A stretch of DNA of 64,000 nucleotides from Fidelibacterota bacterium (GCA_020354025.1 CP070638.1:186001-250000), one strand, 5' to 3'. Counted from the first letter of the stretch, positions 1 through 64,000 are shown. Numbers and translations: made by a program. Notes: generated by a model not told the origin, from the letters alone.

Positions 1-243
1 GCGGAAAGGTCCCAAAACAATCTGCACCAGATACTTGAAATTTTCCGTGAAGCCCAGAGGAAGGGGGAGATAAGGAAAAACCTGAACTTGGAATTCGTAG
101 CGTTCATGCTCGATCATACCTTGGAATTGAGCGAGGATCCCCGCCTCCAAGTTATTTTTCCAAGCACATATGAACTGGTGCGTGATTGGCTGGACTACTT
201 CTTCTACGGCATTATGGGTAAAGAAGGAGAGGTAAATGCGTGA
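1..243 (+). CDS. TetR/AcrR-family regulator, C-terminal part (partial)
   Basis: Frame 1 is open from the first base to the TGA at 241-243 and gives about 80 residues. The N-terminal helix-turn-helix lies outside the window. The visible part is helical with aromatic positions near the end (DYFFYGIMGK), the look of a TetR ligand-binding/dimerisation C-terminus. It sits directly upstream of a LolA-like/barrel/RND operon in the same direction, a common position for a TetR repressor of an efflux or lipid-export operon. The family call rests on this fragment and its context only. Confidence 0.6.
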   Translation, partial: AERSQNNLHQILEIFREAQRKGEIRKNLNLEFVAFMLDHTLELSEDPRLQVIFPSTYELVRDWLDYFFYGIMGKEGEVNA

Positions 244-316
244 CGATCCCGTAATTTTGCCTCGTGGAAGCGATCACCTGCACCCGATTAAATACATTCT
301 TGCGGCCGTAATAAGG

Positions 317-330
317 TGTGACTGTTCACA
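317..330. promoter_or_regulatory. Inverted repeat TGTGA-N4-TCACA, candidate operator
   Basis: The arms TGTGA (317-321) and TCACA (326-330) are perfect with a 4-base spacer. The site lies 43 bases before the LolA-like gene and just ahead of a -10-like TATGAT (335-340). It could be the operator for the TetR protein encoded immediately upstream. A CRP site would need a 6-base spacer, so the TetR reading is preferred. No convincing -35 box is visible. Confidence 0.35.
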
Positions 331-372
331 TGGATATGATAAATTAGCGTCCCGGAGAGAAAGGATTTTAGG

Positions 373-1149
373 ATGAAGTTCAATTTAGGCCTTAAGAGGC
401 CATTCATTATCTATCTGGCTGCCCTGCTTGTACCTATCAACTGGCTCCCAGCCCAGCAGCCGACCGGCCAGGAAATCCTGGACCGGATAAACGAGATCAC
501 AAACGTCACCAATTCCAGTAGCGTAATGACGCAAACCATCAAGACCTCCTCCGGCCAGCTCAGGACCTTCGAGCTGGAGTCATATTCTGCCAACAAGGGG
601 GAAAAGACCCTCATGCGCTACCGCAAGCCATCCAGCGTGAAGGGGCAGGCGTTCTTGATGCTGAACCACGCCGATGATATCTGGACCTACTTCCCCCGGA
701 CCAAGCGGGTGCGCAAGCTGGCCTCCCACGCCAAGAAGCAGAGCGCCCAAGGCAGCGACTTCACCTACGAGGACATGGGCGGCGGGGACACCTGGAAAGA
801 GGAGTTCGAGCCCACCAACCTCGGCGAGGTGGAGCTGGAGGGACAGTCCTGCTGGAAACTGCAGCTGGACGGGATTCCCGAAAAGGAGCCGCCCTATCCC
901 AAGATGACCATCATCGTCCGGCAGGAGGACTATCACCCGCTGCAGGTGGACTATTACAGCGACCGGGAGGACGTGATGAAAAGCCTCTACATGGGAGACA
1001 TCCAGGAGGTAGACGGCATCCCCACGGCCATGAAGCTGACTATGCGCAACCACGACAAGGCTACTGAGACCAAGATGGAGGTCCTGTCTATTACCTATGA
1101 CTGGGAGCCGCCCAAGGGATTCTTTTCTGAGAGGAATCTGAAAAAATGA
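373..1149 (+). CDS. LolA-like outer membrane lipoprotein-sorting protein
   Basis: The 258-residue protein has an N-terminal signal peptide (hydrophobic stretch at about residues 11-25, cleavage near PAQQ). The body has the LolA/LolB-like open beta-barrel pattern typical of proteins named outer membrane lipoprotein-sorting protein: YRKPSSVKGQAFL, DDIWTYFPRTKRVRKL, then a conserved GSDFTYEDM segment. Such proteins bind lipids in the periplasm and often accompany RND/MMPL transporters. It begins after an AAAGGA-type ribosome site, and its stop overlaps the next start (ATGA at 1146-1149), so the two are translationally coupled. Likely role: periplasmic lipid carrier for the exporter two genes downstream. 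True LolA, the lipoprotein chaperone, is less likely given the neighbours. Confidence 0.8.
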   Translation: MKFNLGLKRPFIIYLAALLVPINWLPAQQPTGQEILDRINEITNVTNSSSVMTQTIKTSSGQLRTFELESYSANKGEKTLMRYRKPSSVKGQAFLMLNHADDIWTYFPRTKRVRKLASHAKKQSAQGSDFTYEDMGGGDTWKEEFEPTNLGEVELEGQSCWKLQLDGIPEKEPPYPKMTIIVRQEDYHPLQVDYYSDREDVMKSLYMGDIQEVDGIPTAMKLTMRNHDKATETKMEVLSITYDWEPPKGFFSERNLKK

Positions 1150-2318
1150 AGTCCGGCCACCTTATTGTTGTGATCAGCTTGCTTCCCATGACCCTTTCGG
1201 CTCAGACCGAGTTTTTCGGGTACTTTGAGACCGAACAGGATCTGGCCAGGATCAGCGGGCAGCAGTACAACTACGGCTACAGCAAGCTGCGCCTGGACAT
1301 GATGGCCTACCCGGCCGAGTCCGTCACCATCGGGGCCAACCTGAACATCCGGCGTCTCAGTGGGCAGAAAACGTGGAATATGCTGGACTTCCTCCCTAAG
1401 AGGATCTGGGAGCCCGTGTTCGGCGACAGCGGCGAGTTTCCTATCACCCTGGCCGACACCCTCTATCTTGATAACGTCTTTATAAAATTGAACTTCCCCC
1501 TCTTTGATATTACAGTCGGGAAGCAACAGATCTCCCTGGGCACGGGGTACGCCTGGAATCCGGTGGATATTTTCAACATTAAGGAGCTGCTTGATCCCAC
1601 CTACGAACAAGCCGGTGTCACGGCCCTGAGGATGGAGCTGCCGCTGGTGGGCCGCTCGGGATTGGACCTCATCCTGGTCCCTGAGGATTCGTGGGAGAAT
1701 TCCGCCAAGATGGTTCAGGGAAAGGTAGGCTTGGGCAGCTTCGACTTGACGGCAAACATTACTGAATACAAGGCCCCAAATCCCTATTGGCGTTTGCCAA
1801 TTGACACTACCACACCCCCCTCCACCCACACCGTCCGGCAGAGGATCGGCGGCTCTCTGGTTGGAGAGGTTCTCGGTATCGGTATCTGGGGCGAGGGCTT
1901 GTGGGATCTGAAAGATCAACCAATAGAATTCGACGAGTATCTCATCGGTATTGACCATACCTTTGATTTCAGGACCTACCTCATGGTGGAGTACTATCAC
2001 AACGGGGGTGGCGTCGCCGATCGGGACAGCCTCCAGTTCAGTGATTTCACATACTCTCTCAGCGGCCAGTCACACAGCCTGATGCAGGATTATGCCTTCG
2101 TGGTTGTCCACCATCCTCTGACCGATCTGATCTCTCTGGGGCTGCTCGGGTTTGCTAACCTGAATGACCAGAGCTACATGGTGGCCCCCAGCCTGGAGTG
2201 GAGCGCCTTTGAGAATGTGAACATCAGTTTATTGTTGAGCCACGCCCAGGGCGGCAAGGATTCGGAATTCGGCATGCAGGAGTGGGGCCTCCGGCTCCGC
2301 CTGCGGGCATATTTCTAA
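1146..2318 (+). CDS. Predicted outer-membrane beta-barrel protein of the RND operon
   Basis: The 390-residue protein has a short signal peptide (MKSGHLIVVISLLPMTLSAQ). It then shows many alternating, aromatic-rich strands (YNYGYSKLRLDMMAY, VTIGANLNIRRL) and ends in Phe (RLRLRAYF), the usual C-terminal signature for outer-membrane insertion. I recognise no named family; it resembles porin-like barrels such as DUF1302-type proteins only in general architecture. It lies between the LolA-like gene (4-base overlap) and the RND gene, so an outer-membrane exit or docking role for the exported lipid is the simplest inference. Confidence 0.65.
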   Translation: MKSGHLIVVISLLPMTLSAQTEFFGYFETEQDLARISGQQYNYGYSKLRLDMMAYPAESVTIGANLNIRRLSGQKTWNMLDFLPKRIWEPVFGDSGEFPITLADTLYLDNVFIKLNFPLFDITVGKQQISLGTGYAWNPVDIFNIKELLDPTYEQAGVTALRMELPLVGRSGLDLILVPEDSWENSAKMVQGKVGLGSFDLTANITEYKAPNPYWRLPIDTTTPPSTHTVRQRIGGSLVGEVLGIGIWGEGLWDLKDQPIEFDEYLIGIDHTFDFRTYLMVEYYHNGGGVADRDSLQFSDFTYSLSGQSHSLMQDYAFVVVHHPLTDLISLGLLGFANLNDQSYMVAPSLEWSAFENVNISLLLSHAQGGKDSEFGMQEWGLRLRLRAYF

Positions 2319-2342
2319 ATGAAACGGGAAAGGAGAATTCCT

Positions 2343-5126
2343 ATGCGTGATCGATTATTAACTGCTGTCGCCACCTACGTGGTGAAGCGACCCTGGTGGA
2401 CTGTTTTGTGGATATTGTGTATCACCATAGTGCTTGGCTATATGATGGGCAGGTTATTTCAAGCGGGAGTGTCCACGGAATACGCGGACATGATGCCCCA
2501 GGACGATCCTTCCATCATCGAGTTCAACACGATTATGGAGGAATATAATGCCACTTCGACGCTGTACATGGTTGCCGAGGGTGATGATCAGGCTCTGAGG
2601 GCATTCGCGGATGAGGTAATTCCCCAGATCGAAGATATGGAGCAGTATGTCACCGATGTTATCTATCAGGCTCCCCGGGATTTCATCGCCGAGCATGCGC
2701 TGATGCTCATGAAGACCAGCGATCTGGAAAACAGCCGGACCCTGTTCGAGGATCCCAACCTGGTGGGCTTCCTTACCAACCTCAATGACAGCTTTGAGAA
2801 AGAGTATATCCAGAGCGAGGAAAAGATCTCCAACCTGGAGCAGGAACAGGGGGCCGTACGATTCCTGGACGGCATTCAGACCTGGGTGGATGAGTTTGAC
2901 AATGCCCTGGAAGGCCAGGTGGAGGATGCCGGCGCTGCCGCCAGCGAGGCTATCCTGTTCGGCAGCGGCTATAACCAGAGTTGGGACCGCCGCATGATGA
3001 TCTTTAAGGTCATGACGACCTTCACCATATACGATCTCGGGCCCATGATTGATTGTCCTAATGCGATCGATGCGATCATCCTGCCAGCAGCGGAGAAGCA
3101 CGGCGTGGATGCCGGGCTCACCGGTTCCATCATTCTCGGTCGGGATAAAATGGAGGCCATCAGTACCGATATGATCGTCATCACCCTGCTGGCCATCGTG
3201 GGAGTACTTATTCTCTTTATGGTGGCCTTTCGTATGATTGTGGCCCCCTTCCTGGCGATCATTACCCTCATTTTTGGGGTTGTCTGGGCTATGGGCTTAG
3301 CCTGGCCATTGGTGGGTCAGCTCAATATATTAACGGCCATGATGGGGGCGATGCTGGTCGGCCTGGGGATCGATTTCTCCATCCATATCATAGCGGTTTA
3401 TACTGAGTGGCGTGCCAGGGGGGAGGATGTCCTCACCGCCATGACGGGCGCTATGACCCGGTCGGGCAAGGGGATCATCACCGGGGCCTTCACCACGGCC
3501 ATCGCCTTCATGACCTTGATCTTCGGCAAGACCGACGGTATGCGGCAGTTCGGCCTGGTCCTGGGTGTGGGTCTCCTCCTGACCATGGTTGCTACCCTTT
3601 CGATCCTGCCTACCCTGCTGGTCCTCCGGGAACGCTTCTGGGAACGCATACGTAAGGAGGCCAAGCCCAAGCTACCCCGGGATATTTCCTACCGGTTCCT
3701 GGGTTCTTCCGCCCAGTGGTTGTCCCAGCGTTGGATCTTCTCGCTGGTGGCGGTGGTGATCGTAGTGGGATTCTTTGCCTACCGCGGGTTCCAACTGGAA
3801 ATGGACTATGACAGCCGCAACCTGCTGCCAAAGGGTTTGAAGTCACTGGAGCTGCAGGACAAGATGATCGAGGCCTTCGACATGGACCCCGACAATGCCA
3901 TGCTTACCGCCACCTCGCTGGAAGAGGCCTATACTCTCACGGAGGCAACCAAGGATGCTTCCACCGTTGGTGTTGTCAGTTCTATCGTGGACCTGTTGCC
4001 CCCGAAGGGGGAGCAGGAACAGCGGAAAGCCCTGGTAGCTGATGTTCGCCGGACCATGGCGCGGGCTCAGATTTCCCCCACCATCACCCGGGCTGATCTG
4101 GACCGCCTGAAAGCCGAAGTAGAGCGGCTGGAGGACAACGTAATGGAAATCCAGTCCATGGCCTTTATCGGCGGACAGGACAAGGTCTACCTCAAAGCGG
4201 GACTATTGGTAGGGGTAGTACCCGACGAGGAAGATCCCTCCATGGTTGCACTACATGAACGACTAAATCCCAATATGCCAGACATTACCCAAGGCACACT
4301 CTCCGCGCTGCGCGAACGCCTCAACTCCGACGGAATCCGCTCGCTGAGCAATGTGAGCCGGTTCCATCGGGACTTTGCCGCCGCTTTCAAGCCGGCGGTG
4401 GTAGGTATGGCCAACACGGAGACACTGACCGTCGAGTCCCTGCCGCCGGAAATCCGCGACCAGTATGTGGGCAAGTCGGGTCAACATTTTTTAATCTACG
4501 TCTTTGCCCGGGAAAATATCTGGAATCGGCAAAATATGGCGCGTTTGGTCAATGAAATGCAGAAGGTCAGTCCCCGGGCGACGGGGATGCCGATCATTTA
4601 TCATGCCCTGTTGCGAGGGATAACTGCTGATGGCAGGCTGGCGATGCAGATTGCCCTGGGACTTATCTTCCTGCTGCTGCTGGCCGACTTCAAGAATGTC
4701 TGGAAAGCTCTGCTGGCCATCGTGCCCCTGATCTTCGGGGTCCTGCTAATGCTGGGAGTCATGCATCTGTCAGGCATGATGCTCACATTGGTTGGATTTT
4801 ACGCTGTACCGATTATCATCGGTATCGGCATTGATGACGGTGTGCACATCATTCACCGCTATAACGTAGAGGGCAGCCGTAAGCACACCGCTGTCTTCTC
4901 CTCAACTGGCCGGGCGATCCTGCTTACGTCCCTGACGACCATGCTCGCCTTCGGGTCACTGTGGTTTGCCCGCTTCTCGGGACTGAGTGACTTGGGCATA
5001 GTCCTGCTCATCGGGGTTGGTGCCTGCTTCGTGGCAACCGTGCTGGTAATCCCGGTGCTGGCCGGGCTGGGGCATGGGATCGCCGACCGCAGGGGCGGCG
5101 CAGCGCCAGAGACAAGCGAAGAGTAG
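2343..5126 (+). CDS. RND-superfamily MMPL/HpnN-type lipid exporter
   Basis: This is an inner-membrane transporter of about 927 residues with two six-helix halves, each preceded by a large periplasmic domain. The first TM segment is near residues 20-38. The family signature before the conserved helix occurs in both halves: GLGIDFSIH near residue 340 and GIGIDDGVH near residue 827. This duplicated RND/MMPL form exports lipids (hopanoids, sterols, mycolates) rather than drugs. An in-frame ATG at 2319 directly follows the upstream stop, but the strong AAAGGAG at 2329-2335 fits the ATG at 2343, so that start is chosen. It is the third gene of the LolA-like/barrel/RND operon. Confidence 0.85.
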   Translation: MRDRLLTAVATYVVKRPWWTVLWILCITIVLGYMMGRLFQAGVSTEYADMMPQDDPSIIEFNTIMEEYNATSTLYMVAEGDDQALRAFADEVIPQIEDMEQYVTDVIYQAPRDFIAEHALMLMKTSDLENSRTLFEDPNLVGFLTNLNDSFEKEYIQSEEKISNLEQEQGAVRFLDGIQTWVDEFDNALEGQVEDAGAAASEAILFGSGYNQSWDRRMMIFKVMTTFTIYDLGPMIDCPNAIDAIILPAAEKHGVDAGLTGSIILGRDKMEAISTDMIVITLLAIVGVLILFMVAFRMIVAPFLAIITLIFGVVWAMGLAWPLVGQLNILTAMMGAMLVGLGIDFSIHIIAVYTEWRARGEDVLTAMTGAMTRSGKGIITGAFTTAIAFMTLIFGKTDGMRQFGLVLGVGLLLTMVATLSILPTLLVLRERFWERIRKEAKPKLPRDISYRFLGSSAQWLSQRWIFSLVAVVIVVGFFAYRGFQLEMDYDSRNLLPKGLKSLELQDKMIEAFDMDPDNAMLTATSLEEAYTLTEATKDASTVGVVSSIVDLLPPKGEQEQRKALVADVRRTMARAQISPTITRADLDRLKAEVERLEDNVMEIQSMAFIGGQDKVYLKAGLLVGVVPDEEDPSMVALHERLNPNMPDITQGTLSALRERLNSDGIRSLSNVSRFHRDFAAAFKPAVVGMANTETLTVESLPPEIRDQYVGKSGQHFLIYVFARENIWNRQNMARLVNEMQKVSPRATGMPIIYHALLRGITADGRLAMQIALGLIFLLLLADFKNVWKALLAIVPLIFGVLLMLGVMHLSGMMLTLVGFYAVPIIIGIGIDDGVHIIHRYNVEGSRKHTAVFSSTGRAILLTSLTTMLAFGSLWFARFSGLSDLGIVLLIGVGACFVATVLVIPVLAGLGHGIADRRGGAAPETSEE

Positions 5127-5185
5127 GGCAGCAGGCACACAACCGCAGAGCCTGTCCGACCACTACGGTTACATTGATGAAGCTA

Positions 5186-5224
5186 CACAGGCCTCGGGAG
5201 CGATCCTGGGGCCTGTGGGGCTTT
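5186..5224 (+). terminator. Hairpin after the RND gene, terminator-like
   Basis: CACAGGCC (5186-5193) pairs perfectly with GGCCTGTG (5210-5217) across a 16-base loop, followed by GGGCTTT. The stem is strong but the T-tract is short, so it may be a weak intrinsic terminator or an mRNA-stabilising hairpin. It lies 60 bases after the exporter stop codon. Confidence 0.45.
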
Positions 5225-5292
5225 AGAACTCTTTGGGAGTGGAGGAATGCAAACATAATTTATGCCATTGACCAGACCTGGATGCTGAGCCC

Positions 5293-5793
5293 ATGGACGT
5301 CCTGATAATCATTGGAGTTATTCTCGTCACTATTATTTTAGCTCTGGTCACCTGGATTGGTGTCCCAGGGACGTTTATCATGTCAGTCTTCGTGCTCGTC
5401 TGCGGCTGGCTAACCGGTTTTGCGACGATTACACTAGCCCATGTGGTAGTCATTCTCGCGATTTCAATTTCCCTTGAGGTGGTGGAGTTTTTCATGGCAG
5501 GAGTGGCTGCCAGGTATTATGGCGCTAGCAGGCGTTCGGCGGTGTTTGCCATTCTGGGCGGCCTAGCCGGGACGATTATCGGCGTGAGTATATTGGTGCC
5601 TATCGGTGCGTTGATTGGGCTTTTCGTCGGTTCTTATCTCGGGGCCTATCTGGGTGAGAAGCTATCCGGCAAAACCGACGCTGAAGCAGCCAGGGCCGCC
5701 TTAGGCACGGTTCTCGGCAACGTGGCGAGCAAAACCCTCAAGTCCACGGCGGTGGTAATCATCGGGATTTGGTTGGCGAAGATGCTGACATAG
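5293..5793 (+). CDS. DUF456 family small membrane protein
   Basis: The 166-residue protein is almost entirely hydrophobic with about four to five membrane segments. It has the DUF456 pattern of glycine-zipper helices (GLAGTIIGVSILVPIGALIG, then GSYLGAYLGE) and a small cytoplasmic stretch SGKTDAEAARAALGT. DUF456 proteins have no established function. It follows the RND operon by 166 bases, behind a hairpin, so it is probably a separate transcript. The start ATG has no strong ribosome site nearby. Confidence 0.75.
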   Translation: MDVLIIIGVILVTIILALVTWIGVPGTFIMSVFVLVCGWLTGFATITLAHVVVILAISISLEVVEFFMAGVAARYYGASRRSAVFAILGGLAGTIIGVSILVPIGALIGLFVGSYLGAYLGEKLSGKTDAEAARAALGTVLGNVASKTLKSTAVVIIGIWLAKMLT

Positions 5794-5898
5794 TCTGATT
5801 TGCCTCTGCTCAGGAAGTCGGCTGACAGATGTTTATGGTCACATATATATCATATGGGTAACTTTATCATTACGAAATAATATCAGGAGCAATTCATC

Positions 5899-8013
5899 AT
5901 GAAAACATCTCTTCTGTTCATCTTTTCCGCAGGCTTATTGTTCTGGTCGTGTTCGATGATTAAGAAGGAACCATTAAAGGAACAGAATCCGTTTCTTCTC
6001 GAATATAACACACCTTTTGAGGTGCCTCCCTTCGACAAAATAAAAGAAGAACATTATCTGTCGGCATTTAAAGAAGGGATAAAACAAGAGTGGAGTCAGA
6101 TTGAGGCTATCGCCAACAGCTCGGAAGCCCCCACGTTTGAAAACACTATCGAGGCGATGGAAGGCAGTGGTGCACTGCTGACCAGGGTTGATAACGTGCA
6201 TTATAATATGACTTTAGCCCACACGAATGATGAGCTGCAAAGAATCGCAAAAGAGGTGGCCCCGCTGCTGTCCAGGCACCGGGATGATATCATCTTAAAT
6301 GATAAATTGTTTAAGAGAGTAAAAGCTGTGTATGAGCAGAAAGACGGGCTGGACTTGACGGTAGAGCAGAATACCCTTCTCGATAAATACTATAAGGATT
6401 TTATAAGGGGTGGCGCTGACCTTAACGAGGAGAATAAAGCTGAATTGAGGGCAATAAATGAGGAGCTCTCCCTTTTAACACTGAAATTTGGTGAGAACGT
6501 CTTGGGAGAGACCAACGCCTTCGAGCTGGTTATCGAAAAGGAAGCAGACTTGGCGGGTCTCCCGGATGCTGCGATCACCGCGGCCGCCGAAGCGGCCGGC
6601 GAACGGGGACACGAAGGCAAATGGGTGTTCACCATACACAAGCCGAGCATGATTCCGTTCCTGCAATATTCTGAAAAACGCGAGCTCAGGGAAAAGATAT
6701 TCAAAGCGTACATAAACAAGGGTGATAATGACACCGAGCTGGATAACAAGGAGATACTATCGAGGATTGCTGCGCTCCGCGTGAAAAAGGCAAATCTGTT
6801 GAGCTACAAAACCCACGCCGATTTTGTGCTTGAAAGAAATATGGCCAAGCGACCTGAAGATGTCTACGATTTTCTCGACCAGCTTTGGAAACCTGCGCTG
6901 GCACGGGCGAAGCAGGAAGCCATCGAGTTCCAGAAAATGATTCGTCAGGAAGGCCACGATTTCAAGCTGGAGCCGTGGGATTGGTGGTATTACGCGGAGA
7001 AGGTGAAGAAGGCAAAGTATGCTCTGGATGATGAGACATTAAGGCCGTACTTTGAGCTGGAAAATGTAAGGAATGGCGCCTTCACCGTCGCGAACAAGCT
7101 GTTTGGGATCACCTTTGATGAAATTACCGATATCCCGAAATATCACGAAGAAGTCAAGGTATTTGAGGCAAAGGAGGCCGATGGTTCGCATATCGGACTG
7201 CTGTATACCGACTACCACCCCAGGGCGAGCAAGCGGGGCGGTGCCTGGATGAGCTCCTATCGCAAACAGTCAAGGTTGGGTGGCATAGAAGTAACTCCGG
7301 TAATTACCAATGTCTGCAATCTCCCCAAACCAACCGGGGACAAGCCAGCCTTACTGAGCCTGGAAAATGTGGAAACGCTGTTCCATGAATTCGGTCACGC
7401 CCTGCAGGGGCTTTTGTCCAGCTGCACCTACCGGCGGCTTTCCGGCACCTCTGTTCCACGTGATTATGTCGAACTCTGCTCACAGATCATGGAAAACTGG
7501 GCAACCGAACCTGAAGTACTGAAATCCTACGCCCGACACTATGAGACTGGCGAACCGATCCCCGATGATCTCATCGCCCGGATCAGGGAAGCACGACACT
7601 TCAACCAGGGCTTTGAGACGGTGGAATACCTGGCGGCATCGTACCTGGACATGGACTGGCATACCCTAACCGAAGCCGAGGAGCTTGAGCCGCTGGAATT
7701 TGAAAATGCTTCACTGGATAGAATAGGCCTGATCCCGGAAATCGTTACACGCTACCGGAGCACCTATTTCAGGCATATCTTTTCGGGCGGCTATTCTTCT
7801 GGATATTATAGCTATATCTGGGCCGAGGTGCTGGATGCCGATGCGTTCCAGGCCTTCAAGGAAGCAGGTCTTTTTGATCAGAAAACGGCGCTGGCGTTCC
7901 GGGAAAACATCCTCGCGACCGGTGGTACCGAAGATCCGATGACCCTGTACAAACGCTTCAGGGGAGCCGAGCCCAAGATTGGTGCCCTGCTGAAAAGAAG
8001 AGGGCTTGACTGA
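5899..8013 (+). CDS. M3-family zinc oligopeptidase, lipoprotein
   Basis: The 704-residue protein belongs to the Dcp/oligopeptidase A group. The signature H496-E-F-G-H500 is intact (LFHEFGHALQG), and the downstream DYVELCSQIMENW supplies the third zinc ligand; Cys replaces the usual Pro of the VELPSQ motif. An N-terminal lipobox (LLFWSC) predicts a lipid-anchored form, whereas E. coli Dcp and OpdA lack this. It probably trims small peptides in the periplasm. A clear AGGAG precedes the ATG. The first third of the gene is visibly more A/T-rich than the rest and than its neighbours. Either Dcp or OpdA specificity is possible. Confidence 0.9.
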   Translation: MKTSLLFIFSAGLLFWSCSMIKKEPLKEQNPFLLEYNTPFEVPPFDKIKEEHYLSAFKEGIKQEWSQIEAIANSSEAPTFENTIEAMEGSGALLTRVDNVHYNMTLAHTNDELQRIAKEVAPLLSRHRDDIILNDKLFKRVKAVYEQKDGLDLTVEQNTLLDKYYKDFIRGGADLNEENKAELRAINEELSLLTLKFGENVLGETNAFELVIEKEADLAGLPDAAITAAAEAAGERGHEGKWVFTIHKPSMIPFLQYSEKRELREKIFKAYINKGDNDTELDNKEILSRIAALRVKKANLLSYKTHADFVLERNMAKRPEDVYDFLDQLWKPALARAKQEAIEFQKMIRQEGHDFKLEPWDWWYYAEKVKKAKYALDDETLRPYFELENVRNGAFTVANKLFGITFDEITDIPKYHEEVKVFEAKEADGSHIGLLYTDYHPRASKRGGAWMSSYRKQSRLGGIEVTPVITNVCNLPKPTGDKPALLSLENVETLFHEFGHALQGLLSSCTYRRLSGTSVPRDYVELCSQIMENWATEPEVLKSYARHYETGEPIPDDLIARIREARHFNQGFETVEYLAASYLDMDWHTLTEAEELEPLEFENASLDRIGLIPEIVTRYRSTYFRHIFSGGYSSGYYSYIWAEVLDADAFQAFKEAGLFDQKTALAFRENILATGGTEDPMTLYKRFRGAEPKIGALLKRRGLD

Positions 8014-8096
8014 GACCTGTTATCCGAGCAGTAATAGAAGGACCCAAGAACTCACGCGGCCTTCATTTTCAATGCTCAATCTATGGATGATTACCG

Positions 8097-8948
8097 CTAT
8101 TGGTCGAGCAGGAACCGCTGCAGCCCCGCCAGATCATCAGTGTTGATCAGGTCGACGCCGGCTGCCACCAACTCCCTCCAGACCGCCTCTCGGGCCTCAC
8201 CTGGCTCATCGGGCGTGGCCCAGAAGCGTACGCGGCGCCCTTCGGCATGAGCCGCGGCTACGATTGACCGGAGCTGTTCCCGCTCGTCTTCGGGCATCGC
8301 TCCCTCACCATCCCAGGAAAAGAAAGCCCCCCACCGGTCGCTGATAAGGGGGATGAAGTCGGCAGGAGCACCGGTGCCTAGGTCTTCCAGCCTCCCATCG
8401 TATGTCGCGTAATGGATGGTCTCCGATTCCATGGTCTTTCGCGGACGGTTACCGGAGATGATGACCGCTATCGGTCCTGTCCTGTCCCCTCCGGTGTCAT
8501 AAGTGACCAGAATGTCGGCGTACGTCTGGAGCACCTTGCGCAGGGCTTTATAGGTCGCCTCGGCCTCTGATTTGATATCGATAAGCAGCGTAAACTGCGG
8601 GCTATCCCGGTAAACACCTCCACCGTTATGCTTGATGCGCTGACGTAGAGGGTCCAGGTAAAGCGACTGCAGGGTGTGGCTTGGCTGAAGGTCCACCGAG
8701 TAATGGGCTACGAGCAGTTCACTGCCCTCAAGGAAGATGTCCGCCTCTACGCTTGTGAAACCATGATCGAGTGCGTCGTATAAGGGGCGGGAGTGCAGGT
8801 AGTCATTGTGCGCATGGGCCCGCGACAGGGGTACCGGTGACCCGCCCGGCTCGGCGAGCGGAGCAGGCTGGGGCGACCGGCAGCCGGTGAGGATGAGGAG
8901 CGGGATCCAGAGGTGAAAGTGTTTCTTATATGTCGTGAAATTCATCAT
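8097..8948 (-). CDS. AIM6-like phosphodiesterase-fold lipoprotein
   Basis: The 283-residue protein carries a lipobox (LLILTGC). The body starts with HAHNDYLHSRPLYDAL, then FTSVEADIFLEGSELLVAHY, the start of a PI-PLC/GDPD-like TIM barrel as in the AIM6 (altered inheritance of mitochondria 6) group. The two histidines and the acidic ExD of the phosphodiesterase site are visible. GDPD and PI-PLC enzymes hydrolyse phosphodiesters of lipids, but the substrate here is unknown. It is convergent with the M3 peptidase gene and lies about 70 bases downstream of sufS on the same strand, so read-through from the suf operon is possible. Confidence 0.75.
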   Translation of the reverse strand: MMNFTTYKKHFHLWIPLLILTGCRSPQPAPLAEPGGSPVPLSRAHAHNDYLHSRPLYDALDHGFTSVEADIFLEGSELLVAHYSVDLQPSHTLQSLYLDPLRQRIKHNGGGVYRDSPQFTLLIDIKSEAEATYKALRKVLQTYADILVTYDTGGDRTGPIAVIISGNRPRKTMESETIHYATYDGRLEDLGTGAPADFIPLISDRWGAFFSWDGEGAMPEDEREQLRSIVAAAHAEGRRVRFWATPDEPGEAREAVWRELVAAGVDLINTDDLAGLQRFLLDQ

Positions 8949-9017
8949 AACAGTTTATCTCACCGTCCCTGATTCCGCTGGTAGGGTACTTGACGCTCTT
9001 TGGTACCGCCTCAAGTA

Positions 9018-10328
9018 TTATCCCCCCATAAACGCCACCGCCTGGTTGATTCCTTCTGCTAATCGGTCAATCTCTTCGCTAGTGTTGTAGAAGTAGAAGC
9101 TGGCCCTGGTGGTGGCAGCCACTCCTAAACAGCGCATGAGGGGCTGTGCGCAGTGATGTCCTGCCCGGACGGCGATGCCCTCTTGGTCAAGTAACTGGGC
9201 CATGTCATGCGGATGTATACCCTCGACATTGAAGGGGAGAGACGAGCTGCTGGTAGGTGCGTGTCCGTATATGGTGATGTGCGGAATCTGGGAAAGAACC
9301 TCGCGACTGTACTGGGTGAGCTGTTTGCTGTAGTCGGCGATCCGGTCCATACCCAGCTGGTTGAGGTAATCGATGGCCGCTCCCAGGCCGACCGCCTGGG
9401 CGATGTTGGGCGTTCCCGCCTCGAACTTCCAGGGAATCTGGTTCCAGGTGGCCCTCTGCAGGTCCACCGTGCTGATCATCTCGCCGCCCCCGTGGAAGGG
9501 CTCCATGGACTCCAACAGGTCTGTCCTGGCGTAAAGCACTCCCACGCCGGTGGGCCCCAGCATTTTGTGCCCGGAGAAGGCCAGGAAATCGCAGCCTAGC
9601 TGCATAACATCTACCGGGAAATGAGGTACGCTCTGGGCGCCGTCAACCAGGATCAGGGCGCCGACCGCCCTCGCCTGCTGCACGATGTCCCTGACCGGAT
9701 TCACCGTCCCGAAAACGTTGGATTGGTGAACCAGCGCCACGATCCTGGTGCTTCCGGTGATGTACTTCGACATGTCTTTCAGATCGAGAGTATAGTCGTC
9801 GGTGAGAGGGAGATAGCGTAAGGCGGCACCGGTGTCCCGGGCCAGCAGCTGCCAGGGGATGATGTTGCTGTGGTGCTCCATTTTGGTGATCAGGATCTCG
9901 TCCCCCGGGCCCAGGTTATGTCGCCCCCAGGCATAGGCCACCAGGTTGATGGCCTCGGTTGTCCCCCGGGTAAAGATGATGGACCGCCAGTCCTCGGCAT
10001 TTATGAACTCGGCTACTTTTCGCCGGGCTGATTCGTAAGCGTTGGTTGCCCGTTCGCCCAGCTCGTAAATGGCGCGGTGAACGTTGGCGTTGCTCTCCTC
10101 GTAATACCGCGTGACGGCAGCGATGACCTGTCGCGGTTTCTGGGAAGTGGCGGCGTTGTCCAGGTAGACCAGGGGCTTGCCGTGCATGCGTTGACTGAGT
10201 GCGGGGAAATCGCGGCGAACCTGCTCCAGGTCCCAGGGCGGAACCGGTGGGCCTGTTTCCACTGCGTATGGTGCCCCCTCCTCGGAGGGGAGGGCTGTGG
10301 TGGATCGAGCGGAGTTGCTTTCAGACAC
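9018..10328 (-). CDS. sufS: Cysteine desulfurase SufS
   Basis: This class-V aminotransferase-fold PLP enzyme takes sulfur from cysteine for Fe-S cluster assembly. The PLP lysine lies in SGHKMLGPTG (about residue 255) and the persulfide cysteine in RAGHHCAQP (about residue 393). The N-terminal FPAL...LVYLDNAATSQKP is typical SufS. The reading frame can extend to a GTG at 10415, but that would overlap sufT by 67 bases. The GTG at 10328 gives 436 residues and a 20-base gap, so it is preferred; about 20 residues still precede the usual SufS N-terminus. It is the last gene of the suf operon and probably hands sulfur to SufU. Confidence 0.93.
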   Translation of the reverse strand: MSESNSARSTTALPSEEGAPYAVETGPPVPPWDLEQVRRDFPALSQRMHGKPLVYLDNAATSQKPRQVIAAVTRYYEESNANVHRAIYELGERATNAYESARRKVAEFINAEDWRSIIFTRGTTEAINLVAYAWGRHNLGPGDEILITKMEHHSNIIPWQLLARDTGAALRYLPLTDDYTLDLKDMSKYITGSTRIVALVHQSNVFGTVNPVRDIVQQARAVGALILVDGAQSVPHFPVDVMQLGCDFLAFSGHKMLGPTGVGVLYARTDLLESMEPFHGGGEMISTVDLQRATWNQIPWKFEAGTPNIAQAVGLGAAIDYLNQLGMDRIADYSKQLTQYSREVLSQIPHITIYGHAPTSSSSLPFNVEGIHPHDMAQLLDQEGIAVRAGHHCAQPLMRCLGVAATTRASFYFYNTSEEIDRLAEGINQAVAFMGG

Positions 10329-10348
10329 GATCAAGCACCGGCGGCGCG

Positions 10349-10903
10349 CTATAACATACCCAGCTTGAGTCGCGCCGCTTCCGACATCATGTTCTGGTTC
10401 CACTGGGGTTCCCACACTAGCTGTACACTCGCCTCAACCACGCCGGGCACCGACAGGACTTTCTGCCGCGCGTCCTCGGCAATAAAGGGACCCATGCCGC
10501 AGCCGGGGGCGGTGAGGGTCATCTTGATGTCCACCTGCTGGCCGGTGTCGTCCTTTAGCGGGGTAATCTTCAGGTCGTAGATCAGGCCGAGTTCTACGAT
10601 GTTTACCGGGATTTCTGGGTCATAGCATGTTGCCAGCTTCTCCCAGATCAGCTGCTCGTCCACTTCCTCCGCCGTCCTAGTGGATGGCTTGTACTTTTTG
10701 GCTGCTTCGACTTCTTTGCCCAGGGCATCGGCGCACTTACCGTCGATACGGGCCAGATTGCCCATGACTATGACGGTATAGCTGCCCCCTAAGGCCTGAG
10801 TGATGATCGCCTCTTGACCTTTTCTAAGAATTATCTTGTCCCCCGATGGGACCAGAATGCCCTCACAATCGCGCCTGAGGATTACCGTTTCGCGCTGCTG
10901 CAT
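10349..10903 (-). CDS. sufT: Fe-S assembly protein SufT (DUF59/MIP18 family)
   Basis: The 184-residue protein has an N-terminal extension (TVILRRDCEGILVPSGDKIIL) followed by the DUF59 domain. The conserved segment is DPEIPVNIVELGLIYDL, then MTLTAPGCGMG with the usual cysteine. This long form matches the SufT group, which helps mature Fe-S proteins under high demand. ATG at 10903 is chosen over the GTG three bases upstream because AAGGA then sits six bases away. It lies between sufU and sufS, consistent with one transcript. Confidence 0.88.
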   Translation of the reverse strand: MQQRETVILRRDCEGILVPSGDKIILRKGQEAIITQALGGSYTVIVMGNLARIDGKCADALGKEVEAAKKYKPSTRTAEEVDEQLIWEKLATCYDPEIPVNIVELGLIYDLKITPLKDDTGQQVDIKMTLTAPGCGMGPFIAEDARQKVLSVPGVVEASVQLVWEPQWNQNMMSEAARLKLGML

Positions 10904-10933
10904 CACATATCCTTCATATTTATAGTTGTTTGA

Positions 10934-11000
10934 CCACGAATTAGCACTAATCTGCTTGAATAATTATCTTATCTTCATTTTCATTTGTGTCAATTCGTGG
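10934..11000. repeat. Inverted repeat CCACGAATT / AATTCGTGG between sufU and sufT
   Basis: CCACGAATT (10934-10942) and AATTCGTGG (10992-11000) are perfect complements 49 bases apart. The sequence between is A/T-rich and contains further related words (TTAGCACTAAT, TTTGTGTCAATT). This resembles degenerate intergenic word-repeats seen in some environmental bacterial genomes. It breaks the otherwise close spacing of the suf genes with a 127-base gap. Confidence 0.5.
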
Positions 11001-11030
11001 CTTCATCTCTGACGACTCGCAACTAATGCC

Positions 11031-11474
11031 TTACTCTGTAGTTATGGTCTCAGGCTGTTCTTCAAGACCGGCCTCCATGGTGCGCCAGGCTAGCATGGCG
11101 CATTTCACCCGGATAGGGAATTTATAGACATCGGCCAGGGCTGTCAGCTTGCCCAGCTTCTTCGGATCTCCTTCGCCCGTGGTCGCCATGCGGTGAAACT
11201 GTTCAAGCAGCTCTTGGGCTTCGGTCCTGGTTTTGCCTTTCAGGACAGTGGTCATTATGGAAGCCGACGCTTTGGAAATAGCACACCCCGAACCCAGAAA
11301 ACCGATATCACGGATCACGTCATCCTCAAGGGTTAGGTAGAGATCTATGTCATCGCCGCACAGGGGATTGTGCCCGTGGGCAGCCCGGTCGGCATCCTTA
11401 ATCTCGCGAAAATTGCGGGGATTCTGATTATGGTCCAGAATCAGCTGCTGATAGAGCTCCCGGAGATCGTCCAT
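11031..11474 (-). CDS. sufU: Fe-S scaffold / sulfur-transfer protein SufU
   Basis: The 147-residue protein is of the IscU/SufU family with the three conserved cysteines: NPLCGDDI, GSGCAISKAS and VKCAMLAW. The insert between the second and third cysteine (GKTRTEAQELLEQFHRM) marks the SufU subgroup, which binds zinc and accepts sulfur from SufS. It lies between sufD and sufT in the operon. Its ATG at 11474 is preceded by AGAGGA. Confidence 0.93.
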   Translation of the reverse strand: MDDLRELYQQLILDHNQNPRNFREIKDADRAAHGHNPLCGDDIDLYLTLEDDVIRDIGFLGSGCAISKASASIMTTVLKGKTRTEAQELLEQFHRMATTGEGDPKKLGKLTALADVYKFPIRVKCAMLAWRTMEAGLEEQPETITTE

Positions 11475-11504
11475 CCGATGTTATCCTCTTATCATACCGT
11501 GAAA

Positions 11505-12890
11505 TTAGCTCACATTTATAGAGTCTTGCCCATCCGGGAGCCACTGGGAGACCAGCTTATCCACTGACATTCTGACACTGTCAGCCTCGATCCGACTGAT
11601 GATCTCCTGGGTAAAGCCGTGAATCAATAGCCTCCGGGCCGTCTCCCGGTCAATACCGCGGGAGAGGAAATAGAACATGGTTTCTTCATCGATCTGTCCC
11701 ACGGTGGATCCATGCGTGCATTTCACGTCATCGGCGTATATTTCCAGCTGCGGATCGGTGTTCACCATCGCCGTGTCTGAGAGCATCATATTTCGGTTGG
11801 ACTGCGTCGCATTGGTCTTCTGCGCCTTTGGATGCACCACTATCCGGCCGTTGAAAATACCATGGCCCCGATCATCCATGATCCCCCTGTAATTTTCCGT
11901 GCTGGTGCAGTTGGGAGCCGCGTGGTCGATCCGGGTGTGGTTGTCCACGTGCTGACGGCCCTTCACTAGGTACAGCCCGTTCATTGCTACCTCCGCCCCC
12001 TCCCCGGCGAGGATAGTGTTTACATCGTTCCGGACCAGCTTCCCTCCAATGGTAATGGTGTGCATGCCTACCTGGCTGTCCGACTCCTGGTGGGTTTGTA
12101 CAGTGGCGATGTGAGCGGCATCGTCCGATTCTTGCTGTACGCGTACATAATCGACTATTGATCCTGCTCCCGCTGTGATTTCAGTAACGGCATTAGTGAA
12201 AGTGAGCCCGCCATTCGCCTCCGTTAGACGGGTACCACCGGACAGGCTTACATAGTGCTCTATAACTGTCAGCCGGCTGTTATCCCCGGCCACCACCAGA
12301 GTGCGGGGATGGGTGATAATTGGCAGTTGGCTGTTGTGGTTGACGAGGGCTGTGGCGTGCGTCGAAAGATATATCACATGGATGGGCTGCTTCAGCAGCG
12401 TTCCTTCGGGTACCTGGATGAAAACCCCATCGGATAGAAAGGCGGTATTCAGGGCTACGAAAGCCTGTTCATTGAAATCGGCGTAGCGACCTAGGTGGGG
12501 CAGCACCTGTTCAGGTATCCTCTTCAGGGCATCTGCAAGGCCCCGGATCACCACCCCCTGGGGCAGGCCGTCATGAGGCAACTGGTCAGGCACCAAACGG
12601 CCGCCAGCCACCATTGCCTGGAAGCTGTCCCTGAGGCTGAACGGTTCAATCGTCCGGGGATCAATGGGGCTGGCTTCCACTGGAAGGTGGAACTCAAGCG
12701 CAGCTACCGGCTCCACACTGGTATTACGCCAGGCCTCCATGCGGGTGGTGGGGAAACCCAGCTGCACGAACCTGTCCATGGCCGAATGTCGCATCTGACG
12801 GACTGCTTCGGGCTGGTCCAGGAAGCCTTCCTGCCCGCACTGCTCAAAAGTGGTACGGTAAAAATCGTTAATGGCGGTGGTCTCGGTCAT
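11505..12890 (-). CDS. sufD: SufD subunit of the SufBCD Fe-S assembly complex
   Basis: This 461-residue SufBD-family protein lacks the SufB-specific cysteines. The C-terminal core is typical: TRIDHAAPNCTSTENYRGIMDDRGHGIFNGRI in pieces, the VHPKAQKTNATQSNRNMML segment, then DVKCTHGSTVGQIDEE. It pairs with SufB and the SufC ATPase to build Fe-S clusters in the cytoplasm. It starts 14 bases after the sufC stop codon. Confidence 0.93.
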   Translation of the reverse strand: MTETTAINDFYRTTFEQCGQEGFLDQPEAVRQMRHSAMDRFVQLGFPTTRMEAWRNTSVEPVAALEFHLPVEASPIDPRTIEPFSLRDSFQAMVAGGRLVPDQLPHDGLPQGVVIRGLADALKRIPEQVLPHLGRYADFNEQAFVALNTAFLSDGVFIQVPEGTLLKQPIHVIYLSTHATALVNHNSQLPIITHPRTLVVAGDNSRLTVIEHYVSLSGGTRLTEANGGLTFTNAVTEITAGAGSIVDYVRVQQESDDAAHIATVQTHQESDSQVGMHTITIGGKLVRNDVNTILAGEGAEVAMNGLYLVKGRQHVDNHTRIDHAAPNCTSTENYRGIMDDRGHGIFNGRIVVHPKAQKTNATQSNRNMMLSDTAMVNTDPQLEIYADDVKCTHGSTVGQIDEETMFYFLSRGIDRETARRLLIHGFTQEIISRIEADSVRMSVDKLVSQWLPDGQDSINVS

Positions 12891-12904
12891 GGTCTAAACC
12901 GAAG

Positions 12905-13663
12905 TCAGTTGTTCGGAGTCTCCTCAGCTTGTATCCAGCCATAGCCTTTCTCTTCCAGCTCATGGGCCAGCTCCGGGCCGCCCGAGCGGGCGATCCGGCC
13001 ATTCACCAGCACGTGTACCTTGTCAGGCTCGATATAATTCAGAATGCGTTGATAGTGGGTGATGACGAGGAAGGCCCGCTCCGGGCTGCGAAAGCCGTTC
13101 ACCCCTTCGGCAATGGTCTTCAGGGCATCAATGTCAAGACCCGAGTCGGTCTCGTCTAGTATAGCCAGTTTGGGTTCCAAAGTGAGCATCTGCAGGATCT
13201 CGTTACGCTTCTTTTCTCCGCCGGAGAAACCTTCGTTCACCGGACGATTAAGAAAACCCTCGTCAAGCTGTACCAGCTTGATCTTCTCTTTGATCAGTGC
13301 TAGGAAGTCTACCGCGTCAATCTCTTCCTCGCCCCTGTGCTTGCGCTGGGCATTTACCGCCGCCTGCAGGAAATAGGTGTTATTCACCCCCGGAATGACA
13401 ACCGGGTACTGGAAGGAGAGGAAAACTCCCTCCCGGGAGCGCTCCTCCGGGGTTAGCTCCAGCAAGTTCTGGCCGTTATAAATTACCTCGCCAGTGGTGA
13501 TCCCATAGGTGTCCCGGCCAGCCAGGACCTGGGCAAATGTACTCTTGCCAGAACCGTTGGGTCCCATGACCGCATGAAGCTCACCGGCTTTCACCCGCAA
13601 GTCAATCCCCTTGAGGATCTCAGTCCCCTCAACACTCACGTGCAGGTTTTTTATCTCAAGCAT
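12905..13663 (-). CDS. sufC: SufC ATPase of the Fe-S assembly complex
   Basis: This is a 252-residue ABC-type ATPase without membrane segments. It has Walker A GPNGSGKST (about residues 34-42), the SufC-specific signature FSGGEKKRNEI and Walker B LAILDETDSGLD. It drives conformational changes of SufB-SufD. A 63-base gap of degenerate repeat sequence separates it from sufB. Confidence 0.95.
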   Translation of the reverse strand: MLEIKNLHVSVEGTEILKGIDLRVKAGELHAVMGPNGSGKSTFAQVLAGRDTYGITTGEVIYNGQNLLELTPEERSREGVFLSFQYPVVIPGVNNTYFLQAAVNAQRKHRGEEEIDAVDFLALIKEKIKLVQLDEGFLNRPVNEGFSGGEKKRNEILQMLTLEPKLAILDETDSGLDIDALKTIAEGVNGFRSPERAFLVITHYQRILNYIEPDKVHVLVNGRIARSGGPELAHELEEKGYGWIQAEETPNN

Positions 13664-13665
13664 AA

Positions 13666-13690
13666 TTGTTCGTAGTCCGTTGTCCGTAGT
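13666..13690. repeat. Degenerate word repeat in the sufB-sufC gap
   Basis: The gap holds imperfect tandem words of the type GTTCGTAGTCCG / TTGTCCGTAGT. It encodes nothing visible. It resembles the other low-complexity intergenic word-repeats in this window at 16083, 41881 and 45596. Confidence 0.4.
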
Positions 13691-13726
13691 TTATTGCCCA
13701 CTGTCTATATCCTGGTGCCACTCCTA

Positions 13727-15184
13727 CTACCCTACGCTTCCTTCCAAACTCACCTCCAGCAGCTGCCGGGCTTCCACGGCGAATTCCATTGGCAGGTTAC
13801 GGAAGACCTCCTTGCAGAAGCCGTTGACAATCATGGAGACAGCGTCCTCAGTGGAGATGCCGCGCTGCTGGCAGTAGAACAGCTGATCCTCCCCTATCCT
13901 GGAGGTAGAGGCTTCGTGTTCCATCCGGGCGGTGGCGTTGCGCACGTCAATATAGGGGAAGGTATGGGCGCCGCACTGATCGCCGATGAGCAGCGAATCG
14001 CACTGGGAGTAGTTGCGGGCACCTGCCGCGCCGGGCATTATCCGCACCAGGCCCCGGTAGGCGTTCTGCCCATGACCGGCTGAGATACCCTTGGATATGA
14101 TGGTGCTGCGGGTGTTCTTACCCAGGTGGATCATCTTGGTACCGGTGTCAGCCTGCTGGTAGTTGTTGGTCAGGGCTACCGAATAGAACTCACCCACGGA
14201 GTTGTCCCCCTGGAGGATACAGCTGGGATACTTCCAGGTGATGGCGGAGCCGGTTTCAACCTGGGTCCAGGAAATCCTGGAATTGACGCCCCGGCACGCT
14301 CCCCGCTTGGTGACGAAGTTATATATGCCCCCCTTACCCTCCTCGTCACCGGGATACCAGTTCTGGACGGTGGAATACTTGATCTCCGCATTATCCAATG
14401 CGATGAGCTCCACCACGGCGGCGTGGAGTTGGTTCTCGTCCCGCATGGGGGCGGTGCAGCCCTCCAGGTAGCTTACATAGCTGCCCTCGTCAGCAATGAT
14501 GAGGGTTCGCTCAAACTGTCCCGTCATGGCAGCGTTGATGCGGAAGTAGGTGGAAAGCTCCATGGGGCAGCGTACGCCCTTGGGGATATAGACGAATGAA
14601 CCGTCACTGAAGACCGCCGAGTTCAGGGCGGCGAAGAAGTTATCCGTGTAGGGTACCACCGTACCCAGGTACTGTCTAACCAGCTCCGGGTACTGCTGCA
14701 CCGCCTCGGAGAAGGAGCAGAAGATGACTCCCGCCTCTGCTAGGGTCTCCTTGAAGGTGGTTGCCACCGACACGCTGTCGAAAACTGCGTCCACCGCCAC
14801 CCCCGCCAGGCGCTTCTGTTCCTCCAGGGGAATGCCCAGCTTATCGTAGGTCTCCAGCAGTTTGGGGTCCACCTCGTTCAGGCTTTGGTAAGCGGGCGGC
14901 TTTTTCGGGGCCGCGTAATAAACAATGCTCTGGTAGTCAATTGGAGCGTAATTCACGTGCGCCCAGTGGGGTTCGCCCCGCTCCTTGTACAGCTTGCACC
15001 AGTGCCGATAGGCCTTCAATCTCCACTGAAGTAGGAAATCCGGCTCGCGTTTCTTGGCCGAGATCAGCCGGATGACGTCTTCGTCAAGGCCGGGGGGTAG
15101 GGTCTCCTGCTCGATATCGGTGACGAATCCGTACTTGTACTCCTGGTTGGTCAGCCGGTCGATGGCCTGGGAATCACCGCTCAT
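13727..15184 (-). CDS. sufB: SufB subunit of the SufBCD Fe-S assembly complex
   Basis: The 485-residue protein has the standard SufB start ([20 protein letters not shown]) and [21 protein letters not shown]. It continues with [20 protein letters not shown], the [20 protein letters not shown] block and a C-terminal [17 protein letters not shown]. The frame stays open upstream to a possible start at 15310, but that part overlaps the Rrf2 gene and does not look like SufB. The ATG at 15184 overlaps the Rrf2 stop (ATGA), indicating translational coupling. It is the central scaffold of the operon. Confidence 0.95.
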
Positions 15185-15603
15185 AAGCCCCGCCTCTGCG
15201 CATAGGGCCGGATCACGCTCTCTAGTGAAAGGCGGGTGAATACGGTCTTGAGGGTATAGTCGATCACCTGCATGGGACTGCGTATGCTGCAGGACTCTAC
15301 CTGGGTGCATTCATCCTCACTTACGCAATCGACGATGCCCAGTGGTCCTTCCATCCTCTCGAGGAACTGCCACAAATTCACGTCCGCTAATCGGGCTTTC
15401 AGTCGGTAGCCGCCCCGGGCGCCTTGGACGGGCTCCACAAAGCCCCTCCTGGCCAGCTGCTGCATGACTTTGGCCAGGATCGGGAAAGGTATCCCGCAGG
15501 TGTCGGCGATTTCCCGCACCTTAGTAACACCACCACCTTCTGGCTGGCTCAACTGCCCAAGGGCCATAAGGGCGTATTCGGTCTTGCGCGTTAATTTTAG
15601 CAT
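15181..15603 (-). CDS. Rrf2-family Fe-S-sensing repressor of the suf operon
   Basis: The 140-residue protein has an N-terminal winged helix ([46 protein letters not shown]). A three-cysteine cluster ([15 protein letters not shown], about residues 92-106) fits [2Fe-2S] or [4Fe-4S] sensing as in IscR/SufR. It is the first gene of the suf operon and overlaps sufB by four bases. Two matching inverted repeats lie in its promoter, so autoregulation of the whole operon by Fe-S status is likely. It is functionally close to SufR/IscR, but the exact subgroup is not settled. Confidence 0.9.
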
Positions 15604-15614
15604 AGCTGTGTAAA

Positions 15615-15665
15615 TACGACCATTTTAGTCGTGGTTAAATTACGACCGATTTGGTCTTATTGCAA
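15615..15665 (-). promoter_or_regulatory. suf operon promoter with two Rrf2-type operators
   Basis: Two copies of TACGACC-N2-TTT-N-GTC start at 15615 and 15641, 26 bases apart, and each is an inverted repeat: ACGAC-N7-GTCGT at 15616-15632 and GACC-N5-GGTC at 15644-15656. On the minus strand a -35-like TTGCAA (15665-15660) and a -10-like TAATTT (15642-15637) are separated by 17 bases. One operator fills the spacer and the other lies just downstream of the -10. This is a classical repressor layout. Confidence 0.6.
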
Positions 15666-16424
15666 GGGGGAATGTGCAGCGGTCATCAGTCAGGAATCAG
15701 CGGCTGTTAACCGCGGAGGCTTGTCCGTTCGGCTGAGCTCAAGACGAAGCCTGAGCCTGGCCGAGCCCCGTCGTTGGCGGGAGTGAGGTCGCGCACCAGG
15801 CGCACCGGGCGCACCAGGCGCACCAGGCGCACCACGCGAAAGACAATCCCTTTCCGTTTCCTTATATTCCGGTGCTATGATGATGCCCCCGGCATATCGC
15901 CCCGTTTCTGCTCCCGCCGCTAGCTTTGGCACGGAAATATATTTCAACAGGGCGATTTTCGCCTCTCGTAGGGGAATACCCCTAAAAAAAACGAATTTTA
16001 TGGGGATTTTGTTGAATTCATTGCCGATTCTTACGCCCTATCATTTCTGGCTTACGTCCTGCGGTCCCACCGGCTTAATTCCCATTTTTCATTTTTCATT
16101 TTGCATTTCCCCTACGGGCTCACCTCCTCCGTCGGTGAAGGCGAACCTTTTTATATGTTTTAGCTATCCATTCGCGGGCCTTCAGTGGGGCTTATGAGGG
16201 GCTTTTAAGGGGCTATCGTGGGGTGTTTCAGGTACAATCGTGAACCCAAAGCTGTGCCGGTTTGGCCTGCTGCCTCCTGTTTACCCGGCGTAGGCTATGC
16301 CGTAGACGGGCCGTTGCCATTGCCTCTGTCCCTGCCTACTGCTACTTCTTCCCGCCCCATCAAAAGATACCTCATTCAGGGTCTATTCGTTATAAGTTTA
16401 CCCCTCACTAATTCGGATATAGGA
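15666..16424. other. Intergenic region between suf operon and moxR
   Basis: This is about 760 bases without a convincing gene. It contains the 9-base tandem repeat (15791-15835) and a low-complexity CATTTTTCATTTTTCATTTTGC stretch near 16083-16109. The moxR reading frame is open back to 16218, but that translation (Pro/Leu-rich, no domain) is not credible coding sequence. The promoter for moxR probably lies here but is not obvious. Confidence 0.6.
15791..15835. repeat. Five tandem copies of a 9-base repeat
   Basis: The unit GCGCACCAG is repeated five times (15791-15835); copy 2 ends CGG and copy 5 ends CAC. On the minus strand it reads as Gly-Ala-Pro repeats inside an 85-codon frame that has no ribosome site and no recognisable domain. 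It is treated as a noncoding minisatellite. Confidence 0.7.
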
Positions 16425-17408
16425 ATGGATAACCTGAAACTGATCGATAAACTCAACGCCGCCCGTGAGCAGCTCTTCCAGGAAATCGGGCACGTCATCG
16501 TCGGCCAGCGGGAGATTCTGGAGCATCTGTTCCTGGCTATGCTATGCCGGGGCCATGTACTCCTCGAAGGAGTTCCTGGACTGGCTAAGACCCTGATAAT
16601 TAAAACCCTGGCCGAGGTCCTGGACCTCTCCTTCAGCCGCATCCAGTTTACTCCTGACTTAATGCCGTCGGATATCACCGGGACCGAGATCATTCAGGAG
16701 ACCAAGACCGACGGGCGCATGTTCAAGTTCTTCAAGGGGCCGATCTTCGCCCACATCATTCTCGCCGACGAGATAAACCGTACCCCTCCCAAGACTCAGG
16801 CCGCCCTACTGGAGGCCATGCAGGAGCACAAGGTAACGGCTGCGGGTACCAGCTATCCCCTGGAGGAACCCTTCTTCGTGATGGCCACCCAGAATCCCAT
16901 TGAGCAGGAGGGTACTTACCCACTGCCGGAGGCCCAGCTGGACCGGTTCATGTTCAACCTGCGCATCGAGTATCCCTCCAAGGACGAGGAAATCAGTATT
17001 GTGGAGTCCACTACCAGCGTGGCGGGGACCAGTCCCGCTAAAGTGGTAAGCCGCGATGATATTCTCACCTTCCAGGAGCTTATCCTCCAGGTACCGGTGG
17101 CCGAAAACGTCGTCAGGCATGCCGTGCGCCTGGTCAGGGATACCCGCCCTGGGCAGGACGTCCAACCGCGGTTCATTCATGAATGGGTTGAGTGGGGTGC
17201 CGGTCCCCGGGCCAGCCAATACCTGATCCTGGGAGCCAAGGCCTTGGCGGTTCTGGATGGCCGGTCCACTCCCGATATCTCCGATGTAAACACGCTGATC
17301 AAACCGGTGATGAGGCACCGGATCATAACCAACTTCAACGCTGAGGCGGAAGGAGTTAGCACCGACCAGATCCTGGACCGCCTAGTAGAAACTAGATCCC
17401 GATCCTAG
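16425..17408 (+). CDS. MoxR-family AAA+ ATPase
   Basis: The 328-residue protein has the MoxR P-loop form GVPGLAKT, Walker B ILADEINR, sensor 1 MATQNPIEQEGTYPLPEAQLDRF and the C-terminal lid. MoxR ATPases act as chaperones with vWA proteins and are usually encoded beside DUF58 proteins, as here. The longer reading frame from 16218 is rejected: ATG at 16425 is preceded by GGATATAGGA and starts the typical N-terminus (MDNLKLIDKLNAAREQL). The DUF58 gene follows after 21 bases. Confidence 0.92.
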   Translation: MDNLKLIDKLNAAREQLFQEIGHVIVGQREILEHLFLAMLCRGHVLLEGVPGLAKTLIIKTLAEVLDLSFSRIQFTPDLMPSDITGTEIIQETKTDGRMFKFFKGPIFAHIILADEINRTPPKTQAALLEAMQEHKVTAAGTSYPLEEPFFVMATQNPIEQEGTYPLPEAQLDRFMFNLRIEYPSKDEEISIVESTTSVAGTSPAKVVSRDDILTFQELILQVPVAENVVRHAVRLVRDTRPGQDVQPRFIHEWVEWGAGPRASQYLILGAKALAVLDGRSTPDISDVNTLIKPVMRHRIITNFNAEAEGVSTDQILDRLVETRSRS

Positions 17409-17429
17409 GGACCTGGAAGCGCCCGCGCA

Positions 17430-18326
17430 ATGGCTAACCTGAGCACCACATACTTGGATCCCACCATCGTTTCACGGTTGGATAACCTCTTCCTGCGGGC
17501 GCGCCTGGTGGTGGAGGGATTTATCATCGGCCTCCATCGCAGCCCCTATCACGGCTTCTCCGTGGAGTTCGCCGAACACCGGGCCTACGGCCCCGGCGAC
17601 GAAATCCGCCACGTGGACTGGAAGCTGTACGCTAAAACTGACCGCTACTATGTCAAGCAGTTCGAAGAGGAAACCAACCTGAAAAGCTACCTGCTGTTGG
17701 ACCAGAGCCGGTCTATGACTTTTGCATCTAATAACGTGAGCAAGCTGACCTACGCCCAGACCCTGGCGGCAGCCCTGGCTTACCTCATGCTCAAGCAGCA
17801 GGATGCCATCGGCCTGGCGCTTTTTGATTCCCGGCTGCGCCAATATCTGGCTCCCCGGGCCAAGCGCAGCCATTTGGAGGCTATCTTGGGCCGCATGTCA
17901 GAAATCCAACCGGGGCCGGAAACCGAGATAGCACCAGTACTGCACCAACTGGCCAAGTCCATCGTTAAGCGAGGTCTCATCATCCTGATCTCCGATCTGT
18001 TCGACGATCCGGACCAGGTTATTATGAGCCTGAAGCATTTCCGGCACAAACACCATGAGGTCATCGTTTTCCATATCCTTGATCCCCAGGAACTCGAGTT
18101 CGCCTTTTCCTCCCGTACCCGTTTCCGGGATCTGGAGACCGGACAAATGATCACTACCGAGCCCTGGCATATCCAGAAGGCGTATAATCAACAGATGCGC
18201 CAGTTTATCGAAGCCTATCGTACCCGCTGCCGACAGCAGAATATTGACTACCTGCAGATCACAACCGACAAACCGCTCGATCTGGCTCTCTCGGAGTATC
18301 TCTTAAAACGCCGTCGCATCGGCTAG
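17430..18326 (+). CDS. DUF58 / vWA-like protein paired with MoxR
   Basis: The 298-residue protein has the DUF58 hallmark GFSVEFAEHRAYGPGDEIRHVDWKLYAKTD in segments. A vWA-like core has a MIDAS-type DQSRS motif (LLLDQSRSM), followed by LIILISDLFDD. No membrane segment is present. DUF58 proteins are the usual partners of MoxR ATPases in envelope or stress complexes. The remaining members of the familiar MoxR cluster (BatA-type vWA, DUF4159, DUF4175) are present but 27-43 kb away. Confidence 0.9.
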   Translation: MANLSTTYLDPTIVSRLDNLFLRARLVVEGFIIGLHRSPYHGFSVEFAEHRAYGPGDEIRHVDWKLYAKTDRYYVKQFEEETNLKSYLLLDQSRSMTFASNNVSKLTYAQTLAAALAYLMLKQQDAIGLALFDSRLRQYLAPRAKRSHLEAILGRMSEIQPGPETEIAPVLHQLAKSIVKRGLIILISDLFDDPDQVIMSLKHFRHKHHEVIVFHILDPQELEFAFSSRTRFRDLETGQMITTEPWHIQKAYNQQMRQFIEAYRTRCRQQNIDYLQITTDKPLDLALSEYLLKRRRIG

Positions 18327-18409
18327 CGAAAGTACTGGATTTAGTGCAGAGCGGTTGAAGGGAAGCAGGGGCAGAATCATAGTGGTAGCTAAAAGTGAAT
18401 GAGGCAAAC

Positions 18410-19111
18410 ATGTCACGGCGTAAACTGATTCTGTTCGACGTTGACGGTACTCTCCTCACGCCTGGTCCGATTCCCCGGCAGGCCTTGGCTGAAGCACTTT
18501 CCCACTTCCTGGGGCGGAAGGTCGAGCTCACCTTCCACGACGTCGCTGGACTCACCGATCCTATCATCATCCGTAATGGGCTTGTGAGGCACGGAACAGG
18601 CGGTCCCCCATCAAACGGCGATATCAGCACTGTTATCGAGCACTTCCTGACCCTCGAAGAGGAACGATTGCCAGCCTCTGATGACGTACGAGTTTTTCCC
18701 GGCGCGGAGGAGTTGGTCCGGGCCTGCTTGGCAGAAAACTGGGTGCCGGCATTGCTTACCGGCAACATGGAACGGGGGGCCCGGGTAAAACTTGCCCGCA
18801 CCGGCCTGTGGGAGCTGTTCGCTTTTGGCGTGTACGGCGGCGATGGCAATGCTCGTGAAGACCTCCCCTGGGTTGCCTGGGAGCGTGCCTGGAATGTGCT
18901 CAATGAATCTTTCCGCCCCGCTGATACTATCCTCATCGGCGATACACCCAACGACGCCCGCGTCGCCCGGCTGAACGGAATCACCAGTCTGATCGTCTGC
19001 CGCCGGGAGGAGACCGAATGGCGGCAAGCTATCGAAGCCGAGCAGCCTGCCTGGTTGGTAGACGGATTCGACGATGTCCCGGGCCTGATACGGCTGATGA
19101 AGGGCAAGTAA
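18410..19111 (+). CDS. HAD-superfamily phosphatase
   Basis: This 233-residue haloacid-dehalogenase-type hydrolase has motif I FDVDGTLLTP, motif II LLTGN, a lysine in the motif III region and motif IV GDTPNDARVA. The nucleophile and acid/base aspartates are present, so it should be active. The frame also allows a GTG at 18395, but GAGG at 18401 sits correctly for ATG 18410. The substrate cannot be told; phosphoglycolate- or nucleotide-type phosphatases are both possible. Confidence 0.85.
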   Translation: MSRRKLILFDVDGTLLTPGPIPRQALAEALSHFLGRKVELTFHDVAGLTDPIIIRNGLVRHGTGGPPSNGDISTVIEHFLTLEEERLPASDDVRVFPGAEELVRACLAENWVPALLTGNMERGARVKLARTGLWELFAFGVYGGDGNAREDLPWVAWERAWNVLNESFRPADTILIGDTPNDARVARLNGITSLIVCRREETEWRQAIEAEQPAWLVDGFDDVPGLIRLMKGK

Positions 19112-19148
19112 GCATGTCTGCAAGTGGTTTGTTTTCCATGGTAGAATT

Positions 19149-19943
19149 ATGATTCCCTTCACCAAGGCCCACGGCAACGGTAACGATTTCGTCCTATTTG
19201 ACGCCGAGACCTGTCCCGAATCGATCCGCGATCCGGATTTTATCCAACGGGTGTGCAATCGCCACAAGGGAATCGGTGCCGACGGAGTCCTGGTCATTTC
19301 CTCCTCGGATAAACCGGATGTGGACATAGTTCTTGACTATTACAACGCTGACGGCAGCTGGGAAACCCTCTGCGCCAATGGTGCTCGCTGCGCGGTGGCT
19401 TTCTATGGCAACCGAGAGGGTATCGGCGGGAAGGTTATCGTGCAGACCGGCGCTGGCAGTCACGAAGCCGTTCTGCTGCCCGGTGGACAGGTCCAGCTGC
19501 AGATACTGACACCCCGCCATATTACAGGGATGATGGAAATCTACGGCTTTCACGGCCGACATGTGGACTCCGGGGCCCCTCATTTCGTCATCGAAGTGGA
19601 TGAACTCGACGAGGATCTGGTAGCACGGAACGGCCCGCCCATACGCTACCACGAAGCCTTCCAGCCCCGGGGAGTGAATGTGAATTTCTACCAGCGTATC
19701 GGTCCCCATGCCCTGAAGGTTATCACCTACGAGAAGGGGGTAGAGGCGGTGATGCAATCCTGTGCTAGCGGTGGTACGGCGGCTTGCTTCGAGGCGGCCT
19801 CGTCTGGAAGCATGACCAGCCCTATCAAAGTTGTAAGTCCCGGCGGCGAGCTGATGGTGGCCTTTGATCCCGAGTGGAAGGATGCTACTGTCACAGGCCC
19901 GGCGGTACTGCTGTTCGATAGTCGACTCCCCGACGATTTCTAG
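19149..19943 (+). CDS. dapF: Diaminopimelate epimerase
   Basis: The 264-residue enzyme interconverts LL- and meso-diaminopimelate for lysine and peptidoglycan. The N-terminus FTKAHGNGNDFVLFD and GIGADGVL are typical. The two catalytic cysteines are in LCANGARC (C81) and QSCASGGTAA (C205). It lies 37 bases after the HAD gene and 8 bases before the dehydrogenase gene, so the three are probably co-transcribed. The ANGARC motif is slightly unusual compared with NGNGARC, but the active site is complete. Confidence 0.93.
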   Translation: MIPFTKAHGNGNDFVLFDAETCPESIRDPDFIQRVCNRHKGIGADGVLVISSSDKPDVDIVLDYYNADGSWETLCANGARCAVAFYGNREGIGGKVIVQTGAGSHEAVLLPGGQVQLQILTPRHITGMMEIYGFHGRHVDSGAPHFVIEVDELDEDLVARNGPPIRYHEAFQPRGVNVNFYQRIGPHALKVITYEKGVEAVMQSCASGGTAACFEAASSGSMTSPIKVVSPGGELMVAFDPEWKDATVTGPAVLLFDSRLPDDF

Positions 19944-19951
19944 ACCCGGTC

Positions 19952-20911
19952 ATGTGGCGCTCCGATAATAGTGCTGGTCTCCGCGTCCTGCTGGTTACCC
20001 GGATCAGCGGGCTGGAGCAGGATTTGCGTAGTCGGCAACTTCCGGGGATCGAGCTGGTGCGGACTAAGATTGATGAAGATACTGCCCAGGTAATCGACCA
20101 GGCTGAAGTCGTGGTGGCTGACCCAGCGCTGGTGGCTCCCCACCTGCACCGGGCGGCGAATCTGAAGTGGCTCCAGTCCACCTATGCGGGAGTCAATTCC
20201 CTTTTCCAGGATAGCTCCCGTCGGGATTACCAGCTGACTAGGATCAAGGGTGTGTTCGGCCCTTTGATGGCTGAGTATGTGCTAGCCCACATCCTCGCCC
20301 GTGAGCGCCACCTGTTGCAGCTGGCCCGGCAGCAGCAAGCCCGTCAATGGAAGCGGACTACGTATCGGCAGCTCTCAGAGCTGACTCTGGGCATCCTGGG
20401 AGTTGGAGACATCGGCTCGACGGTTGCCCGGGCAGTCGTGGCCTTGGGGATGACCGTCTGGGGACTCCGCACCAGGTCGGAATCGATCCCCGGCATCAAG
20501 CGGGTGTTCGCACCAGCGCAGCTGAGCGAATTCCTCGTCGGACCAGACTATCTGGTGAACGTCCTCCCCAGCACCCCCGACACCCGCGGCCTGCTCTCCG
20601 GTGCGACCCTCAACAGGTGCCGGCCTTCGGCCATATTCATCAACATCGGACGGGGAGATATTATCGACGAGGCCAGCTTGGTACGGGCTATGGATAAAAG
20701 CTGGATCAGCGGAGCGGTACTGGATGTGTTCCCCGATGAACCCCTGCCGGAGGACAGTCCCTTATGGTCGATATCCGGCGTAACCATCACGCCCCATGTA
20801 GCGGCCCTGAGCCTGCCCGGGCCTATCGCTGAAGTCTTTTTGGCCAACCTGGTCCGCTATCAGGCCGGTGAGCCGTTGCTGCACCAGGTTTTATGGGAGC
20901 GGGGATATTAG
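19952..20911 (+). CDS. D-2-hydroxyacid dehydrogenase (NAD-binding)
   Basis: The 319-residue protein has the dinucleotide motif GILGVGDIGSTVA, the catalytic Arg in NIGRGDIIDE, the acidic residue in DVFPDEPLPEDSPLW and the catalytic His in ITPHVAAL. It belongs to the family with glyoxylate/hydroxypyruvate reductases (GhrA-like). The exact 2-oxoacid is unknown. The start ATG lies 8 bases after the dapF stop codon. The downstream 250 bases hold nothing I recognise. Confidence 0.88.
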   Translation: MWRSDNSAGLRVLLVTRISGLEQDLRSRQLPGIELVRTKIDEDTAQVIDQAEVVVADPALVAPHLHRAANLKWLQSTYAGVNSLFQDSSRRDYQLTRIKGVFGPLMAEYVLAHILARERHLLQLARQQQARQWKRTTYRQLSELTLGILGVGDIGSTVARAVVALGMTVWGLRTRSESIPGIKRVFAPAQLSEFLVGPDYLVNVLPSTPDTRGLLSGATLNRCRPSAIFINIGRGDIIDEASLVRAMDKSWISGAVLDVFPDEPLPEDSPLWSISGVTITPHVAALSLPGPIAEVFLANLVRYQAGEPLLHQVLWERGY

Positions 20912-21163
20912 CGAGAGGCTGTAACGATTTAATAAAACTGAGATCCGACTGACACCCTGCCTTGGAGCTGTCCATGATTCCCTGACCAAGACCATTGATA
21001 ATCCGGAGCCGTCTGAGTGGCTTCTGGGCAACGTACGGTAAGGAAAGTAAGAGGCAATAGGTAATCTCGTTTAAAAATGTAATTTCTTAAGATGGGGCCT
21101 GAAAAGCTGAGGTCTTCCTTTAGTGAGGATTACAAACCCGGAGGCAGGATACAGGAGATTGGC

Positions 21164-21811
21164 TTACAGATACTCCTTAATCTTTAAAAACAGCCTGTGG
21201 GTTGCCTCCACGTCTCGCATGACATATTCCCGCACCGCCTCTAGGTCACCACGCTCAAAGGCTGCGGCAACCGTCTCGCCCTTGACTTCTCCCTCCTTCG
21301 GTGAGGGGATGCCGAAGCTGCGACAGGCCAGGTCCAGGCTCACACCCTCCCGGCCCCAGCGCGAGAGAAACTGCATAACGTCGACATGGGGATCATAACT
21401 AAAGCGGCGCTGGTTCAGGAAACGGTAACTGCTGATGGTAATGCCGCGTATGGCGGCTCGGATTATGAGGAAGGGGACGTCGAATCCCAGGCCGTTGTAG
21501 TGCACGTAACGCAGGTCCTGGGAAGCGGGATGGTTAACGGTCTCGAAGAAAGCCTGAAGAGTATCTTCTTCCGTCGCTTCCGAGATAATCTTGTCCTTAT
21601 TCTCGCCGGATTTGTCATTGTGTAGGCGCATACCGATAGCCAGCACGCGTCCGAAAAACGGCGATACCGAGCGCACCAGGACCTCCGCTTCCGACGGTTG
21701 CACCTCTCCCTTTTCCACTTCGCGTTTCGTACGCCGGGCCACTTCCAGCTCCAGGGGCTCAGGCAAATCGGTCAGCGGAACCGTCTCAATGTCGAAAATG
21801 AGATAGCGCAA
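21164..21811 (-). CDS. Predicted PolB-like 3'-5' exonuclease
   Basis: The 215-residue RNase-H-fold protein has DEDD-type exonuclease motifs: FDIETVP (motif I), HYNGLGFDVPFLIIRA (motif II) and YVMRDVEATHRLF (motif III). This is the stand-alone PolB-like exonuclease family (PF10108), found without a polymerase domain and assumed to act in DNA or RNA trimming. It is downstream of the XRE regulator on the same strand with a 36-base gap, so the two may be co-transcribed. Confidence 0.85.
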   Translation of the reverse strand: MRYLIFDIETVPLTDLPEPLELEVARRTKREVEKGEVQPSEAEVLVRSVSPFFGRVLAIGMRLHNDKSGENKDKIISEATEEDTLQAFFETVNHPASQDLRYVHYNGLGFDVPFLIIRAAIRGITISSYRFLNQRRFSYDPHVDVMQFLSRWGREGVSLDLACRSFGIPSPKEGEVKGETVAAAFERGDLEAVREYVMRDVEATHRLFLKIKEYL

Positions 21812-21847
21812 CAGTGAGTGCGGTGGTTACTACAAGCTGGCCGGGAA

Positions 21848-22216
21848 CTACGGGCGTCGAACGCTCAGGTCGTCGATGTCGCAGTTTAGGGCTTCAGCCA
21901 GCTTTTTTAACGTGTTCTCCCGCGGCTTGATCTTGTTGGCCTCCATGAGACTCACGTGAGTCTGTTTGAGCCCCGTCAGCTCTGCCAGTTCAGATTGTGT
22001 CAGGTTGCGGAATAGCCGCCAGCCCTTTATGGGGCTGATACGCATGAGCTGCGTGAGCTCACTGGCAGTCGGCTCCTTCCGCCGCCGGGCGCGTCTTATG
22101 GTGGATTGTTCCTTCTTCTGATCCTCAACCTGTTCAAGGAGCTTCAGGAAGGTCTGATACTCCACCACGGCAAAGCGAGGTTTGCCTCGGGACTTGATTA
22201 CTTGATAGTTAATCAT
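21848..22216 (-). CDS. XRE-family regulator with antitoxin-like N-terminus
   Basis: The 122-residue protein starts with a Phd/YefM-like stretch (MINYQVIKSRGKPRFAVVEY), then a basic linker. It ends in a helix-turn-helix of the Cro/C1 type (LTQSELAELTGLKQTHVSLMEANKIKP, LAEALNCDIDDLSV). Such fusions are found among antitoxins, but no toxin gene is adjacent: metH ends upstream and an exonuclease gene follows. A 35-base palindrome begins four bases upstream of its start codon, so it probably represses itself. Confidence 0.8.
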   Translation of the reverse strand: MINYQVIKSRGKPRFAVVEYQTFLKLLEQVEDQKKEQSTIRRARRRKEPTASELTQLMRISPIKGWRLFRNLTQSELAELTGLKQTHVSLMEANKIKPRENTLKKLAEALNCDIDDLSVRRP

Positions 22217-22219
22217 GAC

Positions 22220-22254
22220 TTAGGTACCAGGAATTAGGAAAATTCGGTACCTAA
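22220..22254 (-). promoter_or_regulatory. Nested palindrome at the XRE gene start, likely operator
   Basis: TTAGGTACC (22220-22228) and GGTACCTAA (22246-22254) are perfect 9-base arms. Inside them a second repeat GAATT (22231-22235) / AATTC (22241-22245) shares almost the same centre. The site overlaps the expected ribosome-binding region of the XRE gene. An A/T-rich -10-like stretch (TATAATA words, 22255-22275) lies just upstream. Binding would block both transcription and ribosome access. Confidence 0.55.
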
Positions 22255-22395
22255 TTATATTATATAATAATATAAAATGCAACTACGGTTTACATTTTTA
22301 TTTCCCTTACTCATCGCGTTTAATCCAAAATAAGCAATACTATTAATACTAAAGACTGGATAATCCATCAAAATAGGTATTATACCATTCAGAGA

Positions 22396-25300
22396 TTATT
22401 TTCTCACCGAAAAGTATTTTGCCGCCGGGTGGTGTACGATGATTGCAGAGGTGGACTGTTCCGGTACAAGCTGCCACTCCTCGGTAAGTGATACGCCAAT
22501 GCGCTCAGGCGTAAGGAGAGTGAAGATGTGGTCTTGGTCTTCTAGCTGGGGGCAGGCGGGATAGCCGAAGGAGTAGCGACAGCCCCGATAGCGCTGGCGA
22601 AACAGGGACGGGATGTCAAGCCCGTCGTCGCCGTCGATACCCAGCTCCCGGCGGATTTCCTTATGCCAGTATTCTGCCAAGGCCTCTGTGGCTTCCGCGG
22701 CAAATCCATGGAAGTACAGGTACTCGCTGTATTCATCCGCCTCGAAAAGCCGCCGGGCTTCCTCAGTCGCTTGGGAGCCTATCGTTACTAGGTGGGCTCC
22801 CAGCAGATCCCTTCGGCCGCTGCCCACTGGCAAGAAAAAATCAGCGATGCTTCGGCCATTTTCTTCGGCTTGTCTGGGAAAATCGATAGTTAACAAGGGC
22901 GCATTTTCATCGGGACTGGTGTAAACATGAACGGTATCACCTTCCGAGTTGCACGGAAAGTAGCCATACACCACCGCTGGCTGTAGCAGTTCTTCCTGCT
23001 CTGCTCGTTGTATCAACCGTTGCAGGGTTGGCTCAAGGGTCTCGCTGACAAGGCGGTTGTATGCTTCGGCCGTCTTCCCCCGCTTCTTCATCCCCCACTG
23101 CCCGCGAAAGAGGGCCGCCCGATTGATATATGGCACTACTTTCGACAGCGGAATATCCGTCACCACCCGGCTGCCCCAGAAGGGTGGTATCGGCGGCTCA
23201 ACCGGTTTGATTGCCTTTCGCCTGCGGGTGATGCGAGGCCGCTGTGATCCGGCGGTTTTACGAGGAGGTTCATCAATATGAGCCGGTTCATTACCCCCTT
23301 GGATCTTACCCATCAATCGCAGCCCATCGAAGGCATCCTGGGCGTAATATAATTGTCCCTTATAAGTATTGCGCAGATCTTCTTCAACATACCGGCGGTT
23401 GAGGGCGGCACCACCCAACAGAATTGGTGGCGATAGCCCACGCTCGTTTAGCACCTCCAGGTTTTCCTTCATGGCGATGGTGGACTTCACCAGCAGACCG
23501 CTCATACCGATCGCATCAGCCTGCTCCTGCTTATATGACTCGATGATGGTCTCTATAGGCTGCTTGATGCCCAGGTTAATAACCTGGTAACCGTTGTTGG
23601 TAAGGATGATATCCACCAGGTTCTTTCCGATGTCATGAACGTCACCCTTTACCGTGGCGATGACCAGCTTGCCCCTTCCCGCAGCTGAAACCTTCTCCAG
23701 GTGAGGCTCCAGGTACGTAACGGCTGCCTTCATAGTCTCCGCCGACCGTAGCACAAAGGGCAGCTGCATCTCTCCAGCGGCGAACAGTTCCCCTACCGTT
23801 TTCATACCCTCTAAAAGGACGGTATTAATGATATCCAGGGCATTGGTGGTGGCAAGGGCCTTGTCCAGGTCTTTTGCAAAATCGATACGATTGCCATCCA
23901 CTATGCGTTTTTTCAGTCGTTCCTTAACCGGCAGCTCAGCCAGAACGGTGGCCTCAGCCTTCTCGACTTTGTGGATCTGGTAGTACTCCAGGACAGCTGT
24001 GAGGGGATCGTACCCCTCCTTGCTACGGTCGAACACCAGATCCTCCAGCAAGTGCCGCTCTTCTTCGGGTATCTGATACAGGGGCCGGATCTTCCCGGCG
24101 TGAACGATGGCGGCATCCAGGCCGGCCTCGATGGCATGATGTAGAAAAACCGAGTTCAGCCGGTGGCGGATCAGAGGCTTCAGGCCGAACGAGACGTTCG
24201 ATACGCCCAACAGGGTATGGACGCCGGGAAGCTCGACCTTGATGCGGCGTATGGCCTCCAGGGTCTCGACAGCAGCCCGGCGCAGGCTCTCGTCTCCGCT
24301 GCCCAGGGTGAAAGTGAGAGCATCGAAGAAAATGTCTTCTGGTGTCAGACCGTACCGGTTGACAGCCAGGTCGTATAACCGCTGAGCCACGGCCAACTTT
24401 CGATCGGCTGTCACGGCCATGCCCTCTTCGTCAATGGTGAGGGCTACCACCCCTGCCCCGTACCGGTGGCAAAGATCTAGGATCTGAATGGTTCGCGCCT
24501 CTCCGTCTTCCAGGTTGATGGAATTGATGATACTCTTGCCCGCCAGGTTCTGGAGGGCGGCTTCAATAGCTTGCGGCTCGGTGGAGTCGATCATAACCGG
24601 TATGGGACAGTCGGTATTCAACAGGAAAGTGAATCGCCCCAGGTCCTTTGTCTCGTCCCGGCCCACATAAGCGGTGGATACGTCCAGAATATGGGCCTGT
24701 TCCTGTACCTGGTCCCTGGCAACCGACAGCATGCCATCTAGGTCTTCAGCCAGTAGGTATTCCCGGAACTGCTTCGAGCCGTTGGCGTTGGTGCGCTCAC
24801 CGATGATGAGGGGCTTGGGATCCGTATCGAAAACAGCCGTACCGTAAAGGGACGAGGCGGACGGCTCCAGCTGCGGGGTGCGCCGCCTGGATTCCAGACC
24901 ACCTACCTGGTCCACTACTACCTTCAGGTGCTCCGGCGTAGTGCCACAGCAGCCCCCCACGACGTTCACTCCCAGGTCAGCAACAAAATGCTGTAGCTCG
25001 CTGGCCAGTCTCGCGGGAGTCAGATCGTAGACCATCTTGCCATCCACGTTCCGGGGCAACCCGGCGTTGGGGATAGCCGAGATAGCGCGGTCCCAGCTGG
25101 ACGAGAGGGTGCGCACGTGGGCTCCCATATCCCCGGGTCCCGTGGCGCAGTTGAGACCTAGTACATCAATCGGGAAGGGCGCCAATGTTACGATAGCGGT
25201 CAGCATGTCCGAGCCGAGCAGCATGGTTCCGGTTGTTTCCATCGTGACCTGGGCGAGAACGGGCAGGCGCAAATTCCGGATTTGGAACTCGTCGAAGATG

Positions 25301-25773
25301 GCGATAAGGGCCGCCTTGGTCTGCAGCAGGTCCTGGCAGGTCTCGATGCTGAGCAGGTCGGCCCCACCGTCGATCAGTCCGGCTGCCTGGCGGCGGTAGG
25401 CGGCATGGAGGTCCTTGAACGAGATGTGCCCCAGCGAGGGCAGCTTGGTACCGGGCCCCATCGAGCCGGCCACGAAGCGGGGATGCTCCGGGGTGGAATA
25501 ATCGGCGGACACTTCCCTTGCGAGAGCGGCGGCCTCCTTGTTCAGCGCATAGTCCTCATCGGCCAGACCGTATTCGGCCAGCACCACCGCCGTACCACCG
25601 AATGTGTTGGTCTCCACCACGTCACAGCCCACTTCCAGGAAGCTGGCGTGCAGCGCGCGGATGACATCAGGCCTAGAACGCACCAGGATTTCATTGCAGC
25701 CTTCGCGGCCATGGAAATCGTCTGGGGTAAGGTTCTGCGCTTGCAGGTTGGTCCCTACGGCCCCGTCAAACAC
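22396..25773 (-). CDS. metH: Cobalamin-dependent methionine synthase (start uncertain)
   Basis: The protein has at least 1125 residues and transfers methyl from methyltetrahydrofolate to homocysteine. Domains in order: homocysteine-binding (FDGAVGTNLQ; zinc cysteines in NCATG and GGCCGTTPEH), pterin-binding (GERTNANGSKQF), B12-binding with the DxHxxG motif (KGDVHDIGKNL) and AdoMet-activation (RYSFGYPACPQLED). All are intact. The first standard start is GTG at 25773, yet the same frame upstream reads FLHLLRQRVV, the normal MetH N-terminus, and holds no ATG, GTG or TTG back to a TAA at 25957-25959. The true start is therefore unresolved. No B12 or SAM riboswitch is recognisable upstream. Confidence 0.93.
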   Translation of the reverse strand: MFDGAVGTNLQAQNLTPDDFHGREGCNEILVRSRPDVIRALHASFLEVGCDVVETNTFGGTAVVLAEYGLADEDYALNKEAAALAREVSADYSTPEHPRFVAGSMGPGTKLPSLGHISFKDLHAAYRRQAAGLIDGGADLLSIETCQDLLQTKAALIAIFDEFQIRNLRLPVLAQVTMETTGTMLLGSDMLTAIVTLAPFPIDVLGLNCATGPGDMGAHVRTLSSSWDRAISAIPNAGLPRNVDGKMVYDLTPARLASELQHFVADLGVNVVGGCCGTTPEHLKVVVDQVGGLESRRRTPQLEPSASSLYGTAVFDTDPKPLIIGERTNANGSKQFREYLLAEDLDGMLSVARDQVQEQAHILDVSTAYVGRDETKDLGRFTFLLNTDCPIPVMIDSTEPQAIEAALQNLAGKSIINSINLEDGEARTIQILDLCHRYGAGVVALTIDEEGMAVTADRKLAVAQRLYDLAVNRYGLTPEDIFFDALTFTLGSGDESLRRAAVETLEAIRRIKVELPGVHTLLGVSNVSFGLKPLIRHRLNSVFLHHAIEAGLDAAIVHAGKIRPLYQIPEEERHLLEDLVFDRSKEGYDPLTAVLEYYQIHKVEKAEATVLAELPVKERLKKRIVDGNRIDFAKDLDKALATTNALDIINTVLLEGMKTVGELFAAGEMQLPFVLRSAETMKAAVTYLEPHLEKVSAAGRGKLVIATVKGDVHDIGKNLVDIILTNNGYQVINLGIKQPIETIIESYKQEQADAIGMSGLLVKSTIAMKENLEVLNERGLSPPILLGGAALNRRYVEEDLRNTYKGQLYYAQDAFDGLRLMGKIQGGNEPAHIDEPPRKTAGSQRPRITRRRKAIKPVEPPIPPFWGSRVVTDIPLSKVVPYINRAALFRGQWGMKKRGKTAEAYNRLVSETLEPTLQRLIQRAEQEELLQPAVVYGYFPCNSEGDTVHVYTSPDENAPLLTIDFPRQAEENGRSIADFFLPVGSGRRDLLGAHLVTIGSQATEEARRLFEADEYSEYLYFHGFAAEATEALAEYWHKEIRRELGIDGDDGLDIPSLFRQRYRGCRYSFGYPACPQLEDQDHIFTLLTPERIGVSLTEEWQLVPEQSTSAIIVHHPAAKYFSVRK

Positions 25774-26280
25774 GACTACCCGCTGCCGGAGGAGGTGAAG
25801 GAAGGGATTTGTTTTCTTGCTGAAAGTATGCCTCGTTTTATTTGATACGTACGTATTTACCGGGACTGAATTTAGGCAGGGAATGGGACTGATGGGAGCG
25901 GAAGGGGGTAACGAAAAAATAACCTTTGGAGTTATTACGGGATAGTGGCGATAGTCTTAAGAGCTGTTTTCGGGAATCGAATGGCTGGAAAGAACTCGCG
26001 TGGATAAAGGTGATTTTCTCCTGATTCATTGATCACACTGATGAGATCGTCTACAGTCCAGGACGTGGGGAACAGTTCGTTCCCATTACATAGATAACAG
26101 TTTTTGTCCATTTGTCTAGCGAACCGTTGTACTCTGTGCAGAAACTCCCGGGCAAATTGCCCCTTATCAGCTTGTCCGGTTTGGAGAGGGAGCTTAAACT
26201 ACTAGTCCTATAGCTATGACAAATGGCGTGGGGTCTGCCTGCAGACCGTCGCAAACGTCAGAGGCAGGCTGGCAGCAAAC
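25774..26280. other. Divergent intergenic region between metH and gmhA
   Basis: About 500 bases without a credible gene. Part of it (25774 to about 25820) probably encodes the MetH N-terminus. Two hairpins are visible: GGGAAC-AGTTC-GTTCCC (26068-26084) and GGTCTGC-CT-GCAGACC (26232-26247), neither with a T-tract. A 63-codon minus-strand frame here has no support. Confidence 0.55.
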
Positions 26281-26308
26281 TTGGAACAACCGCCGGTTCC
26301 CGTATAAT
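26281..26308 (+). promoter_or_regulatory. Sigma70-type promoter for gmhA
   Basis: -35 TTGGAA (26281-26286), a 16-base spacer and a perfect -10 TATAAT (26303-26308). Transcription should begin near 26315, only a few bases before the GTG at 26317 and about 11 before the ATG at 26326. No Shine-Dalgarno sequence fits between, so the message may be leaderless or nearly so. Confidence 0.6.
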
Positions 26309-26325
26309 TAAGTGTAGTGAAAACC

Positions 26326-26922
26326 ATGGACCAGCAAGTGATTTTCAAAGAGCACATCGAAGTGATTAAGGCCTTGATGGAGCAGCAGGCCGGGAATATC
26401 GAGCAGCTGGGCAAGAAGGCACTGGAAGTACTCCGGAACGGCGGCACAATATTCTTCTGCGGCAACGGAGGCAGCGCCGCCGACAGTCAGCATCTGGCTG
26501 CGGAACTGGTCGGCCGTTATGAGCGGGAGCGAGACGCCCTGCCCGCCGTAGCCTTGACGGTGGATACATCTGCTCTCACAGCCATCGGCAACGATTACGG
26601 CTTTGAGGATGTCTTCCATCGCCAACTGCTGGGCCTGGGCAAAGCCGGGGACCTGCTAGTGGCCATATCCACCTCCGGCAACAGTCCCAATGTCCTGAAA
26701 GCCGTGGAGACGGCTAGGCGGAAAGGCATTTTCACGGTCGCCCTGACTGGAAAGGGTGGCGGCAAGCTGGCAGCTGCCTGCGATCAGGCCATCCTCGTGC
26801 CTTCGAACCGGACCTCACGTATCCAGGAAGCTCATATAATCATCGGTCACATGATGTGCCAATTCGTCGAAGAGGGATTGTCGGACGGCTCGGCCGGCGG
26901 AACTTCGCAGGATCTACATTGA
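26326..26922 (+). CDS. gmhA: Phosphoheptose isomerase GmhA
   Basis: This 198-residue SIS-domain enzyme converts sedoheptulose 7-phosphate to D-glycero-D-manno-heptose 7-phosphate, the first step of LPS-core heptose synthesis. Diagnostic segments are [33 protein letters not shown] and a C-terminal [11 protein letters not shown]. The frame can also start at GTG 26317, which adds three residues. A good promoter lies immediately upstream. Its presence supports a Gram-negative envelope with heptose-containing LPS. No other heptose genes are nearby. Confidence 0.92.
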
Positions 26923-27019
26923 ACTTCTGGGGTAACACAGTCAAAAATCCTGCTGTGCTATAACGCGGAACCCCTCTTTCTCGAAACAGGAACTACGTAA
27001 AGGAAAGAAAAGAGATATC

Positions 27020-28369
27020 ATGCAGAACAGCGACAATAGCCCTAGGGATCGGAGCGTCACCCGGCGTGATTTTATCAGGACCTCAGCGGCGGTGACGCTG
27101 GCTGCGGCCGCAACGGGACCGGTGTCGATTTTTGCCGCCCGGGGAGATGAGCTGCGGGTTGGCCTGGTAGGTTGTGGTGGCCGGGGGACCGGCGCCGTCA
27201 CACAGGCACTTATGGCGACCAAAACACCGGTCAGGTTATGGGCCATGGGTGACCTGTTCCGCGATATGCTGGACAGCAGCTATAAGATGCTCAGCACCGG
27301 AGCCGAGGGCCGTTACGACCGCGTGGAATTCCCATCCCTCTCCAAGCAGATGGAGGTGCCCGAGAAGCGGAAGTTCGTTGGCTTTGACGCCTACAAAAAG
27401 GTTATCAACAGCGGTATCGATATCGTCATTCTCGCCACGACGCCCCATTACCGGCCGGAGCATTTCGAGTACGCCATAAGAAAGGGCAAGCACGTCTTTA
27501 TGGAAAAACCGGTAGCTGTCGACCCCGTCGGCATACGACGGATTATTGCCGCTGCCGAAGAGTCAAAGAAAAAGAAGTTGACGGTGATAGCCGGGACCCA
27601 GCGGCGGCACCAGAACCACTACCTGGAGATCATCCGGCGGGTCCATAAGGGCGACATAGGTGAGATCGTCGGCGGCCAGTGCTACTGGAACAGCGGCGCC
27701 ATGCTGGATTGGGGTCCCAGGAACAAGCCTGAATGGACCGAGATGGAGCGCCAGAACCGCCGCTGGTATTTCTACACCTGGCTCTGCGGGGACCATATCG
27801 CCGAGCAGCATGTCCACAATCTCGATGTCATGCTGTGGGCCATGGGTGAGCCTCCGGTCAAAGTAATGGGCATGGGCGGCCGTCAGTTCCGTACCGGCAA
27901 GGATTACGGCAATATCTGGGATCATTTCGCCGTGGAATACGAGTTCGCGAACGGTGCCCGGTTCTTGGGCATGTGCCGCCATAACGACGGCGCGAGCCAC
28001 CGCAACTCAGAGCGTCTGGTGGGCGTCAAGGGAACAACCTATACCGATGAGAGCAACGGCCTGATGCAGGGGGAAAATGCTTACAAATACGACGGACCCG
28101 CACTGAATCCCTATGTGCAGGAATGGGCCGATCTTATCAATAGCGTCCGCGACGGTAAGGGGCTGAACGAAGGGCGACAGGTGGCCGAGAGTACGCTAAC
28201 GGCCATTATGGGTCGCATGAGCGCCTATACCGGCCGTGAGCTCAGCTGGGACTGGGCCTTGAAAGCGTCCGAGCTGGACCTCTCCCCGCCCAAATACGAC
28301 CTGAGGTTGGATGCGGATAGCCTGCCGATGCGTCCGGTGGCAGTTCCCGGCAAGACGAAACTGATCTAG
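27020..28369 (+). CDS. Tat-exported Gfo/Idh/MocA-family oxidoreductase
   Basis: The 449-residue protein has a twin-arginine signal (SVTRRDFIRTSAAVTLAAAA). A Rossmann domain follows (LRVGLVGCGGRGTGAV), the catalytic-lysine motif EKPVAVDP and a C-terminal Gfo/Idh domain. Tat export suggests folding with the cofactor in the cytoplasm before reaching the periplasm. Exported members of this family act on sugars or glycosides. The two Na+/solute symporter genes follow in the same direction, so a role in preparing or sensing the transported substrate is plausible. The ATG is preceded by AAAGGAAAGAAAAGAG. Confidence 0.88.
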   Translation: MQNSDNSPRDRSVTRRDFIRTSAAVTLAAAATGPVSIFAARGDELRVGLVGCGGRGTGAVTQALMATKTPVRLWAMGDLFRDMLDSSYKMLSTGAEGRYDRVEFPSLSKQMEVPEKRKFVGFDAYKKVINSGIDIVILATTPHYRPEHFEYAIRKGKHVFMEKPVAVDPVGIRRIIAAAEESKKKKLTVIAGTQRRHQNHYLEIIRRVHKGDIGEIVGGQCYWNSGAMLDWGPRNKPEWTEMERQNRRWYFYTWLCGDHIAEQHVHNLDVMLWAMGEPPVKVMGMGGRQFRTGKDYGNIWDHFAVEYEFANGARFLGMCRHNDGASHRNSERLVGVKGTTYTDESNGLMQGENAYKYDGPALNPYVQEWADLINSVRDGKGLNEGRQVAESTLTAIMGRMSAYTGRELSWDWALKASELDLSPPKYDLRLDADSLPMRPVAVPGKTKLI

Positions 28370-28541
28370 TCTTGCTAGCGTTCCAGCAGATCTCCGGTCT
28401 TTGATAACGGGTCTGCGGGCTTGCTTGAAGCCGACTGCCCGGCCGTCAGCGAGGAGCAGGAAAACCATGCGGATACGCGTTCACGAGAATTACGGGAATT
28501 TGAGCAAAAGGCTCCTATAGATTAATTTACAGGAAGTTATC

Positions 28542-30128
28542 ATGGTACAATTCGTTTTCCTTGACTGGCTATGGATCGTTTTCTTTTTGGCCCTTATGAT
28601 CGGGTGTGGTGTCCTTTTCTACCGGCTGGGCAAACGCTCCGAGTCGGATTTCTTCCTGGCTGGTAGGGGATTGCCCTGGTGGCTGCCGGCTTCTTCGGTG
28701 TACGCTACCCACACCGCTACCGATACGCCTATGTGGATAACTGGTGTTATCTATCAACACGGTCTTGCGGGGATCTGGTACACATTCTTCTCGGCCTGGT
28801 GTGCCATCAGTGCCTTCGTGTCCACCAGGATTTTCCGGCGGTCGCTGGCTTACACCCAGGCCGAATGGCAGAGCCTGCGTTTCGGCGGCCTGGGCAGCGA
28901 GCTGCTCAGGGGTTGGCTGGCCGGCTGGCAGGTTTTCATGAATATGTTCATCTTGGGCTGGGTGGGGATCGCCATGGGAAAGGTGTGTAACTACATGTTT
29001 GACTGGCCGGTGTGGGTAGGTCTGATATGTTTCTCGTCCATCTGCGCCATCTATGTACTCTCCGCTGGCTATTGGGGCGTGATCATGGCCGATTTCCAGC
29101 AGGGGATCATCGCCTTTGCCGCCATCATTATCGTATCGGTATGGGGTGTCATCGCCGCGGGCGGTCCCCAAGCCATCGTAACCGGGCTGGCTGATCTGGG
29201 GCAGTCCTGGCGGCTCAATCCGTTCCACTTCTCCGGCTGGTTATCCGGGGATTTCCCTGGAGCTTGGTTTATTACCATGCTGGTCATCGCCCTCATTGGC
29301 GGCTTTGGGATGGGTACGTCCATCGACTGGTACGCTGAGGCCCAGCGTATCCAATCAGCCCGAACTGTGCGGGATGCTTCCTACTCCATATGGTGGGGCA
29401 CGGCCCTGGTGGTCGTGCGTAATTCCATCTGGGCCGCGGCCATATTGGGATTCTTCGTCCTGTTCCCGAACATACAGGAAGCCAGCGAGTACGAACTGGG
29501 CTGGTTCCGATTGGGACTCGATTTCCTGCCTGCAGGCCTGTTGGGCTTCTTTTTTGCCGCCATCTTGGCAATTCACCTCTCAACAATTTCCACTCACCTC
29601 AACCTGGGCGGTATGTACGCCACCCGGGACATCTATCACCATTACATCAATCCCGAAGCACCGGAGAAGCGGCTTATCTGGGTGGGGCGCTTCACTACCC
29701 TGCTGCTCCTTCTGGGTTCGTTTGTCTTCGGCCTGATGATGGAAGAGATTACCAAGTGGCTTATCTTCGCCCTCTGGATCATGGCGGCGGGGGTGTGGCT
29801 CCCCAACATCCTGCAGGTGATCTGGTGGCGGTTTAATGCCTGGGGCTATCTATCCGCCTGGATTGCGAATCTGGGCCTCTCGTGGCTGGTAGTGTGGGTC
29901 CTGCCTGCCTTCAGAGTTATTCCCGAGATGCCTGACTACCTACAGTTCTGGGCGCTTATGGTCCTCACTGCCCTGATCTATCTTCCGGTGACTTTCCTTA
30001 CCAGAACCGAGGATATGGATCATTTGGTAAAATATTATGTCATGTCCCGGCCTATCGGATTCTGGGGCCCGGTGCGCCGCGAGGCCGAGCGGCGGGGCCT
30101 ACTGGAACAGGTAACGCATATTGAATGA
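28542..30128 (+). CDS. Sodium/solute symporter (SSS family), copy 1
   Basis: This 528-residue inner-membrane protein has about 13 hydrophobic segments. It shows SSS-family features: an N-terminal TM ending FYRLGKRSESDFFLAGRGLPWW, a helix with VYATHTATDTPMW, and a long series of glycine/tryptophan-rich helices. The substrate cannot be assigned. It is followed by a near-identical-length paralogue with no gaps in alignment by eye, so the pair is a tandem duplication. Position after a Gfo/Idh gene suggests a sugar or polyol. Confidence 0.9.
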   Translation: MVQFVFLDWLWIVFFLALMIGCGVLFYRLGKRSESDFFLAGRGLPWWLPASSVYATHTATDTPMWITGVIYQHGLAGIWYTFFSAWCAISAFVSTRIFRRSLAYTQAEWQSLRFGGLGSELLRGWLAGWQVFMNMFILGWVGIAMGKVCNYMFDWPVWVGLICFSSICAIYVLSAGYWGVIMADFQQGIIAFAAIIIVSVWGVIAAGGPQAIVTGLADLGQSWRLNPFHFSGWLSGDFPGAWFITMLVIALIGGFGMGTSIDWYAEAQRIQSARTVRDASYSIWWGTALVVVRNSIWAAAILGFFVLFPNIQEASEYELGWFRLGLDFLPAGLLGFFFAAILAIHLSTISTHLNLGGMYATRDIYHHYINPEAPEKRLIWVGRFTTLLLLLGSFVFGLMMEEITKWLIFALWIMAAGVWLPNILQVIWWRFNAWGYLSAWIANLGLSWLVVWVLPAFRVIPEMPDYLQFWALMVLTALIYLPVTFLTRTEDMDHLVKYYVMSRPIGFWGPVRREAERRGLLEQVTHIE

Positions 30129-30230
30129 GCGGAATCTAAGTGAATGTGAGACTATGACGGGAAAAAACATGAAGGGGCGAAGAGGCGACTAGATGGATCG
30201 TCCAGTGGGAATACCGGTGGAGACAGGTAC

Positions 30231-30245
30231 AAGGAGGTAGCCCTG
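30231..30245 (+). promoter_or_regulatory. Strong ribosome site in front of a CTG start
   Basis: AAGGAGG (30231-30237) stands five bases before CTG at 30243-30245. The codon occupies the exact place of the ATG in the upstream paralogue, where ATG-GTACAATTC corresponds to CTG-GTACAATTC. This decides the start of the second symporter. Confidence 0.75.
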
Positions 30246-31829
30246 GTACAATTCGTCTTCCTTGATTGGCTATGGATCGTCCTCTTCCTGGTCCTGATGA
30301 TCGGATGCGGTATCCTTTTCTACCGGCTGGGCAAACGCTCCGAGTCGGACTTCTTCCTGGCTGGCCGAGGGCTACCCTGGTGGCTGCCGGCTTCTTCGGT
30401 GTATGCCACCCACACCGCGGTGGATACACCCATGTGGGTGACCGGCGTCATCTACAAGCACGGCCTGACGGGAATCTGGTACACCTTTTTCTCGGCCTGG
30501 TGCGCCATCAGTGCCTTTGTCTCGACCAGGATTTTCCGCCGTTCGCTGGCGTATACCCAGGCGGAGTGGCAGAGCATCCGCTTCTCCGGACTGGGTAGCG
30601 AGCTGCTGCGTGGTTGGATGACCGGCTGGCAGCTGTTCATGACCATGTTCAACATGGGCTGGGTGGGGATCGCCATGGGTATGATCTGCAACTACCTCTT
30701 CGGTTGGCCCAACTGGATGGGACTGGTGATTTTCTCATCTGTCTGCGCGATATACGTACTGACGGCTGGCTACTGGGGAGTAGTCATGGCCGACTTCCAG
30801 CAGGGGATCGTTGCCTTCTCAGCGATATTGATCGTCTCGGTCTGGGGTGTGGTGGCCGCTGGTGGCCCCCATGAAATCGCCCTGAAGCTGGATGTCATGG
30901 GCCAGTCCTGGAGGCTGAATCCTTTCCATTTCAGCGGCTGGTTCTCCGGAGACTTCCCAGTCGCCTGGTTCCTGACGATGATGGTTATCGCCCTGGTGGG
31001 TGGATTCGGTATGGGTACCTCCATCGACTGGTACCTGGAAGCCCAGCGCATCCAGTCTGCCCGCTCGGTGCGGGATGCTTCGTATTCCATCTGGTGGGGA
31101 ACCGCCTTGGTGGTCATCCGCAATTCGATCTGGGCCGCCGCCGTGCTGGCGTTCTTCGTGATGTTCCCGAATATCAAGGAAACCAGCGAATACGAGCTGG
31201 GTTGGTTCCGGCTGGGATTTGACTATCTGCCGATCGGCATGTTGGGATTCTTCTTTGCGGCCATCCTGGCTATTCACTTGTCCACGGTATCCAGTGTGTT
31301 GAACCTGGGCTCAATGTACGCTACCCGGGATTTGTACCATCACTATATCAATCCCAATGCCTCTCAGAAAAAGCTGGTTGGGATCGGGCGTCTTTCGACT
31401 ATCCTGATTCTGTTGGGATCCTTCCTGCTAGGCCTGATGATGGAGGAGATCACCAAGTGGCTCATTTTCGCCCTCTGGATCATGGTAGCTGGAGTATGGC
31501 TGCCCAACATCCTGCAGGTGGTCTGGTGGCGGTTCAACGCCTGGGGCTATCTCTCTGCCTGGATCGCCAATCTGGGACTTTCTTGGCTGGTGGTCTGGAT
31601 ATTACCGGCATTCGGGGTCATCCCCGCATTACCCGATTACCTACAGTTCTGGGCGCTGATGGTCCTGACGGCGCTCATCTACATACCGGTAACTTTCATC
31701 ACCCGGCCGGAGAGTATGGATGATCTGGTGAAGTACTACGTCATGTCCCGTCCCCTAGGGGTATGGGGGCCGGTGCGCCGGGAGGCTGAGCGGCAAGGTC
31801 TACTGGAACAGGTGGTCGGAATCGAGTAG
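30243..31829 (+). CDS. Sodium/solute symporter (SSS family), copy 2, CTG start
   Basis: The 528-residue paralogue of the preceding symporter is the same length and very similar throughout. The first ATG (30297) would remove 18 residues, including half of the first membrane helix. From CTG 30243 the protein starts VQFVFLDWLWIV exactly as copy 1 does, and a perfect AAGGAGG precedes it. A CTG initiation codon is therefore inferred. Differences between copies cluster in helices and loops around residues 140-215, which may reflect different substrates or partner binding. Three small membrane-protein genes follow. Confidence 0.88.
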   Translation: MVQFVFLDWLWIVLFLVLMIGCGILFYRLGKRSESDFFLAGRGLPWWLPASSVYATHTAVDTPMWVTGVIYKHGLTGIWYTFFSAWCAISAFVSTRIFRRSLAYTQAEWQSIRFSGLGSELLRGWMTGWQLFMTMFNMGWVGIAMGMICNYLFGWPNWMGLVIFSSVCAIYVLTAGYWGVVMADFQQGIVAFSAILIVSVWGVVAAGGPHEIALKLDVMGQSWRLNPFHFSGWFSGDFPVAWFLTMMVIALVGGFGMGTSIDWYLEAQRIQSARSVRDASYSIWWGTALVVIRNSIWAAAVLAFFVMFPNIKETSEYELGWFRLGFDYLPIGMLGFFFAAILAIHLSTVSSVLNLGSMYATRDLYHHYINPNASQKKLVGIGRLSTILILLGSFLLGLMMEEITKWLIFALWIMVAGVWLPNILQVVWWRFNAWGYLSAWIANLGLSWLVVWILPAFGVIPALPDYLQFWALMVLTALIYIPVTFITRPESMDDLVKYYVMSRPLGVWGPVRREAERQGLLEQVVGIE

Positions 31830-31883
31830 ACGATGCTGCATTGAGGAATAATAATTGAAAAGTAAGAATCGAGGAGGCGTAAA

Positions 31884-32180
31884 ATGGCTTTGATCCGTAG
31901 GAAATGGACCCCCGCCGCCGCGGATGAGTGGACTAGGGAGGATTGGATCACGATTGTGCTTTCCCCTCTGGCTTACATCACGTTGGCTATCGGGGTAGCT
32001 CTTAGCATATTTCTGCTTAAAATAGGATTCATCGTCCTTGGGGCGGGGGTGGTGCTGACGGCCTTGATGCACTGGGTCATCGATCCCAAATTGAAGACCA
32101 TTTCTGAAGACTACGAGAAGAAACAGAAGGATTATCTGGAAGAACTGGAAAAGATTATCCGCTGGGAGGAGATAAAATGA
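31884..32180 (+). CDS. Small two-helix membrane protein of the symporter module
   Basis: The 98-residue protein begins with a soluble segment rich in Trp and charge (RRKWTPAAADEWTREDW), then two closely spaced membrane helices (about residues 22-45 and 47-65). A charged helical tail (SEDYEKKQKDYLEELEKII) follows. An excellent GAGGAGG precedes the ATG by six bases. It follows symporter copy 2 after 54 bases and its stop overlaps the next start (ATGA). I do not recognise the family. By position it resembles small accessory subunits of other SSS transporters (DUF485- or DUF4212-type), but the sequence shows no clear match. Confidence 0.75.
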   Translation: MALIRRKWTPAAADEWTREDWITIVLSPLAYITLAIGVALSIFLLKIGFIVLGAGVVLTALMHWVIDPKLKTISEDYEKKQKDYLEELEKIIRWEEIK

Positions 32181-32311
32181 ACGAAGGATTTGGTGTTGTT
32201 ATTGGGATGACTATTGCCTATGTGGCGTCCTTCACGGGGCTGATTTTCGCATGGATCCACTACCGGAAGCGCAAGGCGGGGGACGCGCCGACATCTGAGC
32301 AGAGGAGGTGA
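32177..32311 (+). CDS. 44-residue single-helix membrane protein
   Basis: This small gene begins with an ATGA overlap on the previous gene and is preceded by GGAGGAG at five bases. The product has one membrane helix (about residues 6-27, VVIGMTIAYVASFTGLIFAW) followed by a basic cytoplasmic tail (HYRKRKAG). Coupled translation and a strong ribosome site argue that it is real despite its size. Family unknown; probably a subunit or regulator of the adjacent symporters. Confidence 0.7.
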   Translation: MNEGFGVVIGMTIAYVASFTGLIFAWIHYRKRKAGDAPTSEQRR

Positions 32312-32313
32312 TC

Positions 32314-32445
32314 ATGACCGTTCTGCTCGCTCAGTCCACACGCATCGGTGCGCCCTTTCTGGGAGTGATCATTCCCCTCCTGGTCCTAGCCGTTTCATTT
32401 ACAGTGACTTGGCTTCTCTACCGGCATTTTTCAAAACGGCTGTAA
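32314..32445 (+). CDS. 43-residue single-helix membrane protein
   Basis: The ATG at 32314 is two bases after the previous stop codon and follows AGGAGG. The product has a short polar start (AQSTRIGAP), one long hydrophobic helix (about residues 15-37) and a basic end (YRHFSKRL), giving an outside-N, inside-C prediction. Together with the two preceding genes it forms a compact three-gene set of small membrane proteins behind the symporter pair. Family unknown. Confidence 0.7.
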   Translation: MTVLLAQSTRIGAPFLGVIIPLLVLAVSFTVTWLLYRHFSKRL

Positions 32446-32687
32446 ATCCGCCTCAACATCGTGGGAGCCGACCTGATCCGGCCGGTCGCTGAAGACGTGA
32501 CCACAGCTATCTGCTCGGTCCTGCTCAAGGCCGAAAAGACCCGGCCGCAGACCTGTTGTACTGAAAATATTGGCACTTTCCGTGGAGCTTATTGCGTCTA
32601 TACAAAGCGTTTACCGGGGAGGTGATAACAAGAGCTATCCCTTATTGTTGGGAGCTCCCCTAAAGAAAAGTCTGTAAGGTAGGTCCC

Positions 32688-32710
32688 AGAGCCCAATTGT
32701 GGCTTTTTTA
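32688..32710 (+). terminator. Short hairpin with T-tract before the PhoD-like gene
   Basis: AGAGCC (32688-32693) pairs with GGCTTT (32701-32706, one G-T pair) around a 7-base loop, followed by T residues to 32709. It is a weak but plausible intrinsic terminator for the symporter module. The rest of the 32446-32736 gap holds a 54-codon frame without a ribosome site and a GGGAGCTCCC palindrome at 32650-32659. Confidence 0.4.
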
Positions 32711-32736
32711 CAAATTCTTGTCTGAGGAGTGTAAGT

Positions 32737-35337
32737 ATGCTTCGTCATAGTTCAGTAATTAGGTTGTTTAGAGTTAGCATGTTCCTGCGGCTGTTATGCT
32801 CATCGGCTGTAATGGGCCAGGCTTTCCAGAGTGCCTGGCCGGAGGATGCTGGGCGGGTGTGGGTTGGGCCGGAGTACTGGGCCAATCGGCTGCAGGACTG
32901 GCGCATCGCGGCAGGCCGGCTGGAGTGCGTAACCGGAGAGGAAAATCTCCCCATGCGGACGGTGCACCTGCTCACCAGGCAGCTGGCACCAGGAGAAGGT
33001 GACCTGGTGATGAGCGTACGCATCGGCCTGATAGAGAGAAGCGGAAAGGTCTCGTCTCAGAGCGCTGCTGGCTTTCTCATCGGCGTCGGTGGCGAGCTGG
33101 ACTATCGCGCCGCCGCACTGGCGCATCATAGCCCCGGGCCGGACGGCGGACTGTTTACCGCCGTTGACGGTAGCGGAGCGGTGTTTATTCGCGACTTCAG
33201 CCAGGTACCCACCGACGATCAGGTACCCAGGGACCTGGCTCGCCAATCTAAGGGAGTCGGTTTACCCAAGGAAATAGAGCTGCGGCTTGCAGTGAAGCCA
33301 ACCGGTGGGACGCACACTCTGACTCTCTCTAGCCACAATCCAAAGAGCGGGAAGCGGCTCGGTGAGGTTACCCTCAAAAATATTAAACCGGGGCGGTTGG
33401 TCGGCAATCTGGCGCTGGTGTCGCATCCGGGTACGGGTGACCATCTCGGGCGGTTCTGGTTCCGCGAATGGCAGGTCTCCGGCACCAAAGTTGCCGCGAA
33501 TGATGACCGCCTGTGCGGTCCGATCCTTTGTACACAATATACTGTGCAGGAGAATAACCTCAAGCTGACCGCCCAGCTGATGCCCCTCGGTGACAGCGAT
33601 AACTCCACCGTGTCACTGCAGGTCATGAAGGACGGGGAGTGGCAAACGGTGGCTGTGACCAAGATCGTCGTACCGGGCTATACCGCGCCCTTCCGCGTGG
33701 ACCGCTGGGACAGCACCAGGGATATCCCCTACCTTGTGGTATATGATCTGCGGCTGGGGGACAACCAGTACCGGCGGTACACCTGGCCCGGGACGGTGCA
33801 GCATGATCCGGTAGAGAAGGCAGAGATCGTCGTAGCGGCCTTTACTGGCAACCACAACTTGAAGAGGGGGGTTGAATCGGGTAGTTTTTCATGGACGCCG
33901 GGGAGTGTCTGGTTTCCCCACAACGACATCGTCAGGTACGTGTCCTTGCACCAGCCGGACCTGCTGTTTTTCAGCGGTGACCAGGTCTACGAGAGTTCTA
34001 GCCCGACCCGGCCTGACCGCGCCAACATTAAGCTGGATTACCTCTACAAGTGGTACTTGTGGTGCTGGGCGTTCCGTGACATAGCCCGGGACATACCGTG
34101 CGTCTCTATTCCCGATGACCATGACGTCTACCAGGGTAATCTATGGGGTGCCGGGGGCCGAAAGATCGATCAGGATAACCGCGGCGGCTACGTCTATTCC
34201 GCCGAATTCGTCAAGATGGTGGAACGGACCCAGACCAGCCACCTGCCCGACCCTTACGACCCGACGCCGATAGACCAGGGCATCGGGGTGTATTATACCG
34301 ACCTCAACGTGGGCCGGGTTAGCTTCGCCGTCCTTGAGGACCGTAAGTTCAAGTCGGGGTGTAACGGGCTGGTTCCACCGACCAAATCGGGGCGGCCCGA
34401 CCATGTGATCGACCCGGACTTCGATCCGAAGACCGCTGATGTGCCGGGGGCCAGGCTGCTGGGTGACCGCCAGCTGGCATTCCTGACAAACTGGGCCGCC
34501 GACTGGCGTAATACCGACATGAAGGCAGCGCTGTCCCAGACTGTCTTTGCTGGCGTTGCGTCCCTCCATGGTGCCGAACTGTTCCGTCTGGTAGCTGACT
34601 TGGATTGCAATGGTTGGCCTCAGACCGGACGCAACCGGGCACTGCATGAACTGCGCCGGGGATTTGCGTTCATGATCGGCGGCGACCAGCACCTCGCCAC
34701 CATCGTTCATCACGGTATTGATGACTGGAACGATGCCGGCTGGTCCTTTGCCGTCCCGTCCATCGCCAACTTTTATCCCCGGGCTTGGGTGCCGCTGGAG
34801 TCTGGCGGGAATCACCAGCCGGGTATGCCCAACTATACCGGCGAATTCTTGGACGGGCTTGGGAACCACGTCACCGTATGGGCGGCCACCAATCCGGGAG
34901 AATCGACGGGCAGGAAACCAGCCGCTCTGCATGATAAAATGCCCGGCTATGGCATTGTCAGGTTCAACAAGACCGAACGCACGATAACCATTGAATGCTG
35001 GCCACGCTATGCCGATCCGTCAAGTCCTAGTGAGCAGTACCTGGGCTGGCCGAAGATGATCAGCCAGTTGGACAACTACGGCCGCCGGGCGGTGGCATAT
35101 CTACCAACTGTCAAGGCCAGCGGCATGGCTGATCCGGTGCTCCAGGTAATTGATGAAGCCGATGGTGAGATCGTTTACACCCTGCGCATTAAGGGCTCAT
35201 CTTTCCGACCCAAGGTGTTCAGGGAAGGTCTCTACACACTAAGGATCGGTGAGCCGGGCACTGAGAAAATGAAGACCTTGACAGGTATACAATCCCTGGC
35301 ACCGGAGAAAAGCCGGACGATTAGGGTGAGGTTCTGA
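32737..35337 (+). CDS. PhoD-like metallophosphatase, exported
   Basis: The 866-residue protein has an N-terminal hydrophobic signal (about residues 9-29), then an unassigned beta-rich region to about residue 340. The PhoD/metallophosphatase domain follows with FFSGDQVYES (about residue 412), IPDDHDVYQGN (about 458) and GGDQHLATIVHHG (about 646). PhoD-type enzymes hydrolyse phosphodiesters such as teichoic or nucleic acids and phosphate esters outside the cell. The protein is much longer than Bacillus PhoD because of the N-terminal extension and a C-terminal beta domain. The next gene starts within about 90 bases. Confidence 0.85.
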   Translation: MLRHSSVIRLFRVSMFLRLLCSSAVMGQAFQSAWPEDAGRVWVGPEYWANRLQDWRIAAGRLECVTGEENLPMRTVHLLTRQLAPGEGDLVMSVRIGLIERSGKVSSQSAAGFLIGVGGELDYRAAALAHHSPGPDGGLFTAVDGSGAVFIRDFSQVPTDDQVPRDLARQSKGVGLPKEIELRLAVKPTGGTHTLTLSSHNPKSGKRLGEVTLKNIKPGRLVGNLALVSHPGTGDHLGRFWFREWQVSGTKVAANDDRLCGPILCTQYTVQENNLKLTAQLMPLGDSDNSTVSLQVMKDGEWQTVAVTKIVVPGYTAPFRVDRWDSTRDIPYLVVYDLRLGDNQYRRYTWPGTVQHDPVEKAEIVVAAFTGNHNLKRGVESGSFSWTPGSVWFPHNDIVRYVSLHQPDLLFFSGDQVYESSSPTRPDRANIKLDYLYKWYLWCWAFRDIARDIPCVSIPDDHDVYQGNLWGAGGRKIDQDNRGGYVYSAEFVKMVERTQTSHLPDPYDPTPIDQGIGVYYTDLNVGRVSFAVLEDRKFKSGCNGLVPPTKSGRPDHVIDPDFDPKTADVPGARLLGDRQLAFLTNWAADWRNTDMKAALSQTVFAGVASLHGAELFRLVADLDCNGWPQTGRNRALHELRRGFAFMIGGDQHLATIVHHGIDDWNDAGWSFAVPSIANFYPRAWVPLESGGNHQPGMPNYTGEFLDGLGNHVTVWAATNPGESTGRKPAALHDKMPGYGIVRFNKTERTITIECWPRYADPSSPSEQYLGWPKMISQLDNYGRRAVAYLPTVKASGMADPVLQVIDEADGEIVYTLRIKGSSFRPKVFREGLYTLRIGEPGTEKMKTLTGIQSLAPEKSRTIRVRF

Positions 35338-35426
35338 TATGGGACTTTGTTTTGAAAAGCTGTGATTTTTATAACCGATGGGGCGTGCCTGCGTTTTCAA
35401 CCAGGCTTGGGGATTTAAGGCGCAGG

Positions 35427-36515
35427 GTGTATTTTACAAAAAAAAGTAGACGGCATAGTATAGCTGCCGCCTTGCTTCGCGTGGCCGGTCTGGTACTACT
35501 CCTCATATTCAGCCTTGGCTGCGCCACAGTCAGCCCCCGGATTATACCCGATCCCGGCGTCGAGGCCCTGGCTCCGGACGACTCGTCCTATGAAGAAACT
35601 ATCCATTTGCAATATCTGGGTACGGGCGGCAATCTGCTCTGGCGTGGTCGGCACGGATTGCTCATGGCGCCCCTCTACTCCAATCCGGGATTACTGCGGG
35701 TCATCCTATGGCACATCTACCCCGATACTGCCCTTATCAATCGACTGCATCCCCGGATCCCGGGGCTGAAAGTCGAAACTCTGCTGGTGGGTCATGCCCA
35801 CTACGACCACTTACTGGACGTGCCGCATATTGCCCGGCGGCATGAACCGGAGGCCATCATCTACGGCAATGCCTCTATGAAACGGATCTTGGCGGTAGCT
35901 GATACTTCACTGATCGGCAGGGTGAAGGTTCTTGACCAGGAAATGGCCCGGGGCGGCCGTCCGGGGACCTGGTTCTACCTGGCTGACAGCACCATCCGCT
36001 TTATGGCTATCGAGTCGGATCACGGTCCTCATCTCTTTGGTATTCATGTAATGAAGGGTGAGGTCCGGGAAGGTCTGAAAAGGGTGCCCAGGAGCGCTTG
36101 GGGTTGGAAGGAGGGAAAGACCTTCGCCTACTTGATTGATTTCCTTGCGGAACCCCGCGGGCCAATTGATTTCCGCGTCCACTTCCAGGACGCCACCAGT
36201 CATTACCCGCTGGGTGCGCCGCCGGATTTTGCCCCGCCGGATAGCCACCAGGTAGACCTGCTCTTCATTTCTGTGGGGGCCTGGTTCGAGGTTCCCGATT
36301 ATCCTTGGGCGGTACTCAGAAATCATAAGCCGCGCCACGCAATTCTCGGCCACTGGGAGAACTTCTTCCGATCACAGTGCAAGCCGCCTAAGGGGATCTT
36401 CTATAAGACGCAGCTCGGCCGGCTGATCCGCGAGATTGAGAGTGAGCATCCGGACTTGGATTGGATCGTTCCCCTGCCGGGGGGTATATACCGGTTTACT
36501 CCCGTTACCAGGTAG
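35427..36515 (+). CDS. Metallo-beta-lactamase-fold lipoprotein
   Basis: This is a protein of about 362 residues. After a basic N-terminus and hydrophobic segment comes a lipobox (FSLGC). The body has the metal motif HAHYDH in LVGHAHYDHLLDV, then ESDHGPH and GHWENFF as further ligand positions. It is closest to MBL-fold hydrolases such as the NAPE-PLD/UlaG-like group, so a phospholipid or phosphodiester substrate is possible but unproved. The frame extends to a TTG at 35352; GTG at 35427 is chosen because AAGG lies six bases before it and it yields a compact lipoprotein signal. Confidence 0.8.
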   Translation: MYFTKKSRRHSIAAALLRVAGLVLLLIFSLGCATVSPRIIPDPGVEALAPDDSSYEETIHLQYLGTGGNLLWRGRHGLLMAPLYSNPGLLRVILWHIYPDTALINRLHPRIPGLKVETLLVGHAHYDHLLDVPHIARRHEPEAIIYGNASMKRILAVADTSLIGRVKVLDQEMARGGRPGTWFYLADSTIRFMAIESDHGPHLFGIHVMKGEVREGLKRVPRSAWGWKEGKTFAYLIDFLAEPRGPIDFRVHFQDATSHYPLGAPPDFAPPDSHQVDLLFISVGAWFEVPDYPWAVLRNHKPRHAILGHWENFFRSQCKPPKGIFYKTQLGRLIREIESEHPDLDWIVPLPGGIYRFTPVTR

Positions 36516-36578
36516 ACGTTCTGGGCGTACTAACGGTAGGACTGCCGGTTTAAGCTGGAAACGACTGTTGCGTAGTCA

Positions 36579-38228
36579 TCAAGGGACCAGCCCCAGCACG
36601 TCTAGTCCCTGCTCGAAAATGATGTCGACCGGAATACCGGCCCCGGCCAGGCGGTCCAGGTCGGCCTGCAGAACGGGGCCGATCTGCCCCATCTGTTCCA
36701 CAAAGGTCACCACACCCTCGTAGTCGCCATCACCCTGGAAGCGTAGGATCTTCTCCGAAAGGGCATCGATCGCCGCCTGCATCTTATCGGGATGCGCTCG
36801 ATAGGTGCCTGTTCCTTCTTCACGGGTGAAGGCCTCCATGTCCCGGAAGAAGTTGAAGCGGATCAGGTTGGCCACTCCGTGCGCGCTGGTGGCCCCGAAA
36901 CGTACTGACCGGAAAATGCCGGCCAGAAAGGTAACGTAGCTGTCCATCAAGGCCATCTCGCCTAGTTCCCCTTGCTCATGCAGCACGCTGATCATGTATA
37001 GCCCCAGCACGTCTGCCTTGCCTTCCTCCAGGGCCGAGGCCTGTTCTTTCAAGGCCTGCCGCACCGTTCTCCCGGATCCGTCTATGGTATTCTTGATGCC
37101 CAGACCGTGAGCCACCTCGTGGAACATTACGTTATTGAAAAAGGCCTCGAACGTAATGTTTTCGCGCTGGCTTTCATCAATCAGCAGGTTGCTGATAGGG
37201 AGCAGGATTTTTTCAAACTTGGCGCGCATTGTATTCTTGAGCTGGAGCCGGCGAGTGCCTTTCTGGAGCTGAACCTCTTCGTCATTGGGCAGGTTGATGG
37301 CGATGGTCTTGCTGCCCGCGTTACCATCGCCGGCATAATAGATCACATCATATACATTCAGGTCTGAATCGGTACCGGGGGTCTCACGCTTGTAAGGGGC
37401 GGGGACGGGCAGGTCTTGCTGCAGCTGCGGTAGCATGGTTGCGTATTTTGACAACCGCGTGCTCCACGACTGGTCCTTGATGAGAACGAAAGCCTCACTG
37501 GCCGCTTTGTAACCGAACAGCCTGTCCTCGTAGGTCTCGATCGGACCGATCACCACGTCGATCATGTTGTCTTTCATGTCCATCCAGGCCAGGTCACTGG
37601 GCTGGTAATTGTCCGTGAGCAAGGCCTCGGCCCGCAGATCCAGATACTGCTTGAAGGCAGGGTTCTCCGCCAGGGCGGCTGCCTGCCGTAACTTCTCAGC
37701 AGCCAGCTGATATTGTCTTGAAAAAGCTTGGCTGTATGGTACCGCTATCAGCCCGCCTACAGCGTCGCGGCGTACCATGGTATAGAGGCTCCGTAGCGCT
37801 GCCGCCCCCTCAGCAGACTCATCACAGACGGCCTCGAACTCCTCCGCGCTCATGTCAACCGGGTAAAAATTGGCCCCTGCTGGCTTAGGTCCCTCCCCGG
37901 CTAAAAAAGGCTCGTTCCCGGCTAGGCGGTCCCACGGGCCATAATTGATCTCCATGAAACGCCGCTCATCATCATCCCTAGTTGCGGCCAGGAGCTCCTC
38001 TCGCTCGCCATAAGCCTGCATCCAGAAGGCCTCATCCATGGCCTGCGCCGCATCTATCAACAGGGGCAGTATCCGGCGCTGGTTATCAGAGAGGGTACTC
38101 AGGTCGGCGGTCAGGCGGACGGGTGTATACTTGGTCAGCCGTTCCTGTAAGGTGATCTCAGCCTGTTTTGCACAGCTTCCAAGGAAAATGCCAGATAGAA
38201 TCAGGAGAATTACTTTGTGTACTCTCAT
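36579..38228 (-). CDS. M49 (DPP III)-like zinc peptidase, lipoprotein
   Basis: The 549-residue protein starts with a lipoprotein signal (GIFLGSC). The zinc motif is H370-E-V-A-H374 in FHEVAHGLG, and 27 residues later comes EEGKADVLGLYM (E401/E402), the second-motif pattern of the M49 dipeptidyl-peptidase III group. Classical DPP III has HEXXGH, one residue longer; this has HEXXH. Several ATGs lie upstream to 38348. ATG 38228 is chosen since GAGG stands six bases before it and the signal follows at once. It is probably a periplasmic peptidase; specificity unknown. Confidence 0.75.
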   Translation of the reverse strand: MRVHKVILLILSGIFLGSCAKQAEITLQERLTKYTPVRLTADLSTLSDNQRRILPLLIDAAQAMDEAFWMQAYGEREELLAATRDDDERRFMEINYGPWDRLAGNEPFLAGEGPKPAGANFYPVDMSAEEFEAVCDESAEGAAALRSLYTMVRRDAVGGLIAVPYSQAFSRQYQLAAEKLRQAAALAENPAFKQYLDLRAEALLTDNYQPSDLAWMDMKDNMIDVVIGPIETYEDRLFGYKAASEAFVLIKDQSWSTRLSKYATMLPQLQQDLPVPAPYKRETPGTDSDLNVYDVIYYAGDGNAGSKTIAINLPNDEEVQLQKGTRRLQLKNTMRAKFEKILLPISNLLIDESQRENITFEAFFNNVMFHEVAHGLGIKNTIDGSGRTVRQALKEQASALEEGKADVLGLYMISVLHEQGELGEMALMDSYVTFLAGIFRSVRFGATSAHGVANLIRFNFFRDMEAFTREEGTGTYRAHPDKMQAAIDALSEKILRFQGDGDYEGVVTFVEQMGQIGPVLQADLDRLAGAGIPVDIIFEQGLDVLGLVP

Positions 38229-38442
38229 ATTGAACCTCATCGGATTGCGCGAATAATTCATAAACGATCTCTTGCCGGGCAAAAGTGCGCCTGAATTTGC
38301 ATAGGCGGGGAGGTTAGATGGGATGGAAATTGGTCTTATGTTTGACACTTCTCATCTTTTTTCTTAAGCTGAATTCTAGCAATGGTGACTCGGAAGAATA
38401 TTAGGGTCACTGGTAAAGGCAATAAACGGAGGACACTCGCCT

Positions 38443-38976
38443 ATGGCTGCTCGCATCACTCTGGTTCAGGGCGATATCACCATCCAGCAGGTGGACGCTA
38501 TCGTGAATGCGGCGAATGAGCGGCTGCTGGGCGGTGGGGGCGTGGACGGTGCCATCCATCGCGCGGCGGGACCCCAGCTGCTGGTGGAGTGCCGGACCTT
38601 GGGCGGTTGCCCCACCGGCGAGGCGCGTATCACCAAGGGCTACCGGCTACCAGCCCTCTTCGTGATCCATACAGTGGGCCCGGTCTGGCGAGGAGGAAAT
38701 AAAAGTGAGCCGGAGCTACTTGCCTCCTGCTACCATAGCTCCCTGCGGCTCGCAGTAGACAATGGCGTGAAAACAGTGGCGTTCCCCTCCATCAGCACTG
38801 GTGTCTATGGCTTTCCCATCGAGCTGGCTGCGCCCATTGCGGTTGGGACGGTGCAGGATTTCTTGGCGGACGAAACCGCAGTCGAGGAAGTACGATTCGT
38901 CTGCTTCAGTAGTGAAGACTACGCCGTCTATCAAAATGAGCTCCGGCGGCTGGGTATCGGGACCGAAGAAACCTGA
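38443..38976 (+). CDS. Macro-domain ADP-ribose hydrolase (YmdB-like)
   Basis: The 177-residue macro domain has the key segments [26 protein letters not shown] and [12 protein letters not shown], typical of O-acetyl-ADP-ribose deacetylases. It removes ADP-ribose or O-acetyl-ADP-ribose from targets in the cytoplasm. A GGAGGA precedes the ATG by eight bases. It is divergent from the M49-like gene and convergent with the M16 gene. No ADP-ribosyltransferase or sirtuin is nearby, so a housekeeping role is more likely than a toxin-antidote pair. Confidence 0.9.
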
Positions 38977-39027
38977 TCCGGGGCGAGCCGGCTGGAGGAG
39001 AAATAGTCGTGGGGCTATCTCCCGGCC

Positions 39028-41853
39028 CTAATCAAAACCTTCCGGATAAAGCGTAACCTGCACGTAATTAACGGTGTCCAGATATCTTTGGGCGGCTTTC
39101 TGGATGGCTTCCAGCGATAAGGCCTCCACCAGTCCATCGTACTTCAGGATGTCCAGGAGATCCTCACCATGGTAATCGTATACATTCAGAATACTGAGCC
39201 AGAAGCTATTTTCCTTCAGACTGGTTTCCCGTTCCCGGCGTTGGGTCTCTTTGACCTTGGTTAAGTACTTTAATGTTGTGCCAAAGGTCTTCAGGCTGTC
39301 AAGCTGCTCAAATACCACCCTCGTGAGTTCCTGCACCCGTTCCGGTGCGCAGCCGAAGTGGATTGTTAGGCGGTAGCGCTCCTCGGGGTAGTGCGCTGGG
39401 GCTGCCCGGACACTCACACCGTAAGTTCCGCCTAGGTCCTCACGTAATACTTCCCTCAGTTTTATGCGCAGGACTTGAGTCATTGATCCCAGTTCATAGC
39501 GGTTCAGGCGGGTCCACTCAAACGGGCCGGTTAGAATAATCCGGTTCAGGCTCTTGGCTTCCATTCCTTTGGCCAGCTGCTTGGTTAGTACTCCATCGGG
39601 AGGCCTAACGCCCACATCCCTCCAGGATTCCCCCCGATTCAGGGCTGGTAGTCCGCCCAGATAGGTCTGTACCAGCGGTTTGATCCCCTCCGGATCGATG
39701 TTGCCTACCAGAATAAAAGTGAAGTCACTGGCATCGGCAAACCGGTCCTTGTAGAAAGCATAGGATTTGTCTAGGTCCATCTCTTCCAGCAGGTCCAGGG
39801 ACCAGGGGCGCCGGCGGTGATGGTATTGAGACATGGTCACCTGAATAGTATCCTGAAAGGCGGCTTCCGGACTGGCGCTCTTATTTTCCAGGAAACCCCT
39901 GATCTGCTCTGTGTACGCTAGAAAGGCTATGCTGTCTTTTCTGGGCGCGGTGAAATATAGATAGATGAGCTGGAACATGGTCTCCACGTCCTGGGGAGAT
40001 GCCGAACCGGTCAATCCCTCTTGAATCTCACCAATGAATGGCGAGACACTTGCCATTTTCCCGGCCAGTCGCTTCTGGAGTTCGACCTGATTGAAGGCGC
40101 CAACGCCCCCCTCTCTGATTACCCCTGACGACGTCATCCCGGCCACATAGTCCGCTTCACTGATTAGAGATGTCCCGCCGTCGCTGTAGGCCGTAAACAG
40201 AATTTGATCATTCTTGAAGTCAGTCGGTTTGAGCAGTACTCGAACACCGTTGGCCAACTTCCATTTATAGAGCCCCAATTCCTCAATTTTCTCTTCGGAA
40301 GCGATTGCTGCCGGTGTGGGCGTCTCCGCCACCAGCGGTTCGGCGGATACGGCGTCGTGGTAGGGATCGATTGTCATCGCGTCCACGGCATCGAAAGTCG
40401 CCAGAAGCGATGCTTCAGGCGGGACGCTGATCCCCTCTTTCTCCGGTATGTTGACCAGGATGACCCGGTTCCGGTCGGAAAGCCATTCCCGTGCCAGCCG
40501 GTTGACCTCCTCTACCTGGATGCCCGGCAGGTACTGTTGATAAAGCTCGTATTCATATTCAATACCTGGGATGGGTTCATCGGTAAGAAAGTGCCGGACA
40601 TATTCACTCACGTATTGCACGGATTCTGTCTTATACCGCTCTTCATAACCTCGCTCTATCCCCCGCAGCAGGTTCATTTTCTGGCGCTCCAGTTCAGAGG
40701 CGGTAAAACCGTGCCGGGCGACGCGTTCGGCCTCTGTCAGCAATGCTTCCAGCCCACGTTCAATGCCGTTATCCTTCACCATGGCTCCAAGCAAATAGAC
40801 CTCCTTGGTGCGGACGAATCGGCCCTGCCCGGAAAAGCCGTACAGATACGGTGCGTCCGGCTTCCTGGTGAGCTCATCCAGGCGCTCGTTCAGCATACCG
40901 TTGTACAAGCCCCGGATGATGATTTCACGATACGCGCCGTGAGTGGTCTCATCTTTAACATCCTGCTTGTAATAAACACTGATCCTGGAGCCGGTGGCTT
41001 CGGGATCGGAGGCGATGGCCACTAGGGATTCATCGTGATCGGGTACCGGGAAGAAGGTGCGTTCCCGGGTATATTCTTTCACCGATATGCTGCTGAAATG
41101 CTTCTTAATTAATCCCTCAATCCATTCCTTCTCAAAATCGCCCACGGCAATGACAGCCATGAGATCCGGGCGGTACCAATCAGCGTAAAAGCGCCTGATC
41201 GTGTCATAGTGAAAAGTGTCAAGCACCGCCCTCTGCCCGATTGGCAGGCGCGTTGCGTATCGGGAATCCTTGAACAGAATAGGGAACTGCTTGTCGCGCA
41301 TCCGGGCTTCGGCCCCCCGGCCTAGCCGCCACTCCTCGATGACAACACCGCGCTCCTTCTCAATTTCCTCATCTTCAAAGCTTATGCCGAAGGCCCAATC
41401 TTCCAGGATCTGGAAGCCCTGCTCGACTATCTCAACACTGTCCGTGGGCACTTCCAGCATGTACACGGTCTCGTCAAAACTGGTGTAGGCGTTTATCTCC
41501 GGCCCGAAGCGCATGCCGATGGACTCCAGATAGTCCACCAGCTCCTGTTTGGCGAAGTGTTCGGTGCCGTTGAAAGCCATGTGTTCGGCCAGATGGGCCA
41601 GCCCTTGCTGGTCATCATCTTCTAGTACCGATCCTACGTTCACTGCCAACCGCAGCTCCGCTCGCTTCTCTGGTTTATGGTTTACGCGAATTATGTATTT
41701 CAGACCATTCTCCAGGGTGCCGACCGTCACCTGTGGATCAACTGGCAAGAGCTGATCGAGCCCGGCGGCAGGTCCCCTTCCCGGCTGAAAAACTGCGCAG
41801 GCGAACACGCAAAGAGAAAACAAAATAACTGTGGCTACATAGAATCGCTTCAT
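39028..41853 (-). CDS. M16-family zinc peptidase (pitrilysin-like), lipoprotein
   Basis: The 941-residue protein has two M16 halves. The inverted zinc motif HLAEH (H87, E90, H91) is intact in the first half; the second half lacks it, as usual. A lipobox (CVFAC) follows a short basic start, so it is probably anchored in the periplasm. Bacterial relatives degrade small peptides. The ATG at 41853 with GAGG upstream is preferred over the ATG at 41871. It converges with the macro-domain gene. Confidence 0.9.
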   Translation of the reverse strand: MKRFYVATVILFSLCVFACAVFQPGRGPAAGLDQLLPVDPQVTVGTLENGLKYIIRVNHKPEKRAELRLAVNVGSVLEDDDQQGLAHLAEHMAFNGTEHFAKQELVDYLESIGMRFGPEINAYTSFDETVYMLEVPTDSVEIVEQGFQILEDWAFGISFEDEEIEKERGVVIEEWRLGRGAEARMRDKQFPILFKDSRYATRLPIGQRAVLDTFHYDTIRRFYADWYRPDLMAVIAVGDFEKEWIEGLIKKHFSSISVKEYTRERTFFPVPDHDESLVAIASDPEATGSRISVYYKQDVKDETTHGAYREIIIRGLYNGMLNERLDELTRKPDAPYLYGFSGQGRFVRTKEVYLLGAMVKDNGIERGLEALLTEAERVARHGFTASELERQKMNLLRGIERGYEERYKTESVQYVSEYVRHFLTDEPIPGIEYEYELYQQYLPGIQVEEVNRLAREWLSDRNRVILVNIPEKEGISVPPEASLLATFDAVDAMTIDPYHDAVSAEPLVAETPTPAAIASEEKIEELGLYKWKLANGVRVLLKPTDFKNDQILFTAYSDGGTSLISEADYVAGMTSSGVIREGGVGAFNQVELQKRLAGKMASVSPFIGEIQEGLTGSASPQDVETMFQLIYLYFTAPRKDSIAFLAYTEQIRGFLENKSASPEAAFQDTIQVTMSQYHHRRRPWSLDLLEEMDLDKSYAFYKDRFADASDFTFILVGNIDPEGIKPLVQTYLGGLPALNRGESWRDVGVRPPDGVLTKQLAKGMEAKSLNRIILTGPFEWTRLNRYELGSMTQVLRIKLREVLREDLGGTYGVSVRAAPAHYPEERYRLTIHFGCAPERVQELTRVVFEQLDSLKTFGTTLKYLTKVKETQRRERETSLKENSFWLSILNVYDYHGEDLLDILKYDGLVEALSLEAIQKAAQRYLDTVNYVQVTLYPEGFD

Positions 41854-41880
41854 GAGAGATTCCTCATCCATTTAAAGTCA

Positions 41881-41950
41881 GAGTTACAAGTCTCAAGCCC
41901 CAGCTACCAGCCATAAGTGGTCAGCAATTAACATTCTTCAATCTTCAATC
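41881..41950. repeat. Degenerate word repeats upstream of the M16 gene
   Basis: The gap between yjbQ and the M16 gene holds imperfect words of the type AAGTCTCAAGCCCCAGCTACCAGCC (in segments) and then CATTCTTCAATCTTCAATC. It has no gene. The style resembles the repeats at 13666, 16083 and 45596 in this window. Confidence 0.4.
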
Positions 41951-41967
41951 GACGACGCCTCCAGCTC

Positions 41968-42366
41968 CTAGCCTCCATTAACCAGCTGCAAGTGCACCTT
42001 CCGGGTTCGGGGGCCGTCGAACTCGGCGAAGAAGATGCCTTGCCAGGTGCCCAGCACCAGGTCACCGCCCTCTACGATTACCTGCGCCGACGCGCCTACC
42101 AGTGACGACTTGATGTGGGCGGCGGCGTTACCCTCCATGTGGCGGTAGTTGTCATCGAAGGGGATGACCTTGTTTAGCTCCTTGGTGATATCCTGCACTA
42201 CGCTGGGATCGGCGTGTTCGTTGATCGTAACTGCGGCCGTGGTGTGGGGCACGTAAAGGGTCAGCACACCCGAGGTAATGCCCTGATCCTTGAGCCATCG
42301 GCGTACCTGGCTGGTGATCTCTACGAATTCAACACGGCTGGTGGTGCGGACTGAAAGTGTATCCAT
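41968..42366 (-). CDS. YjbQ / UPF0047 family protein
   Basis: The 132-residue protein shows the full family pattern: LTLYVPHTTAAVTINEHADPSVVQDI in segments, then HMEGNAAAHIKSSLVGASAQV and GTWQGIFFAEFDGPR. Members have been called secondary thiamine-phosphate synthase on the basis of weak activity; the in vivo role is unsettled. It lies 160 bases downstream of trpB2 on the same strand, behind a strong hairpin, so it is probably transcribed separately or at lower level. Confidence 0.9.
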   Translation of the reverse strand: MDTLSVRTTSRVEFVEITSQVRRWLKDQGITSGVLTLYVPHTTAAVTINEHADPSVVQDITKELNKVIPFDDNYRHMEGNAAAHIKSSLVGASAQVIVEGGDLVLGTWQGIFFAEFDGPRTRKVHLQLVNGG

Positions 42367-42462
42367 AGCGGGAAATTACGGGATTTCCCGATACTGGTGC
42401 TAGCCGAAGATAGGTCTTTGGTTGCCATCCTGAAGTATCAGGCTGGACTGTATGGATGGCGG

Positions 42463-42477
42463 CCATGAACTTCATGG
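42463..42477. promoter_or_regulatory. Perfect palindrome CCATGAA-C-TTCATGG
   Basis: Two 7-base arms around a single base in the gap upstream of yjbQ (ATG at 42366). It could be a protein-binding site for yjbQ expression. No function is assigned. Confidence 0.35.
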
Positions 42478-42482
42478 AGTCC

Positions 42483-42520
42483 GGGGAGCGGGAATCCCTT
42501 TAGCAGCAATTCCCGCCCCC
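42483..42520 (-). terminator. GC-rich hairpin after trpB2
   Basis: GGGGAGCGGGAAT (42483-42495) pairs with ATTCCCGCCCCC (42509-42520) with one bulge, nine bases after the trpB2 stop codon. The stem is strong but has no T-tract, so it may attenuate rather than fully terminate. Confidence 0.45.
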
Positions 42521-42528
42521 TGGCAAGC

Positions 42529-43893
42529 TCAGTCCACCTGCGGTAATTCGCTCAAAGCATCCTTCACCGCTTCCACTGGGTACGCATAATCCTCTAGCTT
42601 CCCGGCAATGTAATCATCATAGGCCTGCATGTCGAAGTGCCCGTGTCCCGACAGGTTGAAGGCGATTACCTTCTTCTCGCCGCTCTCCTTGCACTTTAAG
42701 GCCTCGTCAATGGCCGCTCTAACGGCGTGGGCAGTCTCGGGTGCGGGTATAATACCCTCCGCCCTGGCGAAGGTGATTGCGGCCTCGAATACCGGATTTT
42801 GGGTATAGGCTACTGCTTCTATGATTCCCTGATCGTAAAGGGCGCAAACGATAGGGGCCATGCCGTGATATCGCAGCCCACCGGCGTGAATGGGTGCGGG
42901 TAGGAAGGAATGGCCTAGCGTGTACATCTTGATGAGAGGAGTGGTCATAGCCGTATCACCAAAATCATATACATATTTTCCAGTCGTCAGGCTTGGCGAA
43001 GCCGTTGGCTCAACGGCGATAATCCGGGTCTTCCGGCCTTCCACCAGATTCTCGCGAACGAAGGGTAGGAAGAATCCGGCGAAATTGGAGCCTCCGCCGA
43101 CGCAGCCGATGAGGATGTCGGGATATTCACCGGCTGCCTCGAACTGTTCGAGACTTTCCAGTCCGATGACGGTCTGATGTAACAGCACATGGTTGAGGAC
43201 CGATCCAAGGCTGTACTTCTTCTTGCCGCCGCTGCCAGCCGCGACCTCCACCGCCTCGGATATGGCCATACCCAGGGAACCAGTGGTGTCGGGATGACTC
43301 TTGAGGATCGCCCGCCCCGCTTCGGTTTCCATGGACGGGCTGGGAGTTACCGTGGCCCCAAACATCTGCATGAGAACTCGACGGTAGGGCTTCTGATGGT
43401 AAGAGACTTTCACCATGTATACTTCGCAGCCCAGTCCGAACATATCACAGGCCATCGCTAGCGCGCTGCCCCACTGCCCGGCACCGGTTTCTGTGGTGAG
43501 GGCGCTGACGCCTTCCTCCTTACTATAGAAGGCTTGAGCCGTTGACGTGTTGAGTTTGTGTGACCCAGCCGGCGAGACTCCCTCGTACTTGTAGTAGATA
43601 TGAGCGGGTGTATCCAGTGCCTGCTCGAGTCGGTGAGCCCGGAATAGAGGTGTGGGACGCCACAGACGGTAGACATCCCTCACCGGCTCGGGTATCTCGA
43701 TATATCGCTCCTGGCTTACCTCTTGACCGATCAGACTCATGGGGAAAAGGGGCGCCAGATCGTCGGGGCCGATGGGTTGCATGGTCCCCGGGTGGATAAC
43801 TGGCGGGAGAGGTTCGGGAAGATCGGCCTGGATGTTGTACCAGGCTTTTGGTATATCGTTTTCAGACAAAGAGAATTTGGCTTGAGTTGCCAT
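42529..43893 (-). CDS. TrpB2-type tryptophan synthase beta chain
   Basis: The 454-residue PLP enzyme has the TrpB2 form: an N-terminal extension ([19 protein letters not shown]), the PLP lysine in [13 protein letters not shown], the ETGAGQWG stretch and the phosphate-binding [12 protein letters not shown] loop. TrpB2 enzymes condense indole and serine (or phosphoserine in archaeal members) and often work without TrpA. No trp genes are adjacent, which fits salvage of indole. GAGGAGG stands shortly before the ATG. The upstream 400 bases contain no visible leader peptide. Confidence 0.92.
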
Positions 43894-44224
43894 TTTGCCT
43901 CCTCAGTTCGTTAGTTTATCTGTTGTGTCCTGTCCAAGTGAATTATTTGAAAACCTGATCTTCGAGCTGCAATTACCCTAGGGCAGAGGTTGTCAGGGAA
44001 TGGCACCAGTTTCGCTCCCCGGACTACTCTAGACTACGGTAAAATTGAATGTCATCCGGGGATTGTAATCAGAAGTAGGTCCGCGTGTAAGCCTCAAGAG
44101 CCCGATATCACCAGCTGCCCCGCCATCGAAAGATGGTAGAAAGAAGCTCTGGATATAGGATACGCATGTACGTAAAGGCTCTCACGACGGGCAACTTAAA
44201 TCATCATCCAACCTGATGCAAAGC
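43894..44224. other. Intergenic region upstream of trpB2
   Basis: About 330 bases with no gene, tRNA or recognisable riboswitch on either strand. A likely terminator of the operon to the right lies at its right edge. The trpB2 promoter should be here, but no convincing -35/-10 pair is seen. Confidence 0.5.
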
Positions 44225-44249
44225 CAAAAAAGAAATCAACACCGTGCTG
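44225..44249 (-). terminator. Intrinsic terminator of the DUF4159/DUF4175 operon
   Basis: On the minus strand CAGCA-CGG-TGTTG (44249-44237, one G-T pair) is followed by ATTTCTTTTTT (44236-44225). It lies about 50 bases after the last stop codon of the operon (44295). Hairpin plus T-run gives a normal rho-independent terminator. Confidence 0.6.
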
Positions 44250-44294
44250 GTGAGGAACGTCGGGGGCTCTTCTGAGCGCGCCTACAACAGGCAT

Positions 44295-45551
44295 TCACGT
44301 CTTCCGCTCCTTTTTCCGGGCGGCGGGAAAGAGGATGTTGTTCAGGATCAGCCGGTAGCCCGGTGAGTTGGGATGCAGGGCTAGATTGGTGGGGGGATCG
44401 CCGACGAAGTGCTGGTAGTCTTCTGGGTCGTGGCCTCCCAGGAAGGTGAACGTGCCCTTACCAAGGTTGCCGTGTATGTAGCGCACTTCCTCCGTGCCTT
44501 CCCGTTCCCCCAGAATCACCACGCTTTTCTTCAGGGTGCTGCGCCGGTAGTTGGTGGTTTGCCCCATGAAGCCCTTGATGACGCCTACGTGGTTCTGGGT
44601 GAGCATGGTCGGGACGGGATCGTACTTGGCGGCGAACTCGAAGAGGGTGAAGTAGTCAATCTCGGCTGAGCGGGTGAGCGGCTGGTGGCTGGGCGGTATA
44701 TCGATGCTGGAATATTCATAGATTATGGGATCGGTGTAGACCTGGTAGTTCTCAAACGCGATCCCGTTGGAAAAGTCCAGGCGGGCGCTGGCGTTGGGGT
44801 CCGGAGGTGTGCCATCGAAGGGGATGCCGGTGATATCCACGTCCCGGGCTGCTAGGGCTATGTCCCAGCTGTCAGTGGCCGAGCACATGGCAAACAGGAA
44901 TCCGCCCCGCACTACGTATTCCCTGATGGCCAGGGCCACCATTTTCTTCAGGGCCGGCACAGTGGAAAAGCCCAGCTGCTGGGCCAGGGCCTGGTACTCC
45001 TGCTCCTGCTGACGGTACCAGGGGGCATTGCGGTAGTTGTACCAGAATTTGCCATGCTGCCCGGTAAAGTCCTCGTGGTGCAGGTGCAGCCAGTCGTATT
45101 TCGCCAGCCCCCCCGACAGGACATCCTCATCATAGACCGTGGCGTATGGTACTTCGGCGTAGGTGAGGGCTAGGGTCACGGCATCGTCCCACGGCTGTTT
45201 GTTAGGCGGGGTGTAAACGGCGATACGGGGGGCCTTCTCCAATAGGACTACGTCCATGTTATTGTCTTCAAGGGTGGCATAGATCTGTCCCAGCCCGGAC
45301 GCGTCTACCGGCTCGGTGGTCACGCCGCGCACTTGGCACTCGAGCTGGATCTCTGGCACAGCATCCATTAGGAAGGAGCCACCGCGATAGTTGAGGAGCC
45401 ACTCAACGTTGACGTCCCGCTTCAGGGTCCAGAAGGTCACGCCATAAGCCTTGAGGTGATCCCGCTGTACCGCGTCCATCGGAATGAGTAGCTTCTGCGG
45501 CCAGAGGAGGCTGGCTGGCAGGATCAATAGCAGGATCACGGATCGGAGCAT
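44295..45551 (-). CDS. Exported protein of the kind annotated asparagine synthetase B
   Basis: The 418-residue protein has a signal peptide (LRSVILLLILPASLLWPQ). It then starts KLLIPMDAVQRDHLKAYG and contains RIAVYTPPNKQPWDDAVTLAL, YDWLHLHHEDFTG and RGGFLFAMCSATDSWD. The C-terminal GTFTFLGGHDPEDYQH looks like a GATase1-like fold. Relatives in Bacteroidota carry the name asparagine synthetase B, but no ATP-pyrophosphatase or N-terminal cysteine is seen, so that name is misleading. The ATG at 45590 is rejected in favour of 45551, where the signal begins. It is the last gene of the CDF-DUF4159-DUF4175-TPR operon. Function unknown. Confidence 0.7.
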   Translation of the reverse strand: MLRSVILLLILPASLLWPQKLLIPMDAVQRDHLKAYGVTFWTLKRDVNVEWLLNYRGGSFLMDAVPEIQLECQVRGVTTEPVDASGLGQIYATLEDNNMDVVLLEKAPRIAVYTPPNKQPWDDAVTLALTYAEVPYATVYDEDVLSGGLAKYDWLHLHHEDFTGQHGKFWYNYRNAPWYRQQEQEYQALAQQLGFSTVPALKKMVALAIREYVVRGGFLFAMCSATDSWDIALAARDVDITGIPFDGTPPDPNASARLDFSNGIAFENYQVYTDPIIYEYSSIDIPPSHQPLTRSAEIDYFTLFEFAAKYDPVPTMLTQNHVGVIKGFMGQTTNYRRSTLKKSVVILGEREGTEEVRYIHGNLGKGTFTFLGGHDPEDYQHFVGDPPTNLALHPNSPGYRLILNNILFPAARKKERKT

Positions 45552-45595
45552 GCTTTTAATTATTGGCTGTTGGTTGCGAGTTCCTGGCACTCTTT

Positions 45596-45647
45596 ATCCA
45601 GCATCCTATTCCCTGACAATCTCATGTCGAGCGTCCAGTGTTGAGCA
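45596..45647. repeat. Degenerate word repeat between TPR and AsnB-like genes
   Basis: Words of the type ATCCAGCATCC and GTCGAGCGTCCAGTGTTGAGCATC recur imperfectly. It is noncoding and similar in style to other intergenic repeats in the window. Confidence 0.4.
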
Positions 45648-47546
45648 TCATTCCGTCCCCGGATTAAGCTCCCGGTAGCGCAGACGCACGGCATCGCCGT
45701 AGATGCTCTGGGGATAAGTGTCCATGAAGGCAAGGTAGCGGGCGGAAGCCAGCTCTGGGTCCGTCAGCAGGTAGTCAGCCATCTCGGCGGCGAGCAGTCG
45801 CCCCAATTCGGAGAACTCCGTCTCTCCTGGGACGGCATGGCAAAGGTTCTCAGCCTTCACATAGTCACCCTGGAGCGCCTGAAGGTGGGCTAGCCGGTAT
45901 TGGAGAATGGGTGAAACGGGTGTGACCTCCGCTTCTAGGGCGGTGGTCAGCAGGGCGATTGCCTCGCTGCGTCGGTCCTGACGGAGCAGACGCTCACTCT
46001 GCACAAATGTTTGATACTGCTGCGGCCAATCCTGGAACCGGCGCACCAGGGTGGACAGCTCCATCAGGTCGTTGAAGTAGTGGTCGCCGGGACCCAGGGC
46101 GACCATCTGTCCCCCAATATAGGCCAGGAGAGAGTCCTGGTCCCCGGAGAGGAACAGCAGCTCTACGGCCTTGATCTCCACCAGGTTCAGTTGCTCCTTG
46201 GTTTTCAGCCAGGTAGCTGCCTGCCGACGTACCTGCTCCGCCGTTTTCAGATCCCCTTTGGCGGTCCAGACATCCACCAGGCGTAGAAAGGCCTCCGGGT
46301 GATACTGGCCTGCGGAGCGATTCGCCAGAATAGCCTGGAAGTCGTCTATGGCCCCATCGAAGTCATTGAGGATAAAGTACCTGATTTCCCCCAACCGCAG
46401 GCGTGCCCGTGGATTTCGCCAGGTGGCGATCAGCGAGTCATATAGCACTATCGCCTGCCGCAGTGGATCGAGCTGGGTCTCCGCCACCCGGATGTAGGGG
46501 AGAGCGAAAAGGCGGTTTCCCTGGCAGAAGCTGGAAAGGGGCAGGTTCACCTGGTGGACTTTGCTGCGTGCTTCGTAGATCCCTGCCAGTGACAGGATTG
46601 TCTGCTCATACAGGGCGACAGCCTCAGGATTGGCGAGCAGCCGCTCCAGAACCTGTTGTGCCAGGTCCCACTCCCTTTCAGCCATCAGTTCGCCGCCCAG
46701 GTCGAACCACTCCTTTGGTTGTGCGCCCAGCTGCGAATACAGCTCCAGCACCCGGTTGAAGTTCCGGTGTTTGAACTCCACACCGGCCAGGATGCGCAAG
46801 GCGGCTGGTGAGCCATGACGGGTGAGCTTGTCCCGCAGCATGGCGATCACCTCCGGCTCGATAGGAAACTGGAGGATCTGGTTAATCACGCTGCCGACAG
46901 CCTGGGGCTGGGTCGAAAGATACCGCAGGAGTTCCTCAGCGGCGAGATCGTAGCTCAGCCGGCTGGCATATAGGCGGCCCATTTCCAGCGCGAAAAATCC
47001 GGAATCGCTCTTCGCTGACCGTATGCGCTCCAATAGAGCTATCCCTTCATCGGTGAGGTTGTTGGTGAATAGATGATTGAGCACCAGCCGTTCCGTCATG
47101 CGGTTCCCGGGAAAGCGCTGAAGGACGCTCTCCCAGGTCTGTAATGCCAGGCTTTTCTGGCCCAGCGCCAGCTGGGCGTCCCCCCGCTCTACCAGGCTCT
47201 GGATATCAGCGGGGTACCGGAGCAGATGATTTTCAATAGCCTGGAGTAGCTCATCATAGCGGGCGGAATTCCGCAGCACGTATTTTAACCGCTGGTAGTA
47301 GCGCACGTTGTCCGGGAACTCCTCGACCAGGCGTACATAGATGGCAAGAGCCTGTTCCGTGCTGCCTGCCTTCTCCAGCTTCAGGGCTAGGTTAAACGAT
47401 TGCTCGGCTTCCTTGATAGCTCGCATGGACGGTGTCTGGCTGTTTATCACAGGTCCTTCATCTTCGCTCGGAACAAGCCTGGCGGAGACTGTACTGGCTG
47501 CTAGTAAAGCCAGCAATACGATATGAAATCGTGCTTTTCCGAGCAT
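45648..47546 (-). CDS. Exported TPR-repeat protein
   Basis: The 632-residue protein has a signal peptide (FHIVLLALLAASTVSA). The rest is helical with repeated TPR-type units (AEQSFNLALKLEKAGSTEQALAIYVRL, LRYPADIQSLVERGDAQLALGQ and others along the length). No catalytic domain is visible. TPR proteins of this kind are scaffolds in envelope complexes. It begins six bases after the DUF4175 stop codon, so the two are coupled. Confidence 0.8.
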   Translation of the reverse strand: MLGKARFHIVLLALLAASTVSARLVPSEDEGPVINSQTPSMRAIKEAEQSFNLALKLEKAGSTEQALAIYVRLVEEFPDNVRYYQRLKYVLRNSARYDELLQAIENHLLRYPADIQSLVERGDAQLALGQKSLALQTWESVLQRFPGNRMTERLVLNHLFTNNLTDEGIALLERIRSAKSDSGFFALEMGRLYASRLSYDLAAEELLRYLSTQPQAVGSVINQILQFPIEPEVIAMLRDKLTRHGSPAALRILAGVEFKHRNFNRVLELYSQLGAQPKEWFDLGGELMAEREWDLAQQVLERLLANPEAVALYEQTILSLAGIYEARSKVHQVNLPLSSFCQGNRLFALPYIRVAETQLDPLRQAIVLYDSLIATWRNPRARLRLGEIRYFILNDFDGAIDDFQAILANRSAGQYHPEAFLRLVDVWTAKGDLKTAEQVRRQAATWLKTKEQLNLVEIKAVELLFLSGDQDSLLAYIGGQMVALGPGDHYFNDLMELSTLVRRFQDWPQQYQTFVQSERLLRQDRRSEAIALLTTALEAEVTPVSPILQYRLAHLQALQGDYVKAENLCHAVPGETEFSELGRLLAAEMADYLLTDPELASARYLAFMDTYPQSIYGDAVRLRYRELNPGTE

Positions 47547-47552
47547 GGGACC

Positions 47553-50500
47553 TTAACGCTCTGGACTTGATCTGCCGGCCAGCTGCTGAAAGTAGCTCTG
47601 GATGATTACCTGGTAGCCCTGGGAATAGCCGGCGCGCAGAGCTTTTTCCATGGCCTGCATGATGAGGTCCTCCCGTTCGCCTAGGTGGGTGGGCAGGCCG
47701 GAGGGGCCGGTATAGGTGAGGATTTGGGTTGGGGCTTCCCCCCTGCGCTCTTCCTTGAAGTCCTGAACTGTGAGTGACTTCTGGCTGTCCAGTAGGCGCG
47801 TTATTATCTTCTGTTGTCGTTCCAATGTCTGGCGCGTGACCCGGCGCCGCTGGAAATCTTGGATCACATCCTCCATATCTTGGAGAGCCTCGCCGAGCCC
47901 CCTCTGCTTGCCGCCGCTCTGGGAGGGAAAATCTTCCAGAATCTGCTCCAGGACCTGGGCCAGCTGCCGCTGCCGGGCTTGCAGCCGGCGCATGAGCTCA
48001 ATCTGCGACATTCCTGACATCTGCCCTAGCTGCATACTCAAAACCTGCTCGTTCAGGCCCTGTTGCCCTTGGGTTAGGTTCTGCATCCGCTGAAGGAATT
48101 GCTCATACCCGGAAGCGGAGCCGCTCTGCTGCATCACGGCCATAGCGTTGCTTAGAGCCACCGCCGTCTCGTTAAGGCCTGTCATGCTCTCCCGCTGTGA
48201 CCGCGACGCTCCCTGGGGATCATTGGCTTCCAGGCTCTCGACGGCTTTATTCATGGCTGCGTTGGCTCGACCCACCTTGCGCCCTACTTCTGGCGTGATA
48301 TGGAACGATTGGCTGCTTAGCGCGATCAGCTGCCCAATAAGTCGGGACATACCCTTGAGCAGCTGGTGTTGGACCTCAGCCGCCTCCCTGACTCTGGGCG
48401 AATTATGACGGAGCTTCTCGGTCTCAAGGAGCAGCTGCTCCTGCTGCTTGGACGTGGTCAATACGCCGCTCATCACCCGCTGGAACTGTGTCAGCATCTC
48501 GTTGACTGTTGCCCGCTGGAACTGTTCCTGGATGGCTACCGCTTCATCCTGAAGAATGCGTAGCATTTCTTCACTATGTTGCAGCTGGGACTGACTGGCG
48601 TCTAGCTGCTGGCTTTGTAGAGACCGGGTTCCTTCTTGGAGGCCTTCCTCCGTCTCTTTGGTTAGGTCGGAATTACGGAGATCGCTGAGCTGCCTGGCCG
48701 ACTCAGGGCTATAGGGTACAATAGATTCGGCTGCCCCGCTCATGGTTTCCCGGACTGCGTTCAAGGCTCTCTCCTGTGCCTCGTGACGGGCAGCCAGATC
48801 TCGCAGACTATGGGAAGAGTCGATCTTGTCCCCTGGCTGAGATCGATCATCATCGGCAAGCTCCTCCTCTTGCTCTTCTGCAGCGTGCTCAAGCTGTTGT
48901 AACAGCTGCTCTTCGGTAGCCACCATCTGTTCCAATCGCTTTACCACCTCGTCAAGCTTCATCTCTGCCAGCGCCCGGCGGAAAATGTCCAGAAAGCGGT
49001 CCAGCTGGGCCTCAAACTCGCTGGCCTGAAATTGCATATTCTGCAGGGCGTTCTTGAGCTGATCGGGATCCATTTTCTCCAAAGCATCCCGGAGTCGGGT
49101 CATCGCTTCTTCCAACTCCGGGGTCATAATCTCCTCAAGCAGGTTCTGTATCTCATCGTACTTCTTGAGGATTTCATCACTGAAAAGGCTGTTCCCCTCG
49201 GCTTTGGATCCCAGCTCTGCGATCTGGTTCTGGACCGACTCCATGGCTGCGATGATTTCCTCCAGGGTTGCCAGGACTTCCTTGCCCTTCTGCTGCTGCT
49301 CCCAGGAGACTTGCTCCTCCCCCCGGAAAGCCAGTTCCATTTCCTCCAGCAGAGCTTTCACCTCCTCCAGATCATCCAGCGTGCCTTCAGTTATGGCCGC
49401 GGCTTCGTCGGAGCGTTCAGCTGCTCGGGTGAACAGGTCGGTCAGGGTGGGAAGTCGCGCAACCAGTGTGCCGGAAACGGCTTTGCCCGGGCCGGAAATA
49501 ATGTTGTTGTCATATACTTCTATATGAAAATGGACTTCATCCCCCGGGACTAGGTTTAGCGGGATTAGCTCCCATCCGTGTGTCACCCGTTGGCTCCGTC
49601 TGGTGGGCAGCAGCTCAGGAATGCCGTGGGTGTAGGTCCGGTCATCCTGGGTTAGGTATTCTGGGTGATGGAGTTCGAAAGCAACCTGCGCCCGACTGAA
49701 ACCGAAATCATCGGATACATCAAAGTGGATAGGCACTATCATGGATTCGTCCAGATCGACTGTCACCTTCGGTTGTATCATCGAAAGAATGGGCGCGTAA
49801 TCTGGAAGGGCAGTGAAGGTATAATTGATGGGATTGGCGTTAATCACGCCCCGTGTGTCAACCACCGAAATGATCATACCAGTAGTATGTTCAAGGGTAA
49901 AGCTGCCCGTAATTGAATTTCCTTCGACGGGGATAGGTATCTCTTCCCCGTCTAGATTCAGGGATGCTGATCTGAGGCGTAAGTTGGTCCTTCCCCTAAG
50001 GTTTACCTGGCTGCCGCCGAGGGCGGTTATGTCGGCCACATTTCCCCCCACCTCCTCGAGCGGTTCGCCGGTATATTCTGGTGGAATGATAGTGAAACTC
50101 AGCTCCTCAATGACAGGACGGTCGATGAGGGTGATGGTGTGCGTTAGCGAGGCAATTTCATCCCAGGGGGAGAACCAGGCCGGATTGATAAACCGGACGT
50201 AATATCGGAGGTCGTCGTGGATATCCTCAAACTGGTAGGTGTACCGGTCACCCTCAAGCGGCAGGTTGGCGGTGTAGGCCCGGCCCCGTTGGTCCTCCCA
50301 GACCAGTTCAACAGCCGGAGGTATCGCACCAATAGCTGTGAAGAACACCTTGGTGGTGTCACCCCCAAGGACACGCGTATCACCTGTTAGGGAAAGGAGA
50401 ATGAATGGTGTCGGGACCGAGTACTCCCGGTCGGGATGGAGCATGCGTCCCGCGGCCTGCGACATGGCACCGGGAGCGATAGCCCACGCTAGGACCATCA

Positions 50501-50999
50501 GCCCGAGCATGACCACTGTTAGGCGTAAGGGTAGCCGGTAACGATGGGGGGTTAATTCTTGGATTTTCAGTTCTTTAAGACGTCGAGTCATTACCCCTAC
50601 TGACCGATCAAGGAGGTCGGCGTTGGCTGGAGCTTCCGGGGCAGCCAGGCGGCGCTCTAGCTGCAAGGCGTTCAGGAGCCGGTCGGCTGCTGTGCCTAGT
50701 CGGGCACCAACCCGGTCGGCAATGGCCTCGATCTGTGCCCAAGGCCACCAGCCACGCCAGGTACCCAACCACCGCAGGATAATTATCAGGACCAGAAGCA
50801 GTATCAGGTCCATCAGACTCCACATGATCACATTCCGTACTGTAGTGGATAGGTAAAGATGGCGCTCATACCATACACATGTTGTAGCGATGGCACTCAG
50901 CAGTATGGCGGACAAGAGCAGATCGTATCCCAGGGTGAGGCGCGCCATCCGGCTCCGAACCCGTCGCAGAATCTGCTGTATTGACTGACTGCCTGTCAT
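47553..50999 (-). CDS. DUF4175 family membrane protein
   Basis: The 1148-residue protein has two N-terminal membrane helices (about residues 25-45 and 55-75) and a third near residue 165. A beta-rich extracytoplasmic region follows to about residue 540, then a very long Glu/Gln-rich coiled-coil region with many LEEM/QLEH repeats. This is the DUF4175 architecture, commonly beside DUF4159, vWA and MoxR genes, with no known activity. ATG 50999 overlaps the DUF4159 stop (ATGA) and is preferred over the ATG six bases upstream. It probably spans the inner membrane and reaches into the periplasm. Confidence 0.85.
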   Translation of the reverse strand: MTGSQSIQQILRRVRSRMARLTLGYDLLLSAILLSAIATTCVWYERHLYLSTTVRNVIMWSLMDLILLLVLIIILRWLGTWRGWWPWAQIEAIADRVGARLGTAADRLLNALQLERRLAAPEAPANADLLDRSVGVMTRRLKELKIQELTPHRYRLPLRLTVVMLGLMVLAWAIAPGAMSQAAGRMLHPDREYSVPTPFILLSLTGDTRVLGGDTTKVFFTAIGAIPPAVELVWEDQRGRAYTANLPLEGDRYTYQFEDIHDDLRYYVRFINPAWFSPWDEIASLTHTITLIDRPVIEELSFTIIPPEYTGEPLEEVGGNVADITALGGSQVNLRGRTNLRLRSASLNLDGEEIPIPVEGNSITGSFTLEHTTGMIISVVDTRGVINANPINYTFTALPDYAPILSMIQPKVTVDLDESMIVPIHFDVSDDFGFSRAQVAFELHHPEYLTQDDRTYTHGIPELLPTRRSQRVTHGWELIPLNLVPGDEVHFHIEVYDNNIISGPGKAVSGTLVARLPTLTDLFTRAAERSDEAAAITEGTLDDLEEVKALLEEMELAFRGEEQVSWEQQQKGKEVLATLEEIIAAMESVQNQIAELGSKAEGNSLFSDEILKKYDEIQNLLEEIMTPELEEAMTRLRDALEKMDPDQLKNALQNMQFQASEFEAQLDRFLDIFRRALAEMKLDEVVKRLEQMVATEEQLLQQLEHAAEEQEEELADDDRSQPGDKIDSSHSLRDLAARHEAQERALNAVRETMSGAAESIVPYSPESARQLSDLRNSDLTKETEEGLQEGTRSLQSQQLDASQSQLQHSEEMLRILQDEAVAIQEQFQRATVNEMLTQFQRVMSGVLTTSKQQEQLLLETEKLRHNSPRVREAAEVQHQLLKGMSRLIGQLIALSSQSFHITPEVGRKVGRANAAMNKAVESLEANDPQGASRSQRESMTGLNETAVALSNAMAVMQQSGSASGYEQFLQRMQNLTQGQQGLNEQVLSMQLGQMSGMSQIELMRRLQARQRQLAQVLEQILEDFPSQSGGKQRGLGEALQDMEDVIQDFQRRRVTRQTLERQQKIITRLLDSQKSLTVQDFKEERRGEAPTQILTYTGPSGLPTHLGEREDLIMQAMEKALRAGYSQGYQVIIQSYFQQLAGRSSPER

Positions 51000-51706
51000 C
51001 GGCATAAGGCATAGGTGATGATGTTGGCCCCCATCTTCAATGCCGCCTCTCGTAGCTGGGGGACGACGTCGTGTACCTGCGGATCCTCCCAGCCGTCACC
51101 CAGGTCGCACTCGTAGGTGTAGAAGACAATGAGGCGGCCTTCCTGGAACAGTCCTAGACCTTGGGGCCGTTTGCCGTCGTGTTCGTGGATTTTGGGTAGG
51201 CCTTCCGGAAAGGGGAAGACAATGTTGAAGATGGGATGGTCGGGGGGCAGCTCCACCCAGTCTTTATCGGGGAATACTTTTTTCATCTCCCTCTTGAAGG
51301 CGTGATCTATACCATAGTTATCATCTGCGTGGAGAAACGCCCCCGCTATGAGGTGGGACCGTAGCAAAACTGCCTCTTCGTCGGTGAAATGGATATTGCC
51401 GTGTCCTGTGATGTAAAGATATGTACTCCCCCAGAAAGTGTCATCGCCGATTGCAGCCCGAGCCTCTTCAGGGGCTATGCGGATACCGGTCTGTTTCCGC
51501 GTATAAGCGATCAGATTGGACAGGGAACTGGGATCGGCATACCAGTCACCGCCACCTCCGTAATGAAGTCTGGTTATGGTCAATGCGCCCGGCCCTGTCT
51601 GGCCTAGGCCTGGGGCTGGTATAAGTGTAATGATCAGGCATGCTGCCAGGCCTGAATAAATAAGCCCTGAATATTGACCATTGCGGGACTCCGGTCTGCT
51701 AGTCAT
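50996..51706 (-). CDS. DUF4159 domain protein
   Basis: The 236-residue protein has a hydrophobic N-terminus (ACLIITLIPAPGLGQ), then the DUF4159 pattern RLHYGGGGDWYADPSSLSNL, YITGHGNIHFTDEE, GAFLHADDNYGID and a C-terminal FYTYECDLGDGWEDP. The fold is GATase1-like but lacks a catalytic Cys-His pair that I can identify. It overlaps the CDF gene by 8 bases and the DUF4175 gene by 4, so translation is coupled on both sides. Probably a periplasmic partner of the DUF4175 and vWA proteins. Confidence 0.85.
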   Translation of the reverse strand: MTSRPESRNGQYSGLIYSGLAACLIITLIPAPGLGQTGPGALTITRLHYGGGGDWYADPSSLSNLIAYTRKQTGIRIAPEEARAAIGDDTFWGSTYLYITGHGNIHFTDEEAVLLRSHLIAGAFLHADDNYGIDHAFKREMKKVFPDKDWVELPPDHPIFNIVFPFPEGLPKIHEHDGKRPQGLGLFQEGRLIVFYTYECDLGDGWEDPQVHDVVPQLREAALKMGANIITYALCR

Positions 51707-52607
51707 AAGGTTCCTTGAAAAAGAGTGGCTCAGTCTGTAAGGTAGTATGTTCGATCCCCCATTGCTCCCTTAGAAAATCCTGGGTTTCACGTAAGCACCG
51801 GGGCCAGTGTCCTGTCTTGACACATTCGTCACTGAGCTGGATATGGGCACTCAGCGCTAGCACTCCCGACGATATAGACCAGATATGTAAATCATGCAGA
51901 TCGACAATATGTTCCCTGGATTTGAGTGCTTCCAGGACTTGGTGATAATCGATTTCAGGAGGTGTACTTTCCATGAGAATATCGATGGCCTTCATGAGTA
52001 GGCGCCACCCACCCCGGAGAATGAGGACGGCGATAAGCACACTGACTATCGTATCCACTGGTGTCCAACCGGTAATAAGGATTACCCCGCCAGCTACCAT
52101 AGCGCCGATGGAGCCCAGGGCGTCGGATAGCATGTGCAGGTAGGCTCCCTCCATATTCAGATTTACGCGATGTCCCCGGCCGATAATCAGGGCACTGCCC
52201 AGGTTGACCGCCAGTCCTGCCGTTGCTATAGCCAGTACTGGTCCCCCGGGGATTGGGTGGGGATGCCCGGTGCGGCGGATAGCTTCGATCAGGATGTAAC
52301 CGCACAGCAGGATGAGGGCTGTGGCGTTAGCCAGGCCGCCGAGGATCTCGGCCCGGAGATGGCCGTATGTGCGGCGGGGATCCTTGGGTCGTATGGCCAG
52401 CCAACTGGCAAAGAGAGCCAGGCCGATTGCACCCACGTCGGTGAGCATATGCCCGGCGTCTGATAACAGGGCCATCGAGCCGGTGATCAGTCCACCAAAA
52501 AGCTCCACCAGCATGAACGCGAAGTTCAATCCCAGAGCCCACCATAGTGAACGATGATATTTTTGCCTGTCGAAGGTGGGCTGCGGTTGATGCGGTTGGA
52601 TCCTCAT
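51699..52607 (-). CDS. Cation diffusion facilitator (zinc-type) exporter
   Basis: The 302-residue protein has six membrane helices and a cytoplasmic C-terminal domain. The metal site in helix 2 is SDAGHMLTD and the matching one in helix 5 is MLSDALGS. The C-terminal HDLHIWSISSG is typical of the ZnT-like CzcD group. It exports zinc or a similar metal from the cytoplasm. It is the first gene of the operon and overlaps the DUF4159 gene by 8 bases; a functional link to that gene is not obvious. Confidence 0.9.
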   Translation of the reverse strand: MRIQPHQPQPTFDRQKYHRSLWWALGLNFAFMLVELFGGLITGSMALLSDAGHMLTDVGAIGLALFASWLAIRPKDPRRTYGHLRAEILGGLANATALILLCGYILIEAIRRTGHPHPIPGGPVLAIATAGLAVNLGSALIIGRGHRVNLNMEGAYLHMLSDALGSIGAMVAGGVILITGWTPVDTIVSVLIAVLILRGGWRLLMKAIDILMESTPPEIDYHQVLEALKSREHIVDLHDLHIWSISSGVLALSAHIQLSDECVKTGHWPRCLRETQDFLREQWGIEHTTLQTEPLFFKEPYD

Positions 52608-52679
52608 GGAACCCGGAATCTACGACTTTAGCCTGGGATTGGTTAGGATTTTCGCAGCAGACGGTACTTGCAGGAGCGG

Positions 52680-53651
52680 TCAGTGGTCATTCTTGCCGGA
52701 TTGAGGCTGAACCTGGTTGCGACCGTTTTCCTTGGCTGCATAGAGCCATTTGTCGCTACGGTTGATGAATTCGTCAATGTTGGAATCGTCTTTGTACTCA
52801 GCAACGCCGATGCTGACAGTAGTGTCTTTCAGAACTTTCCCATCAATGGGAATGGCCAGTTCGGATACCCGCCTGCGGAGCTTCTCGGCCAGAACCAAAG
52901 CCTTTCCAATGCTGGTCTCTGGCAGGATGATCAGGAACTCTTCACCACCGTAACGGCCTACAAAATCACTGCGGCGCGTCTGCTTCTTCAGGTTCTGAGC
53001 CACCTCCTTCAGGACAAGGTCTCCGGTGATGTGGCCGTAGGTATCGTTGACCTTTTTAAAGTGATCAATGTCGATCATCAGAAGAGATAGATCCCTCTTA
53101 TACCGCTTGGTGCGCTGTCTTTCTACCTCAGCCTGCTCAAGGAGGGCGTGCCGGGACAGGATATCCGTAAGCCCATCGTACATCGCCATGTGGGTCAGCT
53201 CTTTCTGCAACCGCTCCCTCTCCCTCAGTAGTTCCCACTTCTCCCGGACGTTAAGAAGAGATTTAAATATCAGGTCATATGTCAGGTATGCCTTGGGAAT
53301 GTAGTCATAAGCGCCGCTCTTCATCGCCTCAACCGCCGTTTGCTCATTACCGGATCCGGTGACGATCACTACCGGTGCGATGTCCTTCTCTGTTATTTCC
53401 CGCAGCCAATCCATTCCGGATTTTCCCTTGAGCTCCAGGTCGAGGATATAAACATCCGGGATATGACGCTTCAATGCCGTCCCCATCTGCCGGGAATTCC
53501 TGACCTCTAATATGTTAAACTCTACCTTGCGTGATTGGCCCAATATACTACGGATAAGCTTGCGATAAGCTTCATCATCATCATACACCAGTACGGTCAG
53601 CCTCTCCCTATTGCTGGTCTGTCTTCTACTCTGAGTTCCAGATTTTGACAT
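52680..53651 (-). CDS. Response regulator with GGDEF diguanylate cyclase domain
   Basis: The 323-residue protein has an N-terminal receiver domain (TVLVYDDDEAY, phosphoacceptor in DVYILDLELKG, VTGSGNEQTAVEAM, YDYIPKAYL). The GGDEF domain has an active-site GGEEF in YGGEEFLIILPET and the substrate-binding DHFKKVND. The RxxD inhibitory site is not evident. It should make c-di-GMP when phosphorylated. No histidine kinase is adjacent. It is divergent from the TPR protein gene at 53783. Confidence 0.92.
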   Translation of the reverse strand: MSKSGTQSRRQTSNRERLTVLVYDDDEAYRKLIRSILGQSRKVEFNILEVRNSRQMGTALKRHIPDVYILDLELKGKSGMDWLREITEKDIAPVVIVTGSGNEQTAVEAMKSGAYDYIPKAYLTYDLIFKSLLNVREKWELLRERERLQKELTHMAMYDGLTDILSRHALLEQAEVERQRTKRYKRDLSLLMIDIDHFKKVNDTYGHITGDLVLKEVAQNLKKQTRRSDFVGRYGGEEFLIILPETSIGKALVLAEKLRRRVSELAIPIDGKVLKDTTVSIGVAEYKDDSNIDEFINRSDKWLYAAKENGRNQVQPQSGKNDH

Positions 53652-53712
53652 AAACTTAAATAAACCCCACCCTTAGCTTAAGAATTATGACAAAGTCTCT
53701 ATACAAGCCGAG

Positions 53713-53742
53713 TTGAATGGTGATATTATAATAAACTATACA
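53713..53742 (+). promoter_or_regulatory. Candidate promoter for the TPR protein gene
   Basis: -35 TTGAAT (53713-53718), an 18-base spacer and -10 TATACA (53737-53742), giving a start near 53749 and a leader of about 34 bases. A -10-like TATAAT on the other strand overlaps the spacer and could serve the divergent GGDEF gene. Confidence 0.4.
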
Positions 53743-53782
53743 TCCATTGGAAACATCATTTTTTTGCCGTTAAGTTAAAGTT

Positions 53783-55621
53783 ATGATCTATATAAGAAAG
53801 GCTTTTCCGGGAGCTCATAGGCGTTTCCCATCAACTTCCATGCTCCTGCTGTGCCTAATGCTTGCCGCCCTGCCGGCGATAGTCACGGGGCAGAGTTCAC
53901 CCTGGCGACCAAATCCTATCGTGAGATTCTGGGACCTGCATGTCAACCCCCTGGAATTCCGCACCCCGATCCTGCTGATGCCTTTTGATGTGAAGGGGAG
54001 CGTAACAGTCTACGGTGGACCGGATATGTTCCGCGCTTTTCCCCTGCACCTCTTACGAAGGGATCACTCAGCGGTTATCCTGGACAGCACCGAATCGGAG
54101 ATGACATCCATCCAGTCACTTTTTTCACGATTGACATTTGTCTATGATGCAGACCTGGTGAAATTCAATCCACTGTATCGCTTTTTACCCCTCAGTATAG
54201 TGGATGTATTGGTTGGAGTAGGGCTGCGTACAAACCAGGTTCCTTTCTCTCCTGCTTTACCCGGTCACTGGCCGCCTGGAGATTTCGACTATGAATTCGC
54301 TCCCGTCTTTCACCACATATTGGCGAATATGACCGTCGGCTATCAACGATCTGAGAACTGGTATGCCTATCTACAGTTGGCGCGGGGTATGGCCGTGGGG
54401 AACGCACTCCGTGCCAGCATCATCAAGCGGTACCTGGGGGGAGTCGGTTCCAGTACCGACTTTGCTGTAGGGCTTAAGTTTTTCCGTCCCGGGTCGGGCA
54501 GAGTCAGATACAGCTGGGGTGGTGAACTGCGCTATTATTCCCTGGATGTGCCCGATCTGGACGATCCAGACCTGATCTCACCTATCGAAGGTCTCCAGGT
54601 GCGCTGCCTGGGCCTGTTCTTCACCTTTGGTGCCGTTCTAGGTGGTCGCCCCTCTGCCGCTGACCAGGCCAAGAGAGACCTGTACTCCGGCGATTACATG
54701 GCAGCCGAGGAGAATCTGCGCGCTTTCCTGGAGCGGTATCCGCGGCACGGGAAAACACGCCGGGCCAATAAACTGCTGTCCCTGGTCGAAGGTCTGGTGC
54801 CTTACCAACAGATTGACCTGGCCCGGTCTCTGCAACAGAAAGGCCAACTCGAAGAGGCCCTCCGCTGGCTCGATCGGGCGGAGACTAGGGCTGACTCCAC
54901 TATTATGACCACAATTGACCAAGGCCGGGCCGAGATTGGATATGTTTATCTGGAACGCGCTGACCGCTTTTTGCGTCAAGGCAACTTGGATAGGACGGAT
55001 CAAATCTTGCGAACGGCTAAGCTGCTGCTGCCAGCAGACGAGAATCTGGTTGAACGCTACGAAGCTGAGGTGCTCATTCGCCAGGGGCATAACCTCCGTT
55101 CGCAGGGCGCTTTCACCGCTGCCCTTAAGAAATACAACCTCGCCATCAGCACCGACACTTCCCGGCGTGTGGAGATCCAGGGCTACCAGGTACGTATCGC
55201 CGAGGATCTGTTGCGAGAAGCGGAAGCGGCCTCCAAGCGGGATGCGGTGGCTCTGGCCCTGGAGTCACTCCGGCTAAGCCAGGCCTTGGATCCGCGACGA
55301 AAGGCCGAAATGGATGAGATGATTGTGGAATTGGAAAACCGCCTTGAGCGCCTGAGCCTGGGGGAAGTCCGCCGTAGTATGGAAGATCAGATGCAGGAAG
55401 CCCGGGAACTGCGTAATAGGATACCTCCTACCAAACCCCGTATCGGCCTGTTGGTTGCCCAGATCGAGGATATTCTGGGAACACCGGATCACGTAACCCA
55501 GGAAACTGACCGCTTCGGTATCAACCACCAGCTGTGGGAATATGAAGGCGGGGAGTATCCCGGATTGTACTATTTTGAGAACTATATCCTGACTAGAGTG
55601 GAGCCGATCGAAGAGAAGTAG
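53783..55621 (+). CDS. Exported protein with N-terminal beta domain and TPR-like repeats
   Basis: The 612-residue protein has a signal peptide (MLLLCLMLAALPAIVTGQ). Residues 40-290 are rich in aromatic beta-strand patterns (VGYQRSENWYAYLQLA, YSWGGELRYYSL), suggesting a barrel or beta sandwich. Residues 295-530 are helical with TPR-like units (YSGDYMAAEENLRAFLERYP, LQQKGQLEEALRWLDRA). The end (IEDILGTPDHVTQETDRFG...LWEYEG) resembles the SmpA/BamE fold. I recognise no named family. It may act in outer-membrane assembly or envelope structure. Convergent with the AI-2E permease gene. Confidence 0.7.
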   Translation: MIYIRKAFPGAHRRFPSTSMLLLCLMLAALPAIVTGQSSPWRPNPIVRFWDLHVNPLEFRTPILLMPFDVKGSVTVYGGPDMFRAFPLHLLRRDHSAVILDSTESEMTSIQSLFSRLTFVYDADLVKFNPLYRFLPLSIVDVLVGVGLRTNQVPFSPALPGHWPPGDFDYEFAPVFHHILANMTVGYQRSENWYAYLQLARGMAVGNALRASIIKRYLGGVGSSTDFAVGLKFFRPGSGRVRYSWGGELRYYSLDVPDLDDPDLISPIEGLQVRCLGLFFTFGAVLGGRPSAADQAKRDLYSGDYMAAEENLRAFLERYPRHGKTRRANKLLSLVEGLVPYQQIDLARSLQQKGQLEEALRWLDRAETRADSTIMTTIDQGRAEIGYVYLERADRFLRQGNLDRTDQILRTAKLLLPADENLVERYEAEVLIRQGHNLRSQGAFTAALKKYNLAISTDTSRRVEIQGYQVRIAEDLLREAEAASKRDAVALALESLRLSQALDPRRKAEMDEMIVELENRLERLSLGEVRRSMEDQMQEARELRNRIPPTKPRIGLLVAQIEDILGTPDHVTQETDRFGINHQLWEYEGGEYPGLYYFENYILTRVEPIEEK

Positions 55622-55628
55622 CCGGTGG

Positions 55629-56738
55629 TTATAGAATCCTGTACGCCTTAAGTCCCCAGACTACCTCTACCACTGTCACTTTGAGCACACCAAAAGCGGG
55701 AACGGCAAACAACATTCCCAGGGGGCCCATGATGGACCCGCCGATCATGATCACGACGATAACGACTAGGGGATGCATCCCAACACTGGCTGACATGATC
55801 TTCGGAGAGACAAAAAAGTTATCAATTGCCTGGACAGAAAGGAACATGACGATGATAACCACGATCATGATTGCGTTGATTCCTGCCGGTTGCGGGGTCA
55901 TTAGGTAAACTGCGATTGCTGGCACCATCCCCACGAAGGGCCCGATAAACGGAATCAGGTTAGCTAGTCCGGCGAGCATCCCAATAATCACAAAGTAGGG
56001 AAGCGCGATCCCACCGAGTTGGGAGATAAGGAACAGTCCGATCGTCGATAGGACTCCTACAGTAAGAGCAGCCATCCCCTGGCCTCGCAGATAGCCGCTT
56101 ACTTGCTTATGTATCTTTTCCAGCAGATTGAGGACCATCTCGAAGTAAGCGTTGGGCACGGCTCGAACGAAAGCCACCTTGAAGTTCCTGGATTCCAGTA
56201 GCAGGATAAAGGTGAAGACCAGAACCAGGACGAGTTTCCCAACTACGTCAGCAAGTTTTAGAATAATCCCACCTAGACCACCCGCCAATTTACTGAGAAA
56301 CTCAGGCGGGGATTCGATCATGGAGAGGAAGTATGCTTCAGCCCTCGGGCGCAAGGATTGCGGAATGAATCCCAGTACCGATTCCTTCAGGTTGTTAATC
56401 AGGTCCTCTAGGTTTTTACCTTGAAATGACGAAACCAGGGTTTCCGCCTGTTCGTACAGTGTCCCCCCAAGTATATATGCCGCTCCGACTATTGTGAGGA
56501 TGATTGTAACATAGATTGCCAGGACCGCCAGCAGGCGACTGCCGCCGAACCGGGTTTCCAGCCAGTTGACAAGGGGTGAAAGAATGCTGGCCAGCAATAG
56601 AGCTAGAACCAGCAGCAGGAGTATCGGGGCTACATGCTCCCGCAGTATGATTGCCGCCGCAAGCGGGACAATAATTTGTGATCCGCGCATCAGGGCCTGT
56701 AGGAATCGCCGTGTTGGTGTGGTTGGAACGGATGCCAT
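55629..56738 (-). CDS. AI-2E family transporter
   Basis: The 369-residue inner-membrane protein has about eight hydrophobic segments with the PF01594 pattern: LASILSPLVNWLE near the N-terminus, a cytoplasmic region, GMLAGLANLIPFIGPFVGMVPA and the closing GSIMGPLGMLFAVPAFGVLKV. Members export AI-2 or act as Na+/H+ antiporters; the substrate cannot be decided here. The cyclic-nucleotide-binding gene ends 56 bases upstream on the same strand. Confidence 0.88.
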   Translation of the reverse strand: MASVPTTPTRRFLQALMRGSQIIVPLAAAIILREHVAPILLLLVLALLLASILSPLVNWLETRFGGSRLLAVLAIYVTIILTIVGAAYILGGTLYEQAETLVSSFQGKNLEDLINNLKESVLGFIPQSLRPRAEAYFLSMIESPPEFLSKLAGGLGGIILKLADVVGKLVLVLVFTFILLLESRNFKVAFVRAVPNAYFEMVLNLLEKIHKQVSGYLRGQGMAALTVGVLSTIGLFLISQLGGIALPYFVIIGMLAGLANLIPFIGPFVGMVPAIAVYLMTPQPAGINAIMIVVIIVMFLSVQAIDNFFVSPKIMSASVGMHPLVVIVVIMIGGSIMGPLGMLFAVPAFGVLKVTVVEVVWGLKAYRIL

Positions 56739-56794
56739 GCTAGGAGCTTATTGCGAGGTTGGGTCCCGGCTCCCCTTTAAGATAACACCCGCGC

Positions 56795-57316
56795 TTATTC
56801 CGGCCCACCGCTGGTCTGCTGTTGTGCTTCGATGAGCAGATCATTGGTTTTGCGCAGCCGCTGGGCAATGACTTCCGCCAGATTTAAGAGAATCTTATTG
56901 CCCAGGCTCGGAAAACGGGTGAGGATGTCTTTCAGTTCCGGTCGGAAAAATGCAATGATTCTGGTGTTCGAAATAGCTAGGGCGGTTGCCGACCGGTTAG
57001 CTTCGTCCACTAGGGACATGTCACCAAAGAAATCTCCATCACTGAGTTCGGAGTAGATGATTGGGTTATCCGGGTCCTGGTTGTTGACAATCTGGACTTG
57101 CCCAAGGACAATGATGTACATCCCGAGACCGGGATCACCCTGGTGAAATATGGCTTCACCGGGCTGGTACTCCCGCCGATGAATTATGTTTTCGATCTCC
57201 CTTATCTCTTTTCGGGACAAGCCCTTGAAGATAGGGACGTGGCTGATAGCCAGGGCGGTTTCGGATAACTTTTCGCCCTGCCGGCTAAAAATGTTTTCCC
57301 ATATGGCGTTACGCAT
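56795..57316 (-). CDS. Cyclic-nucleotide-binding domain protein
   Basis: The protein of about 173 residues is a single CAP_ED domain (HVPIFKGLSRKEI, YQPGEAIFHQGDPG, DGDFFGDMSLVDEANRSATALA) with a helical tail, and no DNA-binding domain. It may be a c-AMP or c-di-GMP-responsive adaptor rather than a transcription factor. The frame extends to a TTG at 57352; ATG 57316 starts a typical N-terminus (MRNAIWENIFSRQG) and is preferred, although neither start has a clear ribosome site. It is upstream of the AI-2E permease gene. Confidence 0.8.
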   Translation of the reverse strand: MRNAIWENIFSRQGEKLSETALAISHVPIFKGLSRKEIREIENIIHRREYQPGEAIFHQGDPGLGMYIIVLGQVQIVNNQDPDNPIIYSELSDGDFFGDMSLVDEANRSATALAISNTRIIAFFRPELKDILTRFPSLGNKILLNLAEVIAQRLRKTNDLLIEAQQQTSGGPE

Positions 57317-58107
57317 GTCGCTAAGTTGGCCCTCGGATAACTGCCATGTCAAGCACTGGAGTTAAAAAAAACTCCTCCCGAAAATTTGCCTCCTTACTTC
57401 TTAACGTTTTGATTCATACAGTGATATGGGGATTGGCAAACGGATATTACTGGCTCTAATGAACGTTGTTATTATTTCCTCGACGCCATTTTGCCCCAGC
57501 TTCTACTTAGCATTTCAAATTCACCCTTTCAACACATCTTTAACTTTCTGTCGCAGCGTTCCGCCGGTCCCGTCCCGAGGTGACACTGCGGGATTGGGCC
57601 TCCTTTGGAGTAAGTGGAAGAGCAATCTGGCTGATCTAACTCATAGTTCTTGATTACCACGTCCGTCAGCACTCAGGCCCCTGGCCGTACTCCGCAGCCT
57701 CGGCGTATTCACTACGGCGAGCCTGGGTGATGCTTGCGGATTCGTAGTGACCTGGATGAAAGGGAAATGACAAACTGTGATTATTTAAACCTGATTACTT
57801 CGAGGGAACTACAGGGGCGGTATTCCTTGACGACCGCTGTCAGATCACGTAAGTTGGCAGTGGCTCTTTTAAAACATTGCCCGTGGATTGACCTGTAACT
57901 CAGATCCTTCAATCTTACTCAGTAGGGAGCCATATTCGGTTAACGCAGCGCAGGCCTTTCCGTCAGCTGACGGATTAAGGAAGCCTGTTTTAATTGAGAG
58001 GCGCCCACCGTTCCAATTAGGACGGGGTCTGGAGTGCATGTTGGTTCGCGGGCATGTTTTTTAGGCAGCATTTTCAAAATAGATCCCACCCGTATCCCCT
58101 CACATGG
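57317..58107. other. Long gap between hflX and the cyclic-nucleotide-binding gene
   Basis: About 750 bases. A 75-codon plus-strand frame at 57426 has no ribosome site and no domain. On the minus strand at about 57780-58030 short fragments read like protein in changing frames (for example TANLRDLTAVVKEYRP and GKACAALTEYGSLLSKIEG), which could be a decayed gene, but I cannot name a family. No tRNA or terminator is clear. Confidence 0.4.
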
Positions 58108-59433
58108 TTAACCCGCTTCGATAATTTTAGCCTTGATAGCCTGAATAGCCTGCTTAGGTCCCCAGACATCAAGAACGGTTACATCCTCCTCAAACGTTCT
58201 ATCTTGTACCTCCAGCGTCTGATAGACTGTGCTGATCAGCCGCGACTGATTGGAGGGGATCCACAACCGACAATGATCAAAATCGCGGGTGCAAACCTGC
58301 AGGATGACCGCCTCCAGTTGGGCTAAGCGCAGCCGCTGTCTGGCTGAAACTACTACCGCTTCGGGGAACTGGCCTTGGAGCCGTGTCAGGGCGGCCCCGT
58401 TGTCGATAGCGTCCAGCTTATTGAGAACGACCACGCTCGGTTTTTCATCCAGTCCTAGGTCCTGCAGAACCTCGTTCACGGTCCGGAAATGCTCTTCTGC
58501 CAGATGCGATGAGGCATCGATAACCTTGAGGAGTAGGTCGGCATCGGCTACTTCAGCCAGCGTCGAGCGGAAGGAAGCGATGAGATGATGGGGCAGCTTC
58601 CGAATGAAGCCCACCGTATCGCTGAGGAGTATGTTGTGGTTCTCATCCAGCTGCAGCCTCCGGGTGGTAGTATCGAGAGTAGCGAAAAGACGGTCATCCA
58701 CGAAAATGTCGGCATCGGTTAAGGCGTTCATCAGGGTCGACTTGCCGGCGTTGGTATAGCCTACTAGGGCTGCGCGGAAGGTGTTCCGGCGTCTACGGCT
58801 CTGAGTATCGTGCTCAGAGGCAATGTGTCTCAACTCCTCTTTGAGCTTGTTTATGCGCCTTCTGATGAGGCGACGATCCGTTTCGATCTGAGCCTCGCCG
58901 GGGCCACCTCTGGTGCCAATGCCGCCCATCTGCCGCTCCAGGTGAGTCCATTGCCGGGTCAGTCGGGGGAGCAGATACTGCAGCTGTGCTAGCTCCACTT
59001 GGGTCTTGGCTTCCTTGGTTCGGGCGTGCTTGGCGAAGATGTCTATAATTAATCCGCCGCGATCAATGATCTTGATGCTGTTTCCGGCTGTATGCTGGAG
59101 GGTCTTCTGCTGAGAGGGGGACAGGTCGTCATCGAAAATGATCAGGTCGCAACCCAACTCATCTGCCTGCCGCATGAGGGATTCGGCTTTGCCTTTGCCG
59201 ATGAAGGTAGCGGCATCGGGGCGGTCCCGCCGCTGCACAACATCTCCTACCACCTGTCCGCCGGCGGTTTCAGTGAGTAGGCGCAGCTCCGTCAGGTGTT
59301 CGGCCACAATCTCGGCCGGTGTGCCGCCCCAACGCACGCCTACCAGGATGGCGTTCTCTTTAGAGACGTTTAGACTCCGGACGTTCCGAGCGTGGAGATT
59401 CCCGGGCAGGTCTTCGTGGTGAGTGGTAGACAT
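58108..59433 (-). CDS. hflX: GTPase HflX
   Basis: The 441-residue protein has the HflX N-terminal domain (LRLLTETAGGQVVGDVVQRRD), the linker with ERQMGGIGTRGGPGEAQIETDRR and a GTPase domain: GYTNAGKST (G1), DTVGFIRKLPHHL (G3) and VLNKLD (G4). HflX binds ribosomes and helps rescue stalled ones under stress. The ATG at 59433 lies inside the end of the upstream vWA gene (74-base overlap), and no later start codon keeps the conserved N-terminus. It is the last gene of the run from rsmB. Confidence 0.93.
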   Translation of the reverse strand: MSTTHHEDLPGNLHARNVRSLNVSKENAILVGVRWGGTPAEIVAEHLTELRLLTETAGGQVVGDVVQRRDRPDAATFIGKGKAESLMRQADELGCDLIIFDDDLSPSQQKTLQHTAGNSIKIIDRGGLIIDIFAKHARTKEAKTQVELAQLQYLLPRLTRQWTHLERQMGGIGTRGGPGEAQIETDRRLIRRRINKLKEELRHIASEHDTQSRRRRNTFRAALVGYTNAGKSTLMNALTDADIFVDDRLFATLDTTTRRLQLDENHNILLSDTVGFIRKLPHHLIASFRSTLAEVADADLLLKVIDASSHLAEEHFRTVNEVLQDLGLDEKPSVVVLNKLDAIDNGAALTRLQGQFPEAVVVSARQRLRLAQLEAVILQVCTRDFDHCRLWIPSNQSRLISTVYQTLEVQDRTFEEDVTVLDVWGPKQAIQAIKAKIIEAG

Positions 59434-61543
59434 TCCCGAATATCATTTCCAGGATCAGCAGGACAATCAACAAGTACAGTAATGGCCGCCACAACTCCCT
59501 TCCAAAACGAGCTTGCTGGATCCGTTCCCCCACCGAACCACTTTCGTCAAGGATGAAGGTTCGGTCCGAACCAAGCAGGTTCAGAAGCGCAGATCGGTTC
59601 AGCGTGCCTCCCGTAAGTTCTTCATCGGGGATATTGACCCGGAACCGGATCTCTTCGTCAGGGGTCTGCTTGGCTCCCGATCGATTTTGCCCCTGAAAAG
59701 CCAGGATATAGTTGCCGGGTCTGTTAAGGTCCCTTAATGTGACGGTCCGGGTTCGGATATCAGGTATGATAAGGCTGGTCACGTTGGTAGGGGCTATCAG
59801 CGTCACGGACTGGGTCGCCTGACGGGGGCTGACTGTCAGAATAGGAGTGTCATCAACCCGTACATCAATAAGCGCCGGATTCGTCGCTCGCCAGTAAATC
59901 AGGTGGTGCCACAGGGGAATGAAGCTCCCCTTCAGGGGCAGATCGGTCCATTGAAGATGAAAGGGAAGCGAGAATAGGAAAACAGTTCCGTTGTTATAGG
60001 ACGCGCGGGTAAGCATCGGCATATTTTCTGTGAGCCGGAAAACCACTTCATCGGTACCGCGGGGATAGATCCGGTAGAGACGCGATACCTGGGGCAATTC
60101 ATCCAACTCCGCTTCCCGCTGAAATACTTCCCCGAGAAAGGATGTCCCCAGGGTTTCACGGTCTAGGGAGAGGGGCGAATCGAAAACCAGGGGTGTTGGT
60201 CCCATGGCTGGAAGTCCTAACTGTTCCTGAAAGGTGCTCAGGGATAGGCCGTCATCCGTGCCGGGGCCGGGAATGACAATCAGATTACCCCCGGCGCCAA
60301 GGAATTCCTCTAATTGTTGAACCAGAAGGCGGGAGACTACCGTCAAGCTGTTCAGTATAACCACCTCTTTGTCCTGCGGCGTCCAGGTAAGATTGGTAGG
60401 ATGGATAGCCTGCAGTTGGATATAAGGTGTTTCAGCGGCTAGTGAGCCCAAAGCCGATCGGAGAAAGGAGGGATCTACCTCTGGCGGTTCGATGAGGAGA
60501 ATCCTGACCTGAGGCGGGATATAAGTATGAAAATGATATCGGTTATCACCCGGACGCTCATCCCGGTCAACTTCCGCATATCCCAGCTGATGGCCTGGTT
60601 CGTTGGGGGCGACCTTGAACCTGACAGTCTTCGGTTTACCGGGATTCAAATCAATAACCAGCTGACCTGAGCGTACATCATTCAACACCACCTGAATGGG
60701 AACTTTTCTCCGGGATTCACGGCCGGTATTCAGTAGGGTGACAGCCACATCCATTAGCTCCCCCACCAGCGGAATAGCGGTCTCCACTTCCGCCTGAGTA
60801 ACGGCCACATTGTTCTCCTGACGGGGGATCGGGACTAGGAAAAAGTGCCATCCATTCCAGATAGTTGTGTCGCTCCTGAAGTGCCGCAGCGCCCCCTGCT
60901 GATGTGCCTGGAAATCGCTGATTAAATAAAGTTCCCGATTGGCGTAGAGGCGGGCGATGTTCTGAAAGGCGCTGCTGCTCAGCGTGTCTAGCACCGCTGT
61001 TAGGTTATCGCGATGATAGCCGGGCTTACACAGGCTCGCGATATCGTCCACTCCAGGCATATCGGCGAGGGACCCCTGATAGATGGTCCTGGCATCTGAG
61101 AGCCGTAGGATAACCGCGCGGCCTCGGCTGCTCTGGTCGGCCAGGACTTCATGGAGGAGCTCGAGCGCTACTCCGGCTCTCCAGGTGGCACTGGCGGAGG
61201 CGTCCGTACCCATCTGCGAAGTCTCTCCACTCATGCTGAAGGAATCATCAATGACTACGACCGAGAGTGTTGAGGCGTTTTCACTGATCCAGCCCCGGAA
61301 ATAACCTTTCACCACCGGCCGGGCCAAAAGCAGCACCAGTACTAAAATCAGCAGAGTGCGTATGAAAATGACCAGCCACTGGTGCCACCGCAACCGCCGC
61401 AGGGATTCATGCTCCATTTTGCGGAGAAAGTGCAGGGTGCTGAAATCCACTAAGCGGGTATTGGTCTGGCTGATCAGGTGGATGATCAAGGGAAGGGCAA
61501 TGGCTGGCAAGGCCCAGAGGGCTTGGGGGATCAGAAAACTCAT
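59360..61543 (-). CDS. BatA-type membrane protein with vWA domain
   Basis: The 727-residue protein has the BatA N-terminus with two helices (ALWALPAIALPLIIHLIS and WLVIFIRTLLILVLVLLLARP), then a vWA-like domain with an intact MIDAS D-x-S-x-S (IDDSFSMSG). A long periplasmic region follows and a last helix near residue 695. Such proteins usually sit with MoxR and DUF58 genes; here those are 41 kb away. It overlaps the kinase-like gene by four bases and hflX by 74, and is probably part of a MoxR-dependent envelope complex. Confidence 0.85.
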   Translation of the reverse strand: MSFLIPQALWALPAIALPLIIHLISQTNTRLVDFSTLHFLRKMEHESLRRLRWHQWLVIFIRTLLILVLVLLLARPVVKGYFRGWISENASTLSVVVIDDSFSMSGETSQMGTDASASATWRAGVALELLHEVLADQSSRGRAVILRLSDARTIYQGSLADMPGVDDIASLCKPGYHRDNLTAVLDTLSSSAFQNIARLYANRELYLISDFQAHQQGALRHFRSDTTIWNGWHFFLVPIPRQENNVAVTQAEVETAIPLVGELMDVAVTLLNTGRESRRKVPIQVVLNDVRSGQLVIDLNPGKPKTVRFKVAPNEPGHQLGYAEVDRDERPGDNRYHFHTYIPPQVRILLIEPPEVDPSFLRSALGSLAAETPYIQLQAIHPTNLTWTPQDKEVVILNSLTVVSRLLVQQLEEFLGAGGNLIVIPGPGTDDGLSLSTFQEQLGLPAMGPTPLVFDSPLSLDRETLGTSFLGEVFQREAELDELPQVSRLYRIYPRGTDEVVFRLTENMPMLTRASYNNGTVFLFSLPFHLQWTDLPLKGSFIPLWHHLIYWRATNPALIDVRVDDTPILTVSPRQATQSVTLIAPTNVTSLIIPDIRTRTVTLRDLNRPGNYILAFQGQNRSGAKQTPDEEIRFRVNIPDEELTGGTLNRSALLNLLGSDRTFILDESGSVGERIQQARFGRELWRPLLYLLIVLLILEMIFGNVYHSPRRPARESPRSERPESKRL

Positions 61544-62121
61544 AGTCCGGCGCCTATAAGGAGGGTCATTACCGCCCCCGAAAAAACGGGAATAGCTAGG
61601 TTGTCATTGAGGAAAGACCTGGGGACGAGTTCTGTAAGGGCGGCTGTGGCTGCCCCGGCTGTGGCTACTGGCAGGGTTAATCCGGAAGGCAGCGTCAGCA
61701 GAAGGCAGGCAAAAAAGCAGGCCAGGGTTCCTTCAAGAGACTTTTTTCCTATGGGTATGCGTCCGTACCGCTGGCCAACAAAAGCGGCCGTACTGTCCCC
61801 TACACTCATAAACAGCATGGACAGGATGGCAACAGTGGGCGCAAAAAGGACCGCCGCCAGAAATGCACCGACGAAGACGTAGGTGGCGCCGGTCAGACGA
61901 CGCTCTTCCGTAGGGCGGGTAACTGAGCCGAGGAAACGCTGATAGATGCGACGGCCTCGGAACGTATAGATCCGTGCCAACTCAATTCCAATCATGGTGA
62001 TTGCCATGATGAATATGATTACGACGGCCGTGTTCCGTCCGGTGATCCAGTATCCAAGGGGAACAACGCTGGACCCCAGGTGGATCAGCCTCCGCCCTCC
62101 TTCGCTGCTGGCCGGCTGCAT
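61540..62121 (-). CDS. CTP-dependent dolichol/phytol-kinase-like protein
   Basis: The 193-residue membrane protein has about five to six helices and the signature SVGDSTAAFVGQRYGR...GKKSLEGTLACF, shared by the SEC59/DGK1/VTE5 kinases and the phosphatidate cytidylyltransferase group. It probably phosphorylates a polyprenol or diacylglycerol with CTP. It starts two bases after the rpe stop codon and overlaps the vWA gene by four bases (ATGA), so it is co-transcribed. The exact lipid is unknown. Confidence 0.8.
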   Translation of the reverse strand: MQPASSEGGRRLIHLGSSVVPLGYWITGRNTAVVIIFIMAITMIGIELARIYTFRGRRIYQRFLGSVTRPTEERRLTGATYVFVGAFLAAVLFAPTVAILSMLFMSVGDSTAAFVGQRYGRIPIGKKSLEGTLACFFACLLLTLPSGLTLPVATAGAATAALTELVPRSFLNDNLAIPVFSGAVMTLLIGAGL

Positions 62122-62123
62122 CC

Positions 62124-62762
62124 TTAGTCCTGGAGGTCCCGGAATCGTTGCAGGATATCGGGCGCTTTGAACAGGCCGGAACCCACCACCGCGATATCGA
62201 TGCCAGTCGCGACAACCCGTTCTATCGTGCTGGTATTCACACCGCCGTCTACGGCGATAAGGTAGTCGTTGTCATTTCTGGCGGCTACCGCCCGGTGCAT
62301 GTTTTCTAGGGTGCTCTCGATGAACGCCTGCTCTCCGAAACCGGGGAATACCGACATGATAAGGAGGTAATCGAGGCTGGCCAGGTACGGACGAAGGATG
62401 TCGAAGTCGGTGTCCGGATTAATGGCCACACCTGCCGCTGCTCCCAGCTTCCTGATAGCAGCCAGGTCGCGGCCCAGGTCCTCACTGGCCTCGATGTGTA
62501 CAATTACCGTATCGGACCCGGCCTCCACGAATTGCTTTAGATAACGGTGGGGCTTCTCGATCATCAGGTGGGTATCCAGGGGGATGCTGGCCAGCCGGCG
62601 GATGGCTTCTACGATAAGGGGACCGAAAGTCAGATTGGGTACGAAGTGGCCGTCCATGACGTCCACGTGAAGGCGGGTGGCGCCAGCCTTTTCCACTAGG
62701 TGGATCTGCTCGCCCAGACGGGTGAAATCGGCACTGAGGAGACTAGGTGATATAACACTCAT
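62124..62762 (-). CDS. rpe: Ribulose-phosphate 3-epimerase
   Basis: The 212-residue TIM-barrel enzyme of the pentose phosphate pathway shows ISPSLLSADFTRLGEQI, the metal-site HVDVMDGHFVPNLTFGP, LDTHLMIEKP, MSVFPGFGEQ and IAVDGGVNTSTI, all intact. It follows the PASTA gene by about 125 bases, so it may have its own promoter. The rsmB-PASTA-rpe order resembles the rsmB-PknB-rpe group of many other bacteria, where PASTA repeats belong to the kinase. Confidence 0.95.
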   Translation of the reverse strand: MSVISPSLLSADFTRLGEQIHLVEKAGATRLHVDVMDGHFVPNLTFGPLIVEAIRRLASIPLDTHLMIEKPHRYLKQFVEAGSDTVIVHIEASEDLGRDLAAIRKLGAAAGVAINPDTDFDILRPYLASLDYLLIMSVFPGFGEQAFIESTLENMHRAVAARNDNDYLIAVDGGVNTSTIERVVATGIDIAVVGSGLFKAPDILQRFRDLQD

Positions 62763-62889
62763 GACTTATCAAATTCCCTGTTTGTAGTTAACCGCCGGGG
62801 AGAAAAAGACCCATGTCCGCGCACAGCAGCGTTCCTTTTCGAGCAGGTAGGACCGTCAGTCCCCACTGCCCGGGATCCAGGCTGAACGC

Positions 62890-63630
62890 TCATTCCTGGT
62901 CCTGGTCGTAGGTGCTCACCGTCAGGTTGATGGCCCGCTTGATCTTGAGCACAGTTCCCCCCGCTATGCTCTGATCCACAATAGTATTGGGCAGGAGGTT
63001 CGGGGCGTAGATGTATTTAACACGCCCGATTTCAAGCCCGGCATCAAGGATTTCGCGCCGTCCGGTCTGAAATCCCATACCCACGACACTCGGAACGTAG
63101 TATGAGAGTGGCGGCTGACCCATGCTCACTATCAGGGACATGCCCGATCCCCGGCGGAGCAGGTTGCCACTCCGTGGGAATTGCCAGGTAACTACACCCG
63201 CCGGATAGTCATCACTGTATGCTGTGTGGGCGGTGTCGATGACCAATCCTGCCCGAGCTACCTCAATCTCCGCTGCCCGCAACGTCATCGTCAACAGGTC
63301 GGGAACCGGTACCATCTTTTCCTCTTCGGTTACCGTCAGTTGGATGATCCGTCCCTTCTTGACCCGCGAATAGGCCTTGGGATACATCTCAAACACCTGG
63401 TTTGGCGGGTATTCCTGGGTGTGGGTTACGTGAGTTCTCTCCACCCTGAATCCATTATTTTTCAATAGCTTGACGGCTTGTGGATAGGGCAGCCCCACCA
63501 CGTTGGGCAAATAGCGCACCTGTCCTTGCCGTACGTATACGGGCATGACTATCTGGTCCATGATCACCGCCAGGACAACACCTACGACCACCAGGGCTAA
63601 TAGATATTGAAAGAGAGGCCTGTATTTCAT
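62890..63630 (-). CDS. Membrane-anchored PASTA-repeat protein
   Basis: The 246-residue protein has one N-terminal membrane helix (FQYLLALVVVGVVLAVIMDQIV) followed by three PASTA units (LPNVVGLPYPQAVKLLKNNG, PVPDLLTMTLRAAEIEVARAG, VPSVVGMGFQTGRREILDAG). There is no kinase domain. PASTA domains bind peptidoglycan fragments, so it probably sits at the cell wall. It overlaps rsmB by four bases (ATGA). In Firmicutes and Actinobacteria the corresponding PASTA repeats are on a Ser/Thr kinase. Confidence 0.88.
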   Translation of the reverse strand: MKYRPLFQYLLALVVVGVVLAVIMDQIVMPVYVRQGQVRYLPNVVGLPYPQAVKLLKNNGFRVERTHVTHTQEYPPNQVFEMYPKAYSRVKKGRIIQLTVTEEEKMVPVPDLLTMTLRAAEIEVARAGLVIDTAHTAYSDDYPAGVVTWQFPRSGNLLRRGSGMSLIVSMGQPPLSYYVPSVVGMGFQTGRREILDAGLEIGRVKYIYAPNLLPNTIVDQSIAGGTVLKIKRAINLTVSTYDQDQE

Positions 63631-64000
63631 AGCAGCTGGAGACGGACGGCAAAAAGGCCATCCACCTGGTTGTCAGGGGGAAACGTGTTGAGTGCGCCCT
63701 CCGCATCGATCCAGGCCTGGGGTACACCCTCAGGCATGGGAACAACGCAAAATTCGGGATGCCCCTGTTGGAAAACGCGCACGATCTCCCAGTTCTCTTC
63801 CGGTTCCAGTGAGCAGGTGGCGTAGACTAGCATACCTCCCGGTCTCAGGTACTTGGCGGCGTGTCCCAGGAGAGACAGCTGGAGGCTGGTCATCTCCTCC
63901 AGATGTTCCGGTTGCCGCCGCCAGCGTAGGTCAGCCCGGCGCGCCAAAACGCCGGTGCCGGAGCAGGGGACATCCACCAGGATCTTGTCGACTTCAGGGA
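63627..64000 (-). CDS. rsmB: 16S rRNA cytosine-C5 methyltransferase RsmB-like, C-terminal part (partial)
   Basis: The frame is open to the window edge; the gene continues beyond 64000. The visible 124 residues contain ILVDVPCSGTGVLARR (motif IV, cysteine) and VYATCSLEPEENWEIV (motif VI, catalytic cysteine). The end (VDGLFAVRLQLL) is typical of the RsmB/NOP2 family. It methylates C967 in 16S rRNA. It overlaps the PASTA gene by four bases. The N-terminal NusB-like domain, which would separate RsmB from RsmF, is out of view. Confidence 0.85.
   Translation of the reverse strand, partial: PEVDKILVDVPCSGTGVLARRADLRWRRQPEHLEEMTSLQLSLLGHAAKYLRPGGMLVYATCSLEPEENWEIVRVFQQGHPEFCVVPMPEGVPQAWIDAEGALNTFPPDNQVDGLFAVRLQLL

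Follow-up and report, generated by a model that had tools for sequence, protein, structure and literature searches.

A locus in a Fidelibacterota bacterium (GCA_020354025.1, CP070638.1:186001-250000; this stretch of 64,000 nucleotides is hereafter the window) probably encodes a four-component Na+-coupled symporter, in which a carrier of the sodium:solute symporter (SSS) family is joined by three small dedicated subunits, here called A, B, and C, and for which a hexose is the likely substrate. The four-part nature of this transporter is very likely because the three tiny proteins are co-encoded with the carrier with near constancy, and because A occurs naturally fused to it. Members of the SSS/SLC5 family of secondary transporters are usually regarded as single polypeptides, and the words "subunit" and "accessory" are absent from a 2021 review of the prokaryotic SSS transporters (PMC7918813). 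A four-part SSS transporter is very likely a kind without earlier description. The conserved four-gene form and the natural fusion together offer a bacterial model for why human SGLT2 needs a small partner, and the module points to likely transporters in glycan-degrading and mostly uncultured phyla.

Organization of the locus

All genes described here lie on the plus strand. The first symporter gene, SSS1 (28542-30128), starts with ATG and encodes a 528-residue protein (P0005; PF00474, E=4.6e-23); the second, SSS2 (30243-31829; PF00474, E=1.7e-22), is its tandem paralogue, the two products being 83% identical. They are followed by A (31884-32180), encoding a 98-residue protein with two hydrophobic helices and then a charged helix; by B (32177-32311), which overlaps A by 4 nt and encodes a 44-residue single-helix protein; and by C (32314-32445), which begins 2 nt after B and encodes a 43-residue single-helix protein. 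The sequence confirms the arrangement given in the original prediction, an SSS pair and then genes of 98, 44, and 43 residues at spacings of -4 and +2, each with a strong ribosome site: GAGGAGG for A (31871-31877), GGAGGAG for B (32165-32171), and AGGAGG for C (32303-32308). That both symporters have 528 residues, as was also proposed, holds for SSS1. Since SSS2 lacks an ATG, GTG, or TTG codon where its start would be expected, a length of 528 implies a CTG start at 30243; otherwise the protein has 510 residues, counted from the first such codon at 30297. The putative CTG start aligns with the ATG of SSS1, and an AAGGAGG ribosome site (30231-30237) stands 5 nt upstream of it. The symporter set comes after two neighboring genes, one for a GmhA-like SIS sugar-phosphate isomerase (26317-26922) and one for a Gfo/Idh/MocA oxidoreductase (27020-28369), in which the predicted Tat signal was found (TIGR01409, 19.0 bits against a cut-off of 16.7) together with the Gfo/Idh domains.

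Three small proteins under purifying selection

Comparison of the small genes with their same-genus copies gave dN of 0.07-0.35 and dS of at least 1.28 or saturated, indicating purifying selection, with nonsynonymous change far below the neutral expectation. Shortness alone speaks for reading A, B, and C as unrelated or spurious ORFs that happen to follow symporters. The low dN relative to dS and the homologues beside SSS genes in about 80 other loci establish that they are real genes, as originally claimed, and not chance ORFs; with the kept gene order and the fusion described below, the spurious-ORF explanation is refuted, and we give it next to no probability.

Invariant positions of B are G10, Y15, S18, G21, and A25, with G10, S18, G21, and A25 making up a small-residue face, and C has an invariant proline within its helix. 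In both proteins conservation is concentrated on one side of the helix (permutation p=0.02 for B and p<0.001 for C), and such one-sided faces fit packing surfaces. The tails of both are basic, from which we read a topology that is probably N-out, C-in.

No Pfam or NCBIfam family scored above cut-off in scans that covered 8 members of A against Pfam, 38 of B (8+30) against NCBIfam and 30 against Pfam, and 8 of C against NCBIfam and 29 against Pfam. Only scattered weak matches appeared, and the window's own B and C had no family match; for A, no solved structure was similar by sequence. None of the matches listed at E<=1 for A (8 members) or B (30 members) was to DUF485, DUF4212, or DUF997. One of 29 C members matched DUF485 at E=0.047, which is not a family match, and the window's genome has no DUF485 gene. 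NF045580, a "symporter small accessory protein," was reached by a single one of 8 B members (E=0.41), by none of the 30 in the wider B set at E<=1, and by none of 8 C members. Assignment of A to COX4 (cytochrome oxidase subunit IV) was rejected, the match over residues 45-87 reaching 18.8 bits against a cut-off of 26 and the neighboring genes being symporters, not oxidases. Judged by sequence, A, B, and C appear to add three new small-protein families.

Linkage of the carrier with A, B, and C across genomes

A scan of GTDB, covering 84,980 species by one genome each and seeded with an alignment of ten A proteins, gave 98 confirmed matches, of which 80 loci were taken on; the counts below refer to these 80. 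They span about ten phylum-level groups, labeled Neomarinimicrobiota, Ignavibacteria, Melioribacter, Calditrichota, KSB1, Acidobacteria, Aminicenantes, Krumholzibacteriota, Gemmatimonadota, Rhodothermales, and Kryptonia, with singletons of others; the labels come from mostly MAG records and may be wrong in single cases. An SSS gene whose product is 65-86% identical to those of the window adjoins A in 78 of the 80 loci, and B and C are both present in 79. All exceptions are at contig ends, the contig beginning or ending at A (L073 and L093 without SSS, L080 without B and C). Because the loci were found by A alone, the frequencies of SSS, B, and C do not depend on how the loci were chosen, and the conserved neighborhood on which the original prediction turned is borne out.

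Among 77 complete loci, the order is S-A-B-C in 47, fused S+A-B-C in 13, A-B-C-S in 12, and something else in five, three of which have S-A with reversed B and C; in these five, too, the set remains together. Persistence of linkage through reordering and inversion argues for function as its cause, rather than shared descent of the neighborhood. Evolutionary distances of the carrier show a correlation of 0.68 with the distances of A, of 0.47 with those of B, and of 0.50 with those of C, values reached in 0 of 2000 permutations each and partly due to shared species history. Within the window's genus there are five more A genes, each followed by B and C and standing beside an SSS gene whose product is ~78-90% identical to the window's.

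The A-B-C set is specific to one SSS clade. SSS matches from 245 genomes of the phylum form two groups, one clade with identities of at least 65% and a distinct bulk at 30-36%. All 12 clade loci in this set with enough flanking sequence have the three small genes, which are missing from each of the 16 loci checked whose SSS is at 30-36% identity. Two decayed orphan genes of the window's genus are without A-B-C, namely a relative of SSS1 that is 95% identical and cut at residue 423 (G001) and an SSS fragment of 91 residues (G002). Two class-level matches to A, in G157 and G159 (E ~6e-4), span residues 13-76 inside a frame of 420 residues that contains a stop, and were set aside as chance.

The comparison also separates the module from its local surroundings. 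There is one clade SSS per locus everywhere except in the tandem pair of the window, and the same-genus genome G003 has relatives of SSS1 and SSS2 each with its own A-B-C; the tandem is a local duplication. The recurrent neighbors of module loci do not include the Gfo/Idh gene, and the oxidoreductase is probably outside the module. Of the picture first drawn, then, the SSS with A-B-C stands, and the symporter pair and the Gfo/Idh gene are local and incidental.

Fold and key residues of the carrier

Both SSS proteins contain an SSF domain over cut-off (PF00474, 82.2 and 80.3 bits against 22.8), and the best solved relatives of SSS1 are vSGLT and SGLT1. An AlphaFold2 (AF2) model of SSS1 alone (pLDDT 81.5) has the SGLT/SiaT/NIS fold, and the AF2 models match SGLT2, SGLT1, SiaT, and NIS with a probability of 1.00 (LeuT-type SGLT fold). 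By our reading of the alignment, Ser347-Thr348 (P0005 numbering) correspond to S364/S365 of the Na2 site of vSGLT; across 42 sequences Ser347 is invariant and Thr348 is at least 90% conserved. We infer that the SSS protein is a LeuT-fold carrier coupled to Na+. In the same alignment with vSGLT, as we read it, the galactose-site residues E88 and Q69 are not conserved.

Natural fusion of A to the carrier

At 13 loci (Acidobacteria, Gemmatimonadetes, Krumholzibacteriota, and others), SSS and A share one reading frame, with A joined to the SSS C-terminus through a short linker, so that it begins soon after the conserved C-terminal end of the carrier. These natural fusions are strong evidence that A works touching the carrier, and they put the N-terminal end of A on whichever side of the membrane the C-terminus of SSS occupies. 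They cover A alone, and none is known for B or C. Long open-frame matches to B or A were also seen in the high-GC loci L036, L069, and L096; their frame differs from that of SSS, and they were left out of the fusion count.

The AF2 model of one natural fusion, from locus L058 (69 rows), has a pLDDT of 84.9 and a pTM of 0.85. In it A forms two helices, at 546-570 and 574-625, mostly with pLDDT of 83-97, and among solved folds the fused model comes closest to human SGLT2-MAP17, SGLT1, vSGLT, SiaT, and NIS. Confidence for segments 81-100 and 231-290 is lower in the model lacking A, in a comparison where sequence and alignment also differ; this hints that these segments may mark where A rests. For A as a possible stand-in for the missing 14th helix of SGLT-type carriers, the gain in TMt of the fused over the SSS-only model is ~+0.07 with the SGLTs and +0.04-0.10 with SiaT and NIS, and 14- and 13-helix targets behave alike.

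The fusions bear on two other explanations of the linkage. In the first, the small proteins are factors dedicated to assembly or stability, which serve in insertion or against proteolysis and then leave the mature SSS. MgtU and MgtS, membrane proteins of similar size, shield other transporters from FtsH (PMC10710835), and for B and C the linkage data fit this account equally well. However, at the 13 fused loci A belongs covalently to the mature chain and so at least stays with the carrier there, and three separate chaperones per carrier would be unusual; we consider the account unlikely. In the second, which we find considerably less probable still, the three proteins regulate the carrier, by switching or inhibiting it, and are not constitutive subunits. 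Small-protein regulators are usually expressed apart, under a different signal, whereas A, B, and C are co-encoded with the carrier at tight spacing, always all three, and A can be fused to it. Precedents for such regulation are nonetheless found in other bacterial transporters, as with SgrT on PtsG and MgtS on PitA (PMC10710835). Our preferred reading remains that A, B, and C are dedicated subunits.

Neighboring genes and the likely substrate

The commonest nearest same-strand neighbor of the module is a GH38 alpha-mannosidase (9 of 97), followed by GH92 (6 of 97) and then by AGE-family 2-epimerases and TonB receptors. Genes for ROK sugar kinases are found repeatedly next to the module, and GH92 lies within 6 kb of it at 12 loci. 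GH38 loci belong to Ignavibacteria/Melioribacter and Aminicenantes, and GH92 loci to Marinimicrobia, Krumholzibacteriota, Gemmatimonadetes, and Acidobacteria; as these are different groups, the association with mannosidases arose more than once. At the class level, GH92 is present in 9 of 171 genomes and in four of the 12 module genomes (five GH92 genomes are without the module), and in three of the four class genomes holding both, the two are within ~1 kb. We set genome-level co-occurrence of GH92 aside and used the adjacency argument alone.

The link to mannose comes from relatives, because GH92 is absent from the window's own genus and GH38 in the window's genome amounts to one weak match. 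In the same genus, a contig of 5.3 kb carries both an SSS1-like module and a GH38 gene, a ROK-family gene precedes three modules (the two tested match the glucokinase subfamily), and a GmhA-like gene also occurs directly before an SSS1-like gene (L138, 6364-7029). Judging from the GH38/GH92, epimerase, and ROK neighbors, the carrier probably takes up mannose or a hexose related to it. Mannose as the exact substrate is a reasoned guess, to which we give about even chances; in Shewanella, a sodium/mannose carrier of the SSS family has the status of a proposal (PMC7918813).

Scarcely less probable than that guess, and compatible with the four-component model, is a substrate other than mannose, such as an N-acetylhexosamine, some other hexose, or a further kind of glycan-derived product. 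The neighbors include SGSH-type sulfatases and a GH3 beta-N-acetylhexosaminidase-like gene (L009); these, the glucokinase subfamily as best match of the ROK kinases, and the divergent galactose site noted above all lean this way. On the other side, the two commonest glycoside hydrolase neighbors, GH38 and GH92, are both alpha-mannosidases and are found in several phyla.

A proposed four-component transporter

In the transporter that we propose, SSS would be the LeuT-fold carrier for Na+-coupled solute uptake. A would form a two-helix hairpin with a terminal charged cytoplasmic helix, and B and C would be single helices, probably N-outside with their basic tails inside, all three placed on the carrier in the membrane. 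The small subunits may be needed for assembly, stability, or gating of the carrier, as MAP17 is for human SGLT2, and one A-B-C set is probably common to SSS1 and SSS2. The substrate would most likely be a glycan-derived hexose, with mannose as the best guess. Linkage, selection, and fusion support the original reading of a symporter with three small membrane partners; beyond it, we infer the physical binding of B and C to the carrier, as well as the role of each subunit. A bolder form of the proposal, possible in our view though somewhat short of an even chance, is that A-B-C, as three new small-protein families, is an obligate membrane collar on SSS, defining a hitherto undescribed class of four-subunit secondary transporters in about ten phyla. 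The small subunits of this class would govern coupling or gating in the way that MAP17 does in SGLT2.

Comparison with known systems

Several SSS carriers have one small partner, including Na_symport_lg (TIGR03648, VC_2705) with DUF4212 (TIGR03647), ActP with YjcH (DUF485), and PanF with YhdT (DUF997). These pairs resemble the present module in having an SSS gene beside that of a small membrane protein, but have one partner where the module has three; both window SSS proteins score ~22-24 bits against the TIGR03648 cut-off of 320.75 and are not members of that two-subunit family's large subunit. Proteins of NF045580 are likewise very short, single-helix, and annotated as accessory to symporters, whereas B and C have no family match. 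We found no description of three small partners for one SSS in the literature searched.

Tiny single-helix proteins are bound to transporters in AcrB-AcrZ, in KdpFABC (KdpF), and in MetP-MetS of the NSS family; these belong to other transporter families, and no sequence relation to A, B, or C was found. Among solved carriers, vSGLT, SiaT, and NIS share family and fold with the present SSS, to which they are about 15-20% identical in structural alignments, and differ from it in that the vSGLT galactose site is not kept and that, to our knowledge, they function without dedicated small subunits.

A probable parallel in role is human SGLT2 with MAP17 (SLC5A2/PDZK1IP1), an SSS/SLC5 carrier that requires a small membrane partner (PMC12605011) and whose solved complex is nearest to our fused model. 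The present module differs in being bacterial and in having three partners, and MAP17 is not operon-linked; the likeness between the two systems is one of proposed role and of carrier fold.

Variant modules and neighboring genes

In three loci from Aminicenantes (L065, L072 and L086), the genes for small membrane proteins B and C lie downstream of SSS-A on the opposite strand, and separate transcription of B and C is therefore required. Both genes are retained in these loci despite that orientation. Within the window's own genus, two truncated orphan symporter copies belong to the module clade, one in genome G001 (L138:7054-8322) and one in G002 (L139:7192-7464), and A-B-C is absent at both. 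The G001 copy, immediately preceded by a GmhA-like gene, shares 95% identity with SSS1. The predicted start codon of SSS2, judged from sequence, is probably CTG (window 30243-30245, + strand), with a strong ribosome site, where SSS1 and most relatives have ATG.

Module symporters of ~640-650 aa (L045, L092, L089, L085, L040, L063 and L060) carry a 120-residue insert behind residue 219, with the pattern NSTCEWxVP ... LFP ... YSxDxGxTW; the majority come from loci ordered A-B-C-SSS. A Pfam search with the insert gave no matches; judged by eye, it resembles the Ig-like beta-sandwich domains found in secreted proteins. The large protein encoded behind the module (window 32737-35337) had no NCBIfam match, and by eye it resembles a PhoD-type phosphodiesterase/alkaline phosphatase.
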